Part shown: piece after piece, positions 1 through 64,000 of the stretch
Position numbering within the stretch: position 1 is the stretch's first letter
How the letters are laid out: every line of letters begins with the position of its first letter
From: Spirochaetae bacterium HGW-Spirochaetae-1
GTDB taxonomy: Bacteria > Spirochaetota > UBA4802 > UBA5550
Direction of reading: 5' to 3'
Assembly: GCA_002839375.1 (NCBI GenBank)
Contig: PGXY01000003.1
Location: 591,863-655,862, forward strand
DNA length: 64,000 bases
Notes under the pieces: model-generated
The model's input: the letters and a program-made list of their open reading frames with translations, nothing else
The model's database searches: none
What the model was told of the DNA's origin: nothing
Program-made: the position numbers and the translations under genes

Positions 1-221
1 CGGTATCCCATGTAATTTTCCACGCCGGCAGTCTCGGCAACCTGTCCCCCCAGATCCCTGATGATAATGCCGGTCTTCAGGCCCTTGCGCATACAGTACA
101 CCGCTGCCGTAAGACCGGCAGGACCGCCCCCCAGGATGATTATATCATACACTACTGACGGGTCCATGGAAACGAACTGTTTGGTATCAGTAAAGGCTCC
201 CAGGCTCAGGTTGAAATCCAT
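1..221 (-). CDS. Thioredoxin reductase-like FAD/NAD(P) oxidoreductase, 3' part outside window
   Basis: Only the N-terminal 73 residues are in the window; the gene runs off the left edge. A Rossmann FAD-binding start follows a roughly 25-residue leader: GGGPAGLTAAVY at residues 31-42, then GGQVAET and VENYMGY around residues 58-73. These are the usual landmarks of the TrxB/AhpF family. The CxxC redox motif would lie in the missing part, so a true thioredoxin reductase cannot be separated from a ferredoxin-NADP reductase relative. The start is supported by GGAGAG about 8 nt upstream of the ATG at 221. The leader before the first beta strand is longer than in short TrxB proteins. Confidence 0.8.
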   Translation of the reverse strand, partial: MDFNLSLGAFTDTKQFVSMDPSVVYDIIILGGGPAGLTAAVYCMRKGLKTGIIIRDLGGQVAETAGVENYMGY

Positions 222-270
222 GACAGCACTCTCCAAATTAAATAATTGAGATTCACAAATCTTATCCTAA

Positions 271-283
271 CCCCCTTTGGGGG
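271..283. other. Small GC hairpin in the 222-452 intergenic region
   Basis: Five C residues, a three-T loop and five G residues form a short stem between the reductase gene start and the end of the DUF362 gene. No U-run follows, so terminator function is doubtful. The rest of this 230-bp gap shows no convincing gene. Confidence 0.3.
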
Positions 284-452
284 TGGCGACAGCGAATTCC
301 TGAAAATAATTATAACTTATCCGCCGGGGGCTTTACATTACCTGTGCCCTCTCTTTAATATCCACTCAGGAGGATCACAAAAATCTGTGATGGCATTATT
401 TAAGAAGTTACCCGATAAGGGCAGGAAATGCAATAAAAAAAATCGATTGCAA

Positions 453-1523
453 TCAGCCCTGGTATGTCACCAGTTCGTAATCGGGATTGCCGAATGAGAT
501 GTCACGGGCATGATCGATCTGGCAGCGGTACGGAATATTATAGGCCATATCGGACAGACTTTTGCCTCCCCGGCCTTCCACCAGGTCCAGTGAAGCGGCG
601 TCCACGGCAACAGGGTCGAATGATATGAGAATGCCTATATCGGGAAGCATTTTTTCAAAGCTGTCCATACAATCACAGTCTTTCGACATCCGGGTAAGCA
701 CATTAACAAAAAGTATTTTACCGGGACATGCCCTGACTACACCCAGGGCATGTTCCACAACCTTCTTCTGCAGGTCTTCGTAAGTGACTGCCCAGTTGTA
801 ACCCACGGCATCGAAGCGGCACACTGCCAGGCACTCACCGCAGCCTATGCACATCGCCTTGTCTATCACGGCACTGTCATCGCCCATGGTTATGGCCGAT
901 TCCGGGCACCATGTGATGCAGACGCCGCATTGCGTACATTTTTTTGATTTAATGGAAGGTTTCGCCGTGGAATGCTGGTTAAGCTTTCCCTTGCGGCTGG
1001 CAAGCCCCATGCCGATATTTTTGAGCGCGGCGCCGAAACCGGCAGCCAGATGCCCGGTAAAATGGGAAACAACAATCATGGACTGAACCATGGAAACCAG
1101 GGCGGCCACATGCACCGATTCATGGAGACGCCCCCCGACCGAAACCTCCGTTTCCTGGTCGCCCAGCAACCCGTCGGCCATGATGATGGGAAGGCCCGTG
1201 TTTTCATAACCGAATCCGTGCCGATGAGCCAGCATGATGTGTTCAACGGCGTTGTTTCTGTTTCCCTTGTACAGAGTCGACGTCTCGGTCAGAAAGGGAA
1301 GGCCTTTTTTTTCAGTAACAATCCCGCCCAGGGTCTTTATAAGTTCCGGACGGGCATAACCCGATTTTGCCGTCTCACCAAAATGTGTTTTAATAGCCAC
1401 CATGTCGCGGTCTTTTACATGATCCAGGAGCATTTTTTCGGACAGGCAGTTCCTTACCCGTTGTGCAACGGCAGAATCAGACTCGTTGTCTTTTACCGGT
1501 ATGAAGAACACTTTTTCTTTCAT
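453..1523 (-). CDS. DUF362 domain protein with C-terminal double [4Fe-4S] ferredoxin module
   Basis: This 356-residue cytoplasmic protein matches the DUF362 family, iron-sulfur proteins of unknown reaction. The DUF362 core fills residues 1-185 and resumes after the ferredoxin insert. Two Cx2Cx2Cx3C motifs are visible, with cysteines at 196/199/202/206 and 225/228/231/235, enough for two [4Fe-4S] clusters. No signal peptide or membrane segment is seen. The start has GGAGAG just upstream and overlaps the last four bases of plsC (ATGA), so the two genes are probably translationally coupled. The physiological electron partner is unknown. Confidence 0.85.
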   Translation of the reverse strand: MKEKVFFIPVKDNESDSAVAQRVRNCLSEKMLLDHVKDRDMVAIKTHFGETAKSGYARPELIKTLGGIVTEKKGLPFLTETSTLYKGNRNNAVEHIMLAHRHGFGYENTGLPIIMADGLLGDQETEVSVGGRLHESVHVAALVSMVQSMIVVSHFTGHLAAGFGAALKNIGMGLASRKGKLNQHSTAKPSIKSKKCTQCGVCITWCPESAITMGDDSAVIDKAMCIGCGECLAVCRFDAVGYNWAVTYEDLQKKVVEHALGVVRACPGKILFVNVLTRMSKDCDCMDSFEKMLPDIGILISFDPVAVDAASLDLVEGRGGKSLSDMAYNIPYRCQIDHARDISFGNPDYELVTYQG

Positions 1524-2308
1524 GGTCTCTCCTTTGTAAAATCTTCCTCAAGATTTGCAAGCCCCTGTATCATGACATCTCTCACCCGGGAAATTGTTTC
1601 TTCCAATGTAAGGTTTTCAAACTGCTCATAGGGTATTTCGGGCAGCACGCGCATGCGGATCTGGTGAACCCCTTCGGTTTTCATTACATACTTGGGCAGG
1701 GCCTCACCGGTTCCCCTCACCACGATGGGCAGTATGGGAACTTTCTTTTTTTTCGCAAGGATGAAGGCGCCGGTCTTGAAATCCTTAATCTTGCCGTCCT
1801 TTGACCGTGTGCCTTCGGGAAAGAAAAAGACCGAGCTTCCCTCGTCGAGCGTTCGCTCACAGTCCTGCATCATTTTTTCAACGCTCGACTTGTCCCCCCT
1901 GTTCAGCCTGATATAGCGGTTCAGAACCATGTTCCACCCGATGAGAGGGACCCTGAATATTTCCGCCTTGGAAACAAATTTGTAATGGAAATAGAGCCTG
2001 AAGGCCACCAGTATATCAAGCTGCGACTGATGATTGCATACCACCATATAGCAGGCATTGCGGCGGATATTTTCCCGACCCGAAGTCCTGATTTTCCACA
2101 TGGGCATAAGGTATGTATAAAGGGATCCCCAGAAGCAGGTCACCATGTGGATTATCTGCAGCTTCCTGTCAAAGAAACCCGTGAGTATCCTTAAAATCAG
2201 ATTAAGAATATAAAAGGGGATGGAGGTAACCCCCACGAGTATGATAAAATATGCAGTTATCAGACGGTGTCTCATATCCAGCTCCGGACTATCAGATGAA
2301 ATATGCAC
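1520..2308 (-). CDS. plsC: 1-acyl-sn-glycerol-3-phosphate acyltransferase (PlsC family)
   Basis: Predicted to acylate lysophosphatidic acid at the inner membrane during phospholipid synthesis. Block I NHQSQLD (residues 92-98, the NHx4D catalytic motif) and block III FPEGTRS (163-169) are intact, with PLIGW at 121-125 between them. Two hydrophobic N-terminal stretches (about 17-45 and 55-70) anchor it. Length 262 is normal for the family. An in-frame Met at residue 12 is an alternative start. The 4-nt overlap with the DUF362 gene suggests an operon; the functional link between them is unclear. Confidence 0.9.
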   Translation of the reverse strand: MHISSDSPELDMRHRLITAYFIILVGVTSIPFYILNLILRILTGFFDRKLQIIHMVTCFWGSLYTYLMPMWKIRTSGRENIRRNACYMVVCNHQSQLDILVAFRLYFHYKFVSKAEIFRVPLIGWNMVLNRYIRLNRGDKSSVEKMMQDCERTLDEGSSVFFFPEGTRSKDGKIKDFKTGAFILAKKKKVPILPIVVRGTGEALPKYVMKTEGVHQIRMRVLPEIPYEQFENLTLEETISRVRDVMIQGLANLEEDFTKERP

Positions 2309-2338
2309 AGAAACATATGCTTTGATTGCTGTTTATTC

Positions 2339-2354
2339 ATTCCCTGCAGGGAAT
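2339..2354. promoter_or_regulatory. 16-bp perfect palindrome, possible operator
   Basis: ATTCCCTGCAGGGAAT is a perfect 16-bp inverted repeat in the space between the divergent plsC and symporter genes. Its position, about 60 bp upstream of a TTGACA element, would suit a repressor or activator site. No regulator is assigned. Confidence 0.35.
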
Positions 2355-2415
2355 TATCAGCTTTGATTACAATGCCCTTCCGGAAAATTCGTCAATTGAA
2401 AAATTTAATTTTTTT

Positions 2416-2443
2416 TTGACATTGCCGGGGAAGAATGAAAAAT
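2416..2443 (+). promoter_or_regulatory. Candidate sigma70 promoter of the sodium symporter gene
   Basis: A perfect -35 element TTGACA lies at 2416-2421 after a T-rich tract. The -10 region about 15-17 bp downstream is only A-rich and weak. Transcription starting near 2450 would exclude the ATG at 2442 and favour the one at 2502. Confidence 0.4.
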
Positions 2444-2501
2444 GTTCTTAAAGAATAACAGCATAATCTCCGTACAGGCTGCAAGAGACAGAGGAACCGC
2501 C

Positions 2502-3962
2502 ATGATATCACCATCCGCTTTGGCCACATTCATTCTCTATTTTATACTACTGCTGGGCATGGGGCTCTATTTTTACCGCCGTACCGCAAACCTGGAAGAT
2601 TACCTCCTGGGAGGCAGGAGCCTCGGCGTATGGGTTACGGCCTTTTCAGCCCAGGCCAGCGACATGAGCGGCTGGCTCCTCATGGGCCTCCCCGGCGCCG
2701 TCTACCTGGGCGGGGTAACCGCGCTGTGGATCGCCCTGGGACTCTTCATCGGTACGGTTTTCAACTGGCAGTTTGTGGCCCGCCGTCTGAGGATTTACAC
2801 ACAATTATACAACTCCCTAACGCTCCCATCCTTCTTTGAAAGCAGGTTCGGGGACCCCACGGGCCTTCTGCGGATACTGTCGGCTGTCATCACGCTTATA
2901 TTTTTTACTATCTATACATCCTCGGGTCTTGTTGCCTCGGGTAAACTATTTGAGTCAATTTTCAACATGAATTACCGGTTGGCCGTGCTGATAGGAGGAA
3001 TTGTCATCATTGCCTACACATTCCTGGGCGGATTCCTCGCCGTGTCATGGACAGACCTTGTCCAGGGAGCGCTCATGGTTATGGCCATAGTGGTGGTTCC
3101 CCTCGCGGCGATCAACTCTCTGGGCGGTACCGATGCCGTCATCGGGGCAATGACGGTGAAAAATATTCCGCTGGAATTATTCGGCACCGGGTTTTCACTC
3201 CTCACAATGTTTTCCGCGGCTGCATGGGGACTTGGCTATTTTGGCCAGCCCCATATACTGGCACGGTTCATGGGGATACGTTCAGCCCGGGACCTGCCCA
3301 GGTCCACGTTCATAGCAGTCACATGGGTTATTCTTTCACTCTCCGGGGCCGTGGCCGTGGGATTCACCGCCATTGCAATGTTCCCCGATCTCCACGGCGG
3401 TGATGAGGAGAAGGTTTTCATTTACATGGTGGCAAAAATATTCAATCCCTGGACCGGGGGCATCATGCTGGCTGCCATTCTTTCGGCAATCATGTCCACC
3501 ATAGACTCGCAGCTCCTCGTCTCATCATCGGCCCTGACCGAGGATTTCTATGACAAGGTTATACGAAATAACGCATCGCAGAGAGAACTGGTCTTCATGG
3601 GCCGTATATGCGTTATCATTATTTCAGTGATAGCACTGCTCCTGGCCATGAATCCCGACAACACGGTACTGGGGCTGGTGGCCTATGCCTGGGGAGGTTT
3701 CGGGGCCGCCTTTGGTCCACTGGTCCTCTTCGCCCTCTTTTCACGAAAAACATCGTGGCAGGCGGCCCTTGCAGGAATGATAACGGGCACGGTCACGCTG
3801 GTCCTGTGGAAAAGCATGGGGCTGGGCGGTTTCATGTATGAAATTGTGCCCGGTTTCGCGTCCAATATCATCGTTATGACGGCCGTTAGCCGTTTTATTC
3901 CTCAAAGGAATGAGAAAATACTGTCCGATTTCGATATGATAAACAGCGGGGAGATCAACTGA
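2502..3962 (+). CDS. putP: Sodium/solute symporter, PutP-like (SSS family)
   Basis: An inner-membrane Na+-coupled transporter, most like sodium/proline symporters. About 13 hydrophobic helices are readable, including the family signature around LLGGRSLGVWVTAFSAQASDMSGWL near residues 33-60, shown here in outline only, and a Na+-site helix rich in small residues. The start at 2502 is chosen because AGAGGA lies 6-7 nt upstream; an upstream in-frame ATG at 2442 would add 20 polar residues and sits in the promoter. It converges with the cysteine desulfurase-like gene, overlapping it by 8 bp. Substrate specificity (proline or another solute) is inferred only from overall resemblance. Confidence 0.85.
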   Translation: MISPSALATFILYFILLLGMGLYFYRRTANLEDYLLGGRSLGVWVTAFSAQASDMSGWLLMGLPGAVYLGGVTALWIALGLFIGTVFNWQFVARRLRIYTQLYNSLTLPSFFESRFGDPTGLLRILSAVITLIFFTIYTSSGLVASGKLFESIFNMNYRLAVLIGGIVIIAYTFLGGFLAVSWTDLVQGALMVMAIVVVPLAAINSLGGTDAVIGAMTVKNIPLELFGTGFSLLTMFSAAAWGLGYFGQPHILARFMGIRSARDLPRSTFIAVTWVILSLSGAVAVGFTAIAMFPDLHGGDEEKVFIYMVAKIFNPWTGGIMLAAILSAIMSTIDSQLLVSSSALTEDFYDKVIRNNASQRELVFMGRICVIIISVIALLLAMNPDNTVLGLVAYAWGGFGAAFGPLVLFALFSRKTSWQAALAGMITGTVTLVLWKSMGLGGFMYEIVPGFASNIIVMTAVSRFIPQRNEKILSDFDMINSGEIN

Positions 3963-5142
3963 GTCCGAGTCTGTTCAGGGCCTCAATAGCCGTGTCTATC
4001 TCGTCCGTGGTATTGAAGAGCCCGAAGCCGAAACGAACGGTTCCGGCCGGAAACGTGCCCATGGTCTCATGAGCAAGGGGAGCACAGTGCAGTCCGGCGC
4101 GGCACATGATGTTATAATCGTCGGATAAAAACTGGGCCACCTCGGAGGAACTCCTCCCCTGCAGGTTAAACGATACCACACCGGTTATGATATCATCGGA
4201 AGAAACATATCCCGTGAATCCCGCCACATTTTTAGCGGCACGCTCCAGGAAATGATGCACAAGTTTTTTCTTATGTTCCATGATCCCCCGAAGTCCTCCC
4301 TTATATCCTGCCAGGAAATCCAGACCGGCCGCAAGACCCGCCAGACCGGCCGTGTTGAGGGTGCCGCTCTCGAAGCAATCGGGCAGAAATTCGGGCTGCT
4401 CTATCCTGTCGGAAAGGCTGCCTGTCCCGCCGTACCTGAGGGGCCTGATGGTGGTATGATCAAAATCATCGGCGATAATAAGGGCCCCCGTGCCTGTGGG
4501 ACCGTAGAGTCCCTTATGCCCGGCCACGGCAAGAAGATCGATACCGTCATCCTTCATGTTTATGGGGACAATCCCCGCGGTCTGGGCTGCGTCAACTAAA
4601 AAGACAATTTCCCTTTCCCTGCATATCCGGCCCATCTCCCCAATAGGCTGCACTGTTCCGAAAGCATTGGACCCGTGGTTCACCACGACCATACGCGTTT
4701 TCGCCGTTATGGCGCCGGTCATATCATGAATATCCATGTGGCCGCCGGTGCCGCATCGAACAACGGAGAGAGAGATGAGGCCGCTCTTTTCCAGTTCCTT
4801 CAGGGGACGGGCCGTGCTGTTGTGCTCCATGGAAGTGGTGACAACATGGTCTCCCTGCCGCAGCACACCCTGGATGGCCTGATTGATGGCATCAGTGGCG
4901 TTAAAGGCGCATATGACACGCATGGGATTGGCGACCCCGAAAAGATCGGCCATGGCCTGACGCGCTGAAAAAACAATTTCACCAGCCTCAATGGACAGCC
5001 GGTGTCCTGAACGGCCGGGATTGCCTCCCGCAACCGTCATGTAGTTCGTTACGGCAGTTGTAACCGCTTCCGGTTTGGGGAATGATGTAGCCGCATTATC
5101 AAAATAGATGGTCCTGTCCACATTCATATCCTGTCCCCCCAT
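3955..5142 (-). CDS. Cysteine desulfurase-like class V aminotransferase
   Basis: A PLP enzyme of the NifS/SufS/CsdA superfamily, about 395 residues. It begins with the typical YFDNAATSFPKP segment, has NHGSNAFGTVQP and DAAQTAG before the PLP lysine in AGHKGLYGPTGTGAL (near residue 205), and a conserved cysteine in RAGLHCAPLAHE near the C terminus. That pattern fits the family often annotated as cysteine desulfurase family protein, whose physiological substrate is not settled. GGAG lies 4 nt before the ATG at 5142; an ATG five codons downstream is also possible. No SufB/C/D or IscU neighbours are present, so a dedicated Fe-S role is not shown. Confidence 0.85.
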   Translation of the reverse strand: MGGQDMNVDRTIYFDNAATSFPKPEAVTTAVTNYMTVAGGNPGRSGHRLSIEAGEIVFSARQAMADLFGVANPMRVICAFNATDAINQAIQGVLRQGDHVVTTSMEHNSTARPLKELEKSGLISLSVVRCGTGGHMDIHDMTGAITAKTRMVVVNHGSNAFGTVQPIGEMGRICREREIVFLVDAAQTAGIVPINMKDDGIDLLAVAGHKGLYGPTGTGALIIADDFDHTTIRPLRYGGTGSLSDRIEQPEFLPDCFESGTLNTAGLAGLAAGLDFLAGYKGGLRGIMEHKKKLVHHFLERAAKNVAGFTGYVSSDDIITGVVSFNLQGRSSSEVAQFLSDDYNIMCRAGLHCAPLAHETMGTFPAGTVRFGFGLFNTTDEIDTAIEALNRLGLS

Positions 5143-5218
5143 TGATCTCCAGGGTCAAGTATGACAATATTATCTATTTTTTCAATATTTTTAATTCTTT
5201 TTTATGATTTTTCCACTC

Positions 5219-6517
5219 TCAATCGAGCACAAAGGCCAGCACCGATATCATTGCCAGGATAATTATCACGGCATTGAGTTCGCGGAATTTCCCCGTCACC
5301 AGCTTAATAAAGACATGGGCTATAAAACCGGCGGCCAGTCCCTTCGTAATTGAAAAAGTCAGGGGCATCATCACAATAATGAGAAAGGACGGCAGGGCCG
5401 TTTCAAAATCGCCGAAATTTATTTTCTTCAGATCGGCAAACATGAAGACACCCACCATGACCAGCACGGGATATATGGCATTGGCCGGAATGGCGGTGAA
5501 AAGGGGAAGCATAAACAGTGTCAGGATAAAGAGGAGGCCCGTGACCACGGCAGTAAGCCCGGTTCTTCCCCCCTCCTCGACTCCCGACGCACTTTCGATA
5601 AAACTGGTCGTAGTGGAGAGTCCCAGGAGCGATCCAAGAACCGTTGCCGCCGCATCGGCCTCCAGGGTTTTCTGGATAGGCCGCGAATCGCTGTCATCAA
5701 AAATACCGGCCCGGTATCCCACACCGGCAAGGGTACCCAGGCTGTCAAAAAGGTCCGTGAGCATGAAGGTGATGATAGGAGCGATAAGGGCAGGTGTCAG
5801 TGCCGCGGCAATATCAAGCTTTAAAAATAAAGGAGCTATGGAAGCGGGCATCGATGTAAAGGAAGCCGGCAGGGCCGATACACCTGCCGCATATCCTGCC
5901 ATGGAGGTAAGGGCAATGCCGATAATAAAGGCGCCCCTGACCCGCCGGAGAATCAGCGCCGTGATGAGAAAAATACCGGTCACGCCCAGAAGAACGTTTT
6001 TATCCGAGAGATTCCCCAGTGTCAGGTATGTCACGGGATGAGCAGCGATGATCCCCATCTGCTTCAAGCCGATGAAGGCGATAAAAATGCCGATGCCGGC
6101 CGAAACGGCAATTTTGAACTCGGCTGAAATAGATTCGATTATAAGGCGCCTTACCCGCGTAACGGTAAGAACAAGAAACAGGGCGCCCGAGAGAAAAACA
6201 ATTCCCAGAACGGTCTGCCAGGGAAGTTTCTCCCCCAGCACCAGGGCATAGGTGAAGTAGCTGTTGAGTCCCAGGCCCACGGACATGGCAATGGGCGTAT
6301 TGGACCAGAATCCATTGAACATGGTGGCCGACATGGAGATGAGGGCCGTGGCCGTGATGACGGCTTCAATGGGCATACCGGCGTCTTTCATGATGATACC
6401 GTTCAGGGGCACAATATACATCATGGTGAGAAATGTCGTAACACCGGCAATGATTTCGGTTTTTACATCGGTGCCGCGCTCTGAAAGATGAAAGTATGAT
6501 TCAAAAAAGCGTTTCAT
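5219..6517 (-). CDS. NCS2 family purine permease (AzgA/PbuG-like)
   Basis: A 432-residue inner-membrane nucleobase transporter with roughly 12-14 hydrophobic helices. The N terminus (FFHL-like segment, then TEIIAGVTTFLTMMYIVPLN) and the GLGLNSYFTYAL segment match the AzgA branch of NCS2 proteins, which import adenine, guanine or hypoxanthine. The DLFDSLGTLAGV segment in the second half is also typical. The start at 6517 has GGAGG 6 nt upstream; the longer reading from 6562 adds 15 unconvincing residues. No purine riboswitch is visible in the short upstream gap. GuaB at 59887 is the other purine gene in the window. Confidence 0.88.
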   Translation of the reverse strand: MKRFFESYFHLSERGTDVKTEIIAGVTTFLTMMYIVPLNGIIMKDAGMPIEAVITATALISMSATMFNGFWSNTPIAMSVGLGLNSYFTYALVLGEKLPWQTVLGIVFLSGALFLVLTVTRVRRLIIESISAEFKIAVSAGIGIFIAFIGLKQMGIIAAHPVTYLTLGNLSDKNVLLGVTGIFLITALILRRVRGAFIIGIALTSMAGYAAGVSALPASFTSMPASIAPLFLKLDIAAALTPALIAPIITFMLTDLFDSLGTLAGVGYRAGIFDDSDSRPIQKTLEADAAATVLGSLLGLSTTTSFIESASGVEEGGRTGLTAVVTGLLFILTLFMLPLFTAIPANAIYPVLVMVGVFMFADLKKINFGDFETALPSFLIIVMMPLTFSITKGLAAGFIAHVFIKLVTGKFRELNAVIIILAMISVLAFVLD

Positions 6518-6607
6518 GAGGCCTCCGGCACAACGTATGATACTGAGCCGGCAGGTCATCAAACGAAGCTCCCGGTCTCAGGTATCAATACTATATGGCG
6601 TCGGCAT

Positions 6608-6937
6608 TTAAGGACAACATTTTTTATCCGATGTCGGGGAAAAATTCACCGTATTGGTGCTCAATGCAGGATGATAATACCCTGTTTGGCTTGCAGATCT
6701 GTTCGAATGAAAAAACGTGATATACACAACAGCGGCTACCATGAGCAGGAAAGCGACGATGGAAAGAAAAATCACAACGGGGCTCGTTTTTTTCATATGT
6801 TTTTTATCCCACTTCCTCGACATGGGGGGCACATTTACCGGGGCATCCTTGTTAGCCACGGGACGACCGCAATGAGGACATTCCGGCGCCATTTCAAAAA
6901 CCAGTTCATGACAGTGAACACATTTGACCTTAGCCAT
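6608..6937 (-). CDS. Zinc-ribbon membrane protein
   Basis: A 109-residue protein with an N-terminal zinc ribbon, CVHC at residues 6-9 and CPHC at 19-22, followed by a basic linker and one transmembrane helix (about 52-76). The C-terminal tail is short, polar and ends CCP. This is the common architecture of small membrane-tethered zinc-ribbon proteins whose function is not established. The ATG has GGAG in AAAAGGAGAAG upstream. It is transcribed in the same direction as the purine permease, 90 bp upstream of it. Confidence 0.75.
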   Translation of the reverse strand: MAKVKCVHCHELVFEMAPECPHCGRPVANKDAPVNVPPMSRKWDKKHMKKTSPVVIFLSIVAFLLMVAAVVYITFFHSNRSASQTGYYHPALSTNTVNFSPTSDKKCCP

Positions 6938-7152
6938 ACTCTTCTCCTTTTTATTTATATAAAAATCGAAGGAATATAATCAAAAACCGGGCAAGAGTCA
7001 ACTGCCATGATAAAATTTTTCCCATCTGGAGGGTATATTAAGAAAAAAAGATGAAAATTCCCCTGCCTTCAATATTTACGGAAAAGAGATTGCATTTATC
7101 CGCGATAGTCAATTGGATTGCATCCAAAATACCGATGACCAGAGAAAAATAA

Positions 7153-8349
7153 ATGAAAACATACGATTCATTCCGGCACAGGTTTTCCCGGAGACCACAG
7201 GGTCTCGCGCGATTCGCCCTTTCCGTGGCGCTCTTCGGTTTTTCCATCGCCATTTTCAACACCATCTTCAACAACTTCCTCAGCGAATCCTTCAATATGG
7301 GAAACCTGGAACGGGGTGTCCTGGAGCTGCCCCGGGAGATGCCCGGTTTTCTCGTGGTTTTCGTATCTTTGCTGCTCTTCTTCCTCCCGGGACGACGGCT
7401 TGCGGCACTGTCACACCTCCTGGCCGCCCTGGGAGTCCTGCTCATAGGACATTTTTCTTCCTCCTATCCCATCATGCTTATCTGGCTTTTTGTCTTCAGC
7501 ATGGGGCAGCACCTGTTTCTTCCCCTCATGCAGAGCATCGGCATGGAGTTCGCCCACGGGGGAAAAACGGGGAAACGGTTGGGTCAATTCAGCGCCGTGT
7601 CAAACCTGGCCGCCATAACAGGCAGCTTTATCATATTTATTGGATTCAGGTTCTTTAATTTTAATTTTTCCCTTTCCTTCACCATCGCAGCGGCGGGCCT
7701 TCTCGTTTCATCGGTCCTGCTCTATTCGCTCAAGCCCGATGAAAAGCAGAGCGCGAAAAGCAAATTCATCCTGCGCAGGGAATACGGACTCTTTTACTGG
7801 CTCAACATCCTCTATGGTACGCGCAAGCAGCTCTTCATCACCTTCGCGCCGTGGGTACTGGTGACGGTATACGGGAAAAGTACTTCAATCGTGGCCACCC
7901 TCATGACCATAGGTGGAATCGTAGGGATAGTATTCAATCCCCTCCTGGGACGGGCAATAGACCGTTTCGGGGAACGCCGTGTTCTGATGATGGAGGCGGT
8001 GCTGCTGGTTTTTGTCTGCATGGGATACGGCTTCGCAAAGATCATTTTCTCCGAGACAACGGCATTTATCATCGCATCGGTTTGCTTCATCGCGGACCAG
8101 CTCCTCATGTATGTCACTATGGCCAGGTCCACCTATCTTAAAAAAATCGCCGTTAAGCCCTCCGATGTGAATCCCACTCTCACCATGGGCGTGAGTATCG
8201 ACCATATCTTTTCCATCAGCATAGCCCTGGTAAGCGGGCTCATCTGGTCGAAACTGGGATACCAGTATGTCTTCATCCTGGGCGCGATAATCGCCGTGGT
8301 CAATTTCTTTTCAGCTTCAAGAGTCCGGGTGCCGCAGAACGCGGCATGA
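7153..8349 (+). CDS. Major facilitator superfamily transporter
   Basis: A 398-residue integral membrane protein with about 12 hydrophobic helices in two halves separated by a charged loop near residues 195-215. The GRAIDRFGERRVL segment around residue 255 is an MFS motif-A-like loop (G-x-x-x-D-R-x-G-x-R). Related proteins are annotated simply as MFS transporters, and nothing here indicates the substrate. The Shine-Dalgarno is weak (AGAG). It converges with the esterase gene across a 36-bp gap. Confidence 0.8.
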   Translation: MKTYDSFRHRFSRRPQGLARFALSVALFGFSIAIFNTIFNNFLSESFNMGNLERGVLELPREMPGFLVVFVSLLLFFLPGRRLAALSHLLAALGVLLIGHFSSSYPIMLIWLFVFSMGQHLFLPLMQSIGMEFAHGGKTGKRLGQFSAVSNLAAITGSFIIFIGFRFFNFNFSLSFTIAAAGLLVSSVLLYSLKPDEKQSAKSKFILRREYGLFYWLNILYGTRKQLFITFAPWVLVTVYGKSTSIVATLMTIGGIVGIVFNPLLGRAIDRFGERRVLMMEAVLLVFVCMGYGFAKIIFSETTAFIIASVCFIADQLLMYVTMARSTYLKKIAVKPSDVNPTLTMGVSIDHIFSISIALVSGLIWSKLGYQYVFILGAIIAVVNFFSASRVRVPQNAA

Positions 8350-8385
8350 TGATCCTCCTCCGGACTCCCCTGCCCGGGCTTATAA

Positions 8386-9165
8386 TTACCGGCCGAGAAA
8401 AGCCGTCACCTGCTGTGCCACGAATTCCTTTTCCAGATCGGCGGTTATGGCATGATCGCTCTTACCAAGAAATATTTTTTCCTTTTTCTGCGAAGAGACG
8501 GCATTGTAAATATAGTCCATGGAATGCGGCGGGATGACCCGGTCGTTACGTGACTGCATGAGAAGAATATCGGAGTCAAGACCGGGCAGTGCCTTCATGC
8601 CCCGGCGAATCAATCTGAAAAGGTGCCATGACTGCTTCACGGGAATGCCGGAACTGTATGATTCATGAATCCGCCGGGCTTCTTCGGACACCAGCCCCTT
8701 CGTGACATCCTCGCCGGGAAGTATGTCTTTGAAGAGACCGACAAGGGGGGCCAGGTATATGCTTTTTTCTTTTATGGAACAGGGTACCGAAAGCAGTGCC
8801 AGTTTTTGTACCGTATATTCCCTTGCCAGAAGAATGGCCAGGATACCGCCCATGGATAACCCGACTACCGACACCTCGTTGCAATAGCTCTTCAGTTCCA
8901 CAAGAGCCTCGCGCGCCGATGTCTGCCAGTCCCGGTCCGTGTTGCGCGTCATATCAGCTATGGAAGTTCCATGACCTGGAAGGCGCGGAATGGAAATTGA
9001 ATATCCTTGCTGCGATAGTTTTTCTCCGAGGTATTTCATCTCAAAAGGCGATCCCTTGAAACCATGGAGGAGCAAGACGCCTTTTTCCCGATTCGAGATT
9101 CGAAGGACCGCCTGCGAGTTGGGCATGATAGAAGGTATGGCTTTCAAATTCATGATTATCTTCAT
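8386..9165 (-). CDS. Alpha/beta hydrolase, Est30-type carboxylesterase
   Basis: A 259-residue serine hydrolase. After a short leader come GVLLLHGFKGSP (oxyanion-hole strand), LPGHGTS, the nucleophile elbow GLSMGG near residue 123, an Asp in SRNDRVIP, and a His in KSDHAIT near residue 243, a complete Ser-Asp-His triad. The fold order and the GFKGSP opening match Est30-like monoacylglycerol lipases/carboxylesterases. The start lies 4 nt past the stop codon of the next listed gene's reverse-strand neighbour boundary (9170), i.e. the two genes are tightly packed. A second Met four codons in is an alternative start. Confidence 0.83.
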   Translation of the reverse strand: MKIIMNLKAIPSIMPNSQAVLRISNREKGVLLLHGFKGSPFEMKYLGEKLSQQGYSISIPRLPGHGTSIADMTRNTDRDWQTSAREALVELKSYCNEVSVVGLSMGGILAILLAREYTVQKLALLSVPCSIKEKSIYLAPLVGLFKDILPGEDVTKGLVSEEARRIHESYSSGIPVKQSWHLFRLIRRGMKALPGLDSDILLMQSRNDRVIPPHSMDYIYNAVSSQKKEKIFLGKSDHAITADLEKEFVAQQVTAFLGR

Positions 9166-9169
9166 CCTG

Positions 9170-9613
9170 TTATTGTATAAACTTCGCTATAACTTCAATG
9201 CCCAGTGCAAGTCCCGCAGTCACGGCCACGCTCCAGAAAATAATCCCCAGGGACACCCACAGAATTACCCGCCGCGGACTGGCGCTCAATACGAGACCGA
9301 TTAGGGCCGCCTGGGGCGCGCCGGGGAGAATGGGCGAGACAAGGCCCAGGCCCGGCATGCCGTACTTCTGCCATATCACCCCCACTCTTCCCTTTTCCGT
9401 TTTCTCTATCCATGATGGAAACTTTCTTCTCAAAACCGCCTGCAGCGGACCGCCCATGACAACAACTATCAACACGGCCAGTTCAGCTCCGGCCGCTGTG
9501 ATGACCCCTGCTATAAGAACGGGAAATTTAAAGGCCAGGGCCGCTGGGAATCCGCCCCAGAAAAAGCCGGCCCCTATAACCATGACGGTGACGATCTGAA
9601 TTAAAATTTTCAT
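9170..9613 (-). CDS. Small multidrug export-family membrane protein (Sm_multidrug_ex type)
   Basis: A 147-residue protein with four or five hydrophobic helices and the central KYGMPGLGLVSPILPGAPQAA segment typical of the putative small multi-drug export family. The biochemical function of that family is poorly established, so export is only a name. The start at 9613 has GGAG upstream; a longer reading to 9763 would run into the glycosidase gene in another frame. It lies 16 bp downstream of the GH5 gene and directly upstream of the esterase, so 11030-8386 may be one transcript. Confidence 0.75.
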   Translation of the reverse strand: MKILIQIVTVMVIGAGFFWGGFPAALAFKFPVLIAGVITAAGAELAVLIVVVMGGPLQAVLRRKFPSWIEKTEKGRVGVIWQKYGMPGLGLVSPILPGAPQAALIGLVLSASPRRVILWVSLGIIFWSVAVTAGLALGIEVIAKFIQ

Positions 9614-9629
9614 AACCCATATCTCCGTA

Positions 9630-11030
9630 TCAATAATTATCCGATGTAATGGTGATGCTCTTTCTTTCCGATACGGGTGACGTGATGAGCAGATATAACC
9701 CGGCATCATCATAGGCATAGGTGAGATAGCTTCCCGATGATGCAACGGTATATCCAACATCACCGAAAAGGGCCTCCCGGGGAAGAAATATCCTCGTCTC
9801 TCCTATGCTGCTGTCATGATCCCATTCCATAAATACCTTAAGGGCTCCCGAATCCTTCCTATCCACCTGAAACTTAACCGGTATTCCGGCGACACGGTTC
9901 GCATAGGGACGTATGCGGTAATTGGCCCGCAGTTTTCCCTTGTCGTCCACGATACTCAGATTTTCATCATTGTGACCGTCATACTTTTCCGGCGTCCATC
10001 CCGGTGTATAGTTCCACTGGGTTCCTGAGACATGGTATCTATCCAGCCAGGCATAGAAGAGATCCATGTAGGCCGCTCCGCCCAGGGCCGTGGCATTGAC
10101 ACCGAATTCCCCCCAGAATATGGGGACCTTCCATGCGTCGGCCTTTTTTTTCTGCTTGTCCAGGGACGCATCGGGCGAGGTGCCCAGCCACATATTAATA
10201 GTGATGATGGAGCCGTCATAGTAATGGGGTGCATAGACGTAATTGCCGAAAGACATGGCCGGCAGTTCCGATGTATTTCCGGCGCTGATAAGGGCGTGGG
10301 GGCAGAGAAAAAGAATCGAATCAGGATCATTACCGCGGATTATTTCCGCCTCATCTTCATAAAGGACCGCTATTTCATCGATCTCATCACCCCATGGCTC
10401 ATTGAGAAGATCATAGCCAAGAACACCGGGGTGATCGCCGAACTCGGTGGAAACACTGTCAACCATTTCAAGAAAGCTGGTCCGCACGCCGTATTTATCA
10501 AGGTAAAACCGGTTCCAGCATGTGTGCATATCAAAGTCCCAGATCATCTCGGCTCCCCATATTTTACAGCTCGAATCATTGCAGGGCGTATCCTTGCTGA
10601 CCTCCGGGGGAATGGCCCATTCCGGGAATCCCTCGCCGCATCCGTGTATCTGAAATCGGGAAAAGGCGTCCTGGTGAAAATCGACGATGACATGTATCCC
10701 CCGTTCCCAGGCCCAGTCTACCACGTTTTTATAATACTCCATATACTCCCGGTTATACTCACCCCTCTCGGGCTCATAGGCCTCCCAGGTAAAGAGGAAC
10801 CTGATGACGTTTATTCCCCATCCGGGAAGAGGGTCCAATACTTCGGGACTCTTTATCGGCATAAAATCAGGCACCTTTGAATTACCGGCCATATTGACGC
10901 CGCGGAAGGTAATAACGCCACCTGCCGCATCCTTAAAATAACTGCCCGTAACAGCCATGGTTTCCGTATCTTCACAGGCTGTGACGACGGTAACCGCCGC
11001 AAGCAGGAGACCCATAAGTATTTTTTTCAT
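9630..11030 (-). CDS. Secreted GH5 glycosidase lipoprotein, endoglycosylceramidase-like
   Basis: A 466-residue exported glycoside hydrolase. A lipoprotein signal peptide ends in VVTAC (lipidated Cys19). The (beta/alpha)8 domain carries RGVNMAGNSK near residue 43, DFHQDAFS near 117, the acid/base Glu in LLNEPWG (residue 211) and the nucleophile Glu in FWGEFGV (residue 308). A beta-sandwich-like C-terminal 90 residues follow. The HQDAFSR and NEP spacing resembles endoglycoceramidases, which cleave glycosphingolipid glycans, but other GH5 activities are possible. AGGAGG lies 6 nt before the ATG at 11030. An AraC-type regulator lies immediately upstream on the same strand. Confidence 0.82.
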   Translation of the reverse strand: MKKILMGLLLAAVTVVTACEDTETMAVTGSYFKDAAGGVITFRGVNMAGNSKVPDFMPIKSPEVLDPLPGWGINVIRFLFTWEAYEPERGEYNREYMEYYKNVVDWAWERGIHVIVDFHQDAFSRFQIHGCGEGFPEWAIPPEVSKDTPCNDSSCKIWGAEMIWDFDMHTCWNRFYLDKYGVRTSFLEMVDSVSTEFGDHPGVLGYDLLNEPWGDEIDEIAVLYEDEAEIIRGNDPDSILFLCPHALISAGNTSELPAMSFGNYVYAPHYYDGSIITINMWLGTSPDASLDKQKKKADAWKVPIFWGEFGVNATALGGAAYMDLFYAWLDRYHVSGTQWNYTPGWTPEKYDGHNDENLSIVDDKGKLRANYRIRPYANRVAGIPVKFQVDRKDSGALKVFMEWDHDSSIGETRIFLPREALFGDVGYTVASSGSYLTYAYDDAGLYLLITSPVSERKSITITSDNY

Positions 11031-11189
11031 CGCTATCCTCCTGACATACATCATTATATGCCAATATTAAGCCTTTTCTTAAAATAAATCGACCTAGCCG
11101 CTAAGATGACACCTTTTCTTATTCCGCCCGGACTGTTTTTTTATGCCAGGCAATGCATATCCCGCCGCATGGAGAGGGATATACCTTCT

Positions 11190-12197
11190 CTACCGGGAAA
11201 TTTTTCTGAATTCCGAAGGGGTCATGCCGGTAAGGCTTTTGAAGGTCCGGTTAAAGGTGGATTTGGAATTGAATCCCGTTTCAAAGGCGATCCCGAGGAG
11301 ATTTATGTCTTCATCACTCCGTGACATCAGTTTTTTCGCCTCTTCAACGCGGAAACCGTTGATATAGCTGTAAAAATTCATTCCGTACTTTTCGCTGATT
11401 ATCTGCGAAAGATAATGCCGCTTCACTTGAAGAGCCGCCGCAACATCGTCGATGCGCAGTTCGGGATCAAGAAAGGGCTTTTCTTCACACATATATTCAT
11501 AAAGAGTTCTGGCATAATTCTCCCGGTCATCATTTTTCAAACCGGACTTCTCATATTTTTTCCTGAATATATTGAGCAGAAAAATTTTCCTGCTGTCCAT
11601 GTCCACACTGTAATTTAAAAAAAGAAGCATGATAATGATAAAGCCGAAAAAAAACAGGTTGTACAACAGATCAATTACCCCGAGCCCGGTAAAAAAGATC
11701 AGGCCGGCCATCTGTGTCAGCACCATGATACCGATTACTCTCAGGGACACCCAGAAAGGAAATCGTATCAATGTGCAGACGCCGATTATGACGAAAAGCG
11801 AACCCGGGGCCAGCACATAACCTGCGCTGTTGACGCCCAAAACATCGATACACACAACAGCCGCATTAACGAAGATCATTGATCCCGCAATGATTACATG
11901 GCCCATGTGCCTCTTCAGCACGAAGCGGTACAGAAAAATGACGGAGATGACAATGACGGATGTTACACCCCGAATAATCCAGGCCAGCACCGCTGAACTA
12001 AAGGGAAAGACAAGAAAGTCCAGGATGACAAACAGAATAAAAACGGCCAGTCCGGAAAAAAGCAGGAGCGGAGATATGATGAGCCTGTTTTCGGCGTGAT
12101 ACCGGATATATTCCTTTTCAAGCCGGGACGGGAAACGAAGCGGCGGATGCCCTGCATCCAAAACCGACTCTGCCAGTTTTAATTCATTGTCTTCCAT
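11190..12197 (-). CDS. Membrane-bound AraC-family transcriptional regulator
   Basis: A 335-residue protein with six hydrophobic helices in residues about 40-200 and an AraC/XylS helix-turn-helix domain at residues 235-335. The second HTH motif GIAFETGFNSKSTFNRTFKSLTGMTPSEFRK is clear in outline. The membrane module replaces the usual cupin effector domain, so it probably senses an envelope or membrane signal and acts from the inner face. It lies 160 bp upstream of the GH5 gene on the same strand and might control it, but no operator has been identified. Confidence 0.85.
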   Translation of the reverse strand: MEDNELKLAESVLDAGHPPLRFPSRLEKEYIRYHAENRLIISPLLLFSGLAVFILFVILDFLVFPFSSAVLAWIIRGVTSVIVISVIFLYRFVLKRHMGHVIIAGSMIFVNAAVVCIDVLGVNSAGYVLAPGSLFVIIGVCTLIRFPFWVSLRVIGIMVLTQMAGLIFFTGLGVIDLLYNLFFFGFIIIMLLFLNYSVDMDSRKIFLLNIFRKKYEKSGLKNDDRENYARTLYEYMCEEKPFLDPELRIDDVAAALQVKRHYLSQIISEKYGMNFYSYINGFRVEEAKKLMSRSDEDINLLGIAFETGFNSKSTFNRTFKSLTGMTPSEFRKISR

Positions 12198-12215
12198 GGT
12201 TGTCTGAATCAGCCT

Positions 12216-13085
12216 TCATACAGTATACTTTCTCCATCGCTTTTCCTCGCGCTCCAGCAGGGAATTGAACTTTTCCGGTTCATTCACGCGGATATCAAGC
12301 TGCTCCCGGGAAATGGGATGTGTGAAAGCAAGACCTACGGCTGCAAGGAAAAGACCCTTGTGAAGCAGGGTATTGCCCTCCCGGCCGTATATCCTGTCGC
12401 CCATAATGGGATGGCCGGCCCGGCTCAAATGGATGCGCAGCTGGTGGGTCCGTCCCGTTTCTGGATAGAGCTCCACCAGGGAAAGGGATTCATTTCTCAG
12501 TGAAGGGACGGTCTTAATCAGCGCGTAAGACGTCACGGCATCCTGGTTGTCAATTTTTTCATCAATAACGCCCTGAAGCGGCATCGTGCCAACGACAACG
12601 GCCCGGTAGATTTTATAGATGGTTCGTTCCGCGAACTGCCTGCCAAGATCAGTACTGGCCCTGGCGGTTTTCGCCACCAGGAGCAGGCCGCTCGTGGCTG
12701 AGTCGAGACGGTGCACCGGCCTGGGCCACTGCAGCGCGTCTTCCAAAGGAGATTTATTTATATTTTCCTGCAGGGCATTTTCCAGGGTCCTGAAACGGTT
12801 TCCGTTGACGACGATTCCCGCGGGTTTATGCACCACGGCGAAGTGATCATCCTCATACACAATTTCTATTTTCATGTAATAGGATTTCGGTGCTTTTTTC
12901 TCATGATCCACGAGATCGATTCTGTCACCGGTTTTAACCCAGCGTCCCGTTTCCGCAGGCTCACCATTCAGGAGAAGATTACCGCTTTTAATGGCATTCT
13001 TCACCCTCTTACGCGAATAGATGTGGCTGAACAGGTCCACGGCATAATCGCTGAAGCGTGTTTTGTCAGCCGGTGCGGATACCAT
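12216..13085 (-). CDS. RluA-family pseudouridine synthase
   Basis: A 289-residue RNA pseudouridine synthase. An S4 RNA-binding domain occupies roughly residues 15-75 (YSRKRVKNAIKSGNLLLNG), and the catalytic motif HRLDSATSGLLLVAKT near residue 128 contains the essential Asp. The C-terminal block with RTHQLRIH and DRIYG follows the family. Whether it modifies 23S rRNA or tRNA cannot be told. It starts without a strong Shine-Dalgarno and lies 19 bp upstream of the AraC-type gene. Confidence 0.88.
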   Translation of the reverse strand: MVSAPADKTRFSDYAVDLFSHIYSRKRVKNAIKSGNLLLNGEPAETGRWVKTGDRIDLVDHEKKAPKSYYMKIEIVYEDDHFAVVHKPAGIVVNGNRFRTLENALQENINKSPLEDALQWPRPVHRLDSATSGLLLVAKTARASTDLGRQFAERTIYKIYRAVVVGTMPLQGVIDEKIDNQDAVTSYALIKTVPSLRNESLSLVELYPETGRTHQLRIHLSRAGHPIMGDRIYGREGNTLLHKGLFLAAVGLAFTHPISREQLDIRVNEPEKFNSLLEREEKRWRKYTV

Positions 13086-13197
13086 ATGGGTTTGGATAAT
13101 CAGCAGGATATTTCCTCCCGGTACTTTTTTTTAATCATGTAATTTTCCAACAGCCCATGGTCCCTGTCCGGTACTTCCTCCACAATACGGGAGTCTC

Positions 13198-14463
13198 TCA
13201 ATCCCTGCTCAGAGCCACGGCATAAAGGCGAACCAGTGCCGGAATCGTGGAGAGTACCGGGATAAGCGTGCCGGCCATGACCGCCCGGTTCAGGGTGTCC
13301 CTGTCAAGCATGAACGTTATGGAAAGACCGGGAAGGGGAATCCCTGCCGTCACCATGGCTCCCAGTGTTTTCAGAAGCGTAATTCCGCACCATGCTCCGG
13401 CTCCGCCCAGAACCAGGTACTTGATGAGAATAGTAGTCGTTATGAATATCTTCGAGGCCCCCACGATGCGCATGATCCGATAATACTCGATGCGGTTCAT
13501 GACGGCAATCATGGTGGAAAAAGATACGGCCAGGGCTGCCAGGCCCAGTATAAGGTATAACAGAATATCGATAACAGCCTGTACGTTGTTCTTCAGGTTC
13601 ACTATCTGCTGTGATATGTTACGCTCCGTTTCAACGGTGTACCCCATCTTTTTCAGCTGCGACGAAGCGGAGAGAAGTGATGCATGGTCGCGGGTCTTTA
13701 CAAAGGCATAGAGATATTCCCGGTCCCTTTCTTTATCTTCGGCAAAATGATTATTATAGTGCCTGACAGCCTGCAGGGGAAGGATAAGGGCCAGTGTATT
13801 CATCGAACCGGTGAATCCCGCAACCTTGGCTGAAAGCGACACGGGTTTTTCCAGGCGGCGGATGCTGGACTGTCCGAAATAGAGATTGAACCGGAGCCCC
13901 ATGGCCTGTTCCCGGCTGATTCTCGGAAGGCCGTTTGGTTCAGCCATACCGTCATTGTAGGCCTGCAGTATGCTGTCGGACAGGAGCACGGGAATTTCCA
14001 CATCAAAAAGTTTCCGGTTCCACAGGGCCCTGTCCCCGGCCAAAGGCATATCATCCTTTACAAGGGCATAGGGCACTCCCAGGGCCAGCAGGTCGATCTG
14101 GTAGTTCAGGCCGAAAAGAGATATGCGGGCCTGCATGGGAACATGCGCCGTCAGGACAGGGTAAATCCCCGTCACACCTGAAATTTTTTTTATTTTCCCC
14201 AGGCCCCGGTCATCGAGAAAAGGCGCGCCCGTTCTGCCGAAACGAAAGAACAGCAGGTTCTTTCTCTCCGGGGGCGAAACCTTTATGGTCTGGGGAGGAA
14301 TGGCGCTTGAGAATCGCGTATTGATATACTTGTTGAAGGCATTACCCGTGACCGTAAAAAATCCAGCGGTGAAAACCGAAGTAGTAATGGCGAAAAACAC
14401 GATGAGGCTGATGAACCTGCCGCTCAGGAGTTCCTTGATTATAAGATAGATACGTTGCATCAT
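13198..14463 (-). CDS. ABC transporter permease, FtsX/MacB-like
   Basis: A 421-residue permease with an N-terminal transmembrane helix (about 12-38), a roughly 250-residue extracytoplasmic domain, and three C-terminal helices (about 295-320, 340-365, 385-410). This is the FtsX/MacB topology of the LolCDE/MacB group, which usually moves lipoproteins, peptides or signals across the envelope rather than across the inner membrane alone. It overlaps its ATPase by 4 nt (ATGA), so both halves are made together. The substrate is unknown. Confidence 0.82.
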   Translation of the reverse strand: MMQRIYLIIKELLSGRFISLIVFFAITTSVFTAGFFTVTGNAFNKYINTRFSSAIPPQTIKVSPPERKNLLFFRFGRTGAPFLDDRGLGKIKKISGVTGIYPVLTAHVPMQARISLFGLNYQIDLLALGVPYALVKDDMPLAGDRALWNRKLFDVEIPVLLSDSILQAYNDGMAEPNGLPRISREQAMGLRFNLYFGQSSIRRLEKPVSLSAKVAGFTGSMNTLALILPLQAVRHYNNHFAEDKERDREYLYAFVKTRDHASLLSASSQLKKMGYTVETERNISQQIVNLKNNVQAVIDILLYLILGLAALAVSFSTMIAVMNRIEYYRIMRIVGASKIFITTTILIKYLVLGGAGAWCGITLLKTLGAMVTAGIPLPGLSITFMLDRDTLNRAVMAGTLIPVLSTIPALVRLYAVALSRD

Positions 14464-15128
14464 ACCGGCAGAAGCGATCCCCCTTCCATGGTGAAGACTC
14501 TATTCGAACGCTCGTGCATATAATCCTTGTGGGTGATGATCAGAACGGCCCTGTCCTCATCGCGTATGGATTCGAGCACATTGAAGATGTCGATGGACGT
14601 GGCCCTGTCAAGATTGGCCGTGGGCTCATCGGCGAGAATTATTGACGGCTTGTTTATGAGGGCCCTGGCAATAGCCACGCGCTGTTTCTGCCCGCCTGAC
14701 AGAATACTCACATCGCTCTCCCGGAATTTATATATCTTCAGCCTGCCCAGGATTTCACTGGCATACTCCCTTGTTTCGCGGTCAAGCCTGCCCTTTATCC
14801 TGGCCGGGAGAAGCACATTGGACATGACCGATTCCCGGGGCATGAGCCTGAAGGTCTGAAATATAAATCCCATCTCCCGGTTCCTCCTCCGGGCATTCAT
14901 ACTGTCAAGGCCGGTCCAGGCCTTCCTGTCGTGGAAATAAATTTCCCCGCTGCTGGCCCGCGTGATACCGGCAATGATATTGAGCATGGTGGTTTTTCCG
15001 CAGCCCGACTTTCCCGTTATGGAAACAATCTCCCCCCGGTCAAGAGACAGGTCAAGCCCCTGGAGGACAGCTGTCTTTTTCCCGGCTATACGGTAATACT
15101 TTTTAACATTATGGAGACTTAGTACCAT
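14460..15128 (-). CDS. ABC transporter ATP-binding protein (LolD/MacB type)
   Basis: A 222-residue ATPase with Walker A GKSGCGKTT (39-47), a Q-loop near residue 91, signature LSGGQKQR (143-150), Walker B IILADE (163-168) and switch His in ITHKDY (near 200). Its size and the GLDSMNARRRNREMGFIFQ segment fit the LolD/MacB/FtsE group. It pairs with the overlapping downstream permease gene. The upstream sensor protein gene is only 14 bp away, so the three may be co-transcribed and the ABC system could respond to that sensor. Confidence 0.88.
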   Translation of the reverse strand: MVLSLHNVKKYYRIAGKKTAVLQGLDLSLDRGEIVSITGKSGCGKTTMLNIIAGITRASSGEIYFHDRKAWTGLDSMNARRRNREMGFIFQTFRLMPRESVMSNVLLPARIKGRLDRETREYASEILGRLKIYKFRESDVSILSGGQKQRVAIARALINKPSIILADEPTANLDRATSIDIFNVLESIRDEDRAVLIITHKDYMHERSNRVFTMEGGSLLPV

Positions 15129-15142
15129 GCTCAGAGGATCCC

Positions 15143-17203
15143 TTATTGTCGTATAATAGGAAGGGATATGGTCAGGTTTACCTTGACAACAGGTTCTCTT
15201 TTCAGATCCGAATGGTCAAGTATATTTCTTGCCACCACCTCACCGCCATGCTTGGTGACTATCTTTTCCACAAGCGTCAGGCCGAGACCGAAATCAAGTG
15301 TTCTATATTGCTCAAAAACCAGTTTGGAAAGACGGAAGAAGGGTTCAAAGATCACCTTTTCATATTCGATGGGAATCCCGTAGAGATTTTCATCGCCCTT
15401 TTCAGGATCGTTGAGTATGGCGATTTCCACATTGATTCCCGAGACAAAAACGATGACGGTGATATAGGTTTTCTTTTTTGAAAATTTCAGGGCGTTGATG
15501 AGTCCCTCGTAGATTGCCTTGGACATGTATTCACGGTTCAGGTTCAGGGTCAGGTCACTATACTGGTAGTTAAAGTCACTGACTATGATGGTCTGCTGTT
15601 TGATGGCGCAGTATTCCCTCACCTCTCCAATGGCAACATTCACCAGATCATAGAGCTCATGAAAGGTAGCCTTCTCGAGCTGAAAATCATTGGTAATTAT
15701 CCAGTCTATATTGGAAAACATCTTGAAGGCAGTCATGGCTATGCCCATGTTGCTTTTTACCAACTCGAAAATACTGCTTTCCACCAGATGCTTATCACCC
15801 CGTTGCTCCGCCGACGAACTCATCATCTCCAGGAGAGAGATGAGGGCGCCGAATCCCGCTCCCTGGGTAAAGCTGTTATTGATATTTCTGAAGAGGGACT
15901 TGTCGGTCCTGGAGATATTTCTGCTCATCATCTTGTCTTTCCAGTCACGCCAGTCCATGTCCATGTCGATCTGATCCACGCGGCTCTTGTCCAGTATTTC
16001 CCGCATTTTGCTGATTTCAAGCTGCTCCTTCTTCTGCCGGGTGATGTCCTCAGCCAGAATGACATACTTCGTTGCCTCGCCTTCCTCATCGCGGAGGGCT
16101 GAAACCGATGCCAGCCCGTAATAAAGGGAGCCTCCCTTCGCCAGGCCATAGACCTCGCCATGCCACCGCGACCCCTGAGCCATCTTCCGCCACAACTCCG
16201 GTTCCGGCAGTACGGGATTCCCCGCTTCCTGGACATTCATTCCCAGGAGCTCATCCATATCATAGCCCGAGAGCTCTATAAATTTCTGGTTAACGTAGAG
16301 AACCATGCCGTTTTTATCCACGATGAGGGCGTAATAGGGGCTCTGGTTGAAGGCAAGGCTAAACAGCCGCAGGTTCTCTTCCGACTGCTGCCGGAGTTGT
16401 ATCTGCTCCAGAAGGCTATGATTTATCTTGGAGAGTTCCTGTGTCCTTTCCTCGACTTTTTTTTCCAGGGTCTCTTTGTATTCCATGAGCTCCCGTTCGG
16501 CATTTTTCCTTTCTGTTATGTCGCGGATAATCACAAGTGCCGAGCCGTCCACACTCTTCAGTATCCTTGCCTCCAGGTGTTTGACGACGCCGCCTTTTTT
16601 CGACGCGTACTCCACAATCCTGGGCTCTCCGCTTTTAACCACCTGTTTAATAGAAGGCATGGCTTTCTGTGCAATGGCATCGGACCAGACGTTTTTTGCC
16701 AGGTCAGCCTCCCCCCTTCGGAGAAAGGAACCATCGGGCCGGAGATTGAACATAATATCGGGAATGGCCGACAGCATGGTCTGGTTTCTTTTCTCACTCT
16801 CGCGCAGATCTTTCTCAATGCGGAATTTATACAGACCCAGTTCAATAGTGCTGACCAGTATATTATAATTGAAGGGCTTTAATATATAACCGAAGGGCAT
16901 GGTTTCCTTTGCCCTTTCAAAGGTGTCATCATCAACACCGCCGGTTATGTAGATAAAGGGTATATCAAAACGTTTGAAAATCTCCCTGGCCGCGTCTACC
17001 CCGTCCACTTTGCCGCCGAGACTGATATCCATGAGCACCATATCCGGCTTGAGGCTGGAGGACTTTTCAATAGCGTCTTCTCCCGTATCGGTAACAGCCA
17101 CTACTTCATGCCCGCACTTTTCCAGTATCTTTTTCAGCATGGTTGCCGCTGACATATCATCTTCAACGATGATAATTCTGCTACTGTCATTGCAAATTTT
17201 CAT
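15143..17203 (-). CDS. Response-regulator/PAS/PAS sensor with kinase-like ATPase domain
   Basis: A 686-residue soluble signalling protein. A REC domain (residues 10-125) has D15/D16, phosphoacceptor D59, T87 and K109. A PAS domain (about 135-250), a coiled coil (about 240-285) and a second PAS domain (about 285-400) follow. The C-terminal 240 residues form a GHKL ATPase module with N570 in the N-box, an F-box near IFEPFFR and GLGL at 639-642. The segment where the phosphoacceptor helix should lie has no H-E-x-x-x-P box, and the first glycine box is degenerate. It may be a non-canonical kinase or pseudokinase. It precedes the ABC operon by 14 bp. Confidence 0.82.
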   Translation of the reverse strand: MKICNDSSRIIIVEDDMSAATMLKKILEKCGHEVVAVTDTGEDAIEKSSSLKPDMVLMDISLGGKVDGVDAAREIFKRFDIPFIYITGGVDDDTFERAKETMPFGYILKPFNYNILVSTIELGLYKFRIEKDLRESEKRNQTMLSAIPDIMFNLRPDGSFLRRGEADLAKNVWSDAIAQKAMPSIKQVVKSGEPRIVEYASKKGGVVKHLEARILKSVDGSALVIIRDITERKNAERELMEYKETLEKKVEERTQELSKINHSLLEQIQLRQQSEENLRLFSLAFNQSPYYALIVDKNGMVLYVNQKFIELSGYDMDELLGMNVQEAGNPVLPEPELWRKMAQGSRWHGEVYGLAKGGSLYYGLASVSALRDEEGEATKYVILAEDITRQKKEQLEISKMREILDKSRVDQIDMDMDWRDWKDKMMSRNISRTDKSLFRNINNSFTQGAGFGALISLLEMMSSSAEQRGDKHLVESSIFELVKSNMGIAMTAFKMFSNIDWIITNDFQLEKATFHELYDLVNVAIGEVREYCAIKQQTIIVSDFNYQYSDLTLNLNREYMSKAIYEGLINALKFSKKKTYITVIVFVSGINVEIAILNDPEKGDENLYGIPIEYEKVIFEPFFRLSKLVFEQYRTLDFGLGLTLVEKIVTKHGGEVVARNILDHSDLKREPVVKVNLTISLPIIRQ

Positions 17204-17419
17204 TTTTATATACCTACTTTTTTTTCAGGAATATTATTTTAACTATTAAAATTACCGGAAGTCAATAACATTTCTGACTCTATTCCAAATCTGCTGCCGC
17301 ATACACGGGGGACATTCTGTTCATACTTTCCCATATAATGGACCACGGTATCTTTTTTTTATTTACATTGCATGGAAAAGTCATACAATGTGTAAAATAT
17401 TGTACCCGGGGAATGTACT

Positions 17420-18772
17420 ATGGATGAGGACCTCTTCATCGATGAGCAGAAAACAAGTGCACTTAATAAAATTGCCGATTTTCTTGAGCATGCATCACTG
17501 GTAAAAATTATAAACAAACTTACCGATTATGCCGAAATACTGTCGGAAGGAAAGCTTTCGGCCCTTATCAACTATAATTACAGCCTTAACAGGGAACAAT
17601 TGAATGAAATACTTCAATTACTCCTCAAAATTCGCGCCCTCTCACGAATAAGCCTTATCGCCCAGAAAGGCACGCGAGACCTGGAAGATGAATATATCTC
17701 GAATATCTTTTCCGATTCCGTCAATCCCGAGAGTATTTCCTCATTTATCTCCATCAGAAACATACTGGAAAACAGGCTCACCCATCAGACCCAACAGTAT
17801 AATATGAACATGGGAAAAAGCAACACAACCCAGTCCATGCCCATTAATGAGCTGCGGGGCCATGTCAAGACATACATCGATCTCAGTAAAAGTGACGTCA
17901 CCGTTTCATCCAAGGCGCAGCATGGCTTTATCGCCGCAACTCTTCACGATGCATATATCACCTTCATAGCCCGCTCAGACTGGTGGAATGACAGAACCTA
18001 CATGAAGTTTTTCTTCAACGAGGATGACCCGGAAAGAAGAAACCAGCTCGTGGCAACACGCGAACCCTACATGTCGTTGATTCGGGTAAGCGGCAACATC
18101 AACAAGATTCTAGACACTTTCTCCAGCATGAAACTGGCACGACTCCGGGGCAGCGATAAAAAAACCTACACGGAAGAGACCCCGTCACGGCCGGCCCAGG
18201 ATGGGGGCCATTCGGCCTTCCAAAACGTTCAGGCCAGAATGTTTAATGACCGTCTTATGATGACGCCCTTTGGGCGGCAATACGGCAGCAAGATTGACTC
18301 CATCATCATCGATCTTTTCACCCCTATAACAAAAGATACTCCCGACGAGGATACGCTGCATGAAATAATTTCCGGTCTATTCTCAACTTTTACCGCCATG
18401 CCCGAAGCGCTTCAGGCTCCGGGCAACAGCAGGTCTGTCATTGATATTCTCGATCTGGTAATATTCATGGACATGAGCGTCAGGGCCTTTGCCGAAAAAT
18501 TTATCTATAACAACCGAAAGGAGTCTTTTCTCAAATTTTATTCCGATAAAAACAAGGACGCCATTGAGGCCTTTCTTATGGCCCTGTTCTCAGTCTATTT
18601 TGAGGAAAAGTTCAGCGGCCTCTTCAGGATAATCCAGAGCGGAGAAATGAGAAAATACGCCTGTGCCTTCATCATAAAGCGGATTTATCTTACGCAGGGT
18701 GAGAATCTCACCACCTTCGGATTTTTTCTGATCAAGGCAATAGCCAGGGTGGGGCATATTAAAATCTCCTGA
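17420..18772 (+). CDS. Conserved-looking hypothetical protein, 450 aa
   Basis: I do not recognise a family. The protein is soluble, predicted to be largely alpha-helical, with hydrophobic heptads in residues 1-100 and 300-450 and a low-complexity polar linker around 255-275. No signal peptide, metal motif or nucleotide-binding motif is visible. It is divergently transcribed from the sensor gene across a 216-bp gap, which would allow shared regulation. Codon use resembles its neighbours. It ends just before a 24-bp perfect palindrome. Confidence 0.7.
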   Translation: MDEDLFIDEQKTSALNKIADFLEHASLVKIINKLTDYAEILSEGKLSALINYNYSLNREQLNEILQLLLKIRALSRISLIAQKGTRDLEDEYISNIFSDSVNPESISSFISIRNILENRLTHQTQQYNMNMGKSNTTQSMPINELRGHVKTYIDLSKSDVTVSSKAQHGFIAATLHDAYITFIARSDWWNDRTYMKFFFNEDDPERRNQLVATREPYMSLIRVSGNINKILDTFSSMKLARLRGSDKKTYTEETPSRPAQDGGHSAFQNVQARMFNDRLMMTPFGRQYGSKIDSIIIDLFTPITKDTPDEDTLHEIISGLFSTFTAMPEALQAPGNSRSVIDILDLVIFMDMSVRAFAEKFIYNNRKESFLKFYSDKNKDAIEAFLMALFSVYFEEKFSGLFRIIQSGEMRKYACAFIIKRIYLTQGENLTTFGFFLIKAIARVGHIKIS

Positions 18773-18802
18773 GTCAGGCGCAGGGTAGTTCCGTTCTATT
18801 CG

Positions 18803-18826
18803 TCCTTCTTCCTGCAGGAAGAAGGA
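18803..18826. terminator. 24-bp perfect palindrome between convergent genes
   Basis: Two 12-bp arms, TCCTTCTTCCTG and its exact complement, abut without a loop between the ends of the 450-aa hypothetical gene and the PilZ gene. Its place between convergent genes suggests a shared transcription end, although no U-run is present. A protein-binding palindrome is the alternative. Confidence 0.4.
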
Positions 18827-18857
18827 GATTCCATGATACCGTCACAACTGAAAACAA

Positions 18858-19172
18858 TCAGCCTTCGAGGTACTTATTTATCAGAGCGGTCTGCTTAGTT
18901 GTAGGATTCAAAAACTCCACACCCATGCCGGCACGTATATCTTCATCCCTTTCATCCCTGTTCCAGCGGACCCTCGCCTTTAGATCAATGGGATCCGTCC
19001 CCGGTAAATGCAGCACGAGATCAACTTCGGAATTTTCATTCAATGGTTCAGGAGTGGATATAAACATCCCACCATCGCTGATATCGATGGTGCTGCTGAA
19101 GGTAAGCCCATCGGAGTATACCTCGCATTTAATGGATTTTTTTATTCTTCCCGATTTTCTTTTATCATCCAT
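18858..19172 (-). CDS. PilZ domain protein, putative c-di-GMP receptor
   Basis: A 104-residue single-domain PilZ protein. The N-terminal RKSGR (an RxxxR-type c-di-GMP motif, residues 5-9) and DISDGGMFI (D/NxSxxG motif, near residue 31) are both intact, so c-di-GMP binding is likely. The remainder forms the expected beta barrel plus C-terminal helix. It is cytoplasmic with no fused output domain, so it should act by binding a partner. The divergent LON-domain gene lies 190 bp away. Confidence 0.82.
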   Translation of the reverse strand: MDDKRKSGRIKKSIKCEVYSDGLTFSSTIDISDGGMFISTPEPLNENSEVDLVLHLPGTDPIDLKARVRWNRDERDEDIRAGMGVEFLNPTTKQTALINKYLEG

Positions 19173-19362
19173 ATGACATCTCCCGTCACCGGTTTATTTA
19201 AATTTTTCAACCTGCCGCCTCTCCGGTCCATACATGGCTTGACTGAATGGCGGCAAATCAATTTTTCCCTTCTCAATAGTGATAACATTATATACATATT
19301 GACAAATATTACAATCTTTTTTTATGTAATCAAAAGAATGATGGTAATGTCATAAAGTCAAA

Positions 19363-19968
19363 ATGTCAATGACACAATACAGATTGCAAATATTCTATCT
19401 TAAAAAACGCGTAATTTTCCCCTTCTGTGCAATGAAGGTTGAACTGGGCGCCTCCCCCTCGTCGCGTAAAATACAGGCAGGCGATAAAATATTAGCCTTC
19501 CCTGTCCGGTCGATTTTTGATATTTTTTTCTCCAGAAATAAAATAGCGACACTAGTGGAAGTCAACAACGCCGAAACGCAGGATAAAATCGTAAAACTTG
19601 AGGTAAAAGGCCTTTCAAGGGTAAAAATTGTCCATGTCAGAAAATTCAAGGATGCTCTTTTCGAGGTTGTAATAGAAGAAGAGCCGAAAGTATCCCACGA
19701 ACTCATGGATAATCTCCGCAAAAAATCGCAGGAACTCATTTTTCTCATCAACGTAGACGAATCGGATAAACTGATAAACCTTCTCAACTACCTGGTAAAC
19801 ATAAATCAGCTCATTGATTTCATATCGAATTATTTTGTGCTGGACTTTCACGGACGGTATGGTCTATTTAACGAGTTGGATCTTTCCAGGAGAGGAGACG
19901 CCCTTCTATCCATTTTGACAAACCTGATAAAAAAACTGAATGAAAAAAGAACAATGGAACAGGAATGA
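19363..19968 (+). CDS. LON substrate-binding-domain protein
   Basis: A 201-residue protein resembling the stand-alone N-terminal domain of Lon protease. FYLKKRVIFPFCAMKVELG at residues 10-29 corresponds to the opening strand of Lon domains, followed by mixed beta structure to about residue 105 and a helical C-terminal half. It lacks ATPase and protease domains. Such proteins are common but functionally unassigned. Its last 4 bases overlap the next gene (ATGA), implying coupling. The Shine-Dalgarno at its own start is weak. Confidence 0.72.
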   Translation: MSMTQYRLQIFYLKKRVIFPFCAMKVELGASPSSRKIQAGDKILAFPVRSIFDIFFSRNKIATLVEVNNAETQDKIVKLEVKGLSRVKIVHVRKFKDALFEVVIEEEPKVSHELMDNLRKKSQELIFLINVDESDKLINLLNYLVNINQLIDFISNYFVLDFHGRYGLFNELDLSRRGDALLSILTNLIKKLNEKRTMEQE

Positions 19969-20411
19969 AAAAAAATGTAATCAACAACGATGTTTATTAT
20001 GCCCTCGCCTGGTCGGAGATTCATAAATACGACAGGTTTTCTTCTTCCCGGACCCTGCCGGTATTGCCCGGCATCATCGGCTTGTTCCAGAACAAAACAA
20101 ACCGTTATGTGCCTCTCCTTTATTTCGACTGCTGGCGCGAGGGGCTTCGTGACGGACTAAAAAATTTCATGCTTCCCACACCGAGATTCAAGGCACTCCG
20201 GGAACTGATCAACCCCGAGGAGATTTATTTCAATTACACCGTTGCCGAAGGACCCCAGAAGGATCTGAAGGACGTCCTTTTCTGGCTGATAAAAACATAC
20301 AAACCCCTCTACAACAACACCGAATCCTTTTCAGACTCGGGACGATATAAAAACATTTTTGTGAAGGAGCTTATGCGTTCCCCGTCTGACATTATAGAAA
20401 AAATTCCATAA
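19965..20411 (+). CDS. Hypothetical protein coupled to the LON-domain gene
   Basis: I do not recognise this 148-residue protein. It is soluble, rich in aromatic residues (notably Tyr, Trp and Phe around residues 10-75), and has no signal peptide, cysteine motif or nucleotide-binding motif. The ATGA overlap with the preceding LON-domain gene makes co-translation very likely, so the two probably act together. It converges with the next gene across only 19 bp. Confidence 0.65.
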   Translation: MKKNVINNDVYYALAWSEIHKYDRFSSSRTLPVLPGIIGLFQNKTNRYVPLLYFDCWREGLRDGLKNFMLPTPRFKALRELINPEEIYFNYTVAEGPQKDLKDVLFWLIKTYKPLYNNTESFSDSGRYKNIFVKELMRSPSDIIEKIP

Positions 20412-20430
20412 CAGGTCAACACCCTCGGGC

Positions 20431-21099
20431 TCACAGGTCCCTGCTCAGGGCCAGGCTCTCCTTTGTATAGATATGATCCACCTTATTTTTTATAGCCAGG
20501 AACTCCAGCACATATTTTAACCGTGCCGCGGCGTCAAGAGGAGAAGACAGCTTGTTGTCGCTGCGCGGAGAGAACTGCTGTATTCTTTTCACGTTGAGAC
20601 TTCGCTTGTCCTTGTTGCCCTGAAAGATATCCTTTTTGAAAAGATTATACGTATCATAAAGAGATCGAATTATGTTTTCAGAATATATGAGATTGGCGAC
20701 ATAGAGATTCGAATCGGGATCATAGATATTCCTGGTAAAAAACTTCAGTATCTTGAGAACGATATCGGGGTACAGGTGTTCGTTAAGGATCTCAATTATC
20801 TTTCCCTCCAGGACCCGGTCATTCATTCTCTTCGTGGGATAGGCCATGCTGGGCGTTTCCCAGTACCCGGTCTGAACCTTGAAATAGATATAATCAAGAA
20901 ACCTGTCCATGGTGTCCTTTTTCATGATGTCGAATTCGCCATAGCTGGCCTGAAGTATCTCTTCAGCCACATCCTCCAGGTTCTTTTCCTTAAGCAGGCT
21001 CTCATAGTCGACAATGGTACCTGCCTCTTTTATGATCTCCTCGGCGGAACGGCTGAATAGACTTTTCTTTTCGTCATCTTTTTTATCATTTCCATTCAT
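20431..21099 (-). CDS. Hypothetical soluble protein, 222 aa
   Basis: Not recognised. The N-terminal 20 residues are highly charged (DKKDDEKK); the rest is predicted helical and hydrophilic, ending without a membrane segment. The composition resembles intracellular spirochaete hypotheticals with helical-repeat folds. It lies 75 bp upstream, in the same direction, of nothing obviously related; the next same-strand genes on its upstream side are the exported TPR proteins. No function is inferred. Confidence 0.62.
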   Translation of the reverse strand: MNGNDKKDDEKKSLFSRSAEEIIKEAGTIVDYESLLKEKNLEDVAEEILQASYGEFDIMKKDTMDRFLDYIYFKVQTGYWETPSMAYPTKRMNDRVLEGKIIEILNEHLYPDIVLKILKFFTRNIYDPDSNLYVANLIYSENIIRSLYDTYNLFKKDIFQGNKDKRSLNVKRIQQFSPRSDNKLSSPLDAAARLKYVLEFLAIKNKVDHIYTKESLALSRDL

Positions 21100-21174
21100 A
21101 TTACATTCATCCCTTTTCGCATAACATATCAGTCAACGCCAGAACATGCTTTTCCTGCACCCATCGGCAAAATG

Positions 21175-22038
21175 CTAAAAATCAACACTTACCTTCATTC
21201 TAAGACGCCTTTGGAAATCATCCCGGCTGTTGTATTCATAAACGCTTCGCATGGCGCCAATTATGGAATACTGGTAAAAGTTCAGCTCGACAAATCCGAA
21301 AAACATCCACTGGAATATATTCCCCGTCATAATGCCGTGAACGATAAGCGATATAAAAACGGCATTTGTCATGAGAGTAAAGAAGCCGGTCCGGTAATTT
21401 CCCGTGTAAAAATGGCCGAAACCAGGGACCAGCATCGAACCCATAACTGCCCCCAAGGGGCTTTTTAGCGGCCGGTTCATTTCCCCCACCACATCTCCTT
21501 CCAGCATCCCCGCCTGTTCCAGATATTCACCACGGGGATATTTCTCCCGGTACTCGCGAACCAACTGCAGTGATCCTTCGAAGTCATTGAGGAGAGCAGC
21601 GCCGTAGCACCTGTTGAAGATGACCTTCTCGGTGTAGAGGGAATCACCATAGACATCCATGTATTTACTGAAATTGCTCAGAGCAAAAAGAGGCGACCCC
21701 TGCTTCAGCCGCGCCATGGCGCCGACAAAAAGCGCCTCTTCTCCCTCGGGAGTCTTCCCATATCGCAGCGCACAATCGTCCAGGAGTTCCATGGACCGGG
21801 AATAATTGTCTCCTCGAAAATAGGCTTTCCCGGCGAGAAGCATGCCGGCTGGAACATATTTCCCATCGGGATAAAGAAACCGGTACCGCATCGTCTCCGT
21901 CACGGCATTATAATACTCCCCGTTGTCGTAATGGAGCCGGGCACAGGTCATGATATCCTCCCCGCCTGCAGCAAGGGGCAGTGCAAAGAGAACCGTGATC
22001 ATTATAAATGCTGCCGTGTACAGTGTTTTCAATGCCAC
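21175..22038 (-). CDS. Exported TPR-like protein with C-terminal membrane hairpin (paralogue 2)
   Basis: A 287-residue protein with a cleavable-looking signal peptide (residues 1-25), helical TPR-like repeats over about 28-180, and a C-terminal hydrophobic region starting GAVMGSMLVPGFGHFYTGNYRTG near residue 195, followed by one or two helices. The P-G-x-G-x-x-Y-x-G-x-Y segment recurs in the upstream gene, so the two are paralogues. The stop-to-start distance to the preceding gene is 5 bp. It belongs to the operon that begins with the exported YidD-like gene and may assist envelope protein assembly; that is inference. Confidence 0.7.
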   Translation of the reverse strand: MALKTLYTAAFIMITVLFALPLAAGGEDIMTCARLHYDNGEYYNAVTETMRYRFLYPDGKYVPAGMLLAGKAYFRGDNYSRSMELLDDCALRYGKTPEGEEALFVGAMARLKQGSPLFALSNFSKYMDVYGDSLYTEKVIFNRCYGAALLNDFEGSLQLVREYREKYPRGEYLEQAGMLEGDVVGEMNRPLKSPLGAVMGSMLVPGFGHFYTGNYRTGFFTLMTNAVFISLIVHGIMTGNIFQWMFFGFVELNFYQYSIIGAMRSVYEYNSRDDFQRRLRMKVSVDF

Positions 22039-22043
22039 CCCGC

Positions 22044-22928
22044 TTACCTGAACATTGCATTCCTGTCAACATAGCGCATAGGATCAAAGGCCGGAACATG
22101 TTCCGACAGGATGCCCTTTCTGAAATTTTCATTTAAAGTCCTGTTATAAGTGCGGCACGAATTATGGGCACCGTATATAGTACCACCGTAAAAAAGCCCG
22201 GAAAAGAAAAACAACGAAAAGGCCGGTCCCTTTTCATTACGGCTGTAAAGATACAGCCCTCCGAACAGGGTGGCGGCCACGCCCAGGAGACTCAGAATGC
22301 CATCGGTATAACGGCCCGCATACATCTGGCCTGCCCCGGGTAAAAGGGCCGATAGAATCCCGGCAGCCATACCGGAACGGTAATGCAGTTTACGGTACTC
22401 CTCAAGATCACCCACCAGGGAAAGAAACTCTCTTTTCCCCCCGAATAAATCCTTTTGCCTGAGAAGCATATCCAGGGCTTCACTGAAATCGTCATTATAA
22501 AGATATGCCTCGGTCTGCCGGAGCAATACGTCATAACGATACGCGCTATCAACGCCAGTAATATCCGCCGCTGCCACAGCAGCTATGCTCTGTCCCCAAT
22601 CATGCAGCCTCATGAAGGACTGCGAAAGCAAAATCTGCTCCCTGTAATCGGGAAGCCGGTCCTTCCGGGACATGATATGGTCAATCGTCCAGATGTACTG
22701 CCCTCCCAGAAAATAGTTCGCTGCTATGAAATAATCCAGTTCTCCATTCCGACTCCCACTGAAGGCCATGTATTTCCGGGCTTCGGCAATGGAATCAAAA
22801 TAGCGCCCTTCATTAAAAAGTGAAAGAATGAAATCCCTCTGCCTTTCACGAAATCCATCCCGGGCATACAGAGCCGCGCCGTTGAACACCAGAAGGGAAA
22901 TCAGCACCTGTGTTACCAAATATCTCAT
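22044..22928 (-). CDS. Exported TPR-like protein with C-terminal membrane hairpin (paralogue 1)
   Basis: A 294-residue protein with a signal peptide ending near ALYARD, helical repeats over about 30-185, then GILSALLPGAGQMYAGRYTDG near residue 197 and two hydrophobic helices. This LPGAGQxYxGxxxDG pattern resembles membrane proteins commonly seen beside YidD in other bacteria. The start at 22928 is chosen because it follows the YidD stop codon by a single base, an arrangement typical of translational coupling; a longer reading to 22967 overlaps yidD in another frame. It is paralogous to the gene downstream. Confidence 0.72.
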   Translation of the reverse strand: MRYLVTQVLISLLVFNGAALYARDGFRERQRDFILSLFNEGRYFDSIAEARKYMAFSGSRNGELDYFIAANYFLGGQYIWTIDHIMSRKDRLPDYREQILLSQSFMRLHDWGQSIAAVAAADITGVDSAYRYDVLLRQTEAYLYNDDFSEALDMLLRQKDLFGGKREFLSLVGDLEEYRKLHYRSGMAAGILSALLPGAGQMYAGRYTDGILSLLGVAATLFGGLYLYSRNEKGPAFSLFFFSGLFYGGTIYGAHNSCRTYNRTLNENFRKGILSEHVPAFDPMRYVDRNAMFR

Positions 22929-22929
22929 G

Positions 22930-23346
22930 TTATTTACCGCACAGGCTGCCGGGAACAGGATCATCACCGGGCTGATTATACGGATTGCAGCGGAGAATTC
23001 TTTCGCCGGCCATGAGGGCCCCCAGGAGTGCCCCGTGCCGCTCCACGGCCTGCCTGCCGTATGCGCTGCAAACGGGCCTGTAGCGGCAGCTTGGCCCGTC
23101 CTGAGGTGATATGACTATCTGAAAAAACCGAATGAGCGCCAGGGCACCCCCCTGCATGCCATTATACACGGAATTACCATCATGATGCCCGTAACCGGGA
23201 TGACGACTCTCTTCGTGATGCCATTGAACATTTTCATCACCCGTGGCGATATCGGCGTTCCAGGGACCAAAGCCAGGACGGGCATACAGGGGCTGGAGCA
23301 CCAGGGCCGCAACAAGGAAAGTATAAAATAGTATTAACTTTTTCAT
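22930..23346 (-). CDS. yidD: YidD-like protein with N-terminal signal peptide
   Basis: The C-terminal 70 residues match YidD (membrane protein insertion efficiency factor): LIRFFQIVISPQDGPSCRY, PVCSAYGRQAVERHG, and the ERILRCNPYNQPGDDPVP end, with the three conserved cysteines. Unlike ordinary YidD, about 80 residues and a cleavable signal peptide (LVAALVLQPLYAR) precede it. An unusual His-rich linker (HHEESRHPGYGHHDG) follows the signal. The start at 23346 is preferred; reading from 23439 needs a GTG codon and overlaps a TTGACA element. No yidC, rnpA or rpmH is nearby. It heads an operon with two exported TPR proteins. Confidence 0.78.
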   Translation of the reverse strand: MKKLILFYTFLVAALVLQPLYARPGFGPWNADIATGDENVQWHHEESRHPGYGHHDGNSVYNGMQGGALALIRFFQIVISPQDGPSCRYRPVCSAYGRQAVERHGALLGALMAGERILRCNPYNQPGDDPVPGSLCGK

Positions 23347-23432
23347 CTTAAAAATCAACCTGAATATGTATCCCACCAGAAACAGTCCCATGTCAAATAA
23401 AAAACAGCCCGCATGAGCCAGGTATTTAATAC

Positions 23433-23461
23433 TTGACACTGTTTCTGTCCATCGTTAGTTT
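23433..23461 (+). promoter_or_regulatory. Candidate sigma70 promoter upstream of psd
   Basis: TTGACA at 23433-23438 is followed 17 bp later by a weak -10 (TAGTTT, 23456-23461). It would give a leader of about 110 nt for the phosphatidylserine decarboxylase gene. The -35 is perfect but the -10 is poor. Confidence 0.4.
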
Positions 23462-23576
23462 TAATAGCATTGGGTCTTTTCATCGGATTCGTTGTAGTCC
23501 GCGTGAGATCCCTCATTTAATATTTACGGATCCGTCCGTGCTGAAAACAGTTTAAAAAGAAGAGTGCTTTTATTAC

Positions 23577-24428
23577 ATGAACAGTAAAATAGATTTGATT
23601 ATTTTCTTATTTAAAATAACACCGAAATCCTTCATATCGCGTATATTCGGATATGTCACACAAATCCCCTTACCCGGGTTCATTCTTAATCCCGTCATTG
23701 GCTGGTATTGTAAAAAATTCCAGGTGAACGTCGATGAAATAGATACCCCCCCCGACGGATTCAGGACCTTTGACGGATTTTTCACGCGTCAGTTGAAAAA
23801 AGGTGTCCACCGGTTTTCATCATCACCCGACGACATTCTCTCCCCCGTGGACGGTCGGCTCGATCAGTTCGGCCCCATTGACGGAGAACGGATCATCCAG
23901 GCCAAGGGGATAGATTATTCCCTTCGGGACCTCATCCCCTCGGAATCGGCCGACCATTTCACCGACGGGTCCTTCATGACCCTGTATCTTTCTCCCGCCG
24001 ATTATCATCGTATTCATTCCCCCGTGATCGGCACAATAACCGGTTACTTCAACCTGCCGGGGAAGCTTTACACGGTACAGGAATTCATGGTCCAGGGCCT
24101 GAGGAACCTTTTTGCAATTAACGAACGAATCATCAGCTACATTAGAACCAGGCGCGGCATGGTGGCAGTCTGCAAGGTAGGAGCCATGAACGTTGGAAGA
24201 ATTTCCATATCCCATTCCCCTGTGGTAACAAACAGGATTTTCCGGACGCGAACAGAAGTACTGTACTCTGAAAATGAATCCCCGCAGGTTGGAGCCGGTG
24301 ACGAAATCGGTATGTTCCATCTGGGTTCCACGGTTGTTCTTCTTTTTCAGAAAAATATAATGGCTTTTGAAAAACTGGAGACCGGACAAAAAGTCCGTGT
24401 AGGGCAGAAGATCGGAAGATTCATTTAA
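23577..24428 (+). CDS. psd: Phosphatidylserine decarboxylase
   Basis: Converts phosphatidylserine to phosphatidylethanolamine at the inner membrane. The enzyme self-cleaves at a G-S-T motif to make its pyruvoyl cofactor; here LGST lies at residues 249-252 with Ser251. D92 in SPVDGRL and H147 in YHRIHSP complete the processing triad. The 283-residue length and the SPAD-YHRIHSP segment are normal for bacterial Psd. RNA from the TTGACA element upstream would read into it. The downstream cytidylate-kinase-like gene follows after 43 bp in the same direction. Confidence 0.92.
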   Translation: MNSKIDLIIFLFKITPKSFISRIFGYVTQIPLPGFILNPVIGWYCKKFQVNVDEIDTPPDGFRTFDGFFTRQLKKGVHRFSSSPDDILSPVDGRLDQFGPIDGERIIQAKGIDYSLRDLIPSESADHFTDGSFMTLYLSPADYHRIHSPVIGTITGYFNLPGKLYTVQEFMVQGLRNLFAINERIISYIRTRRGMVAVCKVGAMNVGRISISHSPVVTNRIFRTRTEVLYSENESPQVGAGDEIGMFHLGSTVVLLFQKNIMAFEKLETGQKVRVGQKIGRFI

Positions 24429-24471
24429 TCCGACGATTTATTGATACAATTATCACGGCAGGAGAAATATC

Positions 24472-25188
24472 ATGCCCAGACATACAACCATGAACAATTT
24501 TATCAACTCCCAGGTCAGGCAGTGGCAGGCGCGAAAAGATAAAATCGAACTGTCCGACACCCAACAGACTCCGCTGGCACCCTTTATCACCATCTCCCGC
24601 GAATACGGTTCAGGCGGATTCGAGATCGGCGCAAAAATCGCTGAAATTTTAAACACAGAAAACGGCAGTGACAAAATCTGGGCTGCCTACGACAGGGAAC
24701 TGATCAACAAGGTCATGGACGATACGGGCCTTTCATCAAGCCTCACCCATACCCTGACCAGCAACGCCAGGAAGAATCTGACCAATCTCATCCAGACGTC
24801 CTTCAGCACGTTCCCTCCCCAGGTGTCGGTGTATCTCAAACTGGTTGAGACCATACGTATCATGGCGGTAAACGGCAATGTAATTCTCGTGGGAAGGGCC
24901 AGCAACGTCATTACCCGTGACCTCAAGAGGGGTTTCCATGTAAGGGTAACGGCACCCCTGGAATGGAGAATAAAAAGAATCAGCGATCTCATGAAACTCA
25001 GCCGGAAAGATGCGGAAAAACTGATCAATGAAAAAAACAGGGAACGGGACCGCTTTGTAAAGGAATATATTAAATTCGATCCCGAAGATCCGCACAACTA
25101 TGATTTTTGCCTGAATAACAGGAAATTCTCCACGGAGGAGGCTGCCCGGCTCATCATCGCCGGAATGAAAATTAAAGGGTTGATTTAA
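24472..25188 (+). CDS. Cytidylate kinase-like family protein
   Basis: A 238-residue P-loop protein of the cytidylate-kinase-like family (Cytidylate_kin2 type). The modified P-loop ITISREYGSGGFEIG at residues 39-53 (SREYGSGG core), the NVILVGRASNVI segment near 140 and the R-x-x-R-I lid near 165 are typical. Members are not proven cytidylate kinases. AGGAG lies 7 nt before the ATG. Eight bases separate it from the following gene, so 24472-26164 is probably one operon. Confidence 0.82.
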   Translation: MPRHTTMNNFINSQVRQWQARKDKIELSDTQQTPLAPFITISREYGSGGFEIGAKIAEILNTENGSDKIWAAYDRELINKVMDDTGLSSSLTHTLTSNARKNLTNLIQTSFSTFPPQVSVYLKLVETIRIMAVNGNVILVGRASNVITRDLKRGFHVRVTAPLEWRIKRISDLMKLSRKDAEKLINEKNRERDRFVKEYIKFDPEDPHNYDFCLNNRKFSTEEAARLIIAGMKIKGLI

Positions 25189-25196
25189 GCGGATAT

Positions 25197-25688
25197 ATGG
25201 ATATCAATCATCAGACGTTCAATTCAGGTGAATTTTTCCTGCAGTTTGATATGGATAAATCCATTCTTCTCTGCAAAATCCGTCACGATTCAAAGGATAA
25301 GATTCTCTGGGCGAAGAAGCTCAACGACATTTACTGTCTCCTGGACATACTGGAAGACAGAGACAGGTTTTATGTCGCCTGTGAAATCAATGACCTGGAC
25401 GGGAAATTTATTGCCCTGGACAAATCCACGGGAACAACAGCCTGGTTCATACCGGGACGGCCCTATTTCCAGACCCAGTTCGATCAGTCCCTTTTCATCA
25501 TCTTCATTGATGCCAGCCATGCCTATTATCTGCTCAGGGTCGATTCCGAAAAGGGAGCGGCCCTGTGGCATCACCGCATAGAAGAGGACCTGTGCGAATA
25601 CAGCTTTAACAGCAGCAGAATACTGCTTCAATACCGTTCAGGCAGAACGGAAAAACTGAACCCCCTTTCGGGAAAAATGATTTTTTAA
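25197..25688 (+). CDS. Small protein with PQQ-like/beta-propeller repeat segments
   Basis: A 163-residue protein with no signal peptide. Two segments, ALDKSTGTTAWFIPG near residue 75 and RVDSEKGAALWHH near residue 115, match the D-x-x-T/K-G-x-x-x-W signature of PQQ-like propeller blades, and a third weaker repeat ends the protein (LNPLSGKMIF). That is too few blades for a full propeller, so it may oligomerise or be a partial fold. No function is assigned. It lies in the probable psd-kinase operon. Confidence 0.6.
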   Translation: MDINHQTFNSGEFFLQFDMDKSILLCKIRHDSKDKILWAKKLNDIYCLLDILEDRDRFYVACEINDLDGKFIALDKSTGTTAWFIPGRPYFQTQFDQSLFIIFIDASHAYYLLRVDSEKGAALWHHRIEEDLCEYSFNSSRILLQYRSGRTEKLNPLSGKMIF

Positions 25689-25711
25689 CAAACCAGCGGC
25701 GGTAAACCATT

Positions 25712-26164
25712 ATGCTAAATATCGAAGTGGAAGATGCCTCAAAGAAACTCACCATAGCCAGGTCGCTGAAAAAGTACAAGGCCCCGTTTTCCATAATGGG
25801 GACCTACCGGCTTATCGACAACGGGATTCATCCCGAAGCGACAGTTCAGATAGAGGCTGACGGGAAAGCCATCCATGAAGCATCAACAGGCAACGGTCCC
25901 GTTGATGCCCTGGCCAGGGTTCTGAAAAAGGCCCTGACCCCACTCTTCCCCGAGGTTGAGGCCGTACAGCTCATTGATTACAGGGCTAATATACTCGATG
26001 CCAAGCGCGGAACCAGCACGGAGGTCGAGGTCACCATCATATTCACCAATGGTGAAACGGTGTGGAAGGTCTATTCTCTTTCGGAGAATATCAATATCGC
26101 TTCATTTAATGTACTCGTGGACGGTTTCGAGTACGCCATACTTAAAAATCGCGGAAAGGACTGA
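25712..26164 (+). CDS. Stand-alone LeuA-type regulatory (dimer/allosteric) domain protein
   Basis: A 150-residue protein that is all regulatory domain of 2-isopropylmalate synthase-type enzymes, with no catalytic TIM barrel. GNGPVDALARVLKKAL (61-76), the LIDYRANILDAKRG segment (about 88-101) and the NINIASFNVLVDGFEYAI end correspond to the leucine-binding domain. Isolated copies are rare; it may bind a branched-chain amino acid or similar ligand and modulate a partner. No leuA gene is visible in the window. The stop codon is followed by a GC-rich hairpin. Confidence 0.75.
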   Translation: MLNIEVEDASKKLTIARSLKKYKAPFSIMGTYRLIDNGIHPEATVQIEADGKAIHEASTGNGPVDALARVLKKALTPLFPEVEAVQLIDYRANILDAKRGTSTEVEVTIIFTNGETVWKVYSLSENINIASFNVLVDGFEYAILKNRGKD

Positions 26165-26183
26165 GAGGCCATCAGCGCTTCCG

Positions 26184-26212
26184 GGGGCAACCGGCATGAC
26201 GCCGGTTTCCCC
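26184..26212. terminator. GC-rich hairpin between convergent genes
   Basis: GGGG-C-AACCGGC (26184-26195) pairs with GCCGGTT-T-CCCC (26201-26212) around a 5-nt loop, with one mismatch. It sits between the LeuA-domain gene and aspC, which converge. There is no U-run, so factor-independent termination is uncertain. Confidence 0.5.
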
Positions 26213-26222
26213 GAATTCACTT

Positions 26223-27434
26223 CTATTTATTCAATACTGCTGCGATGGATTCGCAGATAAATGGGATGTTCTTTTCATTCATGGCCGCCACACAGATTCG
26301 ACCCGAGCTTACCATGTACAGGCTGTATTCCCGTATCAGCGTCTCGACGGTTTCTTTTGTAAGGCCGGAAAAAGAGAACATGCCTTTCTGCTTCGCAATG
26401 AAACTGAAATCCTGCTTTACCCCCTTCTCTTTCAGGCCCCTGACGAACAGTTCCCTCATCGTCTGAATGCGCTCACGCATCTCCGTGACTTCCCTTTCCC
26501 ATCGTTCCCTGAGCTTCCCGTCGGTGAGGATAATAGCGGCAATCTGTCCGCCATGAGACGTGGGATTGGAATAGTTGCTTCTGATGGCCACCTTCACCTG
26601 GCTCAGAATATTCTTCGATTCATCGGCGTTTCCGGTTATTATAGTCAGCGCTCCCACGCGTTCACGGTAAATGGACAAAGATTTTGAAAAGGAACTGGCC
26701 ACCAGGCATGAAAGCCCCGCTTCGGCGAAAAGGCGTATGGCGTAGGCGTCTTCATCGATACCTTCACCAAACCCCTGGTAGGCGAAATCGATGAAGGGCA
26801 CCAGGGTCCTGTTCTTAAAAACCTCTACAATCTCCTTCCACTGCTCCCTGGTGGGATCGACGCCCGTAGGATTATGACAGCACCCGTGAAGAAGAACGAT
26901 ACTGTTATCGGGCAGTGATTTGAGAGAGCTTATCATCCCCTCAAAATTAAGGCCATGGGTCGCCTTGTCATAATAGGTATATGTACCGATGGAAAACCCG
27001 GCCCGCTCAAAAATCTGTCCATGGTTGGCCCAGGTGGGATCACTTATATAAACCGTGGAGGCGGGGAAAAATCTCTTCAGAAAATCACCGCCCACCTTGA
27101 GGGCCCCGGTACCACCGAGACACTGAACAGTAACGACCCGGCCGGACGATATAAGTTTTGAATTTTTCCCCAGAAGCAGTTCCTTTACCGCACTATTGAA
27201 AGCAGCCAGACCGTCAATAGGCAGGTAAGATTTCGACGATTCCTGTTCATACCATCTACTTTCAGCCTCACGTACCGTCTGAAGGACCGGCACCTTTCCG
27301 GAACCGTCCTGATATACTCCCACACCCAGGTTTACCTTCCGTGGATTGGGATCGGCATTAAAAGCCTCGGTAAGTCCCAGAATGGGGTCCGGCGGTGCCT
27401 GATCAACGCGCGCAAAAAAAGAAGAATTACTCAT
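26223..27434 (-). CDS. Aromatic/aspartate aminotransferase (AspC/TyrB type)
   Basis: A 403-residue PLP aminotransferase of class I subgroup alpha. The N-terminal FFARVDQAPPDPILGLTEAF, the KVNLGVGVYQD loop, the HGCCHNPTGVDPTREQW motif and the PLP lysine in SSFSKSLSIYRERVG (near residue 250) are all present. It should interconvert aspartate or aromatic amino acids with their oxo-acids. The start at 27434 is supported by GGAG/AGGA upstream; a longer reading to 27557 has no RBS. It is 32 bp from the giant TPR gene on the same strand. Confidence 0.9.
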   Translation of the reverse strand: MSNSSFFARVDQAPPDPILGLTEAFNADPNPRKVNLGVGVYQDGSGKVPVLQTVREAESRWYEQESSKSYLPIDGLAAFNSAVKELLLGKNSKLISSGRVVTVQCLGGTGALKVGGDFLKRFFPASTVYISDPTWANHGQIFERAGFSIGTYTYYDKATHGLNFEGMISSLKSLPDNSIVLLHGCCHNPTGVDPTREQWKEIVEVFKNRTLVPFIDFAYQGFGEGIDEDAYAIRLFAEAGLSCLVASSFSKSLSIYRERVGALTIITGNADESKNILSQVKVAIRSNYSNPTSHGGQIAAIILTDGKLRERWEREVTEMRERIQTMRELFVRGLKEKGVKQDFSFIAKQKGMFSFSGLTKETVETLIREYSLYMVSSGRICVAAMNEKNIPFICESIAAVLNK

Positions 27435-27589
27435 AGTATTCCTGCTCCATAAATATGATTTTCTTAAACAATGAGAGAATCTCTCAACAAGGTCATGGAT
27501 TGGTTGGGCCTGATTTAGAGCGCCCGGTTTTTGGAAAGAACTGAAATTATGATACAAAAAGCAGGTGGATTTTTGTCAATAATTAAACA

Positions 27590-30500
27590 TTACTGTCGCA
27601 TATCCTCGCGGTAATAATCAATGCTATATGGTACGTTTTCATCGATAATAGGCTCCGACTTGGACTGCCGGTTAATCGATCGAGCCAGGTTTACCCGGGC
27701 ATACTCATTCTCAATTTCAAGCCTCTTGGCGTAATCAATGGCCTTCCAATAGCTCAGGCTGCTTCTTGAATCGTCTCCCTGCAGTTGATAAATGGCTCCC
27801 AGGTTGTTATACGCCGATGCCAGGGACTGGAAGAGCCTCACATGTTCACTATTGCCAAGATCGGCCATCCTGATATTTTCCGCCTCGTATTCGGCGACAC
27901 TGATAAGCTTCAGATATTCCCCTTTTGCCGCCTCATAGTTACCCAGATGGTAAAAGGAATTACCCAGGGCGTACATGAGTTCCGGTCTTCGCACGAAATC
28001 CTCATACAGGAAGAGCCACTGATCAAGGGATTTCCGGTACTGACGATTCAGATAGTAAATCCTCCCCAGATTATAATGAACCTCCGGAGAGGAATAATTC
28101 TCTGAAATGGACAATTCATATTTTTCCCTGGCCACATTGTAATTGGCCATCTTCTCCACATCCTCTTCTATCAGTTCATCCTCAAGACTCCCATAACGGT
28201 ATTTCACCTTATCAAAGAAATAATAGAAGATATTACCCAGCAGGGCATATGTCTCTCCCAGCTGTTCCGTTTCTTTATAGAAATCATCCTGGGTAAACTC
28301 CGGCGGATTGCCGGAAGCCCGGATTGCCCTGTTCAGATACTCATAGGCCTCTACGGGCTGTTTTATCTCATAGAAGTGACGGCCCATAAGATGGAGGGCG
28401 CCGAAATAATTCGGTGTCCCCTTTACAGCCCTGTCGAGAAACAGCTTGGCCAACTTCTGGTTATTCTGCATCCGGGCAAACTTGGCTCTCATGAGCAGCA
28501 GAGGAGGATAGTCGGGATCCCTTGAATTAAGGGCGGAAAGAACCGATTCCACGGCCGGATACGTATTATCATCGACGTCACGAAGGCGGGGAGACTGGAC
28601 ACCATAATCCACCCGCACGTTAAAACTGTCGGATTTGCTTTTACTCATGTAATAATAAGCCATCTTGGCCAGAAGCGGCGGCGGAAGCTTATTGAGTATT
28701 TTCAGGTCCTGCACCTCGCGGTGGGTCGATGCCACAAGGTCATAGGCATCACGTTCTATATAAAGATTCAGTAGTCCGGAAAAACCCACCACCGATTTCC
28801 TGTCCACCTTCAGTATATCCAGATAGTACTTACGTGCCTTCACATACTGTCCCTGATAAAAATAGGCGTTGCCGATACCCTGCATGGCCGCAACATTTTC
28901 CGGGTCGAGAAGAAGGGAGCGTTTGTAGAAATTTATTGATACATCGAGCTGCGGCCATACCCGGTTTTTCCAGGTCTCTTTCGGATAGTAGTTTTTTTCA
29001 ACCTCGGACTGGATGCCGGAATAAAATTCGGCGGGTATACGGGCATAAAAATATCCCAGTTGGTTCAGGGTATCGATATTCTGCGGATCGATCTTATATG
29101 ACTTGTTGAATTTATCAAAGGCCCTGTTGTATTCCTTCTTCTGCTGATAGGCCCTTCCGTATTCATTAAATCCGTAAATGTAATTCTCCGCATAATTTTC
29201 TTCCACGTACCTGGCCAGCTCTTCAGCCTTCTCGTAATCCCTGGGCTTGGCGGCATAATCACCGGCCTGGAGAATCAGGGCCACGCCTTCCTTAATCTTG
29301 GTCTTGGCCATAACGGGTTTATATATGAACTGATAGCTGAGAATGGTCACAACAAAAGCGGCGGCTGCAGCAATACCGAACACCCTCGTGAATTTGAGAA
29401 GCCTTTTCTGCCGTTCACGTCCTTCCCTGGTATACTCGGGACGTGCGTGAATGACCTTCCGGCCGCTCACCTCCTCGGCAGTCGATATGGACCTCCCCAG
29501 TTTCTTTTCCAGGAACTGCTGTATGACCTTCTCGGAACGGCCTTCCAGGATCATGTCCACAAGCTTGCGTATCTGACCCGGAGGAATGAGATCATTTATA
29601 ACCGTGTCCTTTATGGCGGAACGCATGCCAGGACTGAACAGAATGATGGCCTTCTTGAGTTTTTTCAGTTCCTTCTCGGTTAGCTCCAGGGTTTCTTCAC
29701 CCGTATCGGCATAACCTCTTCCCCGTTCCTCTTCCGCCTCCTCAAGCGGCTCAATGGCAAGATCCCCGGAATCATCGGCATATTGGGATTTCCGCGAACC
29801 TGATTCATCATCGATGGGTTCAATGTCAATGTCGTCCACGTCGGCAAAACTTTTCCTGTCAGGCGCGGAACTGATGATGGGCTCTTCCCCGATATCACCC
29901 GAGGTAAAATCATCTATTTCTTCCGGTACTTCCTCAAATTCCTCTATGCCGGGCATTTCGCGCGAGGATAATTCTTCTCCCCCCTCGAACCCGGCCTCCA
30001 TATCACCCAGGTCGATATCGGGAATATCCGTATCTGCGGCCTCGGCCATTTCCGGGGCCTCCTCCAGGGAAAGATCGGAGAGATCGGGGATATCCGTATC
30101 AATTTCCTTGTCAATCCTTGCTGCAGCATGCAGCTCCGGCGGCTCTTCCAGGGATGGCAGCTCATCCATATCAATATCAGAAATATCTCCGTCGGAGAAT
30201 TCTTCGACAGGGGCTTCCTCTTCCCAGGCCTCCTCGGCAGGTTCGCCCACCAGATCCTGTTCGGCCAGTTCCTGGATGTCAAGGGATTCCGGTTCTTCCG
30301 CCGTAAGCGCGTTGAGTTCATCGAGAGGAGAAGACTTTCTTTTACGGCCTGCAGGAATTTCCGCGGCCTTTTCAAATTCCGTTTCGTCAAAACTGACAGG
30401 TTCTTCTCCGGGGAAACCCTCTTCCATGGTCTCCGGTTCTTCCACCAGGTCCGTTGTTATGTCTTCAATGAAATCATCTTCATCGACACGGGGCTCCCGG

Positions 30501-30958
30501 ACCTCCTCAATCAGGTCCGAGATATCCTCCATTTCGGCAGCCCCGCCGCGATCAAGGTCATCATCGGAAATTTCAGCCAGGTCCAGATCATCACCGGAAA
30601 AAACTTCTTCCACGGCGCTATCATCCTGGGAAACCTCCGACAGGTCTTCCATGGGTATTTCAGTTATATCGAGATCATCGTCAAAACGCTCGGCCTTCGG
30701 GGCCTTTCGCCCGTCGGTGGAAAAATCATCCAGTGCAGTGGAGGGAAGATCAAGGTCATCGGGCTCGCCCATATATGAATCTTCCGATTCTTCAAAATCT
30801 GGCGACGGCAGGGGAACAACCCTCGGCGGCGAGGCAACTACTTCACCGGCCTCATGAGGGCCATAGATATAGCCTTCAATCACATCAACGATGCGGCCGA
30901 TTTCATTCAGCTCGTCCGGCGTATATACCGGAGCCTGCCTTTGTTCCGATTCACCCAT
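27590..30958 (-). CDS. Giant acidic TPR membrane protein, FlcA-like (periplasmic flagellar collar candidate)
   Basis: This 1122-residue protein has a very acidic, low-complexity N-terminal half (residues 40-430, runs of E, D, S and P), a conserved cytoplasmic segment (about 430-500) with a short amphipathic motif, one transmembrane helix (about 525-550), and a periplasmic C-terminal half of about ten TPR repeats. The opening PVYTPDELNEIGRIVDVIEGYIYG, in outline, and the topology resemble spirochaete FlcA-type collar proteins that scaffold the stator around periplasmic flagella. That identity is inferred from family memory, not a search. The flagellin gene is 7 kb away. The ORF is unusually long with no frameshift. 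Confidence 0.65.
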   Translation of the reverse strand: MGESEQRQAPVYTPDELNEIGRIVDVIEGYIYGPHEAGEVVASPPRVVPLPSPDFEESEDSYMGEPDDLDLPSTALDDFSTDGRKAPKAERFDDDLDITEIPMEDLSEVSQDDSAVEEVFSGDDLDLAEISDDDLDRGGAAEMEDISDLIEEVREPRVDEDDFIEDITTDLVEEPETMEEGFPGEEPVSFDETEFEKAAEIPAGRKRKSSPLDELNALTAEEPESLDIQELAEQDLVGEPAEEAWEEEAPVEEFSDGDISDIDMDELPSLEEPPELHAAARIDKEIDTDIPDLSDLSLEEAPEMAEAADTDIPDIDLGDMEAGFEGGEELSSREMPGIEEFEEVPEEIDDFTSGDIGEEPIISSAPDRKSFADVDDIDIEPIDDESGSRKSQYADDSGDLAIEPLEEAEEERGRGYADTGEETLELTEKELKKLKKAIILFSPGMRSAIKDTVINDLIPPGQIRKLVDMILEGRSEKVIQQFLEKKLGRSISTAEEVSGRKVIHARPEYTREGRERQKRLLKFTRVFGIAAAAAFVVTILSYQFIYKPVMAKTKIKEGVALILQAGDYAAKPRDYEKAEELARYVEENYAENYIYGFNEYGRAYQQKKEYNRAFDKFNKSYKIDPQNIDTLNQLGYFYARIPAEFYSGIQSEVEKNYYPKETWKNRVWPQLDVSINFYKRSLLLDPENVAAMQGIGNAYFYQGQYVKARKYYLDILKVDRKSVVGFSGLLNLYIERDAYDLVASTHREVQDLKILNKLPPPLLAKMAYYYMSKSKSDSFNVRVDYGVQSPRLRDVDDNTYPAVESVLSALNSRDPDYPPLLLMRAKFARMQNNQKLAKLFLDRAVKGTPNYFGALHLMGRHFYEIKQPVEAYEYLNRAIRASGNPPEFTQDDFYKETEQLGETYALLGNIFYYFFDKVKYRYGSLEDELIEEDVEKMANYNVAREKYELSISENYSSPEVHYNLGRIYYLNRQYRKSLDQWLFLYEDFVRRPELMYALGNSFYHLGNYEAAKGEYLKLISVAEYEAENIRMADLGNSEHVRLFQSLASAYNNLGAIYQLQGDDSRSSLSYWKAIDYAKRLEIENEYARVNLARSINRQSKSEPIIDENVPYSIDYYREDMRQ

Positions 30959-31449
30959 TTACCATTACCTGATATATAAATTCTGCTGCATAATCCACTT
31001 AATCTCCGAACCGATGGTCAGACCGGCCATGAAAACCCCTGCCGAATGTCTTCCCGGTAAAACAGGAGACATAATGCAGAATTGACTTTATTATCGGAAA
31101 AATCAATTAATTTTTTCCGTATTTGCTCCCAATGATCACTTTTAACCGGTACACACAGTAAATTATCTTAAAACCAGCAATCCCTGGCGGTTTCAAATAA
31201 AAGTATATCCCATGATTAATTGCACTTAATATTTTCCCTTCAATTATCGACAAAATTACTATAAGAATGAACAAGTAAAAGAAATAAGCCATTTTGTAAT
31301 ACAGGATTATGCAATTCATCGATTGATTTCATGATATAGACTTGTTCAGCCGATATTAATGAAAGATAACACAGGGCATACAGGGATTGTAGCCCCTGAT
31401 ACATATTATGAAAAAAACAAAGTATAACTTGTTAAATAAAAGGATGTAT
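30959..31449. other. AT-rich intergenic region, about 490 bp
   Basis: No convincing gene. A 70-codon reading on the minus strand (31107-31319) lacks an RBS and looks like noise. The region separates the giant TPR gene from the divergent CBM48 gene. A GCCGATAT element at 31349-31356 resembles a flagellar sigma-28 -10 box, but no matching -35 lies at the right spacing. Confidence 0.5.
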
Positions 31450-32190
31450 ATGACTGCAGGAACACTTAAAAAAATCCCCTTATTATCCATAATTCTGCTC
31501 TTTTCATTCAGCCCTTACCAGAAAGAACTGAAAACTGAATATTATTATAATCTTCAGTATCTGAAAGAATCATCATCTCCCCGTCAGATGACCATGATTG
31601 ATATAGACAACCTGGGCCGGAATAAGCCCACGCTGAACAATGGCACTCTTTTCACCTATAAAAACAGGGAAGTAATGAAGGCAGCCATAGCCGGTAATTT
31701 TTCTTCATGGCAGCCCAGGGCCATGAAACGCAGCAAATTCGGCGTATGGTACTACTTTCTTCCCGGAGAGAACAACGACAGAACCATTTCCTACAAATTC
31801 ATAATAAACGGGATATGGACTCCCGATCCCATGAACCAGATACGGGAAAATGACGGTTCCGGCTCCTATGTTTCCCTGGCAGATCCGGTCACTCCCTTCA
31901 TGTCGAAACAGCTAACCTACCGCGCATTAGGTAAAAACACCATAGAATTCAGGATATACAAGCCGGGAGCGCGTTTTATTTCAATAGTGGGTGATTTTAA
32001 CAACTGGAATCCGGAAAATGATCTTCTGACACAGCACAAAGACGGTGTCTGGCGTCTCACCAAGAGAATACCCCGGGGGACTTACCGCTATAAGTTCATT
32101 GTGGACGGCGAATGGGTTCCCGACCTCTACAATATAAAGTCAGCTTCCGATGATAACGGTGATATCTGTTCGATACTGACCATCGAATAA
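31450..32190 (+). CDS. Secreted protein with two CBM48/AMPK glycogen-binding-like domains
   Basis: A 246-residue exported protein. A signal peptide (KKIPLLSIILLFSFSP) opens it, and two immunoglobulin-like glycogen-binding domains follow: one with AGNFSSWQP and YKFIINGIWTPDP, and one with VGDFNNWNPENDLLT, KRIPRGTYRYKFIVDGEWVPD. Both carry the W-x-P and YKFI-x-DG-W motifs of CBM48/AMPK-beta domains. No catalytic domain is fused. It likely binds alpha-glucan or another polysaccharide outside the cytoplasm. The ATG at 31450 has AAAGG upstream; 31408 is an alternative start. Confidence 0.8.
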   Translation: MTAGTLKKIPLLSIILLFSFSPYQKELKTEYYYNLQYLKESSSPRQMTMIDIDNLGRNKPTLNNGTLFTYKNREVMKAAIAGNFSSWQPRAMKRSKFGVWYYFLPGENNDRTISYKFIINGIWTPDPMNQIRENDGSGSYVSLADPVTPFMSKQLTYRALGKNTIEFRIYKPGARFISIVGDFNNWNPENDLLTQHKDGVWRLTKRIPRGTYRYKFIVDGEWVPDLYNIKSASDDNGDICSILTIE

Positions 32191-32300
32191 AGACACTGTC
32201 AGCGGTCCATAATTGTTTTTTACTGATAAATAAACTGAAATTTTCATAAAAAATGTTGCATTTTTTCATCATCATTATATGTATGTGATATCAGTAAAAG

Positions 32301-32870
32301 ATGATGTCCATGGAAGATACGATTCAAAATAAACTACAAATACAGCAAACCCTGAAGGAAAATATGCCTTCCCTGAAAAATATAGCCCAGTACAAAAATG
32401 ATCCCTTTAAACTGATCGACGACGGATACGAGTTCCTCGACCTGGAGAACTACCAGTTGGCCTTTGAGCTCTTCAGTTTCGGCGCAGCCATTGATAATAC
32501 GGATTGTGAGCTGTTAAACGGGCTGGGGATATCCCTCTGCGAACTGGGGAGGCTGGAAGAAGCGAAGATCATCCTGGAAAGGGCCATCAGGCTCTGTCCC
32601 GACGACGCCATAACCTATGCCAATCTTGCCGGTGTTTACTGGGAGATCGAAAACCACGACATGGCCATTCATTACTACCATAAATCCATCGAGTATGATC
32701 CCAATATCGAAGAGACCTATTACAACCTCATTAACCTTTACATAGAAACGGGCGCCCTCTACATGGCCTTTATTTTCTGCCTGGATTTTCTTCAGAGGTT
32801 TCCCGGCAGCGGCGAAGCCACGGAACTTCTCTCCGATATCATTCTGAACCTGGGTATATCACTCTATTGA
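32301..32870 (+). CDS. TPR-repeat protein
   Basis: A 189-residue soluble protein made of tandem TPR-like helical pairs over about residues 35-170, clearest in LLNGLGISLCELGRLEEAKIILERAIRLCPDDA-like spacing and the YYHKSIEYDPNIEETY segment. No signal peptide is present. TPRs indicate a protein-protein scaffold, but the partner is not evident. The Shine-Dalgarno is weak; three closely spaced ATGs (32301, 32304, 32310) are possible starts. It converges with the lipoprotein gene across one base. Confidence 0.72.
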   Translation: MMSMEDTIQNKLQIQQTLKENMPSLKNIAQYKNDPFKLIDDGYEFLDLENYQLAFELFSFGAAIDNTDCELLNGLGISLCELGRLEEAKIILERAIRLCPDDAITYANLAGVYWEIENHDMAIHYYHKSIEYDPNIEETYYNLINLYIETGALYMAFIFCLDFLQRFPGSGEATELLSDIILNLGISLY

Positions 32871-32871
32871 A

Positions 32872-33363
32872 TTAGTAACCGCTGAATTTCTTCTTCACGT
32901 AATCACCGATCCCGTCATCCCTGTATTCCGACAGGAGCCTGGTCATTTCATCTTCCATATCAATACGCCATTTTCCGTCGACACGGCGCATGGTGAGCGT
33001 TATAGCGCTGCCCACGACATTATCGACGGGGTGTCCGGTGATGACGATCTCACACCGGGCCGTATCGTTTTTTACATCTTCGTGCAGACATTCCCAGGTC
33101 GTATCGGGGCCCACCAGGGCCATGCGGGCCGTCACGGCCTGCTCGGACATATTCCGCTGATCCATGGTCTTGCCGATGACCCTCACCGTTCCGTCCGTAT
33201 AACAGGAAAGAATATCCTTCATGCTTTTAGCGGACTGCATCCTCTGGAGAACCGAGAGAGGACTGGCGTCACCATAGGTCTTCTCCCGGGAGCATGACCA
33301 GGAAAACACGAGACAAAAGGAAAGAAAGATAATGACGGCCTTATTTTCTTTTTCAGATATCAT
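32872..33363 (-). CDS. Small lipoprotein with NTF2-like C-terminal segment
   Basis: A 163-residue exported lipoprotein. The signal peptide ends in LVFSWSC, giving lipidated Cys24 or so. The mature part is polar, with a DILSCYTDGTVRV start and a VDGKWRIDM segment near residue 130 as in NTF2-like/SnoaL-type folds. No catalytic residues are recognised. ATG at 33363 has AAGG 7 nt upstream; GTG at 33366 is an alternative. It is 26 bp beyond the end of the PFK gene and transcribed in the same direction. Confidence 0.7.
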   Translation of the reverse strand: MISEKENKAVIIFLSFCLVFSWSCSREKTYGDASPLSVLQRMQSAKSMKDILSCYTDGTVRVIGKTMDQRNMSEQAVTARMALVGPDTTWECLHEDVKNDTARCEIVITGHPVDNVVGSAITLTMRRVDGKWRIDMEDEMTRLLSEYRDDGIGDYVKKKFSGY

Positions 33364-33391
33364 CACAGAACCTTAACCATACACAAGCACA

Positions 33392-34588
33392 TCAGTCGAA
33401 TATTTTACAGAAGGATAGATTTTCCTTCAGCGAAAAAAGGTCGCTCCCCTGGGGAACATCCCGCAGGCGGGTGAGCATGGTTTCCGGATCTATAAGTTCT
33501 GAAAATGACACGGCCTTCAGATCGAAATTGTCCGAGACCGACACCATGACACCGAACTTGTTTTCGCGGCAGAATTTCGCAGCACCGTATCCCAGCATAC
33601 TCCCCATGACCACGTCAAAGGCCACGGGAGAACCGGACCGTGTCTCATATCCCACCTGCTTGGGTGTCACCTTCACGTCGAGGCCGGTTTTATCGCGGTA
33701 TCTGTCCCTGACATGTTCTGCCAGGACCGAAGATATCTTCGCCTCACGGTAGAGGACATTCCCATGTTTATCCTTCGCCGTTGGTTTCAATTCCTCGGGT
33801 AGCTTATCCACCAGGCCTTCGGAAACGGCGATAACACCAAAGGGATTTTTATCGTTCTCCCTCGCTATAATCACATCGGTAATAATCTCCACGAACTTAT
33901 CCATATCAATCGTGTCGCCCTTGACATCTTCCGCAGATAACATAAGTATGCACTCCGAGGAAATGCCTGCGGCATAGGTGATCCATCCCGCCTTCCTTCC
34001 CATGAGTTCAACGATGAAAAAGCTGTCCGTTGCCTGGGCATCGGCCTTAAGATTGAGCAGTATTTTCTGGGCCGTGTCCACGGCAGTCCAGTAACCGAAG
34101 GTCCAGGGAATTCCATAGTAGTCATTATCAATCGTTTTGGGAATATGGATGACGGGAAGTCCCATGAGCCAGAGAAAATTAGCGGTCTTCAGGGTATCAT
34201 CACCGCCGATTGAGATGAGGGCGCCTATTTCAAGATAATCCAGCGCGTCGATAATATTTCTGAGACGGGCGTTCTTTACCGGGTCATTCAGGTCTTCCAT
34301 GGTTTTAATATCCTTTCCCGGGTTTGCCCTGGACGTCCGCAGAAAAATACCGGTACGGTTCCTGATCTTCGTTATATCCTCTGTTATATTCCCATAATGG
34401 ACATCCTTCCGCAGTTTCGGATAATTCTTGTTGAAGTCCTGGATGAATTCATATCCCCGCATAATACCGATTACCGGGATATTGTCCCTGATAAATGTCT
34501 CCGCTACCGATGATATAACGGCGTTGGCGCTGGGCGCAGGTCCGCCTGAAAACAGAATGCCGACCTTTTTGTGCTTCGGTGTTGTCAT
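33392..34588 (-). CDS. Pyrophosphate-dependent 6-phosphofructokinase
   Basis: A 398-residue PfkA-family enzyme. The diagnostic GGDDT (128-132) and PKTIDND (150-156) carry the Asp and Lys that mark PPi-dependent rather than ATP-dependent enzymes (which have GGDGS and PGTIDND). MGRKAGW at 196-202 is the usual substrate-binding block. Spirochaetes commonly use PPi-PFK in glycolysis. The N-terminal GILFSGGPAPSANAVI is intact. The gene starts 366 bp from the next coding feature. Confidence 0.9.
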   Translation of the reverse strand: MTTPKHKKVGILFSGGPAPSANAVISSVAETFIRDNIPVIGIMRGYEFIQDFNKNYPKLRKDVHYGNITEDITKIRNRTGIFLRTSRANPGKDIKTMEDLNDPVKNARLRNIIDALDYLEIGALISIGGDDTLKTANFLWLMGLPVIHIPKTIDNDYYGIPWTFGYWTAVDTAQKILLNLKADAQATDSFFIVELMGRKAGWITYAAGISSECILMLSAEDVKGDTIDMDKFVEIITDVIIARENDKNPFGVIAVSEGLVDKLPEELKPTAKDKHGNVLYREAKISSVLAEHVRDRYRDKTGLDVKVTPKQVGYETRSGSPVAFDVVMGSMLGYGAAKFCRENKFGVMVSVSDNFDLKAVSFSELIDPETMLTRLRDVPQGSDLFSLKENLSFCKIFD

Positions 34589-34856
34589 AGCAATCCTTCA
34601 TCTCCTTTTATTATAGTTACTATTCGCTTTTACACCGGAAAGGTGTCAGCATACCCGGGAACGGAAAAAGCCCGGTATACCTCATTAGATACGCCTTGTA
34701 AAGCAAATTTCCTTTGAAAATATATCTATACTTTAAAGCAGAATTACATTCAGGTTAATAAATAAAAAATAATTACACCATGGCATCTTTACCGGGCGAA
34801 CAATTCACGCCCCTTTCATTAATAACACCGGCAAAGAAGAAATTCAAATAAAAAAA
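34589..34856. other. Gene-free stretch upstream of the PPi-PFK gene
   Basis: This stretch carries the PFK promoter region and low-complexity AT-rich sequence. No ORF, tRNA or small-RNA signature is seen. It ends at the PBP1 terminator (34857-34889). Confidence 0.5.
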
Positions 34857-34889
34857 TGGCTCAGTCATAACCATGTCATGACTGAGCCA
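34857..34889 (-). terminator. Rho-independent terminator of the PBP1 gene
   Basis: Two 12-bp arms, TGGCTCAGTCAT (34857-34868) and its complement ATGACTGAGCCA (34878-34889), enclose a 9-nt loop. Read on the minus strand, the stem is followed by a run of six or more U residues (34851-34856 complement). It lies 65 bp downstream of the PBP1 stop codon. Confidence 0.85.
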
Positions 34890-34954
34890 TCACTCATACA
34901 GTTATGGTAAGTTTGTCAATGCTTTTTTACTGCAGAAGAACAACCATACTATCT

Positions 34955-37525
34955 TTATTTTCTTAAGAGATCGTTACCGATATCATCGATGATGGAATCA
35001 CCGGCATTTTTCTTCAGGTTTCTGATGATATTTTCTTTCTGACCCTTGGAAATATTATCACGGGGGCCCTTTACGGGCATGGAGATATCATGATCTATAT
35101 TTGCGCATGTATCGCATTCCTTTTCGGGAACCGTGCCTGATATAAAATACTCCTTGATTACATTCCGGCATGAGGACGATGGAAGAAGCCCGGTCCTTTC
35201 GCACACCTCCTGTTCAATCAGTCCCGCATAGACGGGAAACTCAAGTACCGGTTCATGCTCCATGCCTTCACGCATGTACCTGCCCCAGATAGGAGCAGCC
35301 ACTGATCCGCCTGCCTGGCCGATTCCCAGCGAAAGGCCCATCTTGTCGAATCCCACCCAGAGACCCGTGGTCACCTGGGGCACGAAACCCACGAACCAGG
35401 CATCACGCCAGTTATTGGTAGTGCCGGTTTTACCGCCCGCAGGCCTTCCCGGTGAAGCTGCTCCCCCTGTTCCGCCGGCGATGACACCGCGCAGCATGCT
35501 GATCATGAGCTGGGCTGTCTCTGGTTTGATGATCTGGATAGTGCCGTTCTTTTGTTTCTCCGCGAGAAGCTTTGCCACATCCTCCTCGCGGTTTTCCAGG
35601 GTCTTTCCATCGCGGTCGTTGATATACCTGATGCTGAAGGGAATGACATCTTTACCGCCGTTAGCGATAATGGCATAGGCCCTGGTCAGCTCAAAGGGGG
35701 ACACCTCCAGGGAGCCCAGGGCGATGGAAAAATTCCGCGGTATCCTCTTTTTAGTCTCGCCTGCTTCGATCTTCAGCAAACGTGCATAATACTTCATGAT
35801 ATATTCAATGCCGAGCTTTTCGGCGATCCTGATGGAAACGACATTTATGGACAGAGCCAGGGCCTTGCGCAGCCGCACGAGACCGTAATACTCGCCCTCG
35901 TAGTTTTCCGGCAACCAGTCGCCTCCTTCATTGTCCAGGAACACGATGGGCGAGTCCAGTATGGCCGTGGCCGGTGTGAAATCCCCGCTTTCAAAGGCTG
36001 CGGCATAGAGCAGGGGTTTGATGGCGGAACCGGGCTGACGCCGTGACTGCATGGCGCGATTGAGCTGGTTGATGCTGGTAAATTCACTTCCCCCCACCAG
36101 GGCTTCGATATAACCGTTGTTCTGATTGATGGAAACGATGCACCCCTCGACCTTCTGCAGATTTCTGTCATCGAGATAGGTACCCTTATACTCACCAAAA
36201 AAATCACCAATTTCTTCGATGCCGACAAGATAATTCAGTCCTTCCAGTTCCTCGGCGATTTCATCGCGGAAAACACTGTTTATCTTCTCGTTCTGGCGTG
36301 AGCCCGTCCGCGTGATAGAATTAATGTCAAAAAGATCGGACACAAGACTTACCGTATCATAAAAATTGTCCATGATGTAATCGGCATTTTTAAAGGATAG
36401 CGCCACGGACGTACCCGACTGGTTCTCCAGGCCTTCGGAGAGGGCGCGCTGGGCCACCACCTGCTTTTTCAGATCGAGGGTTGTGTATACCAGGAGCCCC
36501 TTGTTGTACACCGCCTCCTCACCGTAGGTGCTCACGAGCTGGCGGCGGATATACTCGGTAAACCATGGAGCCTTGTCAATACGCGAGCTGAAGGTGTTGA
36601 GCGTGGGAGCAATATCCGCCGTGTATACAAGATAATCGGGCCAGAACTGGAGATAATATTTTTCAGCCTCATCGACGGTGAGAAAACCCATCTCCACCAT
36701 CTTTGCCAGAACAATGCGATGCCGTGCCATGGAGGCCTTGGGATGCCGTATAGGGGAAAGCCTGTTTGGCGATGACGGCAGTGAAGCCAGCAACGCGCAC
36801 TGGGCTGTATTGAGCTCCCACACATGTTTGTTGAAATATATCTGCGCCGCCGATTCCACGCCATAGGCGCCGTGGCCCAGGAATATCTGATTCAGATAGA
36901 GGTTCAGAATCTCATCTTTCGAATAAAAAGCCTCCATCATCAGAGAAATGAAGGCTTCCTTGATTTTCCGGTAGATGCTCCGTTTACGCGAGGTGAGCAG
37001 TATTTTCGAAAGCTGCTGGGTAATGGTGCTGCCGCCCTGCTTGATACCGCCGGCCAGGATGTTGATGAAAAAGGCCCGGACAATACCCTTGATATTTATG
37101 CCGTAGTGTTCATAGAATTCATTGTCTTCAATGGCGATGAAGGCGTGGACAAGGTCCTTCGGTATCTTTTCAAAAGGGACAATCTCCCGTTTCTGCGTAA
37201 AGAGCTCCGAAACGAGTATGTTGTTTTTATCGTAAATTTTAGTCGTTACATTGGGCTGAAAGTTGGCCAGGGCCCTTACGTTCAGGAAATCAACTATCAG
37301 AATTACAAAGAAGGCAATGAAAATACCAGCGATAATCCCGATGACGGCAGTACGGGATTCCCTGCATTTATTAACCAGAAAATCAAAAAAATGGGTAATG
37401 AGTTCATATATAAATTCCAGAACGCCCCTGCCGGCACTGAAATCCCACCCTTTTCGGGGTGATGAAGACTTAGCTGCATCCTTCAGGCTGGACAGCCTGG
37501 TCCTTTTTCCGCTGTATTTTGCCAT
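34955..37525 (-). CDS. pbpA: Bifunctional penicillin-binding protein 1A (GT51 + transpeptidase)
   Basis: An 856-residue class A PBP that polymerises and cross-links peptidoglycan in the periplasm. One N-terminal transmembrane helix spans about residues 60-82. The glycosyltransferase opens with EDNEFYEHYGI (133-143) and QGGSTITQQLSK near 160. The transpeptidase has SxxK in QPGSAIKPLLY (near residue 500), an SIN-type motif and KTGTT near 695. Length and order are typical. GAGG lies 8 nt before the ATG. A strong terminator follows it. Confidence 0.92.
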   Translation of the reverse strand: MAKYSGKRTRLSSLKDAAKSSSPRKGWDFSAGRGVLEFIYELITHFFDFLVNKCRESRTAVIGIIAGIFIAFFVILIVDFLNVRALANFQPNVTTKIYDKNNILVSELFTQKREIVPFEKIPKDLVHAFIAIEDNEFYEHYGINIKGIVRAFFINILAGGIKQGGSTITQQLSKILLTSRKRSIYRKIKEAFISLMMEAFYSKDEILNLYLNQIFLGHGAYGVESAAQIYFNKHVWELNTAQCALLASLPSSPNRLSPIRHPKASMARHRIVLAKMVEMGFLTVDEAEKYYLQFWPDYLVYTADIAPTLNTFSSRIDKAPWFTEYIRRQLVSTYGEEAVYNKGLLVYTTLDLKKQVVAQRALSEGLENQSGTSVALSFKNADYIMDNFYDTVSLVSDLFDINSITRTGSRQNEKINSVFRDEIAEELEGLNYLVGIEEIGDFFGEYKGTYLDDRNLQKVEGCIVSINQNNGYIEALVGGSEFTSINQLNRAMQSRRQPGSAIKPLLYAAAFESGDFTPATAILDSPIVFLDNEGGDWLPENYEGEYYGLVRLRKALALSINVVSIRIAEKLGIEYIMKYYARLLKIEAGETKKRIPRNFSIALGSLEVSPFELTRAYAIIANGGKDVIPFSIRYINDRDGKTLENREEDVAKLLAEKQKNGTIQIIKPETAQLMISMLRGVIAGGTGGAASPGRPAGGKTGTTNNWRDAWFVGFVPQVTTGLWVGFDKMGLSLGIGQAGGSVAAPIWGRYMREGMEHEPVLEFPVYAGLIEQEVCERTGLLPSSSCRNVIKEYFISGTVPEKECDTCANIDHDISMPVKGPRDNISKGQKENIIRNLKKNAGDSIIDDIGNDLLRK

Positions 37526-37684
37526 ACAATAATCCTCTTTAGAGAAGGAACATGCCGGAATGACCCTTCGGATTGCAACAATTAATCGAAGAAAACGTCA
37601 TCTTTCAAGGAATTTTCAAAAAATTAAAAAAAATAGAAAAAAGTAAAATGTATAATATATCTACAAAATAACGCTATATTTATT

Positions 37685-37721
37685 TATAATCTATTATAAT
37701 CAACTATAATCGCCCATAATC
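37685..37721 (+). promoter_or_regulatory. Four 10-bp-phased ATAATC repeats upstream of flagellin
   Basis: TATAATC occurs at 37685-37691, 37695-37701 and 37705-37711, and CATAATC at 37715-37721, each starting exactly 10 bp after the last, so all face the same side of the helix. They lie 100-137 bp upstream of the flagellin ATG, just before TTGACG (37744-37749). A row of regulator sites or a curved-DNA activator element is the likely reading. Confidence 0.6.
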
Positions 37722-37743
37722 GGGCTAAGCGTAAAATTTTGTA

Positions 37744-37770
37744 TTGACGAATTTTGGAATGATATAAAAG
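37744..37770 (+). promoter_or_regulatory. Candidate flagellin promoter
   Basis: TTGACG (37744-37749) is followed by the AT-rich stretch GATATAAAAG. The spacing to TATAAA (13 bp) is too short for sigma70 and no TAAA/GCCGATAA sigma-28 pair is seen, so the exact promoter class remains open. A strong AAGGAGG Shine-Dalgarno lies at 37810-37816. Confidence 0.35.
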
Positions 37771-37821
37771 AAAATTCAATGCTATCAAGGATGATGGCAT
37801 CAGCTTTCAAGGAGGAAAACA

Positions 37822-38670
37822 ATGATAATAAACCACAACGTAGCCGCTATTTTTGCGCACAGAACCTTAAAATTCCATGACTGGGATCTCACCAAGGATG
37901 TAGAAAAACTTTCTTCAGGAATGAGAATAAACAAGGCCGGTGATGACGCATCGGGTCTCGCTGTATCGGAAAAAATGCGTTCACAGATACAGGGTCTCCG
38001 CCAGGCAGAAAGGAATACTGAAGACGGTATGTCCATGATTCAGACGGCCGAAGGTTATCTGGAAGAAACCCACAGCATCGTTCAGCGTGTGCGTGTTCTC
38101 GCCGTTCAGGCGGCCAACGGTATCTACACCGCAGAAGACAGGCAGCTGATCCAGGTCGAAGTTTCCGAGCTTGTCGATGAAATCGACCGCATCAGCTCAC
38201 AGGCTGAATTCAATAAAATGAAACTCCTCACCGGTTCATTCGCACGTCTGCATCCCACGGCCTCCATGTGGTTTCACATGGGTCCCAACATGCATCAGCG
38301 CGAACGCGTATTCATCGAAACAATGACAACGGCGGCGCTGGGACTGCGTAACCCGACTGTTCTTACCTTCATTTCCATTTCCACACCGGGTAAGGCAAAC
38401 GCGGTTATCGGTCTCGCCGATGAGGCACTGCGCATCATCTCGAAACAACGTGCAGACCTGGGTGCCTACTACAACAGGCTTGAACATGCGGCCAAGGGCC
38501 TCATGAACGCCTATGAAAACGTACAGGCATCGGAAAGCCGCATCCGGGACACCGACATGGCCGAACAGATGTCTTCATTTATCCGATATCAGATACTCAC
38601 GCAGGCGTCGACATCAATGCTTGCGCAGGCCAACACCAAGTCACAGACAGTATTGCAATTATTACAATAG
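37822..38670 (+). CDS. flaB: Periplasmic flagellin FlaB
   Basis: A 282-residue FlaB-type core flagellin of spirochaete periplasmic flagella. The conserved D0/D1 N terminus ([17 protein letters not shown], then [21 protein letters not shown]) and C terminus ([17 protein letters not shown], then [16 protein letters not shown]), with the central [16 protein letters not shown] segment, are characteristic of spirochaete, especially Leptospira-like, FlaB. There is almost no variable central domain. AAGGAGG precedes the ATG and a strong terminator follows. The upstream phased repeats suggest dedicated control. Confidence 0.95.
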
Positions 38671-38699
38671 CTTGAGCCAGCATCGCAGCACCATTCAAG

Positions 38700-38729
38700 A
38701 AACGCCGGTCACTCCCAACCGGCGTTTTT
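38700..38729 (+). terminator. Rho-independent terminator of flaB
   Basis: AAACGCCGGT (38700-38709) pairs with ACCGGCGTTT (38718-38727) around an 8-nt loop, followed by a U-rich run. It lies 30 bp past the flagellin stop codon. Confidence 0.85.
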
Positions 38730-38798
38730 ATTTTTCTCCGCTACCCCTTCTTAGACAGTAGCACACATAGCGCACAGGACCATCAAAAAACGTACCGT

Positions 38799-40034
38799 TC
38801 ATTGTACGATAGCAAGATATCGTTCACGCAGTTCTGTGCTGCTGACAAACATCCAGGCCGTCCATCCCGACCGCGTCTCCAATTTTGTTTCAGCTCCATG
38901 CTGCAGCAGCAATTCCATTGTACGGCCCGCCCCGCCAAAAATGGCGTACATGAGGGGAGTGCAGCCGTTATTATCACGAGCGTTGATATCAGCGCCTCTT
39001 CGCAGCAGATCTTTCACGATCGCGCTGTCGTCCACGTACGCCGCAATCATCATGGCGGTACGCCCATCCCCGTCAGGCCTGTTAACTGCGGGATCCTGGC
39101 GAAGGAAAGCTTCGGCAGCAGCGCCATCCCGGAGGAACAAAGCCTCTTCCAGGTTCTGTGGCGCAGACCTAATGCCGTACCGGGCCTGCAGGGAAAGCCG
39201 GGTCTTCCATTCTTCCCTGTAAGGCCCATATATCATTTTTTTATGACGGGGTAGCTTCTCCATCCATTTTTCCATGTCATGGGTCATATTCTGGACCGCT
39301 TTCTCATCCAGTGTCTTCATCATCCCGGAAAAAACAGCTTCACGAAGATACCGGTCACCACGTTCTTCAATAATAATACGGCGGGATTCCCTGTCACTCA
39401 TATCTGAAAATTCCGTGGGCATGGGCAGCCGCCACGACACAGTCTGCAGACATCCCGCATAATACCAGACTCTTGACGGTTTCAGAACATCACCATTGCT
39501 CCCCGGCAGGCCCGCATTCCCGGAGAAAAAATGTTTCATAACTGCTTCTCCCTTTTCTCCGCTCACTTCCTCTACGAGAGAATCCTTCACTGTGATACGA
39601 TAGACGTGCCTTTTCATCGGACTAGTCATGCCATCCCGGCCGGAATGATATACAAGGTACACAACGGAACCGTCCCTTGCCCACCGCGTATCCCGGATAC
39701 TTCCCCGACTCTTCTCCGACGGCAACGATTTCAGTTCACTGATTTGAGTGAGTCTTCCGCTGGTTATATCAAACTCGTACAGATAAATTGCATGGAAATA
39801 AACCGTACCCGGCGACCAGGCATAGAGGGGGATAATCGTGGTGCCTTTTTCAAAAAGTGAATATTCACAGAGGAAGTAGATAGCTGTTCCCTGCCGGTAC
39901 CCCGACGACAGTTCTTTTTTCGTCAGTATATCCTTGTTTTTAAACATAGTGAAACATCCACAGCAGCAGAGCAGTAACGGTGCCACAATTAATAATGACA
40001 GGTGAATGCCGTAGTATCCTGACCGTTTCATCAT
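38799..40034 (-). CDS. Ankyrin-repeat lipoprotein
   Basis: A roughly 411-residue exported lipoprotein. The signal peptide ends in PLLLCCCGC, so one of several cysteines is lipidated. The central 250 residues are beta-rich and unrecognised, possibly a six-blade propeller-like region with YLYEFDITSGRLTQISELKSL-type turns. The C-terminal 110 residues hold three ankyrin repeats (e.g. GRTAMMIAAYVDDSAIVKDLLRRGADIN). A protein-binding role at the envelope is likely. The start at 40034 is chosen from two adjacent ATGs; 40064 lacks an RBS. Confidence 0.75.
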   Translation of the reverse strand: MMKRSGYYGIHLSLLIVAPLLLCCCGCFTMFKNKDILTKKELSSGYRQGTAIYFLCEYSLFEKGTTIIPLYAWSPGTVYFHAIYLYEFDITSGRLTQISELKSLPSEKSRGSIRDTRWARDGSVVYLVYHSGRDGMTSPMKRHVYRITVKDSLVEEVSGEKGEAVMKHFFSGNAGLPGSNGDVLKPSRVWYYAGCLQTVSWRLPMPTEFSDMSDRESRRIIIEERGDRYLREAVFSGMMKTLDEKAVQNMTHDMEKWMEKLPRHKKMIYGPYREEWKTRLSLQARYGIRSAPQNLEEALFLRDGAAAEAFLRQDPAVNRPDGDGRTAMMIAAYVDDSAIVKDLLRRGADINARDNNGCTPLMYAIFGGAGRTMELLLQHGAETKLETRSGWTAWMFVSSTELRERYLAIVQ

Positions 40035-40170
40035 TTTTCCCGTTACCGGAATCCGATATATCATACAATAAAATCACGGGTTTCACGGCAATGCAAGCAG
40101 GAAATAACGCTATTTCAACAGGAATGATACTGTTCGTATGATTGGTTCGGGAACGGAGGGAGGAAATTCC

Positions 40171-40227
40171 CCGGGGTCAGAGCATGCCTGACTTCCATTG
40201 ATTTCTATAACCAGGCTCTGACCCCGG
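40171..40227. repeat. REP-like inverted repeat, copy 1
   Basis: CCGGGGTCAGAGC (40171-40183) and its complement GCTCTGACCCCGG (40215-40227) form a stem with inner CCTG/CAGG arms and a CATG bulge. The first 17 bases GGGGTCAGAGCATGCCT recur exactly at 43051. This layout is typical of REP elements mobilised by RAYT transposases, though no transposase gene is present. Confidence 0.7.
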
Positions 40228-40255
40228 GATTGCAGCCAGGCGCAGATAAAACGTT

Positions 40256-40642
40256 TTACTGCATGAGTTCAATAATTCTCTTCTCCTGCTGGGGACCCAC
40301 GAGAAATTCTGCAATACGACCGTCACGAACCAGGATCGTGGCCGGGGTTCCCATGACGCCGAAACGACGTGCCGTGTCCATATCCTGGGAGATGTTCACC
40401 TTGAAAATATTTTTATACTGTTTCATCATTTTTTCAATGAGAGGCGTCATGGGCCGACATGCACCGCAGCCCGGACTGTAAAAATAAAAAAGGGATTTGT
40501 TTCCTGTCTTGAGGGCTTTTGCATAGGACCCCGTGAGTTCAGGAGCGGGTTTGCCCTTTTTCATACGCATTTTAAGCACCATGCCGTATTGCAGCAGAAA
40601 AAAGGCAAGAATAAGAGCGACAACAAGATATATTGCAATCAT
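40256..40642 (-). CDS. Membrane-anchored thioredoxin-like protein
   Basis: A 128-residue protein with an N-terminal transmembrane helix (about 2-24) and a thioredoxin fold. The active-site motif is CGAC (in SPGCGACRPMTP, residues 57-66), and the cis-proline loop GTPA (near residue 98) is intact. It probably reduces disulfides on the periplasmic side; cytoplasmic orientation cannot be excluded. No DsbD or cytochrome maturation gene is adjacent. A REP-like repeat lies just downstream. Confidence 0.8.
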   Translation of the reverse strand: MIAIYLVVALILAFFLLQYGMVLKMRMKKGKPAPELTGSYAKALKTGNKSLFYFYSPGCGACRPMTPLIEKMMKQYKNIFKVNISQDMDTARRFGVMGTPATILVRDGRIAEFLVGPQQEKRIIELMQ

Positions 40643-40730
40643 TTCACAACCTCGATATTTAAGTATTTTAGAATTATATATAACTATAAATATCTAGATC
40701 GTCAAGTTTATTTTACTGAAAGCATCGTTT

Positions 40731-41795
40731 TCAATCACGCACCGGCAGCGATAGAAGACTGAGGGGGTCCACCTGGATACCCCTGATAATACATGACACA
40801 TGGAGATGTGAAGCCGTGGATAATCCCGTGGAGCCCACGGTAGCCACCAGGTCACCGGCTTTAACCCGGTCGCCCTTTTTAACCTTATGATCCTGTAAAT
40901 GCATATAGTAGGTAAAAATACCGTTGCCGTGATCAATGATGAGCATATTGCCTTCATAGAAAAGTTTATCGGCCAGGGCCACCTCTCCATCGGCCATGAC
41001 AAAGAGGGGGGAGCCTTCTTCCCCGCGAAGGTCTAGACCGGCATGGACCTTGGTTCTACTTTGCAGGTATACCCTCTTCCTTCCGCGGATTTTATACCGC
41101 AGATATCTCCGCTTTGACCAGAAGGGTGATGTGATAAAGTGAAGATCACGGGGGTGTGATACCCTCTCGGAGAGCATATCCTCACTCTTACGCGAAAAGG
41201 CCTCGTTCTTTTTCAGTGAACATTCCTTGATAAACTCGATGATTTCCGGATTCTGCTGATATTCCACATTGGAGAACTTGCCAAGATCCAGGGGCTTCTT
41301 CTTAAAAGGGAATTCCTTTTTAACAACGGGAAACCTGGCGCTTAATTCCCTTCCTGACCAGCCCAGGGACACAGAACAGGCTATTTCTCTTTCACCAGGC
41401 ACTGAATCGGGATTGATGGCAAATAGTCCCCGGTAACCCCAGGAACGGGATGACACGGGAATCTCCTGACCGTCCACTATCACCTTTTTTACCTTCAGCT
41501 TTTTATCAATTTTTTCATCGGCGTACATTTCCATGTAAACGGCATCGCCCTGGGCAAATCCCCGGGAATAGAGGTCGATAACTACTCCTTCAGACCTGAA
41601 TTGCAGCCTTTGAGCCGACTCAAGAACATATCCCGGCGGGAGCTTGACCCGATAAAAGTAACTTCCCGATGCCGCTTCTTTGAAACGGTTATAGGAAGGC
41701 GCGGCGGATTTTTCCCCTGCTGCCGGGATAATCATTGGAAAAAGAAAAAACAGTACTGCGAGTGAGACAAAACGAAAACGGTAATTGCAGCGCAT
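40731..41795 (-). CDS. Exported M23 family metallopeptidase
   Basis: A 354-residue envelope protein: a signal peptide (FVSLAVLFFLFPMIIPAAG), a beta-rich N-terminal region of about 190 residues, and a C-terminal LytM/M23 peptidase domain. Zinc ligands are in HAGLDLRG (His and Asp) and HLH of STASHLHVS; the HGNGIFTYYMHL strand is also intact. It should cleave peptidoglycan cross-bridges. The start at 41795 has GAGG upstream; a longer reading to 41819 adds 8 residues. Confidence 0.87.
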   Translation of the reverse strand: MRCNYRFRFVSLAVLFFLFPMIIPAAGEKSAAPSYNRFKEAASGSYFYRVKLPPGYVLESAQRLQFRSEGVVIDLYSRGFAQGDAVYMEMYADEKIDKKLKVKKVIVDGQEIPVSSRSWGYRGLFAINPDSVPGEREIACSVSLGWSGRELSARFPVVKKEFPFKKKPLDLGKFSNVEYQQNPEIIEFIKECSLKKNEAFSRKSEDMLSERVSHPRDLHFITSPFWSKRRYLRYKIRGRKRVYLQSRTKVHAGLDLRGEEGSPLFVMADGEVALADKLFYEGNMLIIDHGNGIFTYYMHLQDHKVKKGDRVKAGDLVATVGSTGLSTASHLHVSCIIRGIQVDPLSLLSLPVRD

Positions 41796-42006
41796 GGCAT
41801 GGTCCTCTGTTTTTTGCATCGGCAGAAATACACCTGTTGTTTAGTTGCATCTACGACAGTATTAAGAAAATAATCTGCGGCAAAACCGGCCTGTTTCCAT
41901 GTTTTTATCACAGTTACACCACAACTCTAATTATTACTTGAAAAATGTGTCAAATACAATGCATACTATTTCAAGCGTTATTCTACTGAACCAGGGAAGA
42001 GGAGTC

Positions 42007-43008
42007 ATGTCCGAGATAGTTGTTTTTAAGGCTGAAGAGCAGAAAATAATGGAGACCTTGAAAAGCATGCTGCGCACACAGGGCCGCCTGGATGAACTGG
42101 TGTCCGTGGAAAAAAATGAAGCTGCCCTGGTGGATCTTTCCGCGGCCATTTCCCTTTACCCGTCAATACTGGGACACCAGAGCCTGGGAAGAGCCTCCCG
42201 CTCCATTGAAACCCTTGTAAACACCCTGTGCCTTCAAGATCTCATGGACCTGGTCTTTCACATTCCCACAAAAGCCATACTGGGACAGAGCTACTCACTG
42301 GCCAAGATCAACTTTTTTTATATGCTCCTGTATCTTACACAGGAGATCGCAGCTATGCGCCCCATAGAAGAGGAAATACGGGAAATCATAAGCATCAACA
42401 TCTTTGGAATCATGGCCGAGGATGTCTTTATATCCATCATCTCCGACAAGACTATACCGATGCACATCAGGAATAATGCGGGATACCTCCTGGCCAGTAT
42501 ATGGGAACATCGCATTGATTACGGCGTCGATGAGTTCGCCCCTGCCCTGACCAACATATGGCACGCCAGGGAAAAAATTGATCCCAACTTCGGCACCATG
42601 ATGGGCATAAGCGAACTCTTCATGCTTTCGCAGGAATCAGACCCCATATGGTTCGAGTTTCTCCAGCGCGATGACCTGAAGCAGGATGAAATCGACGCAC
42701 TCCAGGAGTTTCTCATGGGCTTGAGTTTTGAGGAAATGATACAGCTCTCCGATGAGATGAAAAAAAGCGGTCGTTTCTCCATAGACAAAAACGAAATCCG
42801 CGAAAAAGAAATGGGCGAGGAAAAAATAAACAGGTTTTTTGAGACTAATGATCCCCGGCGGCTTTTCAAATCATTCTCCCTCAGAAAAAACAACTCCATT
42901 TTCCGGGACAGGGGAAATACACCCGGTCCGAAAAAGACCCTGGAAGAGTATCTCATGTGTTACCTGCTGGCAAGACCCGGAGACTGGACTGTAAAAAGCA
43001 AGTCCTGA
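42007..43008 (+). CDS. Hypothetical helical protein, 333 aa
   Basis: Not recognised. The protein is soluble and predicted almost entirely alpha-helical, with regularly spaced hydrophobic pairs resembling armadillo/HEAT-like repeats, especially residues 20-240. The C-terminal 60 residues are basic. No signal peptide or metal motif is visible. The start at 42007 is chosen because GAGGAG lies 5 nt upstream; an ATG at 41899 would add 36 residues. It is divergent from the M23 peptidase gene and ends before a REP-like element. Confidence 0.7.
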   Translation: MSEIVVFKAEEQKIMETLKSMLRTQGRLDELVSVEKNEAALVDLSAAISLYPSILGHQSLGRASRSIETLVNTLCLQDLMDLVFHIPTKAILGQSYSLAKINFFYMLLYLTQEIAAMRPIEEEIREIISINIFGIMAEDVFISIISDKTIPMHIRNNAGYLLASIWEHRIDYGVDEFAPALTNIWHAREKIDPNFGTMMGISELFMLSQESDPIWFEFLQRDDLKQDEIDALQEFLMGLSFEEMIQLSDEMKKSGRFSIDKNEIREKEMGEEKINRFFETNDPRRLFKSFSLRKNNSIFRDRGNTPGPKKTLEEYLMCYLLARPGDWTVKSKS

Positions 43009-43050
43009 TCCGTATTTCCTGCCTTATTGTTATCATAAATGTGCACAATT

Positions 43051-43131
43051 GGGGTCAGAGCATGCCTCTTACGTCACTTTTATCCATGCTCTGACCCCTT
43101 TTTTGTCGTTCCGATTTGAGGCTCTGACCCC
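43051..43131. repeat. REP-like compound inverted repeat, copy 2
   Basis: GGGGTCAGAGCATG (43051-43064) and its exact complement (43085-43098) form a 14-bp stem followed by six T residues, so it could end transcription of the 42007 gene. A further half-repeat AGGCTCTGACCCC sits at 43119-43131. The outer pair matches the layout of the 40171 copy, with an extra arm between. Confidence 0.7.
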
Positions 43132-43259
43132 CTTTATCTGTCTTCAATCCCCTTGTATCAAATTTCCCCGATAATGAAAAAATATTGACATTCCTGTTAT
43201 GCTGTAATGCCTTGAAAATCAGCATATATTGCAATTCATTAACAATAAGAGGAAAACCC

Positions 43260-43877
43260 ATGATACATAAAAACGTAGTAACCGATTTCTCAGCCAAAGC
43301 ATATGATCCCCAAATTGACCCCTCGGCCTATATACATCCCCTGGGCGCTGTAATCGGCAACGCCATCATCGGCAAACGGGTGATGGTTTCCCCTTTTGCC
43401 TCGGTACGCGGCGATGAAGGACAGGCCCTCCACGTGGGCGATGAGTCCAATGTGCAGGACGGCGTTATCATCCACGCCCTGGAGACCGAGCATGAAGGGC
43501 ACGCCATCGAGAAAAATCTTGTCGAGGCCGACGGTAAAAAATACGCCGTATATATCGGGAAACGCGTATCCCTGGCGCACCAGGTGCAGATCCACGGACC
43601 CGCCTATGTGGGAAATGACACCTTCATCGGCATGCAGTCCCTGCTATTCCGGGCCAAAGTCGGCAACAACTGCGTGGTAGAACCCAAGTGCCTGGTCATG
43701 GGTGTCACAGTACCCGACGGACGGTATGTTCCTGCCGGCACTATCCTGAAAAAACAGACCGACGCCGACAAGCTTCCTGAGATAACCGCCGACTACCCAC
43801 TGAAGGACCTGAACAAGGGCGTGGTTCATGTGAATACGAATCTCGCCGACGGGTATAACAAGGCGGGGATAAAATAG
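43260..43877 (+). CDS. Gamma-class carbonic anhydrase, Cam type
   Basis: A 205-residue left-handed beta-helix protein that hydrates CO2 to bicarbonate. Zinc ligands H72, H107 and H112, and R50, D52, E53 and D67 are in place. Most notably the loop around residues 73-90, with E75 corresponding to the proton-shuttle Glu of Methanosarcina Cam, and the YAVYIGKRVSLAHQ segment are conserved, which CamH-type proteins lack. RBS GAGG precedes the ATG at 43260. No carboxysome or transporter gene is near. Cytoplasmic; lacks a signal peptide, unlike archaeal Cam. Confidence 0.88.
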   Translation: MIHKNVVTDFSAKAYDPQIDPSAYIHPLGAVIGNAIIGKRVMVSPFASVRGDEGQALHVGDESNVQDGVIIHALETEHEGHAIEKNLVEADGKKYAVYIGKRVSLAHQVQIHGPAYVGNDTFIGMQSLLFRAKVGNNCVVEPKCLVMGVTVPDGRYVPAGTILKKQTDADKLPEITADYPLKDLNKGVVHVNTNLADGYNKAGIK

Positions 43878-43894
43878 CGATACGGGAAATGAAA

Positions 43895-43918
43895 AAAGAC
43901 GCGTCAAGCCGCGTCTTT
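43895..43918. terminator. Bidirectional terminator between the carbonic anhydrase and YIP1 genes
   Basis: AAAGACGCG (43895-43903) pairs with CGCGTCTTT (43910-43918) around a 6-nt loop, with A/T runs on both sides (AAAAAA before, TTTA after). A second hairpin, ATGGGGACC with GGTCCCCAT (43931-43952), lies just beyond. Both convergent genes probably end here. Confidence 0.8.
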
Positions 43919-43963
43919 ATCTGAATCATGATGGGGACCGAGAGGTCCCCATTGCTGTTTTTT

Positions 43964-44701
43964 CTATTTCTCTTCCGCTTCCTTGGCAGCTTTTTCCATC
44001 TGCTTGCTGAATTCCTCGAGCCGCTTCATCGCTTCAGCAGCGTCCTTGTTGTCCATCTGCTTCATGACGTCTTCGCTCTGTTTCATCCAGATATCAGAGG
44101 ATTGTTTCACTGCACTGGCGCACATGAGGGCGCTGATAAGCATGAGAACGGGAATAACAGCCAGTATAATCGATATAATCTTGGCCGTCCCCTCTTTTCC
44201 CCCCAGGACACCGATCAGGGCGTTGTAAAGAAGAAAGAGCCCGTAAAGTGAAACCAGGAGAGATACTATGGAACCGAGATAGAGATGGATGCCGCCGGCG
44301 AAACCAAGTACCGCGCTGATGGGGTACATCACCATAAGCGATGCCGATACGCGGGTATTAGCTTCAAAATCCGTTGTCCCGCCGCATATGGCAGATATGA
44401 TAAGGATGATAACAGCACCTATGAAGAGGCCGATCACCGAGAAGATGAGAGCGCCCACTAAAACCATGATGCCGACACCGCCGCCGAACATACCGCCCAT
44501 TGCGCCGCCAACCGCGGACAAACCTATAACGCTCCAGAGCAGACCCAGAAGCCCCGCCACTGCGCCGTAAAGTACCGCCTTGATAATGGGCTCACCGAAT
44601 CCGCCTTCCTTCTCCATGGAAGCGAAATACTCCTTCGGTTTAAGAAGAGTATTTTTTGAATCATCGATGAATTTCTGGAAACTGAATGCACCTTCCGCCA
44701 T
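43964..44701 (-). CDS. YIP1-family integral membrane protein
   Basis: A 245-residue protein with five hydrophobic helices (about 40-70, 75-105, 120-150, 155-185, 190-210) and an N-terminal FIDDSKNTLLKPKEYFASM segment as in bacterial Yip1-domain proteins. Glycine-rich loops (GGAMGGMFGGG) join the helices. The C-terminal 40 residues form a charged amphipathic helix (KDAAEAMKRLEEFSKQMEKAAKEAEEK in outline). Function is unknown. It ends near the double hairpin and starts 663 bp from the next gene. Confidence 0.75.
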   Translation of the reverse strand: MAEGAFSFQKFIDDSKNTLLKPKEYFASMEKEGGFGEPIIKAVLYGAVAGLLGLLWSVIGLSAVGGAMGGMFGGGVGIMVLVGALIFSVIGLFIGAVIILIISAICGGTTDFEANTRVSASLMVMYPISAVLGFAGGIHLYLGSIVSLLVSLYGLFLLYNALIGVLGGKEGTAKIISIILAVIPVLMLISALMCASAVKQSSDIWMKQSEDVMKQMDNKDAAEAMKRLEEFSKQMEKAAKEAEEK

Positions 44702-45318
44702 ATATTCCTCCTGATAAGATTTTTATTTTTGCCTCAAAACAGTCTTCCGAGACAGTCATGATAATTTATACCATATCTATACTATAGAACAATCCATTGA
44801 AAAGTCAAGAAAAACTCCTGCAGCCCCCCGATTATACGCCCGCATGCAGGATTTGAATCTATTTTAGAGCCCGGGAAAATGGCTATCTTAACTCAAAGGA
44901 ATAAGTTAAAAAATGATGTTATAAAAAAAACAGAAGAACGCAAAGTTCTGAAAATTAAATCATCCGTTATAAAAAAAACAGGGTACATCCTGACTATTAA
45001 TTAAAATTTTAGGCTCATTCCGGATTGTTGGGAATTAATAATTTATAAAAAAAGGTTGAACAGAAAGCGCGCGAAGGGCAAGTTAAAAAATAGTAAACAA
45101 TGCGACAGTCGTGCAACTTTCAGGAGACCGAAAGGGGAAAACAGGGATTTTAAACAGGCTTTCAGGAATAGTTGTTTCTATCTAACTGATGTCTGATAGC
45201 CTGGATATATGAAACATCCATTCATGTCCTCTCGGGACTTCGTGCTCTTCGAGGCCTTTGCGCTCTTCCTGTGATAAGTTTTTTCCTTTATGAAAAGAAT
45301 TGACGACAATTACATGCC
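44702..45318. other. AT-rich gene-poor region with short direct repeats
   Basis: No supported gene. A 16-mer (GTTAT, eight A, CAG) occurs at 44918-44933 and 44966-44981, 48 bp apart, with a small hairpin AGAAC/GTTCT between. A 77-codon minus-strand reading (45182-45415) overlaps the next gene's start and has no RBS. Confidence 0.5.
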
Positions 45319-45341
45319 ATGTATTATGTGACATAATACAT
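45319..45341. promoter_or_regulatory. 23-bp perfect dyad, candidate operator
   Basis: ATGTATTATG (45319-45328) and CATAATACAT (45332-45341) surround TGA as an exact dyad, ending 23 bp before the next gene's ATG (45365). Position and symmetry suit a dimeric regulator; a TTTTT run immediately follows, so a transcription-stop hairpin is an alternative. Confidence 0.5.
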
Positions 45342-45364
45342 TTTTCATCATCAGGATACCATGC

Positions 45365-46342
45365 ATGAAAAAAATCCGTCTCCTGACACAGGATAACCAG
45401 GAATACAGTGCTCATCTGCGGAAGGCGGGATACACCGTGGAGGAAATCACACTGCCCCTGCAGGCAGCCCCGGACATTGAATCATCATCGTCATACGCCT
45501 TTACTGTTGCCGAAATCTGCGATACAAACATATTCTCACTGGACCTGAAACATCTTGCCGCCGCGTCGGAACGATTCGTCTGCCTCGCTCCTGCAGTGAG
45601 CAGCCGGGTCAGGGCGCAGCTCCTCGATCACGGCATATCCGATGTCATCCCCGCGGGATCACCGGAGCGGCTCGTATCATACCTGCGAATGCTGGACAGC
45701 CCGATCCCCGCTGAACAGGGAAAAATCCTCATTTATGAGACGGCTCCCGTCAGAAAGGACATCCTCACAAATATCATCATGCGTTTCGGATATCATCCCG
45801 TTTTTATCGGCACAACGGACAGCCTTTTTGACAACCTTAAGCAGACCGGCATCCAGTTCATTCTCTTCAATCTCGGCGGGGAGAAGCTCGACCTGGGCGA
45901 CTTCATACGGCGCTCCTATGCCAACACGGAAATAAAACGCATTCCCCTCCTGGCCTACAAGGACATGAAGGAAGGGATATTTGTCAACGAGATGCTCTCG
46001 GGGTTGCACCGCCTGACAAAGCTGATCTTTTCACCCGAGGAACTCTACAGCTACCTTGTGGATATCCTCTTCAGAAAGGAAATAATACCCCTCATAGAAA
46101 CACTGAACAGCGGGATACATTTCAGCACGCACGCTAATTACAGCCAGGAGACCCTGAGCCAGATATATCACGGCACCACGCAGGATCTCTTCGCTCAATC
46201 CAATATCCTCGATGAAGAAAACATGCTCAATCTTTTCAATACTATGAGGCAGATCAAGAAAACACTGGTAAAGGCCGATGGCCTGAAGTGGCTGCGGCAG
46301 GAGACGGCGGGAAGCGTCAATACCTGCGGAGCGGGTGGCTGA
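45365..46342 (+). CDS. Protein with two degenerate receiver-like domains
   Basis: A 325-residue soluble protein. Residues 1-110 and about 118-210 each show the beta-alpha rhythm of receiver domains (e.g. KILIYETAPVRKDILTNIIMRFGYHPVFIG, in outline, then LLAYKDM with the position of the receiver Lys), but the phosphoacceptor Asp and acidic pocket are missing. The C-terminal 100 residues are helical. It is probably a pseudo-receiver scaffold. AGGA lies 8 nt upstream, and a perfect dyad is close by. The gene overlaps the convergent cytochrome gene by 26 bp. Confidence 0.65.
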   Translation: MKKIRLLTQDNQEYSAHLRKAGYTVEEITLPLQAAPDIESSSSYAFTVAEICDTNIFSLDLKHLAAASERFVCLAPAVSSRVRAQLLDHGISDVIPAGSPERLVSYLRMLDSPIPAEQGKILIYETAPVRKDILTNIIMRFGYHPVFIGTTDSLFDNLKQTGIQFILFNLGGEKLDLGDFIRRSYANTEIKRIPLLAYKDMKEGIFVNEMLSGLHRLTKLIFSPEELYSYLVDILFRKEIIPLIETLNSGIHFSTHANYSQETLSQIYHGTTQDLFAQSNILDEENMLNLFNTMRQIKKTLVKADGLKWLRQETAGSVNTCGAGG

Positions 46343-46934
46343 AATTCACGTCACCCTTCCGGAGTGTATCGATGACCTGGATCGTGATTTTCTGGGCCTG
46401 TATCTCTTTCATCGTTACGGGCATACAGGGTCTTCTTTCGTTATGACAGTTCAGACACAGTTTTTCCCTTTTAAGCAGGTTATCCTCGTAGTCAAGAATG
46501 GGGTACATACCGTGCTTTTTTGCCGTGGCATAGCCTTTTCTGCGGTCCTCATAATTGATGTGATTTGCACCGTCGTGATAGGAACTTCCCGGACCATGAC
46601 AGGCCTCACAGCCCACGCCTTCCTGGCCCGTAATTTCGCTGCGGCCTCCACCCGTTGTATGGCATTGCAGGCACACCCTGTCTGTCCAGGCTTCTGTAAT
46701 TCCCATACCCCGGGCTATTTCCATGGCCTTTTCGCCTTTCAGTGTTTCATAGGCCCTTGCATGGGGTGATGTAACCCATACCTCATACTGTGTCTGCCCG
46801 CCGTTTACGGAATGACATTTCCTGCATACTGTAACTCCCACATTGTGGAACCTGCTTACGGATCCGACGGCAGACACAAGAGCAAGCATGCCAAGGAACA
46901 TAGCCGTAAATATGTACATTATTCTTTTTTTCAT
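46317..46934 (-). CDS. Exported tetraheme cytochrome c, c554-like
   Basis: A 205-residue periplasmic multiheme cytochrome: a signal peptide (IMYIFTAMFLGMLALVSAVG), then four CxxCH heme motifs, CRKCH (37-41), CLQCH, CEACH and CLNCH, with additional histidines available as axial ligands. The GVGCEACHGPGSSY spacing matches the cytochrome c554 family. It could carry electrons in respiration, with partner oxidoreductase outside the window. The start at 46934 has GAGGGA upstream; a Met at 46958 would be slightly longer. No cytochrome maturation genes are nearby. Confidence 0.87.
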   Translation of the reverse strand: MKKRIMYIFTAMFLGMLALVSAVGSVSRFHNVGVTVCRKCHSVNGGQTQYEVWVTSPHARAYETLKGEKAMEIARGMGITEAWTDRVCLQCHTTGGGRSEITGQEGVGCEACHGPGSSYHDGANHINYEDRRKGYATAKKHGMYPILDYEDNLLKREKLCLNCHNERRPCMPVTMKEIQAQKITIQVIDTLRKGDVNFSHPLRRY

Positions 46935-47037
46935 AACACAATCATTCCCTCTGACCATTAAGAACCGGGAAAGAAATACCGCATCTCAACACTCAATTCA
47001 TGCCATGCCGCCAGGGAATCGTCAACTAAATTAAGGC

Positions 47038-47067
47038 TTGACATCTACTCTTTAATGACTGTATTAT
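47038..47067 (+). promoter_or_regulatory. Sigma70-type promoter of the MshEN-like gene
   Basis: TTGACA (47038-47043) and TATTAT (47062-47067) are separated by 18 bp, a near-consensus pair about 50 bp upstream of the probable ATG at 47118. Confidence 0.6.
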
Positions 47068-47117
47068 TAAATGTTCCCATATAACTGCTCCCAGTATTAA
47101 TGGAGGTATTGGATCGC

Positions 47118-47411
47118 ATGCCTGAGCAAAGACATGATAAAAAAGTCGGTGAATTTCTTGTGGAAAACGGCATCATCACCACAGATCAACTCAATGAGGC
47201 TCTCATTCTACAAAAAGATAATAAGGAACGTCTCATCGGTGAAATACTGGTGACACTGGGTATTCTTTCTAAAGAAGATATGATTATGGCATTCGAAATG
47301 TATCTCATGGTGACCGATTTGCCCATTGCACATGTCGATGAATGGCTTGATCAGGATGAAGTAGACATGATAATGGAGCGTATAAAGGAGAGGGGTGCAA
47401 ATAACAAATAG
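47118..47411 (+). CDS. MshEN/GspE N-terminal-domain-like protein
   Basis: A 97-residue soluble protein resembling the N-terminal domain of type II secretion/type IV pilus ATPases: KKVGEFLVENGIITTDQLNEALILQ, in outline, then LIGEILVTLGILSKEDMIMAFEMYL. In secretion ATPases related MshEN domains bind c-di-GMP, but the specific binding motifs are not recognisable here, so ligand binding is unproven. No ATPase domain is present. GGAGG lies 11 nt upstream of 47118; the ATG at 47100 would overlap that site. A near-consensus promoter lies upstream. Confidence 0.68.
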   Translation: MPEQRHDKKVGEFLVENGIITTDQLNEALILQKDNKERLIGEILVTLGILSKEDMIMAFEMYLMVTDLPIAHVDEWLDQDEVDMIMERIKERGANNK

Positions 47412-47450
47412 TTGTTGACAAAAAAGTGTTGATAAATCACAAATGCCAGC

Positions 47451-47867
47451 ATGATAGAATTTGAAGATAAAATCTGTTTTGGCTGTGGGCAGGAAAATCC
47501 CCAGGGTCTCAGGCTTGAACTGCGGTTCGACGACGATACCAAGACAGCCTATGGTGAATATACAGCTTCCGAATATCATGAAGGTCCTCCCAATATTATC
47601 CACGCCGGAATAATCGCAGCACTGCTGGACGAGACCATGATCACCGTGAACAAGTATATGGACAGCGTGGCCATGACAAGTGAATTGACTATCCGTTATC
47701 TGCAGCCCGCTTTTATTAATGAAAACCTGTATATCCGCGGCTGGTATGTGAAGAAAAGTAAGCGTGTTGTTGAAAACAGGGCTGAAATTGAAAATGAGAT
47801 GGGAAAAATTGTTGCACGCGCCAAGGGCAAATATATTGAAGTCGATGATATTCCCCAGCCCGAATAA
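47451..47867 (+). CDS. PaaI-type hotdog thioesterase
   Basis: A 138-residue hotdog-fold protein. The IIHAGIIAALLDETM segment near residue 52, with its glycine and acidic catalytic residue, is typical of the PaaI/4HBT group that hydrolyses acyl-CoA thioesters. CFGCGQ near the N terminus is a frequent feature in this subgroup. The substrate cannot be inferred from neighbours. The next feature is a tRNA gene 29 bp downstream. Confidence 0.82.
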   Translation: MIEFEDKICFGCGQENPQGLRLELRFDDDTKTAYGEYTASEYHEGPPNIIHAGIIAALLDETMITVNKYMDSVAMTSELTIRYLQPAFINENLYIRGWYVKKSKRVVENRAEIENEMGKIVARAKGKYIEVDDIPQPE

Positions 47868-47896
47868 TATTTTTTAGATTGCGCATAACTCACATT

Positions 47897-47980
47897 GCCG
47901 AAGTGGTGGAACTGGTAGACGCAGCGGACTCAAAATCCGCCGGGGGCAACCCTGTGAGGGTTCAAGTCCCTCCTTCGGCA
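47897..47980 (+). tRNA. tRNA-Leu (anticodon CAA)
   Basis: An 84-nt class II tRNA. The acceptor 5' strand GCCGAAG (47897-47903) pairs with CTTCGGC (47973-47979), and A47980 is the discriminator base. The anticodon loop CTCAAAA sits between GCGGA and TCCGC, so the anticodon is CAA, reading UUG. A long variable arm and a GGTTCAA T-loop fit Leu. CCA is not encoded. No neighbouring integrase marks it as an attachment site. Confidence 0.95.
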
Positions 47981-48370
47981 CATAACTCCACATAAAGTGT
48001 AATTCAAGGGGTATCCATAGGGGTGCCCCTTCTTAATTGCGAACAAACTCTCACCACAATAAAGGGGCTGCTCCCGGAGGAACAGCCCCTTACATAGTAT
48101 TACATAGAGAACAGAGCCCTGTTATGTGGGAAATTGATGGTGTTTTGGCATGGGGTGGGGATATGCTGCGAGAAGCTCTGCCCCCCTGATAATAAATATT
48201 CTTTCGACAACTTCTTAAAGTTACGTATTTATAGAAATTGTTATATAACCTCTGACAAACTCAGAACTTATATTTTTATGCCGCCTTGGGCGGCACAAAA
48301 ATATAATTATCAGATAGTATTGGTATTTACATTATGTCCACAATAGGATGGTGCCGGGAAAAATCCGAAA
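47981..48370. other. Gene-free region after tRNA-Leu with hairpins
   Basis: About 390 bp without a supported gene. An AAGGGGCTG-to-CAGCCCCTT hairpin (48062-48091, with short mismatched continuation) probably ends the tRNA transcript. No integrase, attachment-site repeat or ORF is visible. Confidence 0.5.
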
Positions 48371-48559
48371 CTAATTCTCCCTGAAACCATTCAACGATTG
48401 TTCTGACTGCCTTATCAGCGGCTTCACAATCTTGAGATACTGATCGTCCGCCATCTCTACGAATATCTCTTTTTCCATAACCGGCAGCCGCATAATAAGA
48501 TAGGCCTTCCGTTTTTCTTCCACATTTTCCATAGTCCAAGACGGTTCCTGTGATTGCAT
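48371..48559 (-). CDS. Possible small hypothetical protein, 62 aa
   Basis: A 62-codon reading with a lysine- and glutamate-rich composition (VEEKRKAYLIMRLPVMEKEIFVEMADDQ). GGGAGAG lies about 12 nt upstream of its ATG and fits better an overlapping ATG in another frame. It is the most protein-like of several overlapping readings here, but no family is recognised. Doubtful. Confidence 0.35.
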   Translation of the reverse strand: MQSQEPSWTMENVEEKRKAYLIMRLPVMEKEIFVEMADDQYLKIVKPLIRQSEQSLNGFREN

Positions 48560-48675
48560 TGTTATTCATAACTCTCCCTTCTCAGTATTTTTAACTGTCG
48601 TGAGGCATGCGTCACTCGTCCCTTTATCAGTCTTGTACATCCTCCCCCGTCTGGAGCACATTTCGTTTTTCGCTA

Positions 48676-48840
48676 TTACAGGGCGCATAAGGAATATCCA
48701 CAGGAACGGCAGAAAAAGCAGCCCCCATCGGGAATAAGACTGCTGCCGCATTCAGGACACCGGGTTGCTTTTACAGCAATAAAAACTGACGCGTTTTTCC
48801 CGTCTTCTCTGCAAATGGTTGCTGTTTTTATTGATTCCAT
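48676..48840 (-). CDS. 54-aa zinc-ribbon protein
   Basis: A short ORF, 54 residues. Its second half is CPECGSSLIPDGGCFFCRSCG (in outline), a four-cysteine zinc ribbon (Cys28, Cys31, Cys41 or Cys44, Cys47) followed by YSLCAL. The pattern resembles the zinc-ribbon tail of class II ribonucleotide reductases, but no reductase gene is fused. The RBS is weak. The adjacent reading on this strand in another frame (48566-48751) is a shadow. Codon use and the clean motif favour a real gene. Confidence 0.6.
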   Translation of the reverse strand: MESIKTATICREDGKNASVFIAVKATRCPECGSSLIPDGGCFFCRSCGYSLCAL

Positions 48841-48974
48841 ACTGTAATTCACTCATCCTTACATGTGTATAGTATATTTATGTATAGTATTTTTCAAGCA
48901 CTTTTTTTCTAAAAATATAAAAAATAAAAACACGACACACCCATGAAAGCAGTAAAAGTCCGTAACTTAACTTG

Positions 48975-48999
48975 ACGTATATAGTCTGAAAATATACGT
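48975..48999. promoter_or_regulatory. Palindrome overlapping the -35 of the ClpX-like gene
   Basis: ACGTATAT (48975-48982) and ATATACGT (48992-48999) form an exact 8-bp dyad with a 9-nt spacer, overlapping a TTGACG element (48973-48978). It lies about 96 bp upstream of the ClpX-like ATG and is placed for a repressor. Confidence 0.45.
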
Positions 49000-49094
49000 T
49001 GCATAGAAAATGTATAAGCCATGTGAAACAAGGCAGACGACAGGTGTTTCACTTCAACATGCAAGGAATGTGTTAAAAAGCGAGGATATGAAGA

Positions 49095-50582
49095 ATGACT
49101 AAACCCGTGTTTGATCCGGAAAAGAACCTGGAAGAACTACTGAAAATGGATGCTGAAGAGGTTCAGCAAGGCCCGGAGTCCATGGGCGGAAAACCCGGTG
49201 AGCCCTCCCATGCATCCGAATTCAACTTTGATATAAAACCAGAACAGCTCGAAGAATATCTCAATAAATACGTCATTGCTCAGGAAGAGGCCGTTGAGGT
49301 TATCGCCACAAAGGTGTGTACGCACTTCAACCGTATGAAACTGGAACAGAAGATGACCGAGGAAGAACGCCTCGTGGGAAACATCAAGAGCAATATCCTC
49401 CTCATCGGACCAACCGGTGTGGGTAAAACCTATATCATCAAACTCATCGCCAAAAGAATCGGCGTCCCCTTTGTCAAGGCCGATGCGACTAAATTCAGTG
49501 AGACCGGATACGTGGGCGGTGACGTGGAAGACCTGGTGCGCGAACTGGTACATGAGGCCGACGGGGATATCGCCAAAGCCGAATACGGCATCATCTACAT
49601 CGACGAGATTGATAAAATTGCCTCCTCAGTGGGGCTCCACGGTCCCGATGTATCAAGAAGCGGCGTGCAGCGCAACCTGCTGAAACTCATGGAGGAAGCC
49701 GACGTGGACCTGAAAACGCCCCATGACCTGGCATCGCAGGTCGAGGCGGCCATGGAGGCGCAGAAAACCGGCAAGGTGAGCCGCCGCAAAATCAACACGC
49801 GCAACATCCTCTTCATCGTATCGGGAGCCTTCCAGGGCCTGGACGAGCACATCAACAAACGGCTCAACCGTCAGTCCATCGGTTTCGAGAAAATTCGTGT
49901 GACCATGGAAAGCAAGCAGGATGTACTGAAGATGGTCAAAACCGAGGACCTGCTGCAGTTCGGTTTTGAATCGGAGTTCATTGGCAGGCTTCCCGTGTAT
50001 GTTGTCCTCAACAACCTGGACAAAGACGGACTCTATAAAATACTGAAGAACGAACACAGCACTGTTGTGCTGGGCAAAAAACTGGACTTCCGGTCTTATG
50101 GAATAAAAATAGCCTTCAGTGATGAAGCGCTGAAAAACCTGGCAAAAAAAGCCTACGAGGAAAAAACCGGAGCCCGTGGCCTGCTGACGGTTTTTGAAAA
50201 ACTGCTTATAAAGTTCGAGAAAAAACTTCCCTCCACAAGCGTGACCGAGCTGGAAGTGGACATGAAACTCATCGAAAAACCCGATGAGACCTTAAACCAA
50301 ATTCTGCTAAAAGAAGGCATCGAGCGTTTCCAAAAAGATTTTCTTGTCCAACACGGGACCTTTCTTGAGTTTGACGAAAAGGCCGCAGGGAAAATACTGG
50401 CAATAGCCACGGAAAGGAAAAAGAAAATCAAGGATATCTGTGAAGAGCTCTTCCATGACTACTTTCACGGGATGCGGCTCATGAAACTGGAGAGCTTTAT
50501 TATCACCACTGAGGCCGTGGACAATCCCCAGGATTACCTGAACGACTATATCAAGGAATTTTTCAAGAAACAGAATGGATAG
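49095..50582 (+). CDS. ClpX-like AAA+ unfoldase without zinc domain, with C-terminal extension
   Basis: A 495-residue AAA+ ATPase. Walker A GPTGVGKT (105-112), pore-1 loop GYVG (138-141), Walker B IIYIDE (166-171), sensor-2 arginine in GARGL (359-363) and the IGF ClpP-docking tripeptide (262-264) are all present. The N-terminal zinc-binding domain of ordinary ClpX is absent, residues 202-232 carry an extra helical insertion, and about 105 residues are added after the core. It may dock ClpP with different adaptors. No clpP is present. Confidence 0.82.
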   Translation: MTKPVFDPEKNLEELLKMDAEEVQQGPESMGGKPGEPSHASEFNFDIKPEQLEEYLNKYVIAQEEAVEVIATKVCTHFNRMKLEQKMTEEERLVGNIKSNILLIGPTGVGKTYIIKLIAKRIGVPFVKADATKFSETGYVGGDVEDLVRELVHEADGDIAKAEYGIIYIDEIDKIASSVGLHGPDVSRSGVQRNLLKLMEEADVDLKTPHDLASQVEAAMEAQKTGKVSRRKINTRNILFIVSGAFQGLDEHINKRLNRQSIGFEKIRVTMESKQDVLKMVKTEDLLQFGFESEFIGRLPVYVVLNNLDKDGLYKILKNEHSTVVLGKKLDFRSYGIKIAFSDEALKNLAKKAYEEKTGARGLLTVFEKLLIKFEKKLPSTSVTELEVDMKLIEKPDETLNQILLKEGIERFQKDFLVQHGTFLEFDEKAAGKILAIATERKKKIKDICEELFHDYFHGMRLMKLESFIITTEAVDNPQDYLNDYIKEFFKKQNG

Positions 50583-51012
50583 GTAAACATGGAGGGAGCC
50601 TGGCCGCCCCCTCCTCGACCTTACCCGGCTCTCGCTCAAATGCCGCAAGCAGATTGGCGGTCCATTCGCCTCTGCGGCCCACTAGAATCTTTCACTTACA
50701 CATAGTTATTGCAAGCAGAAATCTCCGTTTATCAACACGTTACACGAATCACCAGTGGAGGTCTCACAACGGCCCTCCTGGCAGACTCAACCGGGCCGGA
50801 ATCTTCCATGAACATTGAACTCTTTGGTCCTTTAAATTTTTCCCGACGATTACTATGTTAATCTTTGATAAAAAGTTCCGGGCAGGTGTGGCTTTTAAAA
50901 TATATAATAAATTTAGATATAAAATTTTAAGTATATTCATTGACAAGAAACCGTCTGGACGATTAACTTAGACATATTTTTTATAATGTCATTTTTCCCC
51001 GGAGCTGTATTC
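50583..51012. other. Intergenic region, about 430 bp, no supported gene
   Basis: A GC-rich stretch (50590-50690) follows the ClpX-like gene, then the sequence turns AT-rich. I see no convincing ORF, tRNA or terminator. The downstream gene's promoter is probably near 50920-50980. Confidence 0.5.
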
Positions 51013-52548
51013 ATGAAAAAAAAAGTCCTCATGATATATCCTGAAATCCCAATAACCTTCTGGAGCCTGAAATATGCCCTTGAAATGGCGGGCTTTAAAT
51101 CGACCCTTCCCCCCCTGGGACTCATGACTGTCGCCTCCCTGCTTCCCGATTCATATGACATTAAACTCATTGATATGGCCGTCAGCGAAGTCAAAAAAAA
51201 TGATATCCTGTGGGCCGATATTGTTTTTATATCGGCAATGATTATTCAAAAAAATTCATTTGAAAAAGTGGTTCAGCTTTGTAATGAGCTTCACGTTCCT
51301 GTTGCTGCCGGCGGACCCTATCCAACCTCATCACATGAATCCATATCGGGAGTCGATTATTTTATTCTAAATGAGGCTGAAATTACTCTGCCCGGATTTA
51401 TAAAAGATTATGAATCGGGCATGGCTAAAAAACTGTATATGAGTGATGAAAAACCTGACATTACACAGACGCCGGTGCCGCGTTTGGATCTGATTGACAT
51501 ATCCTCCTACAGCAGCATGGCATTACAGTATTCACGGGGATGCCCTTTTAATTGTGAATTCTGCGACATCATCGAAATGTTCGGCAGAATTCCCCGCACA
51601 AAACTCCCGGACCAGTTCCTCGATGAAATGAATGCCGTATATAAAACGGGATTTCGGGGATTTCTATTTATTGTTGATGATAATTTTATTGGAAACAAAA
51701 AACATGTCAAAGCCCTTTTGAAAAAGATTATTGAATGGCAGAAAGAGCGTGGATATCCATTCGCCCTTTTTACTGAAGCGAGCGTTGACCTGGCCCAGGA
51801 TGATGAATTACTTGATCTCATGGTTGAGGCCGGTTTTGGCGAAGTTTTTCTCGGCATTGAAACACCCGATTCAGACACTCTGGTTGATATTCAAAAAAAG
51901 CAGAACCTGCGGCTCGATATTTTTGAAAGTGTAAGAAAAATTCAAAACCACGGCATTGAAGTTATGGCCGGCTTTATTGTTGGATTTGATTCCGACCCTG
52001 AAAATATATTTGAGCAGCAGATTAACTTTATCCAGAAAGCCGCCATACCCCAGGCAATGGTAGGCCTTCTGTCTGCACTGCCCAACACGCAATTGTTCAG
52101 ACGTCTGGCAAAAGAAAAACGATTAAAAGGCCTGAGCACGGGGGATAACCTGAAGATAGATGTTAATTTTTTAACCAAAATGCCCCTGGATACTTTAATA
52201 GACGGATATAAATATATAATTTCCGAAATTTATAATCCAAAAAAATATTTTGAACGATGCATGTCTCTATTAAAGCAGATGCCCGAAGAACACAGGCTGT
52301 GGGATATAATCAAAAAGACAAGAACAAAGGATTTTTTTAAGGATACTGATTTCAGTTATGTAAAACAGCTGAAAATTTTTCTTAATATAGTATTTAAAAT
52401 GACATTTACCCATTACGGGTTCTATTTCCTGCGATTTCTTAAGGACTCCATGAGGTATAATTATAAATATTTTTTTTATGCAATAAGTCTCTCTGCGAGA
52501 GGGTACCATTATTTCAAAGTCGCTGATATGCTCGGTAAAAATAATTAA
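51013..52548 (+). CDS. B12-binding radical SAM protein with DUF4070 C-terminal domain (HpnP-like)
   Basis: A 511-residue enzyme: an N-terminal cobalamin-binding domain (about 1-150) lacking the DxHxxG lower-ligand motif, the [4Fe-4S] motif CPFNCEFC (Cys 177, 181, 184), a radical SAM barrel, and a C-terminal DUF4070-like part. The YSRGCPFNCEFCDIIEMFGR and FVDDNFIGNKKHVKALL segments resemble hopanoid-methylase-related proteins, but the substrate is not established. Radical SAM chemistry plus B12 suggests methyl transfer. The start at 51013 has GGAG upstream. Confidence 0.85.
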   Translation: MKKKVLMIYPEIPITFWSLKYALEMAGFKSTLPPLGLMTVASLLPDSYDIKLIDMAVSEVKKNDILWADIVFISAMIIQKNSFEKVVQLCNELHVPVAAGGPYPTSSHESISGVDYFILNEAEITLPGFIKDYESGMAKKLYMSDEKPDITQTPVPRLDLIDISSYSSMALQYSRGCPFNCEFCDIIEMFGRIPRTKLPDQFLDEMNAVYKTGFRGFLFIVDDNFIGNKKHVKALLKKIIEWQKERGYPFALFTEASVDLAQDDELLDLMVEAGFGEVFLGIETPDSDTLVDIQKKQNLRLDIFESVRKIQNHGIEVMAGFIVGFDSDPENIFEQQINFIQKAAIPQAMVGLLSALPNTQLFRRLAKEKRLKGLSTGDNLKIDVNFLTKMPLDTLIDGYKYIISEIYNPKKYFERCMSLLKQMPEEHRLWDIIKKTRTKDFFKDTDFSYVKQLKIFLNIVFKMTFTHYGFYFLRFLKDSMRYNYKYFFYAISLSARGYHYFKVADMLGKNN

Positions 52549-52575
52549 AGATATCTGCAAAAAGTTTTCCCCACG

Positions 52576-53874
52576 CTACTTCATCATGAGAACATCACCC
52601 TTCATGAATATAATCTTCATGTCAGTTATTCTGGGATGGTTCGTGATGACACTTTTCTTCAGGAAAAGAATCTTCTCCCTCTCTGGCTCATCGCTTCCTG
52701 TAATAACAATACGCAGTGAATAGTGATCCTTTCCTTCCTCTGCTTCAAGGGAGAGTATTTCCAGCCCGGGAAATTCCCGGTGGAAGGCAAGCCGCGCGTA
52801 TTCCTTTGCCTCGACACGCTGGTAATCATCATACATGAAAATACTAACAGGAACTGCGATGGCCGCCAGAATCAATACGGAGAGTACTATCTGGTACATG
52901 GCCCTGCGCGCCACACGGGTTTCATCGGCCAGGGGAGGATGTATCTTCATCGCCCAGAAAACCACGGCGCCTGCAAGCCCGATGGAAATGAGGTTTATAA
53001 TAAACAGGATAAAGGCGCCCGAGGCAACTTCCCGGTTCATGGTGCCCAGACCGATACCCACGGTACAGAGAGGCGGCATCAACGCCACGGCTATGGCTAT
53101 GCCCACCAGGGTATTGCTGATTTTTTCATTGGCGTAACCATAGGCTCCCACTATGCCCGACGCCAGCGCCACAATAATATCAAAGAGCGTGGGGTGCGTC
53201 CTGGCCATGATCTCCCCGGAATACACGGGAAGCGGAATTATAAAACTGATCGCCGAGGAGATAAGGATGGCCCAGAACATTCCCTTGGCTATGGAACCGA
53301 GGGAAATACGGATAAGCTGAAGATCCCCCCATATAACAGCCAGTGAAAAGGCCAGGATTGGTGTCATGAGTGGTGCCACTATCATGGCCCCGATAATGGT
53401 TGCCGTGGATCCCTGAACGAGACCGGTAGTGGCAATAATACAGGATAGCACCGTAAGGATATAATATTCCCGCGAGGGAGCTGCCCCACCCGCAAGTATC
53501 TCATATATATTCAGACCATGCTCTTCCTTTTTACGAATCTGCTGAATATCACGCCGTTTTTCCAGCCAGAAACGGGGATTGATATAATTGCGAAAGGTTC
53601 GTTCCTCTTCATCGATAACGTAATCCACCAGAGATCTGATATCGCTCTTCTGAGCGGCAGCAGCGGTCCTTTCGTCATTTTTCTTCACTGAGCTGACTTT
53701 CGGATCAGAATCGTTCTCCGCTTTTTTCTCCTGGCGTACTTTTTGCCCTTTACGGTCATCGGTTTCGGTCTTTTTCGCCGGGACGTTTTTATCATCGGGA
53801 CTTATTTCGGCAGCACTATCCTCGCTCTTCTGCGGTGGATTCTTTGACCGGGGAAATAAATCTTTAATCGACAT
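52576..53874 (-). CDS. DUF389 integral membrane protein
   Basis: A 432-residue protein. The first 90 residues are charged and low-complexity; the DUF389 core (about 125-340) has six or seven hydrophobic helices, starting with the YYILTVLSCIIATTGLVQGSTATIIGAMIVAPLMTPI signature, in outline. The C-terminal domain is soluble. Family function is unknown. The start at 53874 has GGAG at its upstream site, inside the stop codon region of the mini-ferredoxin ORF, so the two are probably co-translated. Confidence 0.82.
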   Translation of the reverse strand: MSIKDLFPRSKNPPQKSEDSAAEISPDDKNVPAKKTETDDRKGQKVRQEKKAENDSDPKVSSVKKNDERTAAAAQKSDIRSLVDYVIDEEERTFRNYINPRFWLEKRRDIQQIRKKEEHGLNIYEILAGGAAPSREYYILTVLSCIIATTGLVQGSTATIIGAMIVAPLMTPILAFSLAVIWGDLQLIRISLGSIAKGMFWAILISSAISFIIPLPVYSGEIMARTHPTLFDIIVALASGIVGAYGYANEKISNTLVGIAIAVALMPPLCTVGIGLGTMNREVASGAFILFIINLISIGLAGAVVFWAMKIHPPLADETRVARRAMYQIVLSVLILAAIAVPVSIFMYDDYQRVEAKEYARLAFHREFPGLEILSLEAEEGKDHYSLRIVITGSDEPEREKILFLKKSVITNHPRITDMKIIFMKGDVLMMK

Positions 53875-53882
53875 GGGTCTCC

Positions 53883-53966
53883 TCACATTACATCGATGGC
53901 GTTGACGGTGCAGGCATCCACACAATTGCCGCAGTTGGTACATCGGTCATAAATTACATGGGTCAT
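53883..53966 (-). CDS. 27-aa mini-ferredoxin with one [4Fe-4S] motif
   Basis: A 27-codon ORF, ending nine bases before the DUF389 start. CTNCGNCVDACT supplies all four cysteines of a [4Fe-4S] motif (9, 12, 15, 19). AAAGGA lies about 9 nt upstream of the ATG. It looks like the first half of a two-cluster bacterial ferredoxin cut short by a stop. Whether it is functional, a pseudogene remnant, or a translational leader is open. Confidence 0.6.
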   Translation of the reverse strand: MTHVIYDRCTNCGNCVDACTVNAIDVM

Positions 53967-54353
53967 GGGGATATCCTTTTACAGGCAAAATATACAATTA
54001 GTATCCCTCATTTTTTATCGGGCGTCAACAGAAAAAGTTCAATGTTCGAAGTATCCGGCAGAAATATTTTTGAGTATTAAACTTTTGAACCGGGGCCCTG
54101 ATTAATCGGGGCCAGGATACCCCGCGTTGCATTTTTATGCAACGGACCTCAACCTGAACCTCAAAATAGCGGTATTCATTTTTTTCATTGCGGGCGGCAT
54201 CGCGCTCCTGGTCGGATTCGGGGGTGATGAAGAACGCTGTAGTACGCAAGGAGTGGCTTGCTCTCAAGCCACTGAATCTCTCTTCAATGGATTCAGTAGT
54301 GCACCAGGAGGGGGCTTTGATGATTCCTTCGATCCTGATCTAACCGGCGATGG
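53967..54353. other. Intergenic region with hairpins and a doubtful 38-codon ORF
   Basis: A 20-bp near-perfect palindrome (54094-54113, GGCCCTGATTAATCGGGGCC) and two adjoining hairpins (54252-54273, 54271-54297) are present. A 38-codon plus-strand ORF (54227-54343) contains them but has no good RBS. The promoter of the mini-ferredoxin/DUF389 genes should lie near 53980-54030. Confidence 0.45.
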
Positions 54354-55181
54354 TCATGATATGTCAGCCACTTTTTTAACCCTGTCCATGATCTGACGGA
54401 AGACCTCGTCCTGATCGTCGATTTTAAGAGTCAGGGCTCCGCGCGGACAGGCACTCACGCACCGGCCGCACCCCTTACAGGATTCGAGGACTCTGGCCCT
54501 GCCGTTTTCCTCCCGGATCATGGACGCAAAACATTGGGCGGCGCATATACCACAGCCGTTGCAACGCTCTTCATCCACTATGACCGATATGCCGGGAAGC
54601 CGGCGATATGCCTTGTCCAGGTTCGGGCCGGGACGCTTCATGTCGGTGCGGTACATGCAGCAGCAGTCGTCGCAGAAACAGATGAACATAAGGTGCTTGA
54701 AATCCGGGAGGCCGAAGGCCACAACGTCGATCCAGACATGGGCGATATTGGCGATGAGGCCCGCATCGGCGGCCCTGCGCACGTGGGCCTTCGCCTCCCC
54801 GATTGTCGCGCGCCTGCCATGGGAGGGATGTATACGTTCCGCGCCCCTGCCCAGGGCCATACACCCGATATCGGCGGGATGATTGGCACACCGGAATTTT
54901 GCCCTGCACACGCACTCGTCGAATATAACCACGTGGCCTGCCTGGGCAATGAAGCGCTCCACAGCCTCGGTGGGCACCACCACGTTTTCCGGGGAGGGCA
55001 GTTTCACTCCTATCGGGATAGCGGTAATCTCATTATGAGGGTAGCGGAAAAAGGGATTTATGATATGCTTCAGTACAGGATAATCGCTCCATCGTTTTCC
55101 CCTGGTCATGAGGGGCCAGGTCATGTTCGTGGCGAACCTGGCCATCCGTTTTGTGGGACCGTATTTGAACATCTTAATCAT
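54354..55181 (-). CDS. Cysteine-rich double [4Fe-4S] protein, paralogue A
   Basis: A 275-residue protein of unknown function. Two ferredoxin motifs lie at the C terminus (Cys 207/210/213/217 and 235/238/241/245). Upstream, an extra set of conserved cysteines, C90, C92, C98, C107 in a CxCR...NHP block and C168, C170, C173-C175 in CFCxxCCC, is spaced exactly as in paralogue B. They may bind a further metal cluster. No membrane helix is clear. GGAGGCTCCC precedes the ATG. It is the last gene of a three-gene operon. Confidence 0.75.
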   Translation of the reverse strand: MIKMFKYGPTKRMARFATNMTWPLMTRGKRWSDYPVLKHIINPFFRYPHNEITAIPIGVKLPSPENVVVPTEAVERFIAQAGHVVIFDECVCRAKFRCANHPADIGCMALGRGAERIHPSHGRRATIGEAKAHVRRAADAGLIANIAHVWIDVVAFGLPDFKHLMFICFCDDCCCMYRTDMKRPGPNLDKAYRRLPGISVIVDEERCNGCGICAAQCFASMIREENGRARVLESCKGCGRCVSACPRGALTLKIDDQDEVFRQIMDRVKKVADIS

Positions 55182-55211
55182 GGGAGCCTCCTGTATATCC
55201 GTGTTGCCGCT

Positions 55212-55595
55212 TCAATTCCTGTCGAAAAGAATATCGAAAAATCCCCGGTTTAACACGCGGGGGATGGCAATGAAATAAATCACGCCGATCAACAGGTCCG
55301 CCGCTCCCAGAAGAGCCGGGACGAAATTACCGCTGGAGCATGCCAGCCACGAGAAGAGAAAAAAGGCTGCGACCCTGGACATGCCGTCCCAGAAGACCAC
55401 GGTGGCCCGCCGCTCCAGGTCCCTCGATGAAAAGATCAGTATTGTTCCGAGGAAAACAAGAAACAGGGCCGGAAGCAGGAGCCAGAAGGGGCTTCCCGGG
55501 GCCTCGATGCCCGCCAGCGATATAGAGCCCGGTATGACAAAGGCAATTCCCGTAGTGATGTTAATTATCCCGGTAAGTGCAACAAATTTTTTCAT
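55212..55595 (-). CDS. Small four-helix membrane protein between the Fe-S paralogues
   Basis: A 127-residue integral membrane protein with four hydrophobic helices (about 5-28, 37-56, 70-93, 97-115). No family is recognised. A Cys in SWLACSSGN lies in helix three. AGGAG lies upstream of the ATG. It sits 30-45 bp from both paralogous Fe-S genes and could be their membrane partner, e.g. an electron acceptor or anchor, which is inference. Confidence 0.7.
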   Translation of the reverse strand: MKKFVALTGIINITTGIAFVIPGSISLAGIEAPGSPFWLLLPALFLVFLGTILIFSSRDLERRATVVFWDGMSRVAAFFLFSWLACSSGNFVPALLGAADLLIGVIYFIAIPRVLNRGFFDILFDRN

Positions 55596-55640
55596 GGCCT
55601 ATCTCCTGTATATATTAGATTGATTTGGTGTTATCATATT

Positions 55641-56465
55641 TTATCGGTAATTGATGATTCTGCTTATACGGCCGGTTAATTCCATTACAGCCTCGTCAAC
55701 GGACTCGATCGAAGCGATAACAGCATTCTCGGGACATAAGCTGGCGCACCGGCCGCAACCTCTGCATTTCCCGGGATCGATCACCGCCCCTTCATCCGTA
55801 ATCTTGATGGCACCGGAGAAGCATTCGCGGGCACAGTCGCCGCACCGGGTACATTGTTTCAGGTCGGCGGTCATGACGAGACCGCGCAATTTTACGATGG
55901 ACGATTCCATCTCCGGGGTCATGAATTTCCTGTTGTTCATGATGGTGCAGCAGCAGGAACAGCAGAAGCATATGGTGAGGAGCCTGCCCCGGTCCTTCAC
56001 TCCCCAGAGAAAATTGTCCGGTTTGAAGCGGCCGGCGAATGGGATGAGGCCGTTTTCCACGCACGCCCGGGCGTGGGCGATGGTCTCCTCAACCGAGGTA
56101 TGCCGGCAGACGGCTGGGTCAATTTCAGCAGCGCCATCACCGAGCATCACACATGCCAGCTCGACGGGATGATTTTCGCACCTGTTGCCGTCGCGGCAGG
56201 TGCACCTGGCAATAATGGCCCGATGAGATGATTCGCGGATCAGTTTTTCCAGTATTATCGAGGGCAGGTAGCTCGATCTGTCCCCGGATATCTGCCTGTT
56301 GATCGGGATGTAGGTTATGTTGAAATTCTTTCCGCTGAGCAGTGGGACCACGAGACGCTTCACGACTGTACCGATCACCGGCCATCCGGTGGCCTTCACG
56401 ATTCCCCCTGACAGAGGAAAGGTTTTCGCGAGAATTTTCAGCCACAATTGGGGCCTTCGGGACAT
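55641..56465 (-). CDS. Cysteine-rich double [4Fe-4S] protein, paralogue B
   Basis: A 274-residue paralogue of the protein at 54354. Cys 88, 90, 96, 105 (CTCR block, followed by NHP) and 166, 168, 171, 172, 173 (CFCxxCCC, here with an extra Cys169), and ferredoxin clusters at 205/208/211/215 and 234/237/240/244 repeat A's spacing with an offset of -2 (last cluster -1). This exact match over about 130 residues argues for a functional metal site. It is first in the operon. AAGGA precedes the ATG. Confidence 0.77.
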   Translation of the reverse strand: MSRRPQLWLKILAKTFPLSGGIVKATGWPVIGTVVKRLVVPLLSGKNFNITYIPINRQISGDRSSYLPSIILEKLIRESSHRAIIARCTCRDGNRCENHPVELACVMLGDGAAEIDPAVCRHTSVEETIAHARACVENGLIPFAGRFKPDNFLWGVKDRGRLLTICFCCSCCCTIMNNRKFMTPEMESSIVKLRGLVMTADLKQCTRCGDCARECFSGAIKITDEGAVIDPGKCRGCGRCASLCPENAVIASIESVDEAVMELTGRISRIINYR

Positions 56466-56794
56466 AGCATTATCCTTATGGTTATGTTATGTACCTATCT
56501 TGCAGAATGCAAATATATTTGTCTAACACTATTTATCAATGAGTTTTATTACTATCTCTTTTTCTTTTCAGTCAACGGGCTATGGCGTTGCCCGAAACGA
56601 CAATCACACGCATCATTGAACCCTGCCAGCGACGGATCAACAGGAATTTATAGATGCCCCAGTGTCCAAGTCCCTTCCGGTACACCGGTTTATCTCCATG
56701 TTCTGAACAAATGTACATATATAGATTCTAAAGAGATGATCTGATCATTAATAAAAAAAGACGGGGCAATGGTCCTGATCGGCGGGGTTGTTAT
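56466..56794. other. Upstream region of the Fe-S operon
   Basis: No supported gene. On the minus strand TTGACT (56575-56570) and TAATAA (56551-56546), 18 bp apart, are a possible weak promoter of the Fe-S operon. A small TTGCA/TGCAA dyad lies in the leader. Confidence 0.4.
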
Positions 56795-56816
56795 GGGGGG
56801 CTTATATCTGCCCCCC
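56795..56816 (-). terminator. Hairpin downstream of the AsmA-like gene
   Basis: GGGGGGC (56795-56801) pairs with GCCCCCC (56810-56816) around TTATATCT, with flanking GTTGT/ACAAC extending the stem. It lies 16 bp past the stop codon; no U-run follows, so it may need a factor. Confidence 0.5.
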
Positions 56817-56831
56817 ACACAACATCTATCG

Positions 56832-58304
56832 TTAGAACAGTTTCTTCTTCAGCTTTTTAGTAGCTTTTTTAGTCCCTTTATCGGCCGCGGCCTTGGCTTT
56901 GTCGGCAGCCACATCCTTGGCCTTGTCAACGACAGCGTCAGCCGCTGATCCTGCCGCGTCCTTTACCAGGGATCCCAGGGAAGGCAGCTTGGGATGAACC
57001 AGGTCCGTTTTTGGATCATTCATGGTTCCCTTGACCTGGTACTTCAGGTAGACCTTCCCTTCCTTATTAAGCAGGGGCTTCATGGCCAGGTCAGCTACCT
57101 TTTCGGCAGTCACGTATTTCCCCGCAGCACCGGTAATAGCCTTCTTGGCATTCTTTTCAATGCCGAACCTGATGCTCTTCCCGTGCTTGTCGGCCAGGAT
57201 CATATCAAGCTCGGCGTCAACAGCCTTGGTGTTGATATTCGTTTTGCCTTTAAATGAGAGCTGGTAGTCGTCGGTCTTGATATCGCCCTCATCAATCTTC
57301 ACCGTGCCGGCCTTGTACCACACCTTCATGTAGCCGTTCTTCCAGCGCACATCTTTTCCCAGGAAGTTGAGCTTGCCGCAATATTTAGAGAGCGCCTCGA
57401 CATCCTTGGCCTTTTCAAGAATCTGCAGACCCGTGAGAGTTCCCTTAGGTGAGCCCATTTTCACGGTGACTTCAGGATCAAGACGGCGCGTCTTTACGTC
57501 AAAGGGCTTCACGGACCCCTTGATAGAAAGCAGCATATCAAAGGACTGCACCGTGCCGGTCTTCATCTGTCCCATGGTTTTTATTCCCATGTCGACATTG
57601 ATCTTCACCTGGTTCTTTTTATCCAGGGCTGTGCCGTCAATATCAATTGAATGAACCAGTGCCGTCAGGTCATAGACCTGGAAGGTCTGCTGGAACTGTT
57701 TATCTTCATAGGTAAGTGTCCCCTTTTCAATGCCGATTTTGCCCACGTTGACTGCGATGGGTATATCATCGACGGTGAGTGGCTTCGGGGGATTCTTGGC
57801 CTCCTCGGCCAGGCGTTTCGCTTCTTCCCGTGCTTCCTTCTCGGCCTCGGCCTTCTCTTCAGCTGTCATGGGTTTCGCCACCAGCAGGTCATCAAAATTG
57901 AAAACGCCCTTTTCGTTTTTAACCACATTGATTTTAGGTTCATAGAGGGTCAGTTCCTTTAGAACGAACTGCTTTTGAAGCAGGGGCAGAAACTGCACCT
58001 TGAATTTAAAGGCCTTCAGGCCCACAAAAAGGTCTCCTGCCGGCACCGGTTTGCCTTCCAGCGCCGTCAGCTGCTTTTCGGTTTTAAAGTTTGATATTTT
58101 CACGTCATTCACTTCGATACCCGAAATAACAGAAAATATCCCCACGCTGATATCCCCTATCGTCGCGTGCCTGTGCAGTGCGCCTCGCATCTGTTTTTCA
58201 ATAAACGGTTTATCCACAATGACGTATACCGCGATACTGGCTATAACGATTAGTAAAATGATAACACCTATAATACCGCCAAGCCATTTTAAAACTCTTT
58301 TCAT
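56832..58304 (-). CDS. AsmA-family envelope protein
   Basis: A 490-residue protein with one N-terminal transmembrane helix (about 8-31) and a large beta-rich periplasmic part resembling AsmA/TamB-type proteins, which are thought to move lipids toward the outer membrane. A lysine/alanine/glutamate coiled insert (AEEKAEAEKEAREEAKRLAEEAK, in outline) lies near residue 150, and the C terminus is a Lys/Ala-rich helix (about 445-490). GGAG lies close to the ATG. It is transcribed toward the Fe-S operon. Confidence 0.72.
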   Translation of the reverse strand: MKRVLKWLGGIIGVIILLIVIASIAVYVIVDKPFIEKQMRGALHRHATIGDISVGIFSVISGIEVNDVKISNFKTEKQLTALEGKPVPAGDLFVGLKAFKFKVQFLPLLQKQFVLKELTLYEPKINVVKNEKGVFNFDDLLVAKPMTAEEKAEAEKEAREEAKRLAEEAKNPPKPLTVDDIPIAVNVGKIGIEKGTLTYEDKQFQQTFQVYDLTALVHSIDIDGTALDKKNQVKINVDMGIKTMGQMKTGTVQSFDMLLSIKGSVKPFDVKTRRLDPEVTVKMGSPKGTLTGLQILEKAKDVEALSKYCGKLNFLGKDVRWKNGYMKVWYKAGTVKIDEGDIKTDDYQLSFKGKTNINTKAVDAELDMILADKHGKSIRFGIEKNAKKAITGAAGKYVTAEKVADLAMKPLLNKEGKVYLKYQVKGTMNDPKTDLVHPKLPSLGSLVKDAAGSAADAVVDKAKDVAADKAKAAADKGTKKATKKLKKKLF

Positions 58305-58484
58305 ATGACTCTCCTTTTTGATTTGATAATTTTTATGGTTGATTAATTATGACTGCATACAAAATATACGGGCAGATATAATATAGTATAGAAAAACTCC
58401 CGCAGATAATCAATCAAAAATCATGAATATCATGCAATTATCTGTACATGCCGGGAAAGACTTTAACGGTTTTCAGGAAAGGCC

Positions 58485-59213
58485 ATGACAAAAGCGGAAA
58501 GAATACACATTGAGAAAATCATTAAAGCCGTGGGTAAAGCCGTCAACCGATATAATATGATCAAAGACCGTGAAACGGTGGCTGTAGCCCTATCGGGCGG
58601 AAAGGACTCCCATGTGCTGCTGGAAACACTGGTTTTGCGGAAAAAACATCTTCCCATTGATTACACCCTGCATGCCGTTCATGTGAACATTACCAACATT
58701 CCCTATGAGGTGGACAGGGAGCATCTTGAGTCGTTCTGTCGCAGCCTGGATATCCCCTTTCATTACCGGGAGCTGGAAATAGAGCATACCGAACAGGAGG
58801 CTCTGTCCCCCTGTTTTCTCTGCTCATGGCACCGCCGCAAGGAACTCTTCCGTTTCTGCGAAGAGCACCGGTGCGGAAAACTGGCCCTGGGCCATCACCG
58901 CGACGATATCATCGAGACCTTTTTCCTCAACATGCTGTACCAGGGCTCCCTGTCCACCATGCCGCCCCGGCTTGCCGTGTTTGACGGGAAACTGGAAATC
59001 ATACGTCCCCTGGCATTGCTTGCCGAGGATAAAATTGCAGAATACGCCCGTATCCGCGCCTTTCCCCCGCAGAAAAAGGAATGCCCCCACGGGGGGGATT
59101 CACGCCGCGAGGCAGTAAGAAAAATCATCGATGGTATGGAACAACTGCATGGCGAGGCCCGCAGCACCATATTCAAGGCCATGACCAATATTCACGGCGA
59201 TTACCTGCCCTGA
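58485..59213 (+). CDS. ttcA: TtcA/TtuA-family tRNA thiolase (PP-loop ATPase)
   Basis: A 242-residue enzyme of the TtcA group, which puts sulfur on tRNA cytidine 32 or a related base. The PP-loop SGGKDS (37-42), the CFLC motif (Cys110, Cys113) and a third Cys (near residue 200, in ECPHGG) can hold the catalytic [4Fe-4S] cluster. The LGHHRDDIIET segment is typical. Ends in a 13-bp overlap with the convergent YkgJ gene. The tRNA modification target is inferred from the family. Confidence 0.87.
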   Translation: MTKAERIHIEKIIKAVGKAVNRYNMIKDRETVAVALSGGKDSHVLLETLVLRKKHLPIDYTLHAVHVNITNIPYEVDREHLESFCRSLDIPFHYRELEIEHTEQEALSPCFLCSWHRRKELFRFCEEHRCGKLALGHHRDDIIETFFLNMLYQGSLSTMPPRLAVFDGKLEIIRPLALLAEDKIAEYARIRAFPPQKKECPHGGDSRREAVRKIIDGMEQLHGEARSTIFKAMTNIHGDYLP

Positions 59214-59584
59214 ACCGGCTCCTCGTCGGAATCATTATAGCCGCAGCCCTCATAGGGGCTCAGGGGTCCGGTGCGGTCCAGGTGCTCCACATCGTCATAA
59301 TAAGGAAAATCCCGGCACATGCGCGGACGGATGGGATGAATGGAACACGTGGGCGTTCCCTCGTTGTCGTGGGTAAAGTGCTTGCAGATGTAATGATAGG
59401 GCAGATCCTCTTCGGGTTTTTCGAATTTGAAGGCCAGCATGGGATAGATAAGATATATTTCCGAAAATTTCGGATCGATTTTAGGCGATTTCAGCCAGAA
59501 TTCATAGGCCGTTTGCAGCAAATCGGGCGATTCGGCAAGCCGCACGTCCTGGCAGCAGTAACCTCTTCTCTTGCAGTATCCCAT
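59201..59584 (-). CDS. YkgJ-family cysteine-cluster protein
   Basis: A 127-residue protein with CKRRGYCC at the N terminus (Cys4, 10, 11), then CKHF, TCSIHPIRPRMC and ECGY-like cysteines downstream, the pattern of the YkgJ/CxxCxxCC zinc- or iron-binding family. Function is unknown; some act in metal handling or protein modification. It converges with ttcA (13-bp overlap). No membrane segment. Confidence 0.82.
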   Translation of the reverse strand: MGYCKRRGYCCQDVRLAESPDLLQTAYEFWLKSPKIDPKFSEIYLIYPMLAFKFEKPEEDLPYHYICKHFTHDNEGTPTCSIHPIRPRMCRDFPYYDDVEHLDRTGPLSPYEGCGYNDSDEEPVQGR

Positions 59585-59886
59585 GGCCGGTGCTTTCCTC
59601 CTGTCAGGCTGCCTCCCGGTTCCGGTCAGGCATCAAATATATTACGTAAAAATTATTGCCAAATTCAAAGGACTGTTGAATAGTGGCTGTTTATATTCGG
59701 CCCCATGTTGAAGAAATAGCGGTATTTATCAACAAAAATATTGCGTTATTGCAGCGGGGGCATAATTTCGATTGAAGAAATGATAATATATTGATATTTT
59801 TAATACCAATATACATAATTTGACCGGTTCACACTGCATTGCATTGACTTTCTGTCCGTTACTTTATAAGAACGAGGAAAAAAGAT
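59585..59886. other. Upstream region of guaB
   Basis: About 300 bp, AT-rich, no supported gene. TTGACT (59844-59849) and TATAAG (59865-59870) are 15 bp apart, close to the ATG at 59887. This is a weak candidate promoter because the leader would be very short. No purine riboswitch is seen. Confidence 0.35.
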
Positions 59887-61383
59887 ATGAACAAATACGA
59901 TGGATTCTCCGGAGAAGAGCTCTTTACCCGTCATACCGGTTACGCATATAACGACTTCATCATACTGCCGGGATATATCGACTTTGCCCCCGACGATGTA
60001 ATCCTGGAGTCAAAACTGACCCGGCATATTTCCCTGAAAAGTCCCCTGGTATCGAGCCCCATGGATACCGTTACCGAGGCCGAAATGGCAATCGGTCTGG
60101 CCCTCATGGGAGGCATTGGCATCATACATTATAACAACACACCGGCACAGCAGGCCGAGGAAATCAGAAAGGTAAAACGCTACGAAAACGGTTTTATTAC
60201 CAATCCCATGGTTCTGTCTCCCGAACATACCGTTATGGACATTGATCGGATAAAAGAGAAGTACGGCTTTTCCGGCATACCCATCACGGAAAACGGCACC
60301 ATGAACTCCAAACTCCTGGGCATCGTGACCAACCGCGACATCGATTTTGAGCCCAAGAGAAATAAAAAAATCCGCGAAGTCATGACAACTGACCTGGTGA
60401 CGGCGCAAAAAGGTGTATCCCTCTCCCAGGCGAACAAGATACTCCGCGACTCCAAAAAAGGGAAGCTCCCCATTGTTAACGAAAAGGGTTCCCTGGTGGC
60501 GCTCATGAGCAGGAACGACCTTTTAAAAAACCGCGACTATCCTCTGGCCTCTAAGGACTCTAAGAAGCAGCTCATGGCGGGCGCCGCTATTTCCACAAAG
60601 GAGGAGGCAAGAGAGCGCCTCGAAGCTCTGGTGGAGGCCGGCGTAGACGTGGTCATCATAGATTCCGCTCAGGGCAATTCCATCTACCAGATCGATATGA
60701 TAAAATACATCAAGCAGAAATATCCCAGCCTGAGTGTCATCGGCGGCAATGTGGTCACTGTTGAACAGTGCGAAAATCTGATACAGGCCGGTGTTGACGG
60801 CCTGCGCATCGGCATGGGACCCGGTTCCATATGCACGACCCAGACCACCATGTCCGTGGGGCGGGCCCAGGCCACGGCTATTTACCGTACGGCAAACTGC
60901 GCGCGCAAATCGTCGATCCCCGTCATTGCCGACGGCGGAATATCCACCATCGGACACATATCCAAGGCCCTGGCCCTGGGAGCGTCAATGGTCATGATGG
61001 GATCAATGTTCGCCGGAACCCATGAAGCGCCGGGCGAATACTTCTATGAAAACGGTGTCAGGCTGAAGCGCTACCGCGGCATGGCCTCCATGGAGGCACT
61101 TGAGGCGGGCGGCTCCAAGCGCTATTTCGCCGAGGATGCAAAGATCATGGTTGCCCAGGGCGTCTCGGGATCCGTAGTGGACAAGGGATCCCTTTCCGAC
61201 TATGTTCCCTACCTGATCCAGGGACTCAAGCATTCCTTCCAGGACATGGGAACCCGCGACGTCACCACTCTGCATAAAAAGCTCTACGAAGGAGAACTGC
61301 GCTTCGAACTCAGATCCCCGTCAGCGCAGCTTGAAGGCCATGTGCACGACATGTATTCCTACAAGGAACCGAAATACATGTAG
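59887..61383 (+). CDS. guaB: Inosine-5'-monophosphate dehydrogenase, eukaryote-like type
   Basis: A 498-residue IMPDH that oxidises IMP to XMP, the committed step of GMP synthesis. [13 protein letters not shown] (21-33), a CBS pair at about 105-220, the catalytic Cys316 in GSICTTQ and the RYRGM flap (395-399) are present. The opening and the [19 protein letters not shown] end resemble eukaryotic IMPDHs more than ordinary bacterial ones. RBS AGGAAAAAAG precedes the ATG. A 44-aa ORF and tadA follow on the same strand. Confidence 0.93.
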
Positions 61384-61495
61384 TTCATGAGCGCTGCCCG
61401 GTTGTCCCGTTTTTATTTGAAACGGGCCGCCGACACCTGTATGTTATATACAGCATGCGGTCATAAGCCGAAAATAATTTCCCCTGGAGGCAGCC

Positions 61496-61630
61496 ATGGC
61501 ACTACCGCTGAAAGAAAAAGTCATCATCGACCCTGTTTCATCCATGGGCGATATCAAATACTGGCGCGATGCCGGCGACATCCATCATGTGCCAAAGCGA
61601 TCCCTGGGCGAAATAATCCTCAATGTATAG
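61496..61630 (+). CDS. 44-aa hypothetical protein coupled to tadA
   Basis: A 44-codon ORF. A perfect GGAGG lies 5 nt before its ATG, and its stop codon region overlaps the tadA ATG (ATGTATAG), so it is very likely translated with tadA. The peptide is mostly polar (KEKVIIDPVSSMGDIKYWRDAG) with no metal motif or helix signature. No family is recognised. It is independent of the 61387-61734 reading in another frame, which is a shadow. Confidence 0.65.
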   Translation: MALPLKEKVIIDPVSSMGDIKYWRDAGDIHHVPKRSLGEIILNV

Positions 61631-62108
61631 CACCATGCCCGCCGAAATACACGACGACCAGCATTACATGCAGGCTGCTCTGGAGGAAGCGCGCCTCGCC
61701 GCAGACGACGACGAGATACCCGTCGGGGCCGTGATAACCCTGGGCGGTTCCATCATAGCCAGGGCACACAATGAAAACAGGTCAAAAAACGATCCGACGA
61801 AACATGCCGAGATAACGGCCATACGAGAGGCCGCCCGATTCCTGGGAAATGAACGCCTCACGGACTGCGTACTGTATGTGACTAAAGAGCCCTGCGCCAT
61901 GTGCGCCGGGGCCATTGTCCATGCCCGCATCAAACGCCTTGTTATAGGAGCAAGGGATGTCAGATATGGCGCCTGCGGCACCGCCCTTTCGGTATGCGGG
62001 AACGGAGTACTCAACCATGTCCCCTGCATTGAATTCGGCCTGATGGAAGAGGAATCATCGGGGCTCCTGAAGGAATTTTTCAGGAAAAAAAGAAAAGAAA
62101 AAATATAA
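61623..62108 (+). CDS. tadA: tRNA adenosine deaminase TadA
   Basis: A 161-residue cytidine-deaminase-fold enzyme that converts A34 to inosine in tRNA-Arg(ACG). Zinc motif HAE at 61-63 and PCAMC at 90-94 (Cys91, Cys94) are intact. The PVGAV and ENRSKNDPTKHAEI segments match TadA closely. Two starts are possible (61623 or 61635); the first overlaps the 44-aa ORF stop, implying coupling. No tRNA-Arg gene is in the window. Confidence 0.9.
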   Translation: MYSTMPAEIHDDQHYMQAALEEARLAADDDEIPVGAVITLGGSIIARAHNENRSKNDPTKHAEITAIREAARFLGNERLTDCVLYVTKEPCAMCAGAIVHARIKRLVIGARDVRYGACGTALSVCGNGVLNHVPCIEFGLMEEESSGLLKEFFRKKRKEKI

Positions 62109-62159
62109 CCTGCAACCAAAATCTCATCGCCATAACACTCTAATTTTTAATTTTGCCTC

Positions 62160-62188
62160 TTGACATACCTTCTACATTAGAGTACACT
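62160..62188 (+). promoter_or_regulatory. Sigma70-type promoter of the chemotaxis receptor gene
   Basis: TTGACA (62160-62165) and TACACT (62183-62188) are 17 bp apart. The leader is about 120 nt and includes a 10-codon ORF (62227-62259) with a GGAG site, possibly a leader peptide. Confidence 0.6.
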
Positions 62189-62314
62189 TTTTAATGATTA
62201 TACATTCCTTTTCATGGAGTGTGTGCATGAAAATTTCCTTTGTTATATTTAGGATATAGTATTACATCCAATCAAAAAAGGCCTTAAAAATCTCAAAGCC
62301 GGGATGGCCCGATT

Positions 62315-64000
62315 ATGCAAACACACAACACAATCATTAACCGGATAAAAAACCTGGGCATCGGAGGCAAGCTGCTAAGCATCTTCCTGGGTTGTTCTCT
62401 GCTCTTTATCATCATTCTGACATCGATATCTTATTTTTCCGGGTCCTCGGCCATTGAGAATGAGGCAGTGGCGAAACTCTCGGCTGTGGCGGAACTCAAG
62501 ACCCAGACAATCCAGAATTTTTTCAATGACCGCTTCGGCGAGATTCACGTCATGACGGGAATCGACATTATCAAGACCACATCGGATAATCTGCTGAAGG
62601 ACATACAGGGATCAACTATCAGCCCCGATCTTTCCCTTGAAAAAAAAAGGGAATTCCTTAATAAAACCAGTGCAAACTATCGTCTGCTCCACCAGTACAT
62701 CGACAAGTACAAATTCGCCCTGGAAAATTTTGCTGAAATAAAATTGGTCCCTGTTTTTGATGTCAGGAACGCCCTGGGACAGGTAGTCTTCCATGAAGGT
62801 GATCAGATCATATCTACCAATGATTTTTCAGGCAACGTCAGTGATCGATCCATGTACCGGGGCGGATATGATCTCATGGTAAAGGGCGCCGGGGGTGTTG
62901 AATCGGATAAATATAATTGTCCCCTGCTCTATACCTCCTCCATTGAACACTGCTCGGAACTGAACAAGGCATCGATCCACATGTCACACGGCCTGGGACG
63001 ACACGGCCTCACCGCGGACGAACTGAAAAAAAGCACGCCCGTAAAGGACCGCTTCACATTCATGATGATATATGATATCAATGTCAATGCCATCAACCAT
63101 TTGTGCCAGGATAAAACAGGTCTGGGCGATACCGGCGAAACATACCTTGCCGAGCGCCTGGGTATGGATGATGGCGCCGATCGGAAAGGCAATATACTGA
63201 TGCTCACTGATTCCCGTTTTGAAAAAGATACAGCCCTCAAACGGGACCTGAGCAATATTAAGGCGCTGCAGGATCTCTTTAACCGGATGGAACACCGGCG
63301 CGGCAGCGAATACTGCCAGAACTTAATTTACAATGATTATCGTGACATTCCCGTTCTGGGACACAACCATCTCCTTAAAATCGGCATCCATGAAATAGCC
63401 ATCATAACGGAGATCGACCGGCAGGAAGTTTTCGATGCCGCCGGCAACCTTCTCATCATTATGCTGACGCTGGGCTTTTTTCTGATAGTTCTTGCCGTTA
63501 TCATATCCATTGTTTTCAGCCGAAGCATTTCCAGGCCACTGAATTATGCCGTTGATTTCGCCGGTATTATTGCCTCGGGAGACCTTACGGCGGAGATGGA
63601 TCAGAACTTTCTCGACCGCGGTGATGAAATCGGTGGATTGGCAAAAGCCCTGAAAAAAATGGTCGATGATCTCAAAACCATCATTTCCAATGTAATTTTA
63701 TCGGCTCAGAACCTCTCCCAGGCCGTACAGGAAATAGCCAGCGGCAACGAAACACTTTCCCAGAGGACCGCGGAGCAGGCATCGGCGCTGGAAGAAATTG
63801 CATCCACAATAGAAGAATCTACGGCAACAATAAAACAGAATACGGAAAACACTCGTAACGCCAATACACTCTCAAGCGAATCCCTCAAGAGGGCCGAAGA
63901 AGGGGGCCGCATAGTCGATCAATCCGTAAATGCCATCATAGAGATAAACGATTCCAGTAAAAGGATCGGAGAAATCATCGGTGTAATCAACGAAATAGCC
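62315..64000 (+). CDS. Methyl-accepting chemotaxis protein, truncated by the window end
   Basis: A transmembrane chemoreceptor open at the right edge, about 562 residues visible. Transmembrane helix one spans about 20-40; the periplasmic sensor (about 41-375) has no recognised ligand-binding motif (a dCache-like fold is possible); helix two is about 376-400. A HAMP segment follows (SRSISRPLNYAVDFAG) and the signalling coiled coil begins with QRTAEQASALEEIASTIEESTATI, in outline. The signalling tip lies outside the window. No other chemotaxis gene is seen here. Confidence 0.88.
   Translation, partial: MQTHNTIINRIKNLGIGGKLLSIFLGCSLLFIIILTSISYFSGSSAIENEAVAKLSAVAELKTQTIQNFFNDRFGEIHVMTGIDIIKTTSDNLLKDIQGSTISPDLSLEKKREFLNKTSANYRLLHQYIDKYKFALENFAEIKLVPVFDVRNALGQVVFHEGDQIISTNDFSGNVSDRSMYRGGYDLMVKGAGGVESDKYNCPLLYTSSIEHCSELNKASIHMSHGLGRHGLTADELKKSTPVKDRFTFMMIYDINVNAINHLCQDKTGLGDTGETYLAERLGMDDGADRKGNILMLTDSRFEKDTALKRDLSNIKALQDLFNRMEHRRGSEYCQNLIYNDYRDIPVLGHNHLLKIGIHEIAIITEIDRQEVFDAAGNLLIIMLTLGFFLIVLAVIISIVFSRSISRPLNYAVDFAGIIASGDLTAEMDQNFLDRGDEIGGLAKALKKMVDDLKTIISNVILSAQNLSQAVQEIASGNETLSQRTAEQASALEEIASTIEESTATIKQNTENTRNANTLSSESLKRAEEGGRIVDQSVNAIIEINDSSKRIGEIIGVINEIA

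Follow-up and report, generated by a model that had tools for sequence, protein, structure and literature searches.

We analysed a 64,000-nucleotide stretch of the genome of Spirochaetae bacterium HGW-Spirochaetae-1 (hereafter the window), in which a first-pass annotation had placed two cysteine-rich ferredoxin-like proteins, A and B, on either side of a small membrane protein, X. The three open reading frames lie on the minus strand at the coordinates it gave and form an operon transcribed in the order B-X-A, with spacers of about 45 nt between B and X and about 30 nt between X and A. The neighbouring genes are unrelated and encode DUF389, radical SAM and AsmA proteins. The features of the operon, in order of transcription, are as follows.

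55641..56465, minus strand: protein B, 274 aa, first gene of the operon; basic hydrophobic N-terminus, putative IsrA-type Cys6 domain and 2[4Fe-4S] ferredoxin
55884..56324, minus strand: Cys6-type domain of B, residues about 48-194, with C88xC90...C96...C105 and C166xC168CxCCC; the conserved core is C88, C90, C105, C166, C168 and C173, corresponding to 90, 92, 107, 168, 170 and 175 in A numbering
55713..55877, minus strand: 2[4Fe-4S] ferredoxin domain of B, residues about 197-251
55212..55595, minus strand: protein X, 127 aa, small hydrophobic protein with four predicted helices
54354..55181, minus strand: protein A, 275 aa, last gene of the operon; basic hydrophobic N-terminus, putative IsrA-type Cys6 domain and 2[4Fe-4S] ferredoxin
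54594..55034, minus strand: Cys6-type domain of A, residues about 50-196; invariant C90, C92, C107, C168, C170, C175, H133 and D152, accessory C98, C173 and C174
54423..54587, minus strand: 2[4Fe-4S] ferredoxin domain of A, residues about 199-253

Paralogy and cysteine conservation in A and B

The C-terminal 55 or so residues of both A and B form an ordinary 2[4Fe-4S] ferredoxin (PF00037, two stretches in each protein) with two CxxCxxCxxxC motifs, the cysteines of which span 207-245 in A and 205-244 in B. This part resembles known 2[4Fe-4S] ferredoxin domains (Pfam Fer4, Fer4_10; HdrA, MvhB), whereas the N-terminal 195 residues differ from them. Assignment to the EFR1 family of ferredoxins (NF038196) failed, with scores of 40.3 and 32.7 bits against an NCBIfam cut-off of 75 and the ferredoxin part alone aligned. 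The first 48 residues carry a net charge of +9 in A and +8 in B.

Judged by their sequences, A and B are paralogues (31% identity, E 8e-40), and their equal cysteine spacing is therefore not a chance pattern. The nine upstream cysteines of A fall exactly at 90, 92, 98, 107, 168, 170, 173, 174 and 175, and the same nine occur two residues earlier in B, as had been annotated; B has three further upstream cysteines (120, 135 and 169) that the annotation did not mention. The alignment is gap-free, again as proposed, but it extends over 189 residues (A35-223 with B33-221) instead of about 130.

Comparison of 34 A and 21 B sequences from public genomes revealed six cysteines (C90, C92, C107, C168, C170 and C175 in A numbering) that do not vary in any of the 55 proteins, and H133 and D152 are likewise invariant throughout the set. 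This conservation supports the suggestion that a metal or Fe-S site lies outside the ferredoxin domain. The nine cysteines do not behave as the single unit first envisaged, since C98, C173 and C174 are lost together in 15 of the 34 A proteins; all three are present in the other 19 and no mixed case was found. B retains their counterparts, with one exception at C98, and has an extra cysteine at A position 171, so that the accessory set comprises three cysteines in A and four in B. A and B form two deep clades in the tree, on which the accessory set needs three to four changes while the starred branches force only one. We regard the all-or-none pattern as suggestive because its Fisher value (5e-10) ignores the kinship of the sequences. 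The distribution of the cysteines points to a six-cysteine core site accompanied by what would be a dispensable second site.

Relationship of the N-terminal domain to IsrA

The N-terminal domain of A and B had no match in Pfam, NCBIfam or PHROGs, nor had X, and the only Pfam matches of A and B are Fer4-type. Searching PDB sequences with A and B returned matches to the ferredoxin part alone. Built from 55 natural sequences, the AlphaFold2 model of A is confident (pLDDT 88.6, pTM 0.87), and a Foldseek search of solved structures with this model again matched the ferredoxin part only, leaving the N-terminal 195 residues without a counterpart. A literature search on the CxCR and CCC motifs gave no match, and a search combining HypA/HypB with ferredoxin led to the papers on the isr operon. 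IsrA is reportedly a proteogenomic candidate only; later biochemistry of IsrA was not found in the literature search, and to our knowledge no biochemistry exists for the Cys6 domain.

The isr operon of Acetobacterium wieringae encodes IsrA (901 aa), two HypA proteins, one HypB and a 350-aa 4Fe-4S protein (PMC10134865). IsrA, a putative isoprene reductase of clade 9 of the FAD oxidoreductases, is induced by isoprene, and some of its homologues neighbour oleate hydratase and TetR genes (PMC10134865). IsrA and the isr ferredoxin align with each other over their first 270 aa, a region that aligns with no known domain; within it six cysteines of IsrA, including CxC motifs at Cys180/182 and Cys254/256, were proposed from a model to bind a cluster V that perhaps contains nickel (PMC10134865).

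For comparison with A and B we used spirochaete IsrA-type proteins, recognised by their architecture (about 900 aa; Fer4, PF14691 and PF07992) beside HypA and HypB, in place of A. wieringae IsrA itself. The N-terminal domain of A and B aligned to that of these proteins with an hhalign probability of 96.4 (E 1e-9, 125 columns) and with the cysteines in register, and hmmsearch gave 32 and 27 bits. The two CxC motifs are 74 residues apart in the IsrA-type proteins, the same spacing as in published IsrA, and A and B likewise have six cysteines, of which four make up two CxC motifs separated by about 74-78 residues. Because the profiles match with their cysteines in register, the N-terminal domain of A and B is most likely the cluster V domain of IsrA.

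IsrA and A/B share the homologous cysteine domain, its two CxC motifs and its six invariant cysteines, and in both a ferredoxin-type cluster follows directly. IsrA differs in its length of 901 aa, in carrying FAD/NAD(P)H and PF14691 domains and in adjoining HypA and HypB, whereas A and B are about 275 aa long, lack a flavin domain, are paired and are linked to a membrane protein. A Pfam search detected no FAD/NAD(P)H reductase module (PF07992 and PF14691) on either chain, and no HypA or HypB gene lies beside the window operon. By its published description the ferredoxin of the isr operon (VUZ27135.1, 350 aa; PMC10134865) has a 4Fe-4S domain after its cysteine domain, as do the paralogues of 300-380 aa found here; it has a longer N-terminus than A and B, and no membrane partner has been reported for it.

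A search of the window's own genome with the N-domain profile identified about 15 further proteins, many of 300-480 aa with a longer N-terminus. The region is thus not unlike everything known, since it is homologous to the proposed Cys6 domain of IsrA and recurs within the genome. The trio appears to be a real and conserved membrane form of a metal-site family that was itself proposed only recently; it is apparently undescribed, and it is not a categorically new domain.

Homologues of IsrA occur in Spirochaetes, including one in the window's genome, where a 903-aa IsrA-like oxidoreductase lies between HypA and a HypB-sized gene (L159:9358-13240, contig C2); this operon is a candidate for a diene or unsaturated-compound reductase in an uncultured spirochaete. 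Related spirochaetes carry tandem IsrA-like genes (891 and 907 aa) between HypB and HypA (L149:3890-10511 and L161:8237-14940). Elsewhere in the window's genome, genes for an acyl-CoA dehydrogenase, EtfB and EtfA are followed by that of a 330-aa Cys6-domain ferredoxin (L026:5974-10141), an arrangement that may tie the Cys6 domain to ETF electron flow, and a GMC-type FAD oxidoreductase gene adjoins another Cys6-domain protein of 301 aa (L012:6771-9034).

The predicted membrane partner and genomic distribution

A pattern scan of 84,980 species genomes identified at least 35 A loci, a lower bound, in Spirochaetota, Smithellaceae/Syntrophaceae, Desulfobacteraceae and their relatives, other deltaproteobacterial MAGs and two Bacillota, one of them a member of the Syntrophomonadaceae. 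B-X-A recurs in Spirochaetota and in deltaproteobacterial genomes; we rejected the idea that the pairing or the trio is specific to spirochaetes, A loci being present in deltaproteobacterial and Bacillota genomes as well. The three genes are contiguous, as B-X-A or A-X-B, in about 19 of 36 A loci, with many of the remaining loci on cut contigs, and the A-X-B order occurs in three deltaproteobacterial loci. Neighbours in several homologue loci include genes for acyl-CoA dehydrogenase, MaoC/FAS1-DH hydratase, thiolase, AMP-binding ligase, a ChsH2-like OB-fold protein and TetR.

The four helices of X are predicted by AlphaFold2 from 3 sequences at low confidence (pLDDT 62). The window-type X has homologues in the same position, flanked by A and B, in G003 (L094), Smithella (L142 and L143) and a deltaproteobacterial MAG (L147). 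Elsewhere the slot is occupied by an unrelated protein with two to three transmembrane segments ending in KTxLFGFTWWLPLKxGI, and distant homology between the two types was not supported (hhalign probability 0.3). The alternative type is weakly similar to TMEM254 (PF14934), its best score of 20.2 bits (E 7.5e-4) lying under the Pfam gathering threshold of 23; the X of the window gives no match to this family. The complete genome of Desulfosarcina widdelii encodes the alternative type fused to the C-terminus of B (L135:6810-7937). Exchange of X for an unrelated membrane protein together with its fusion to B is the pattern expected of an anchor, and the B-X-A order in many genomes and the B-X fusion of D. 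widdelii lend support to the membrane complex that had been proposed.

A gene for a DUF6989 (PF22497) membrane protein directly adjoins A in four loci (L135:8871-9572, L138:8867-9538, L127 and L147), and its product is possibly a further partner of A.

Possible function of the trio

On balance we lean towards a membrane-anchored redox enzyme that has A and B as its two subunits, is based on the cluster V-type domain of IsrA and likely acts on an unsaturated lipophilic or acyl-CoA-derived compound. X and the basic hydrophobic N-termini would keep an A-B heterodimer at the membrane; low-potential electrons would flow, in one direction or the other, between the ferredoxin domains and the Cys6 cluster, and the substrate would be handled at that cluster. 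The most likely chemistry would be reduction of, or electron exchange with, such a compound, because homologues adjoin acyl-CoA dehydrogenases, hydratases, thiolases, acyl-CoA ligases and TetR regulators. This lipid and acyl-CoA link is drawn from homologues, mainly at A-only loci, since the window operon itself sits among unrelated genes. By analogy the trio is probably a membrane-bound version of the chemistry proposed for IsrA. Against this reading, some A and B genes occur without X, the membrane role of the N-termini and of X is a prediction, and the all-or-none accessory pattern rests on few independent changes (three to four on the tree, at least one forced).

The main rival, which we find rather doubtful, is that A-X-B is purely an electron relay, in which the Cys6 site would be an extra transfer cluster between soluble dehydrogenases (acyl-CoA dehydrogenase/ETF or hydrogenase) and the quinone pool, comparable to EtfD or ETF-QO with different proteins. 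The 2[4Fe-4S] domains and the membrane anchor would suit such a role, several A genes adjoin acyl-CoA dehydrogenases, a paralogue in the window's genome directly follows acyl-CoA dehydrogenase, EtfB and EtfA, and the Syntrophomonadaceae copy has an NqrB/RnfD-type gene nearby. However, there is no conserved quinone- or heme-binding subunit, six-cysteine sites are unusual for simple relays, the invariance of H133 and D152 suggests something beyond a wire, and the parallel with IsrA would point to a catalytic site. The IsrA parallel also bears on a structural zinc or storage site, or a role for A and B as assembly factors for another Fe-S enzyme, which we consider very unlikely. CxC motifs are found also in Zn and Fe-S carrier proteins, and the many paralogues in the window's genome would suit client-specific chaperones, but redox catalysis is favoured both by the IsrA-type proteins, in which the domain is fused to an NfnB-like FAD/NAD(P)H reductase, and by the induction of IsrA by isoprene (PMC10134865).

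A nickel-dependent form of A/B seems unlikely to us; in it, HypA and HypB would supply the Cys6 site with Ni, and the enzyme would hydrogenate unactivated C=C bonds in membrane lipids, isoprenoids or hydrocarbons. This reading draws on the nickel proposed for cluster V and the oleate hydratase and TetR genes that adjoin some IsrA homologues (PMC10134865), and on the presence of HypA and HypB beside IsrA homologues and beside deep B-clade members in Smithella and Syntrophomonadaceae, the latter in L123, L142 and L143 only. The window operon, however, has neither gene nearby, and HypA was not found in G027, G036 and G043, all of which carry A- or B-family proteins, although some of these genomes are incomplete. 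Whether HypA tracks A/B among relatives proved uninformative, because NiFe-hydrogenases, which would account for HypA, occur in nearly all of them. We give similarly little credence to the broader proposal of an undescribed class of membrane-bound two-subunit enzymes in syntrophic, sulfate-reducing and fermentative anaerobes, in which a Cys6 cluster, possibly Ni-Fe-S, would hydrogenate or dehydrogenate unactivated carbon-carbon bonds of lipids or hydrocarbons and the nine-cysteine forms would hold a second, losable accessory cluster.

For IsrA, the Cys6 site has been put forward as a metal centre for the reduction of plain C=C bonds, and in A and B small relatives of it are encoded in a conserved membrane operon, which would let the Cys6 cofactor be tested without the large flavoprotein. 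The distribution of the operon suggests that such chemistry may be spread among Spirochaetota that are uncultured and among anaerobes that degrade fatty acids, live syntrophically or reduce sulfate. Many A proteins have naturally lost exactly three cysteines, which offers a built-in experiment separating core from accessory ligands.

Directly upstream of a DUF389 gene, the window contains a 27-codon ORF (53883-53966, minus strand), MTHVIYDRCTNCGNCVDACTVNAIDVM, encoding a single CxxCxxCxxxC half-ferredoxin. A relative (L172) has a complete 2[4Fe-4S] ferredoxin with a similar start, also near DUF389, and for this reason the short ORF looks like a remnant left by truncation or a micropeptide with one cluster.
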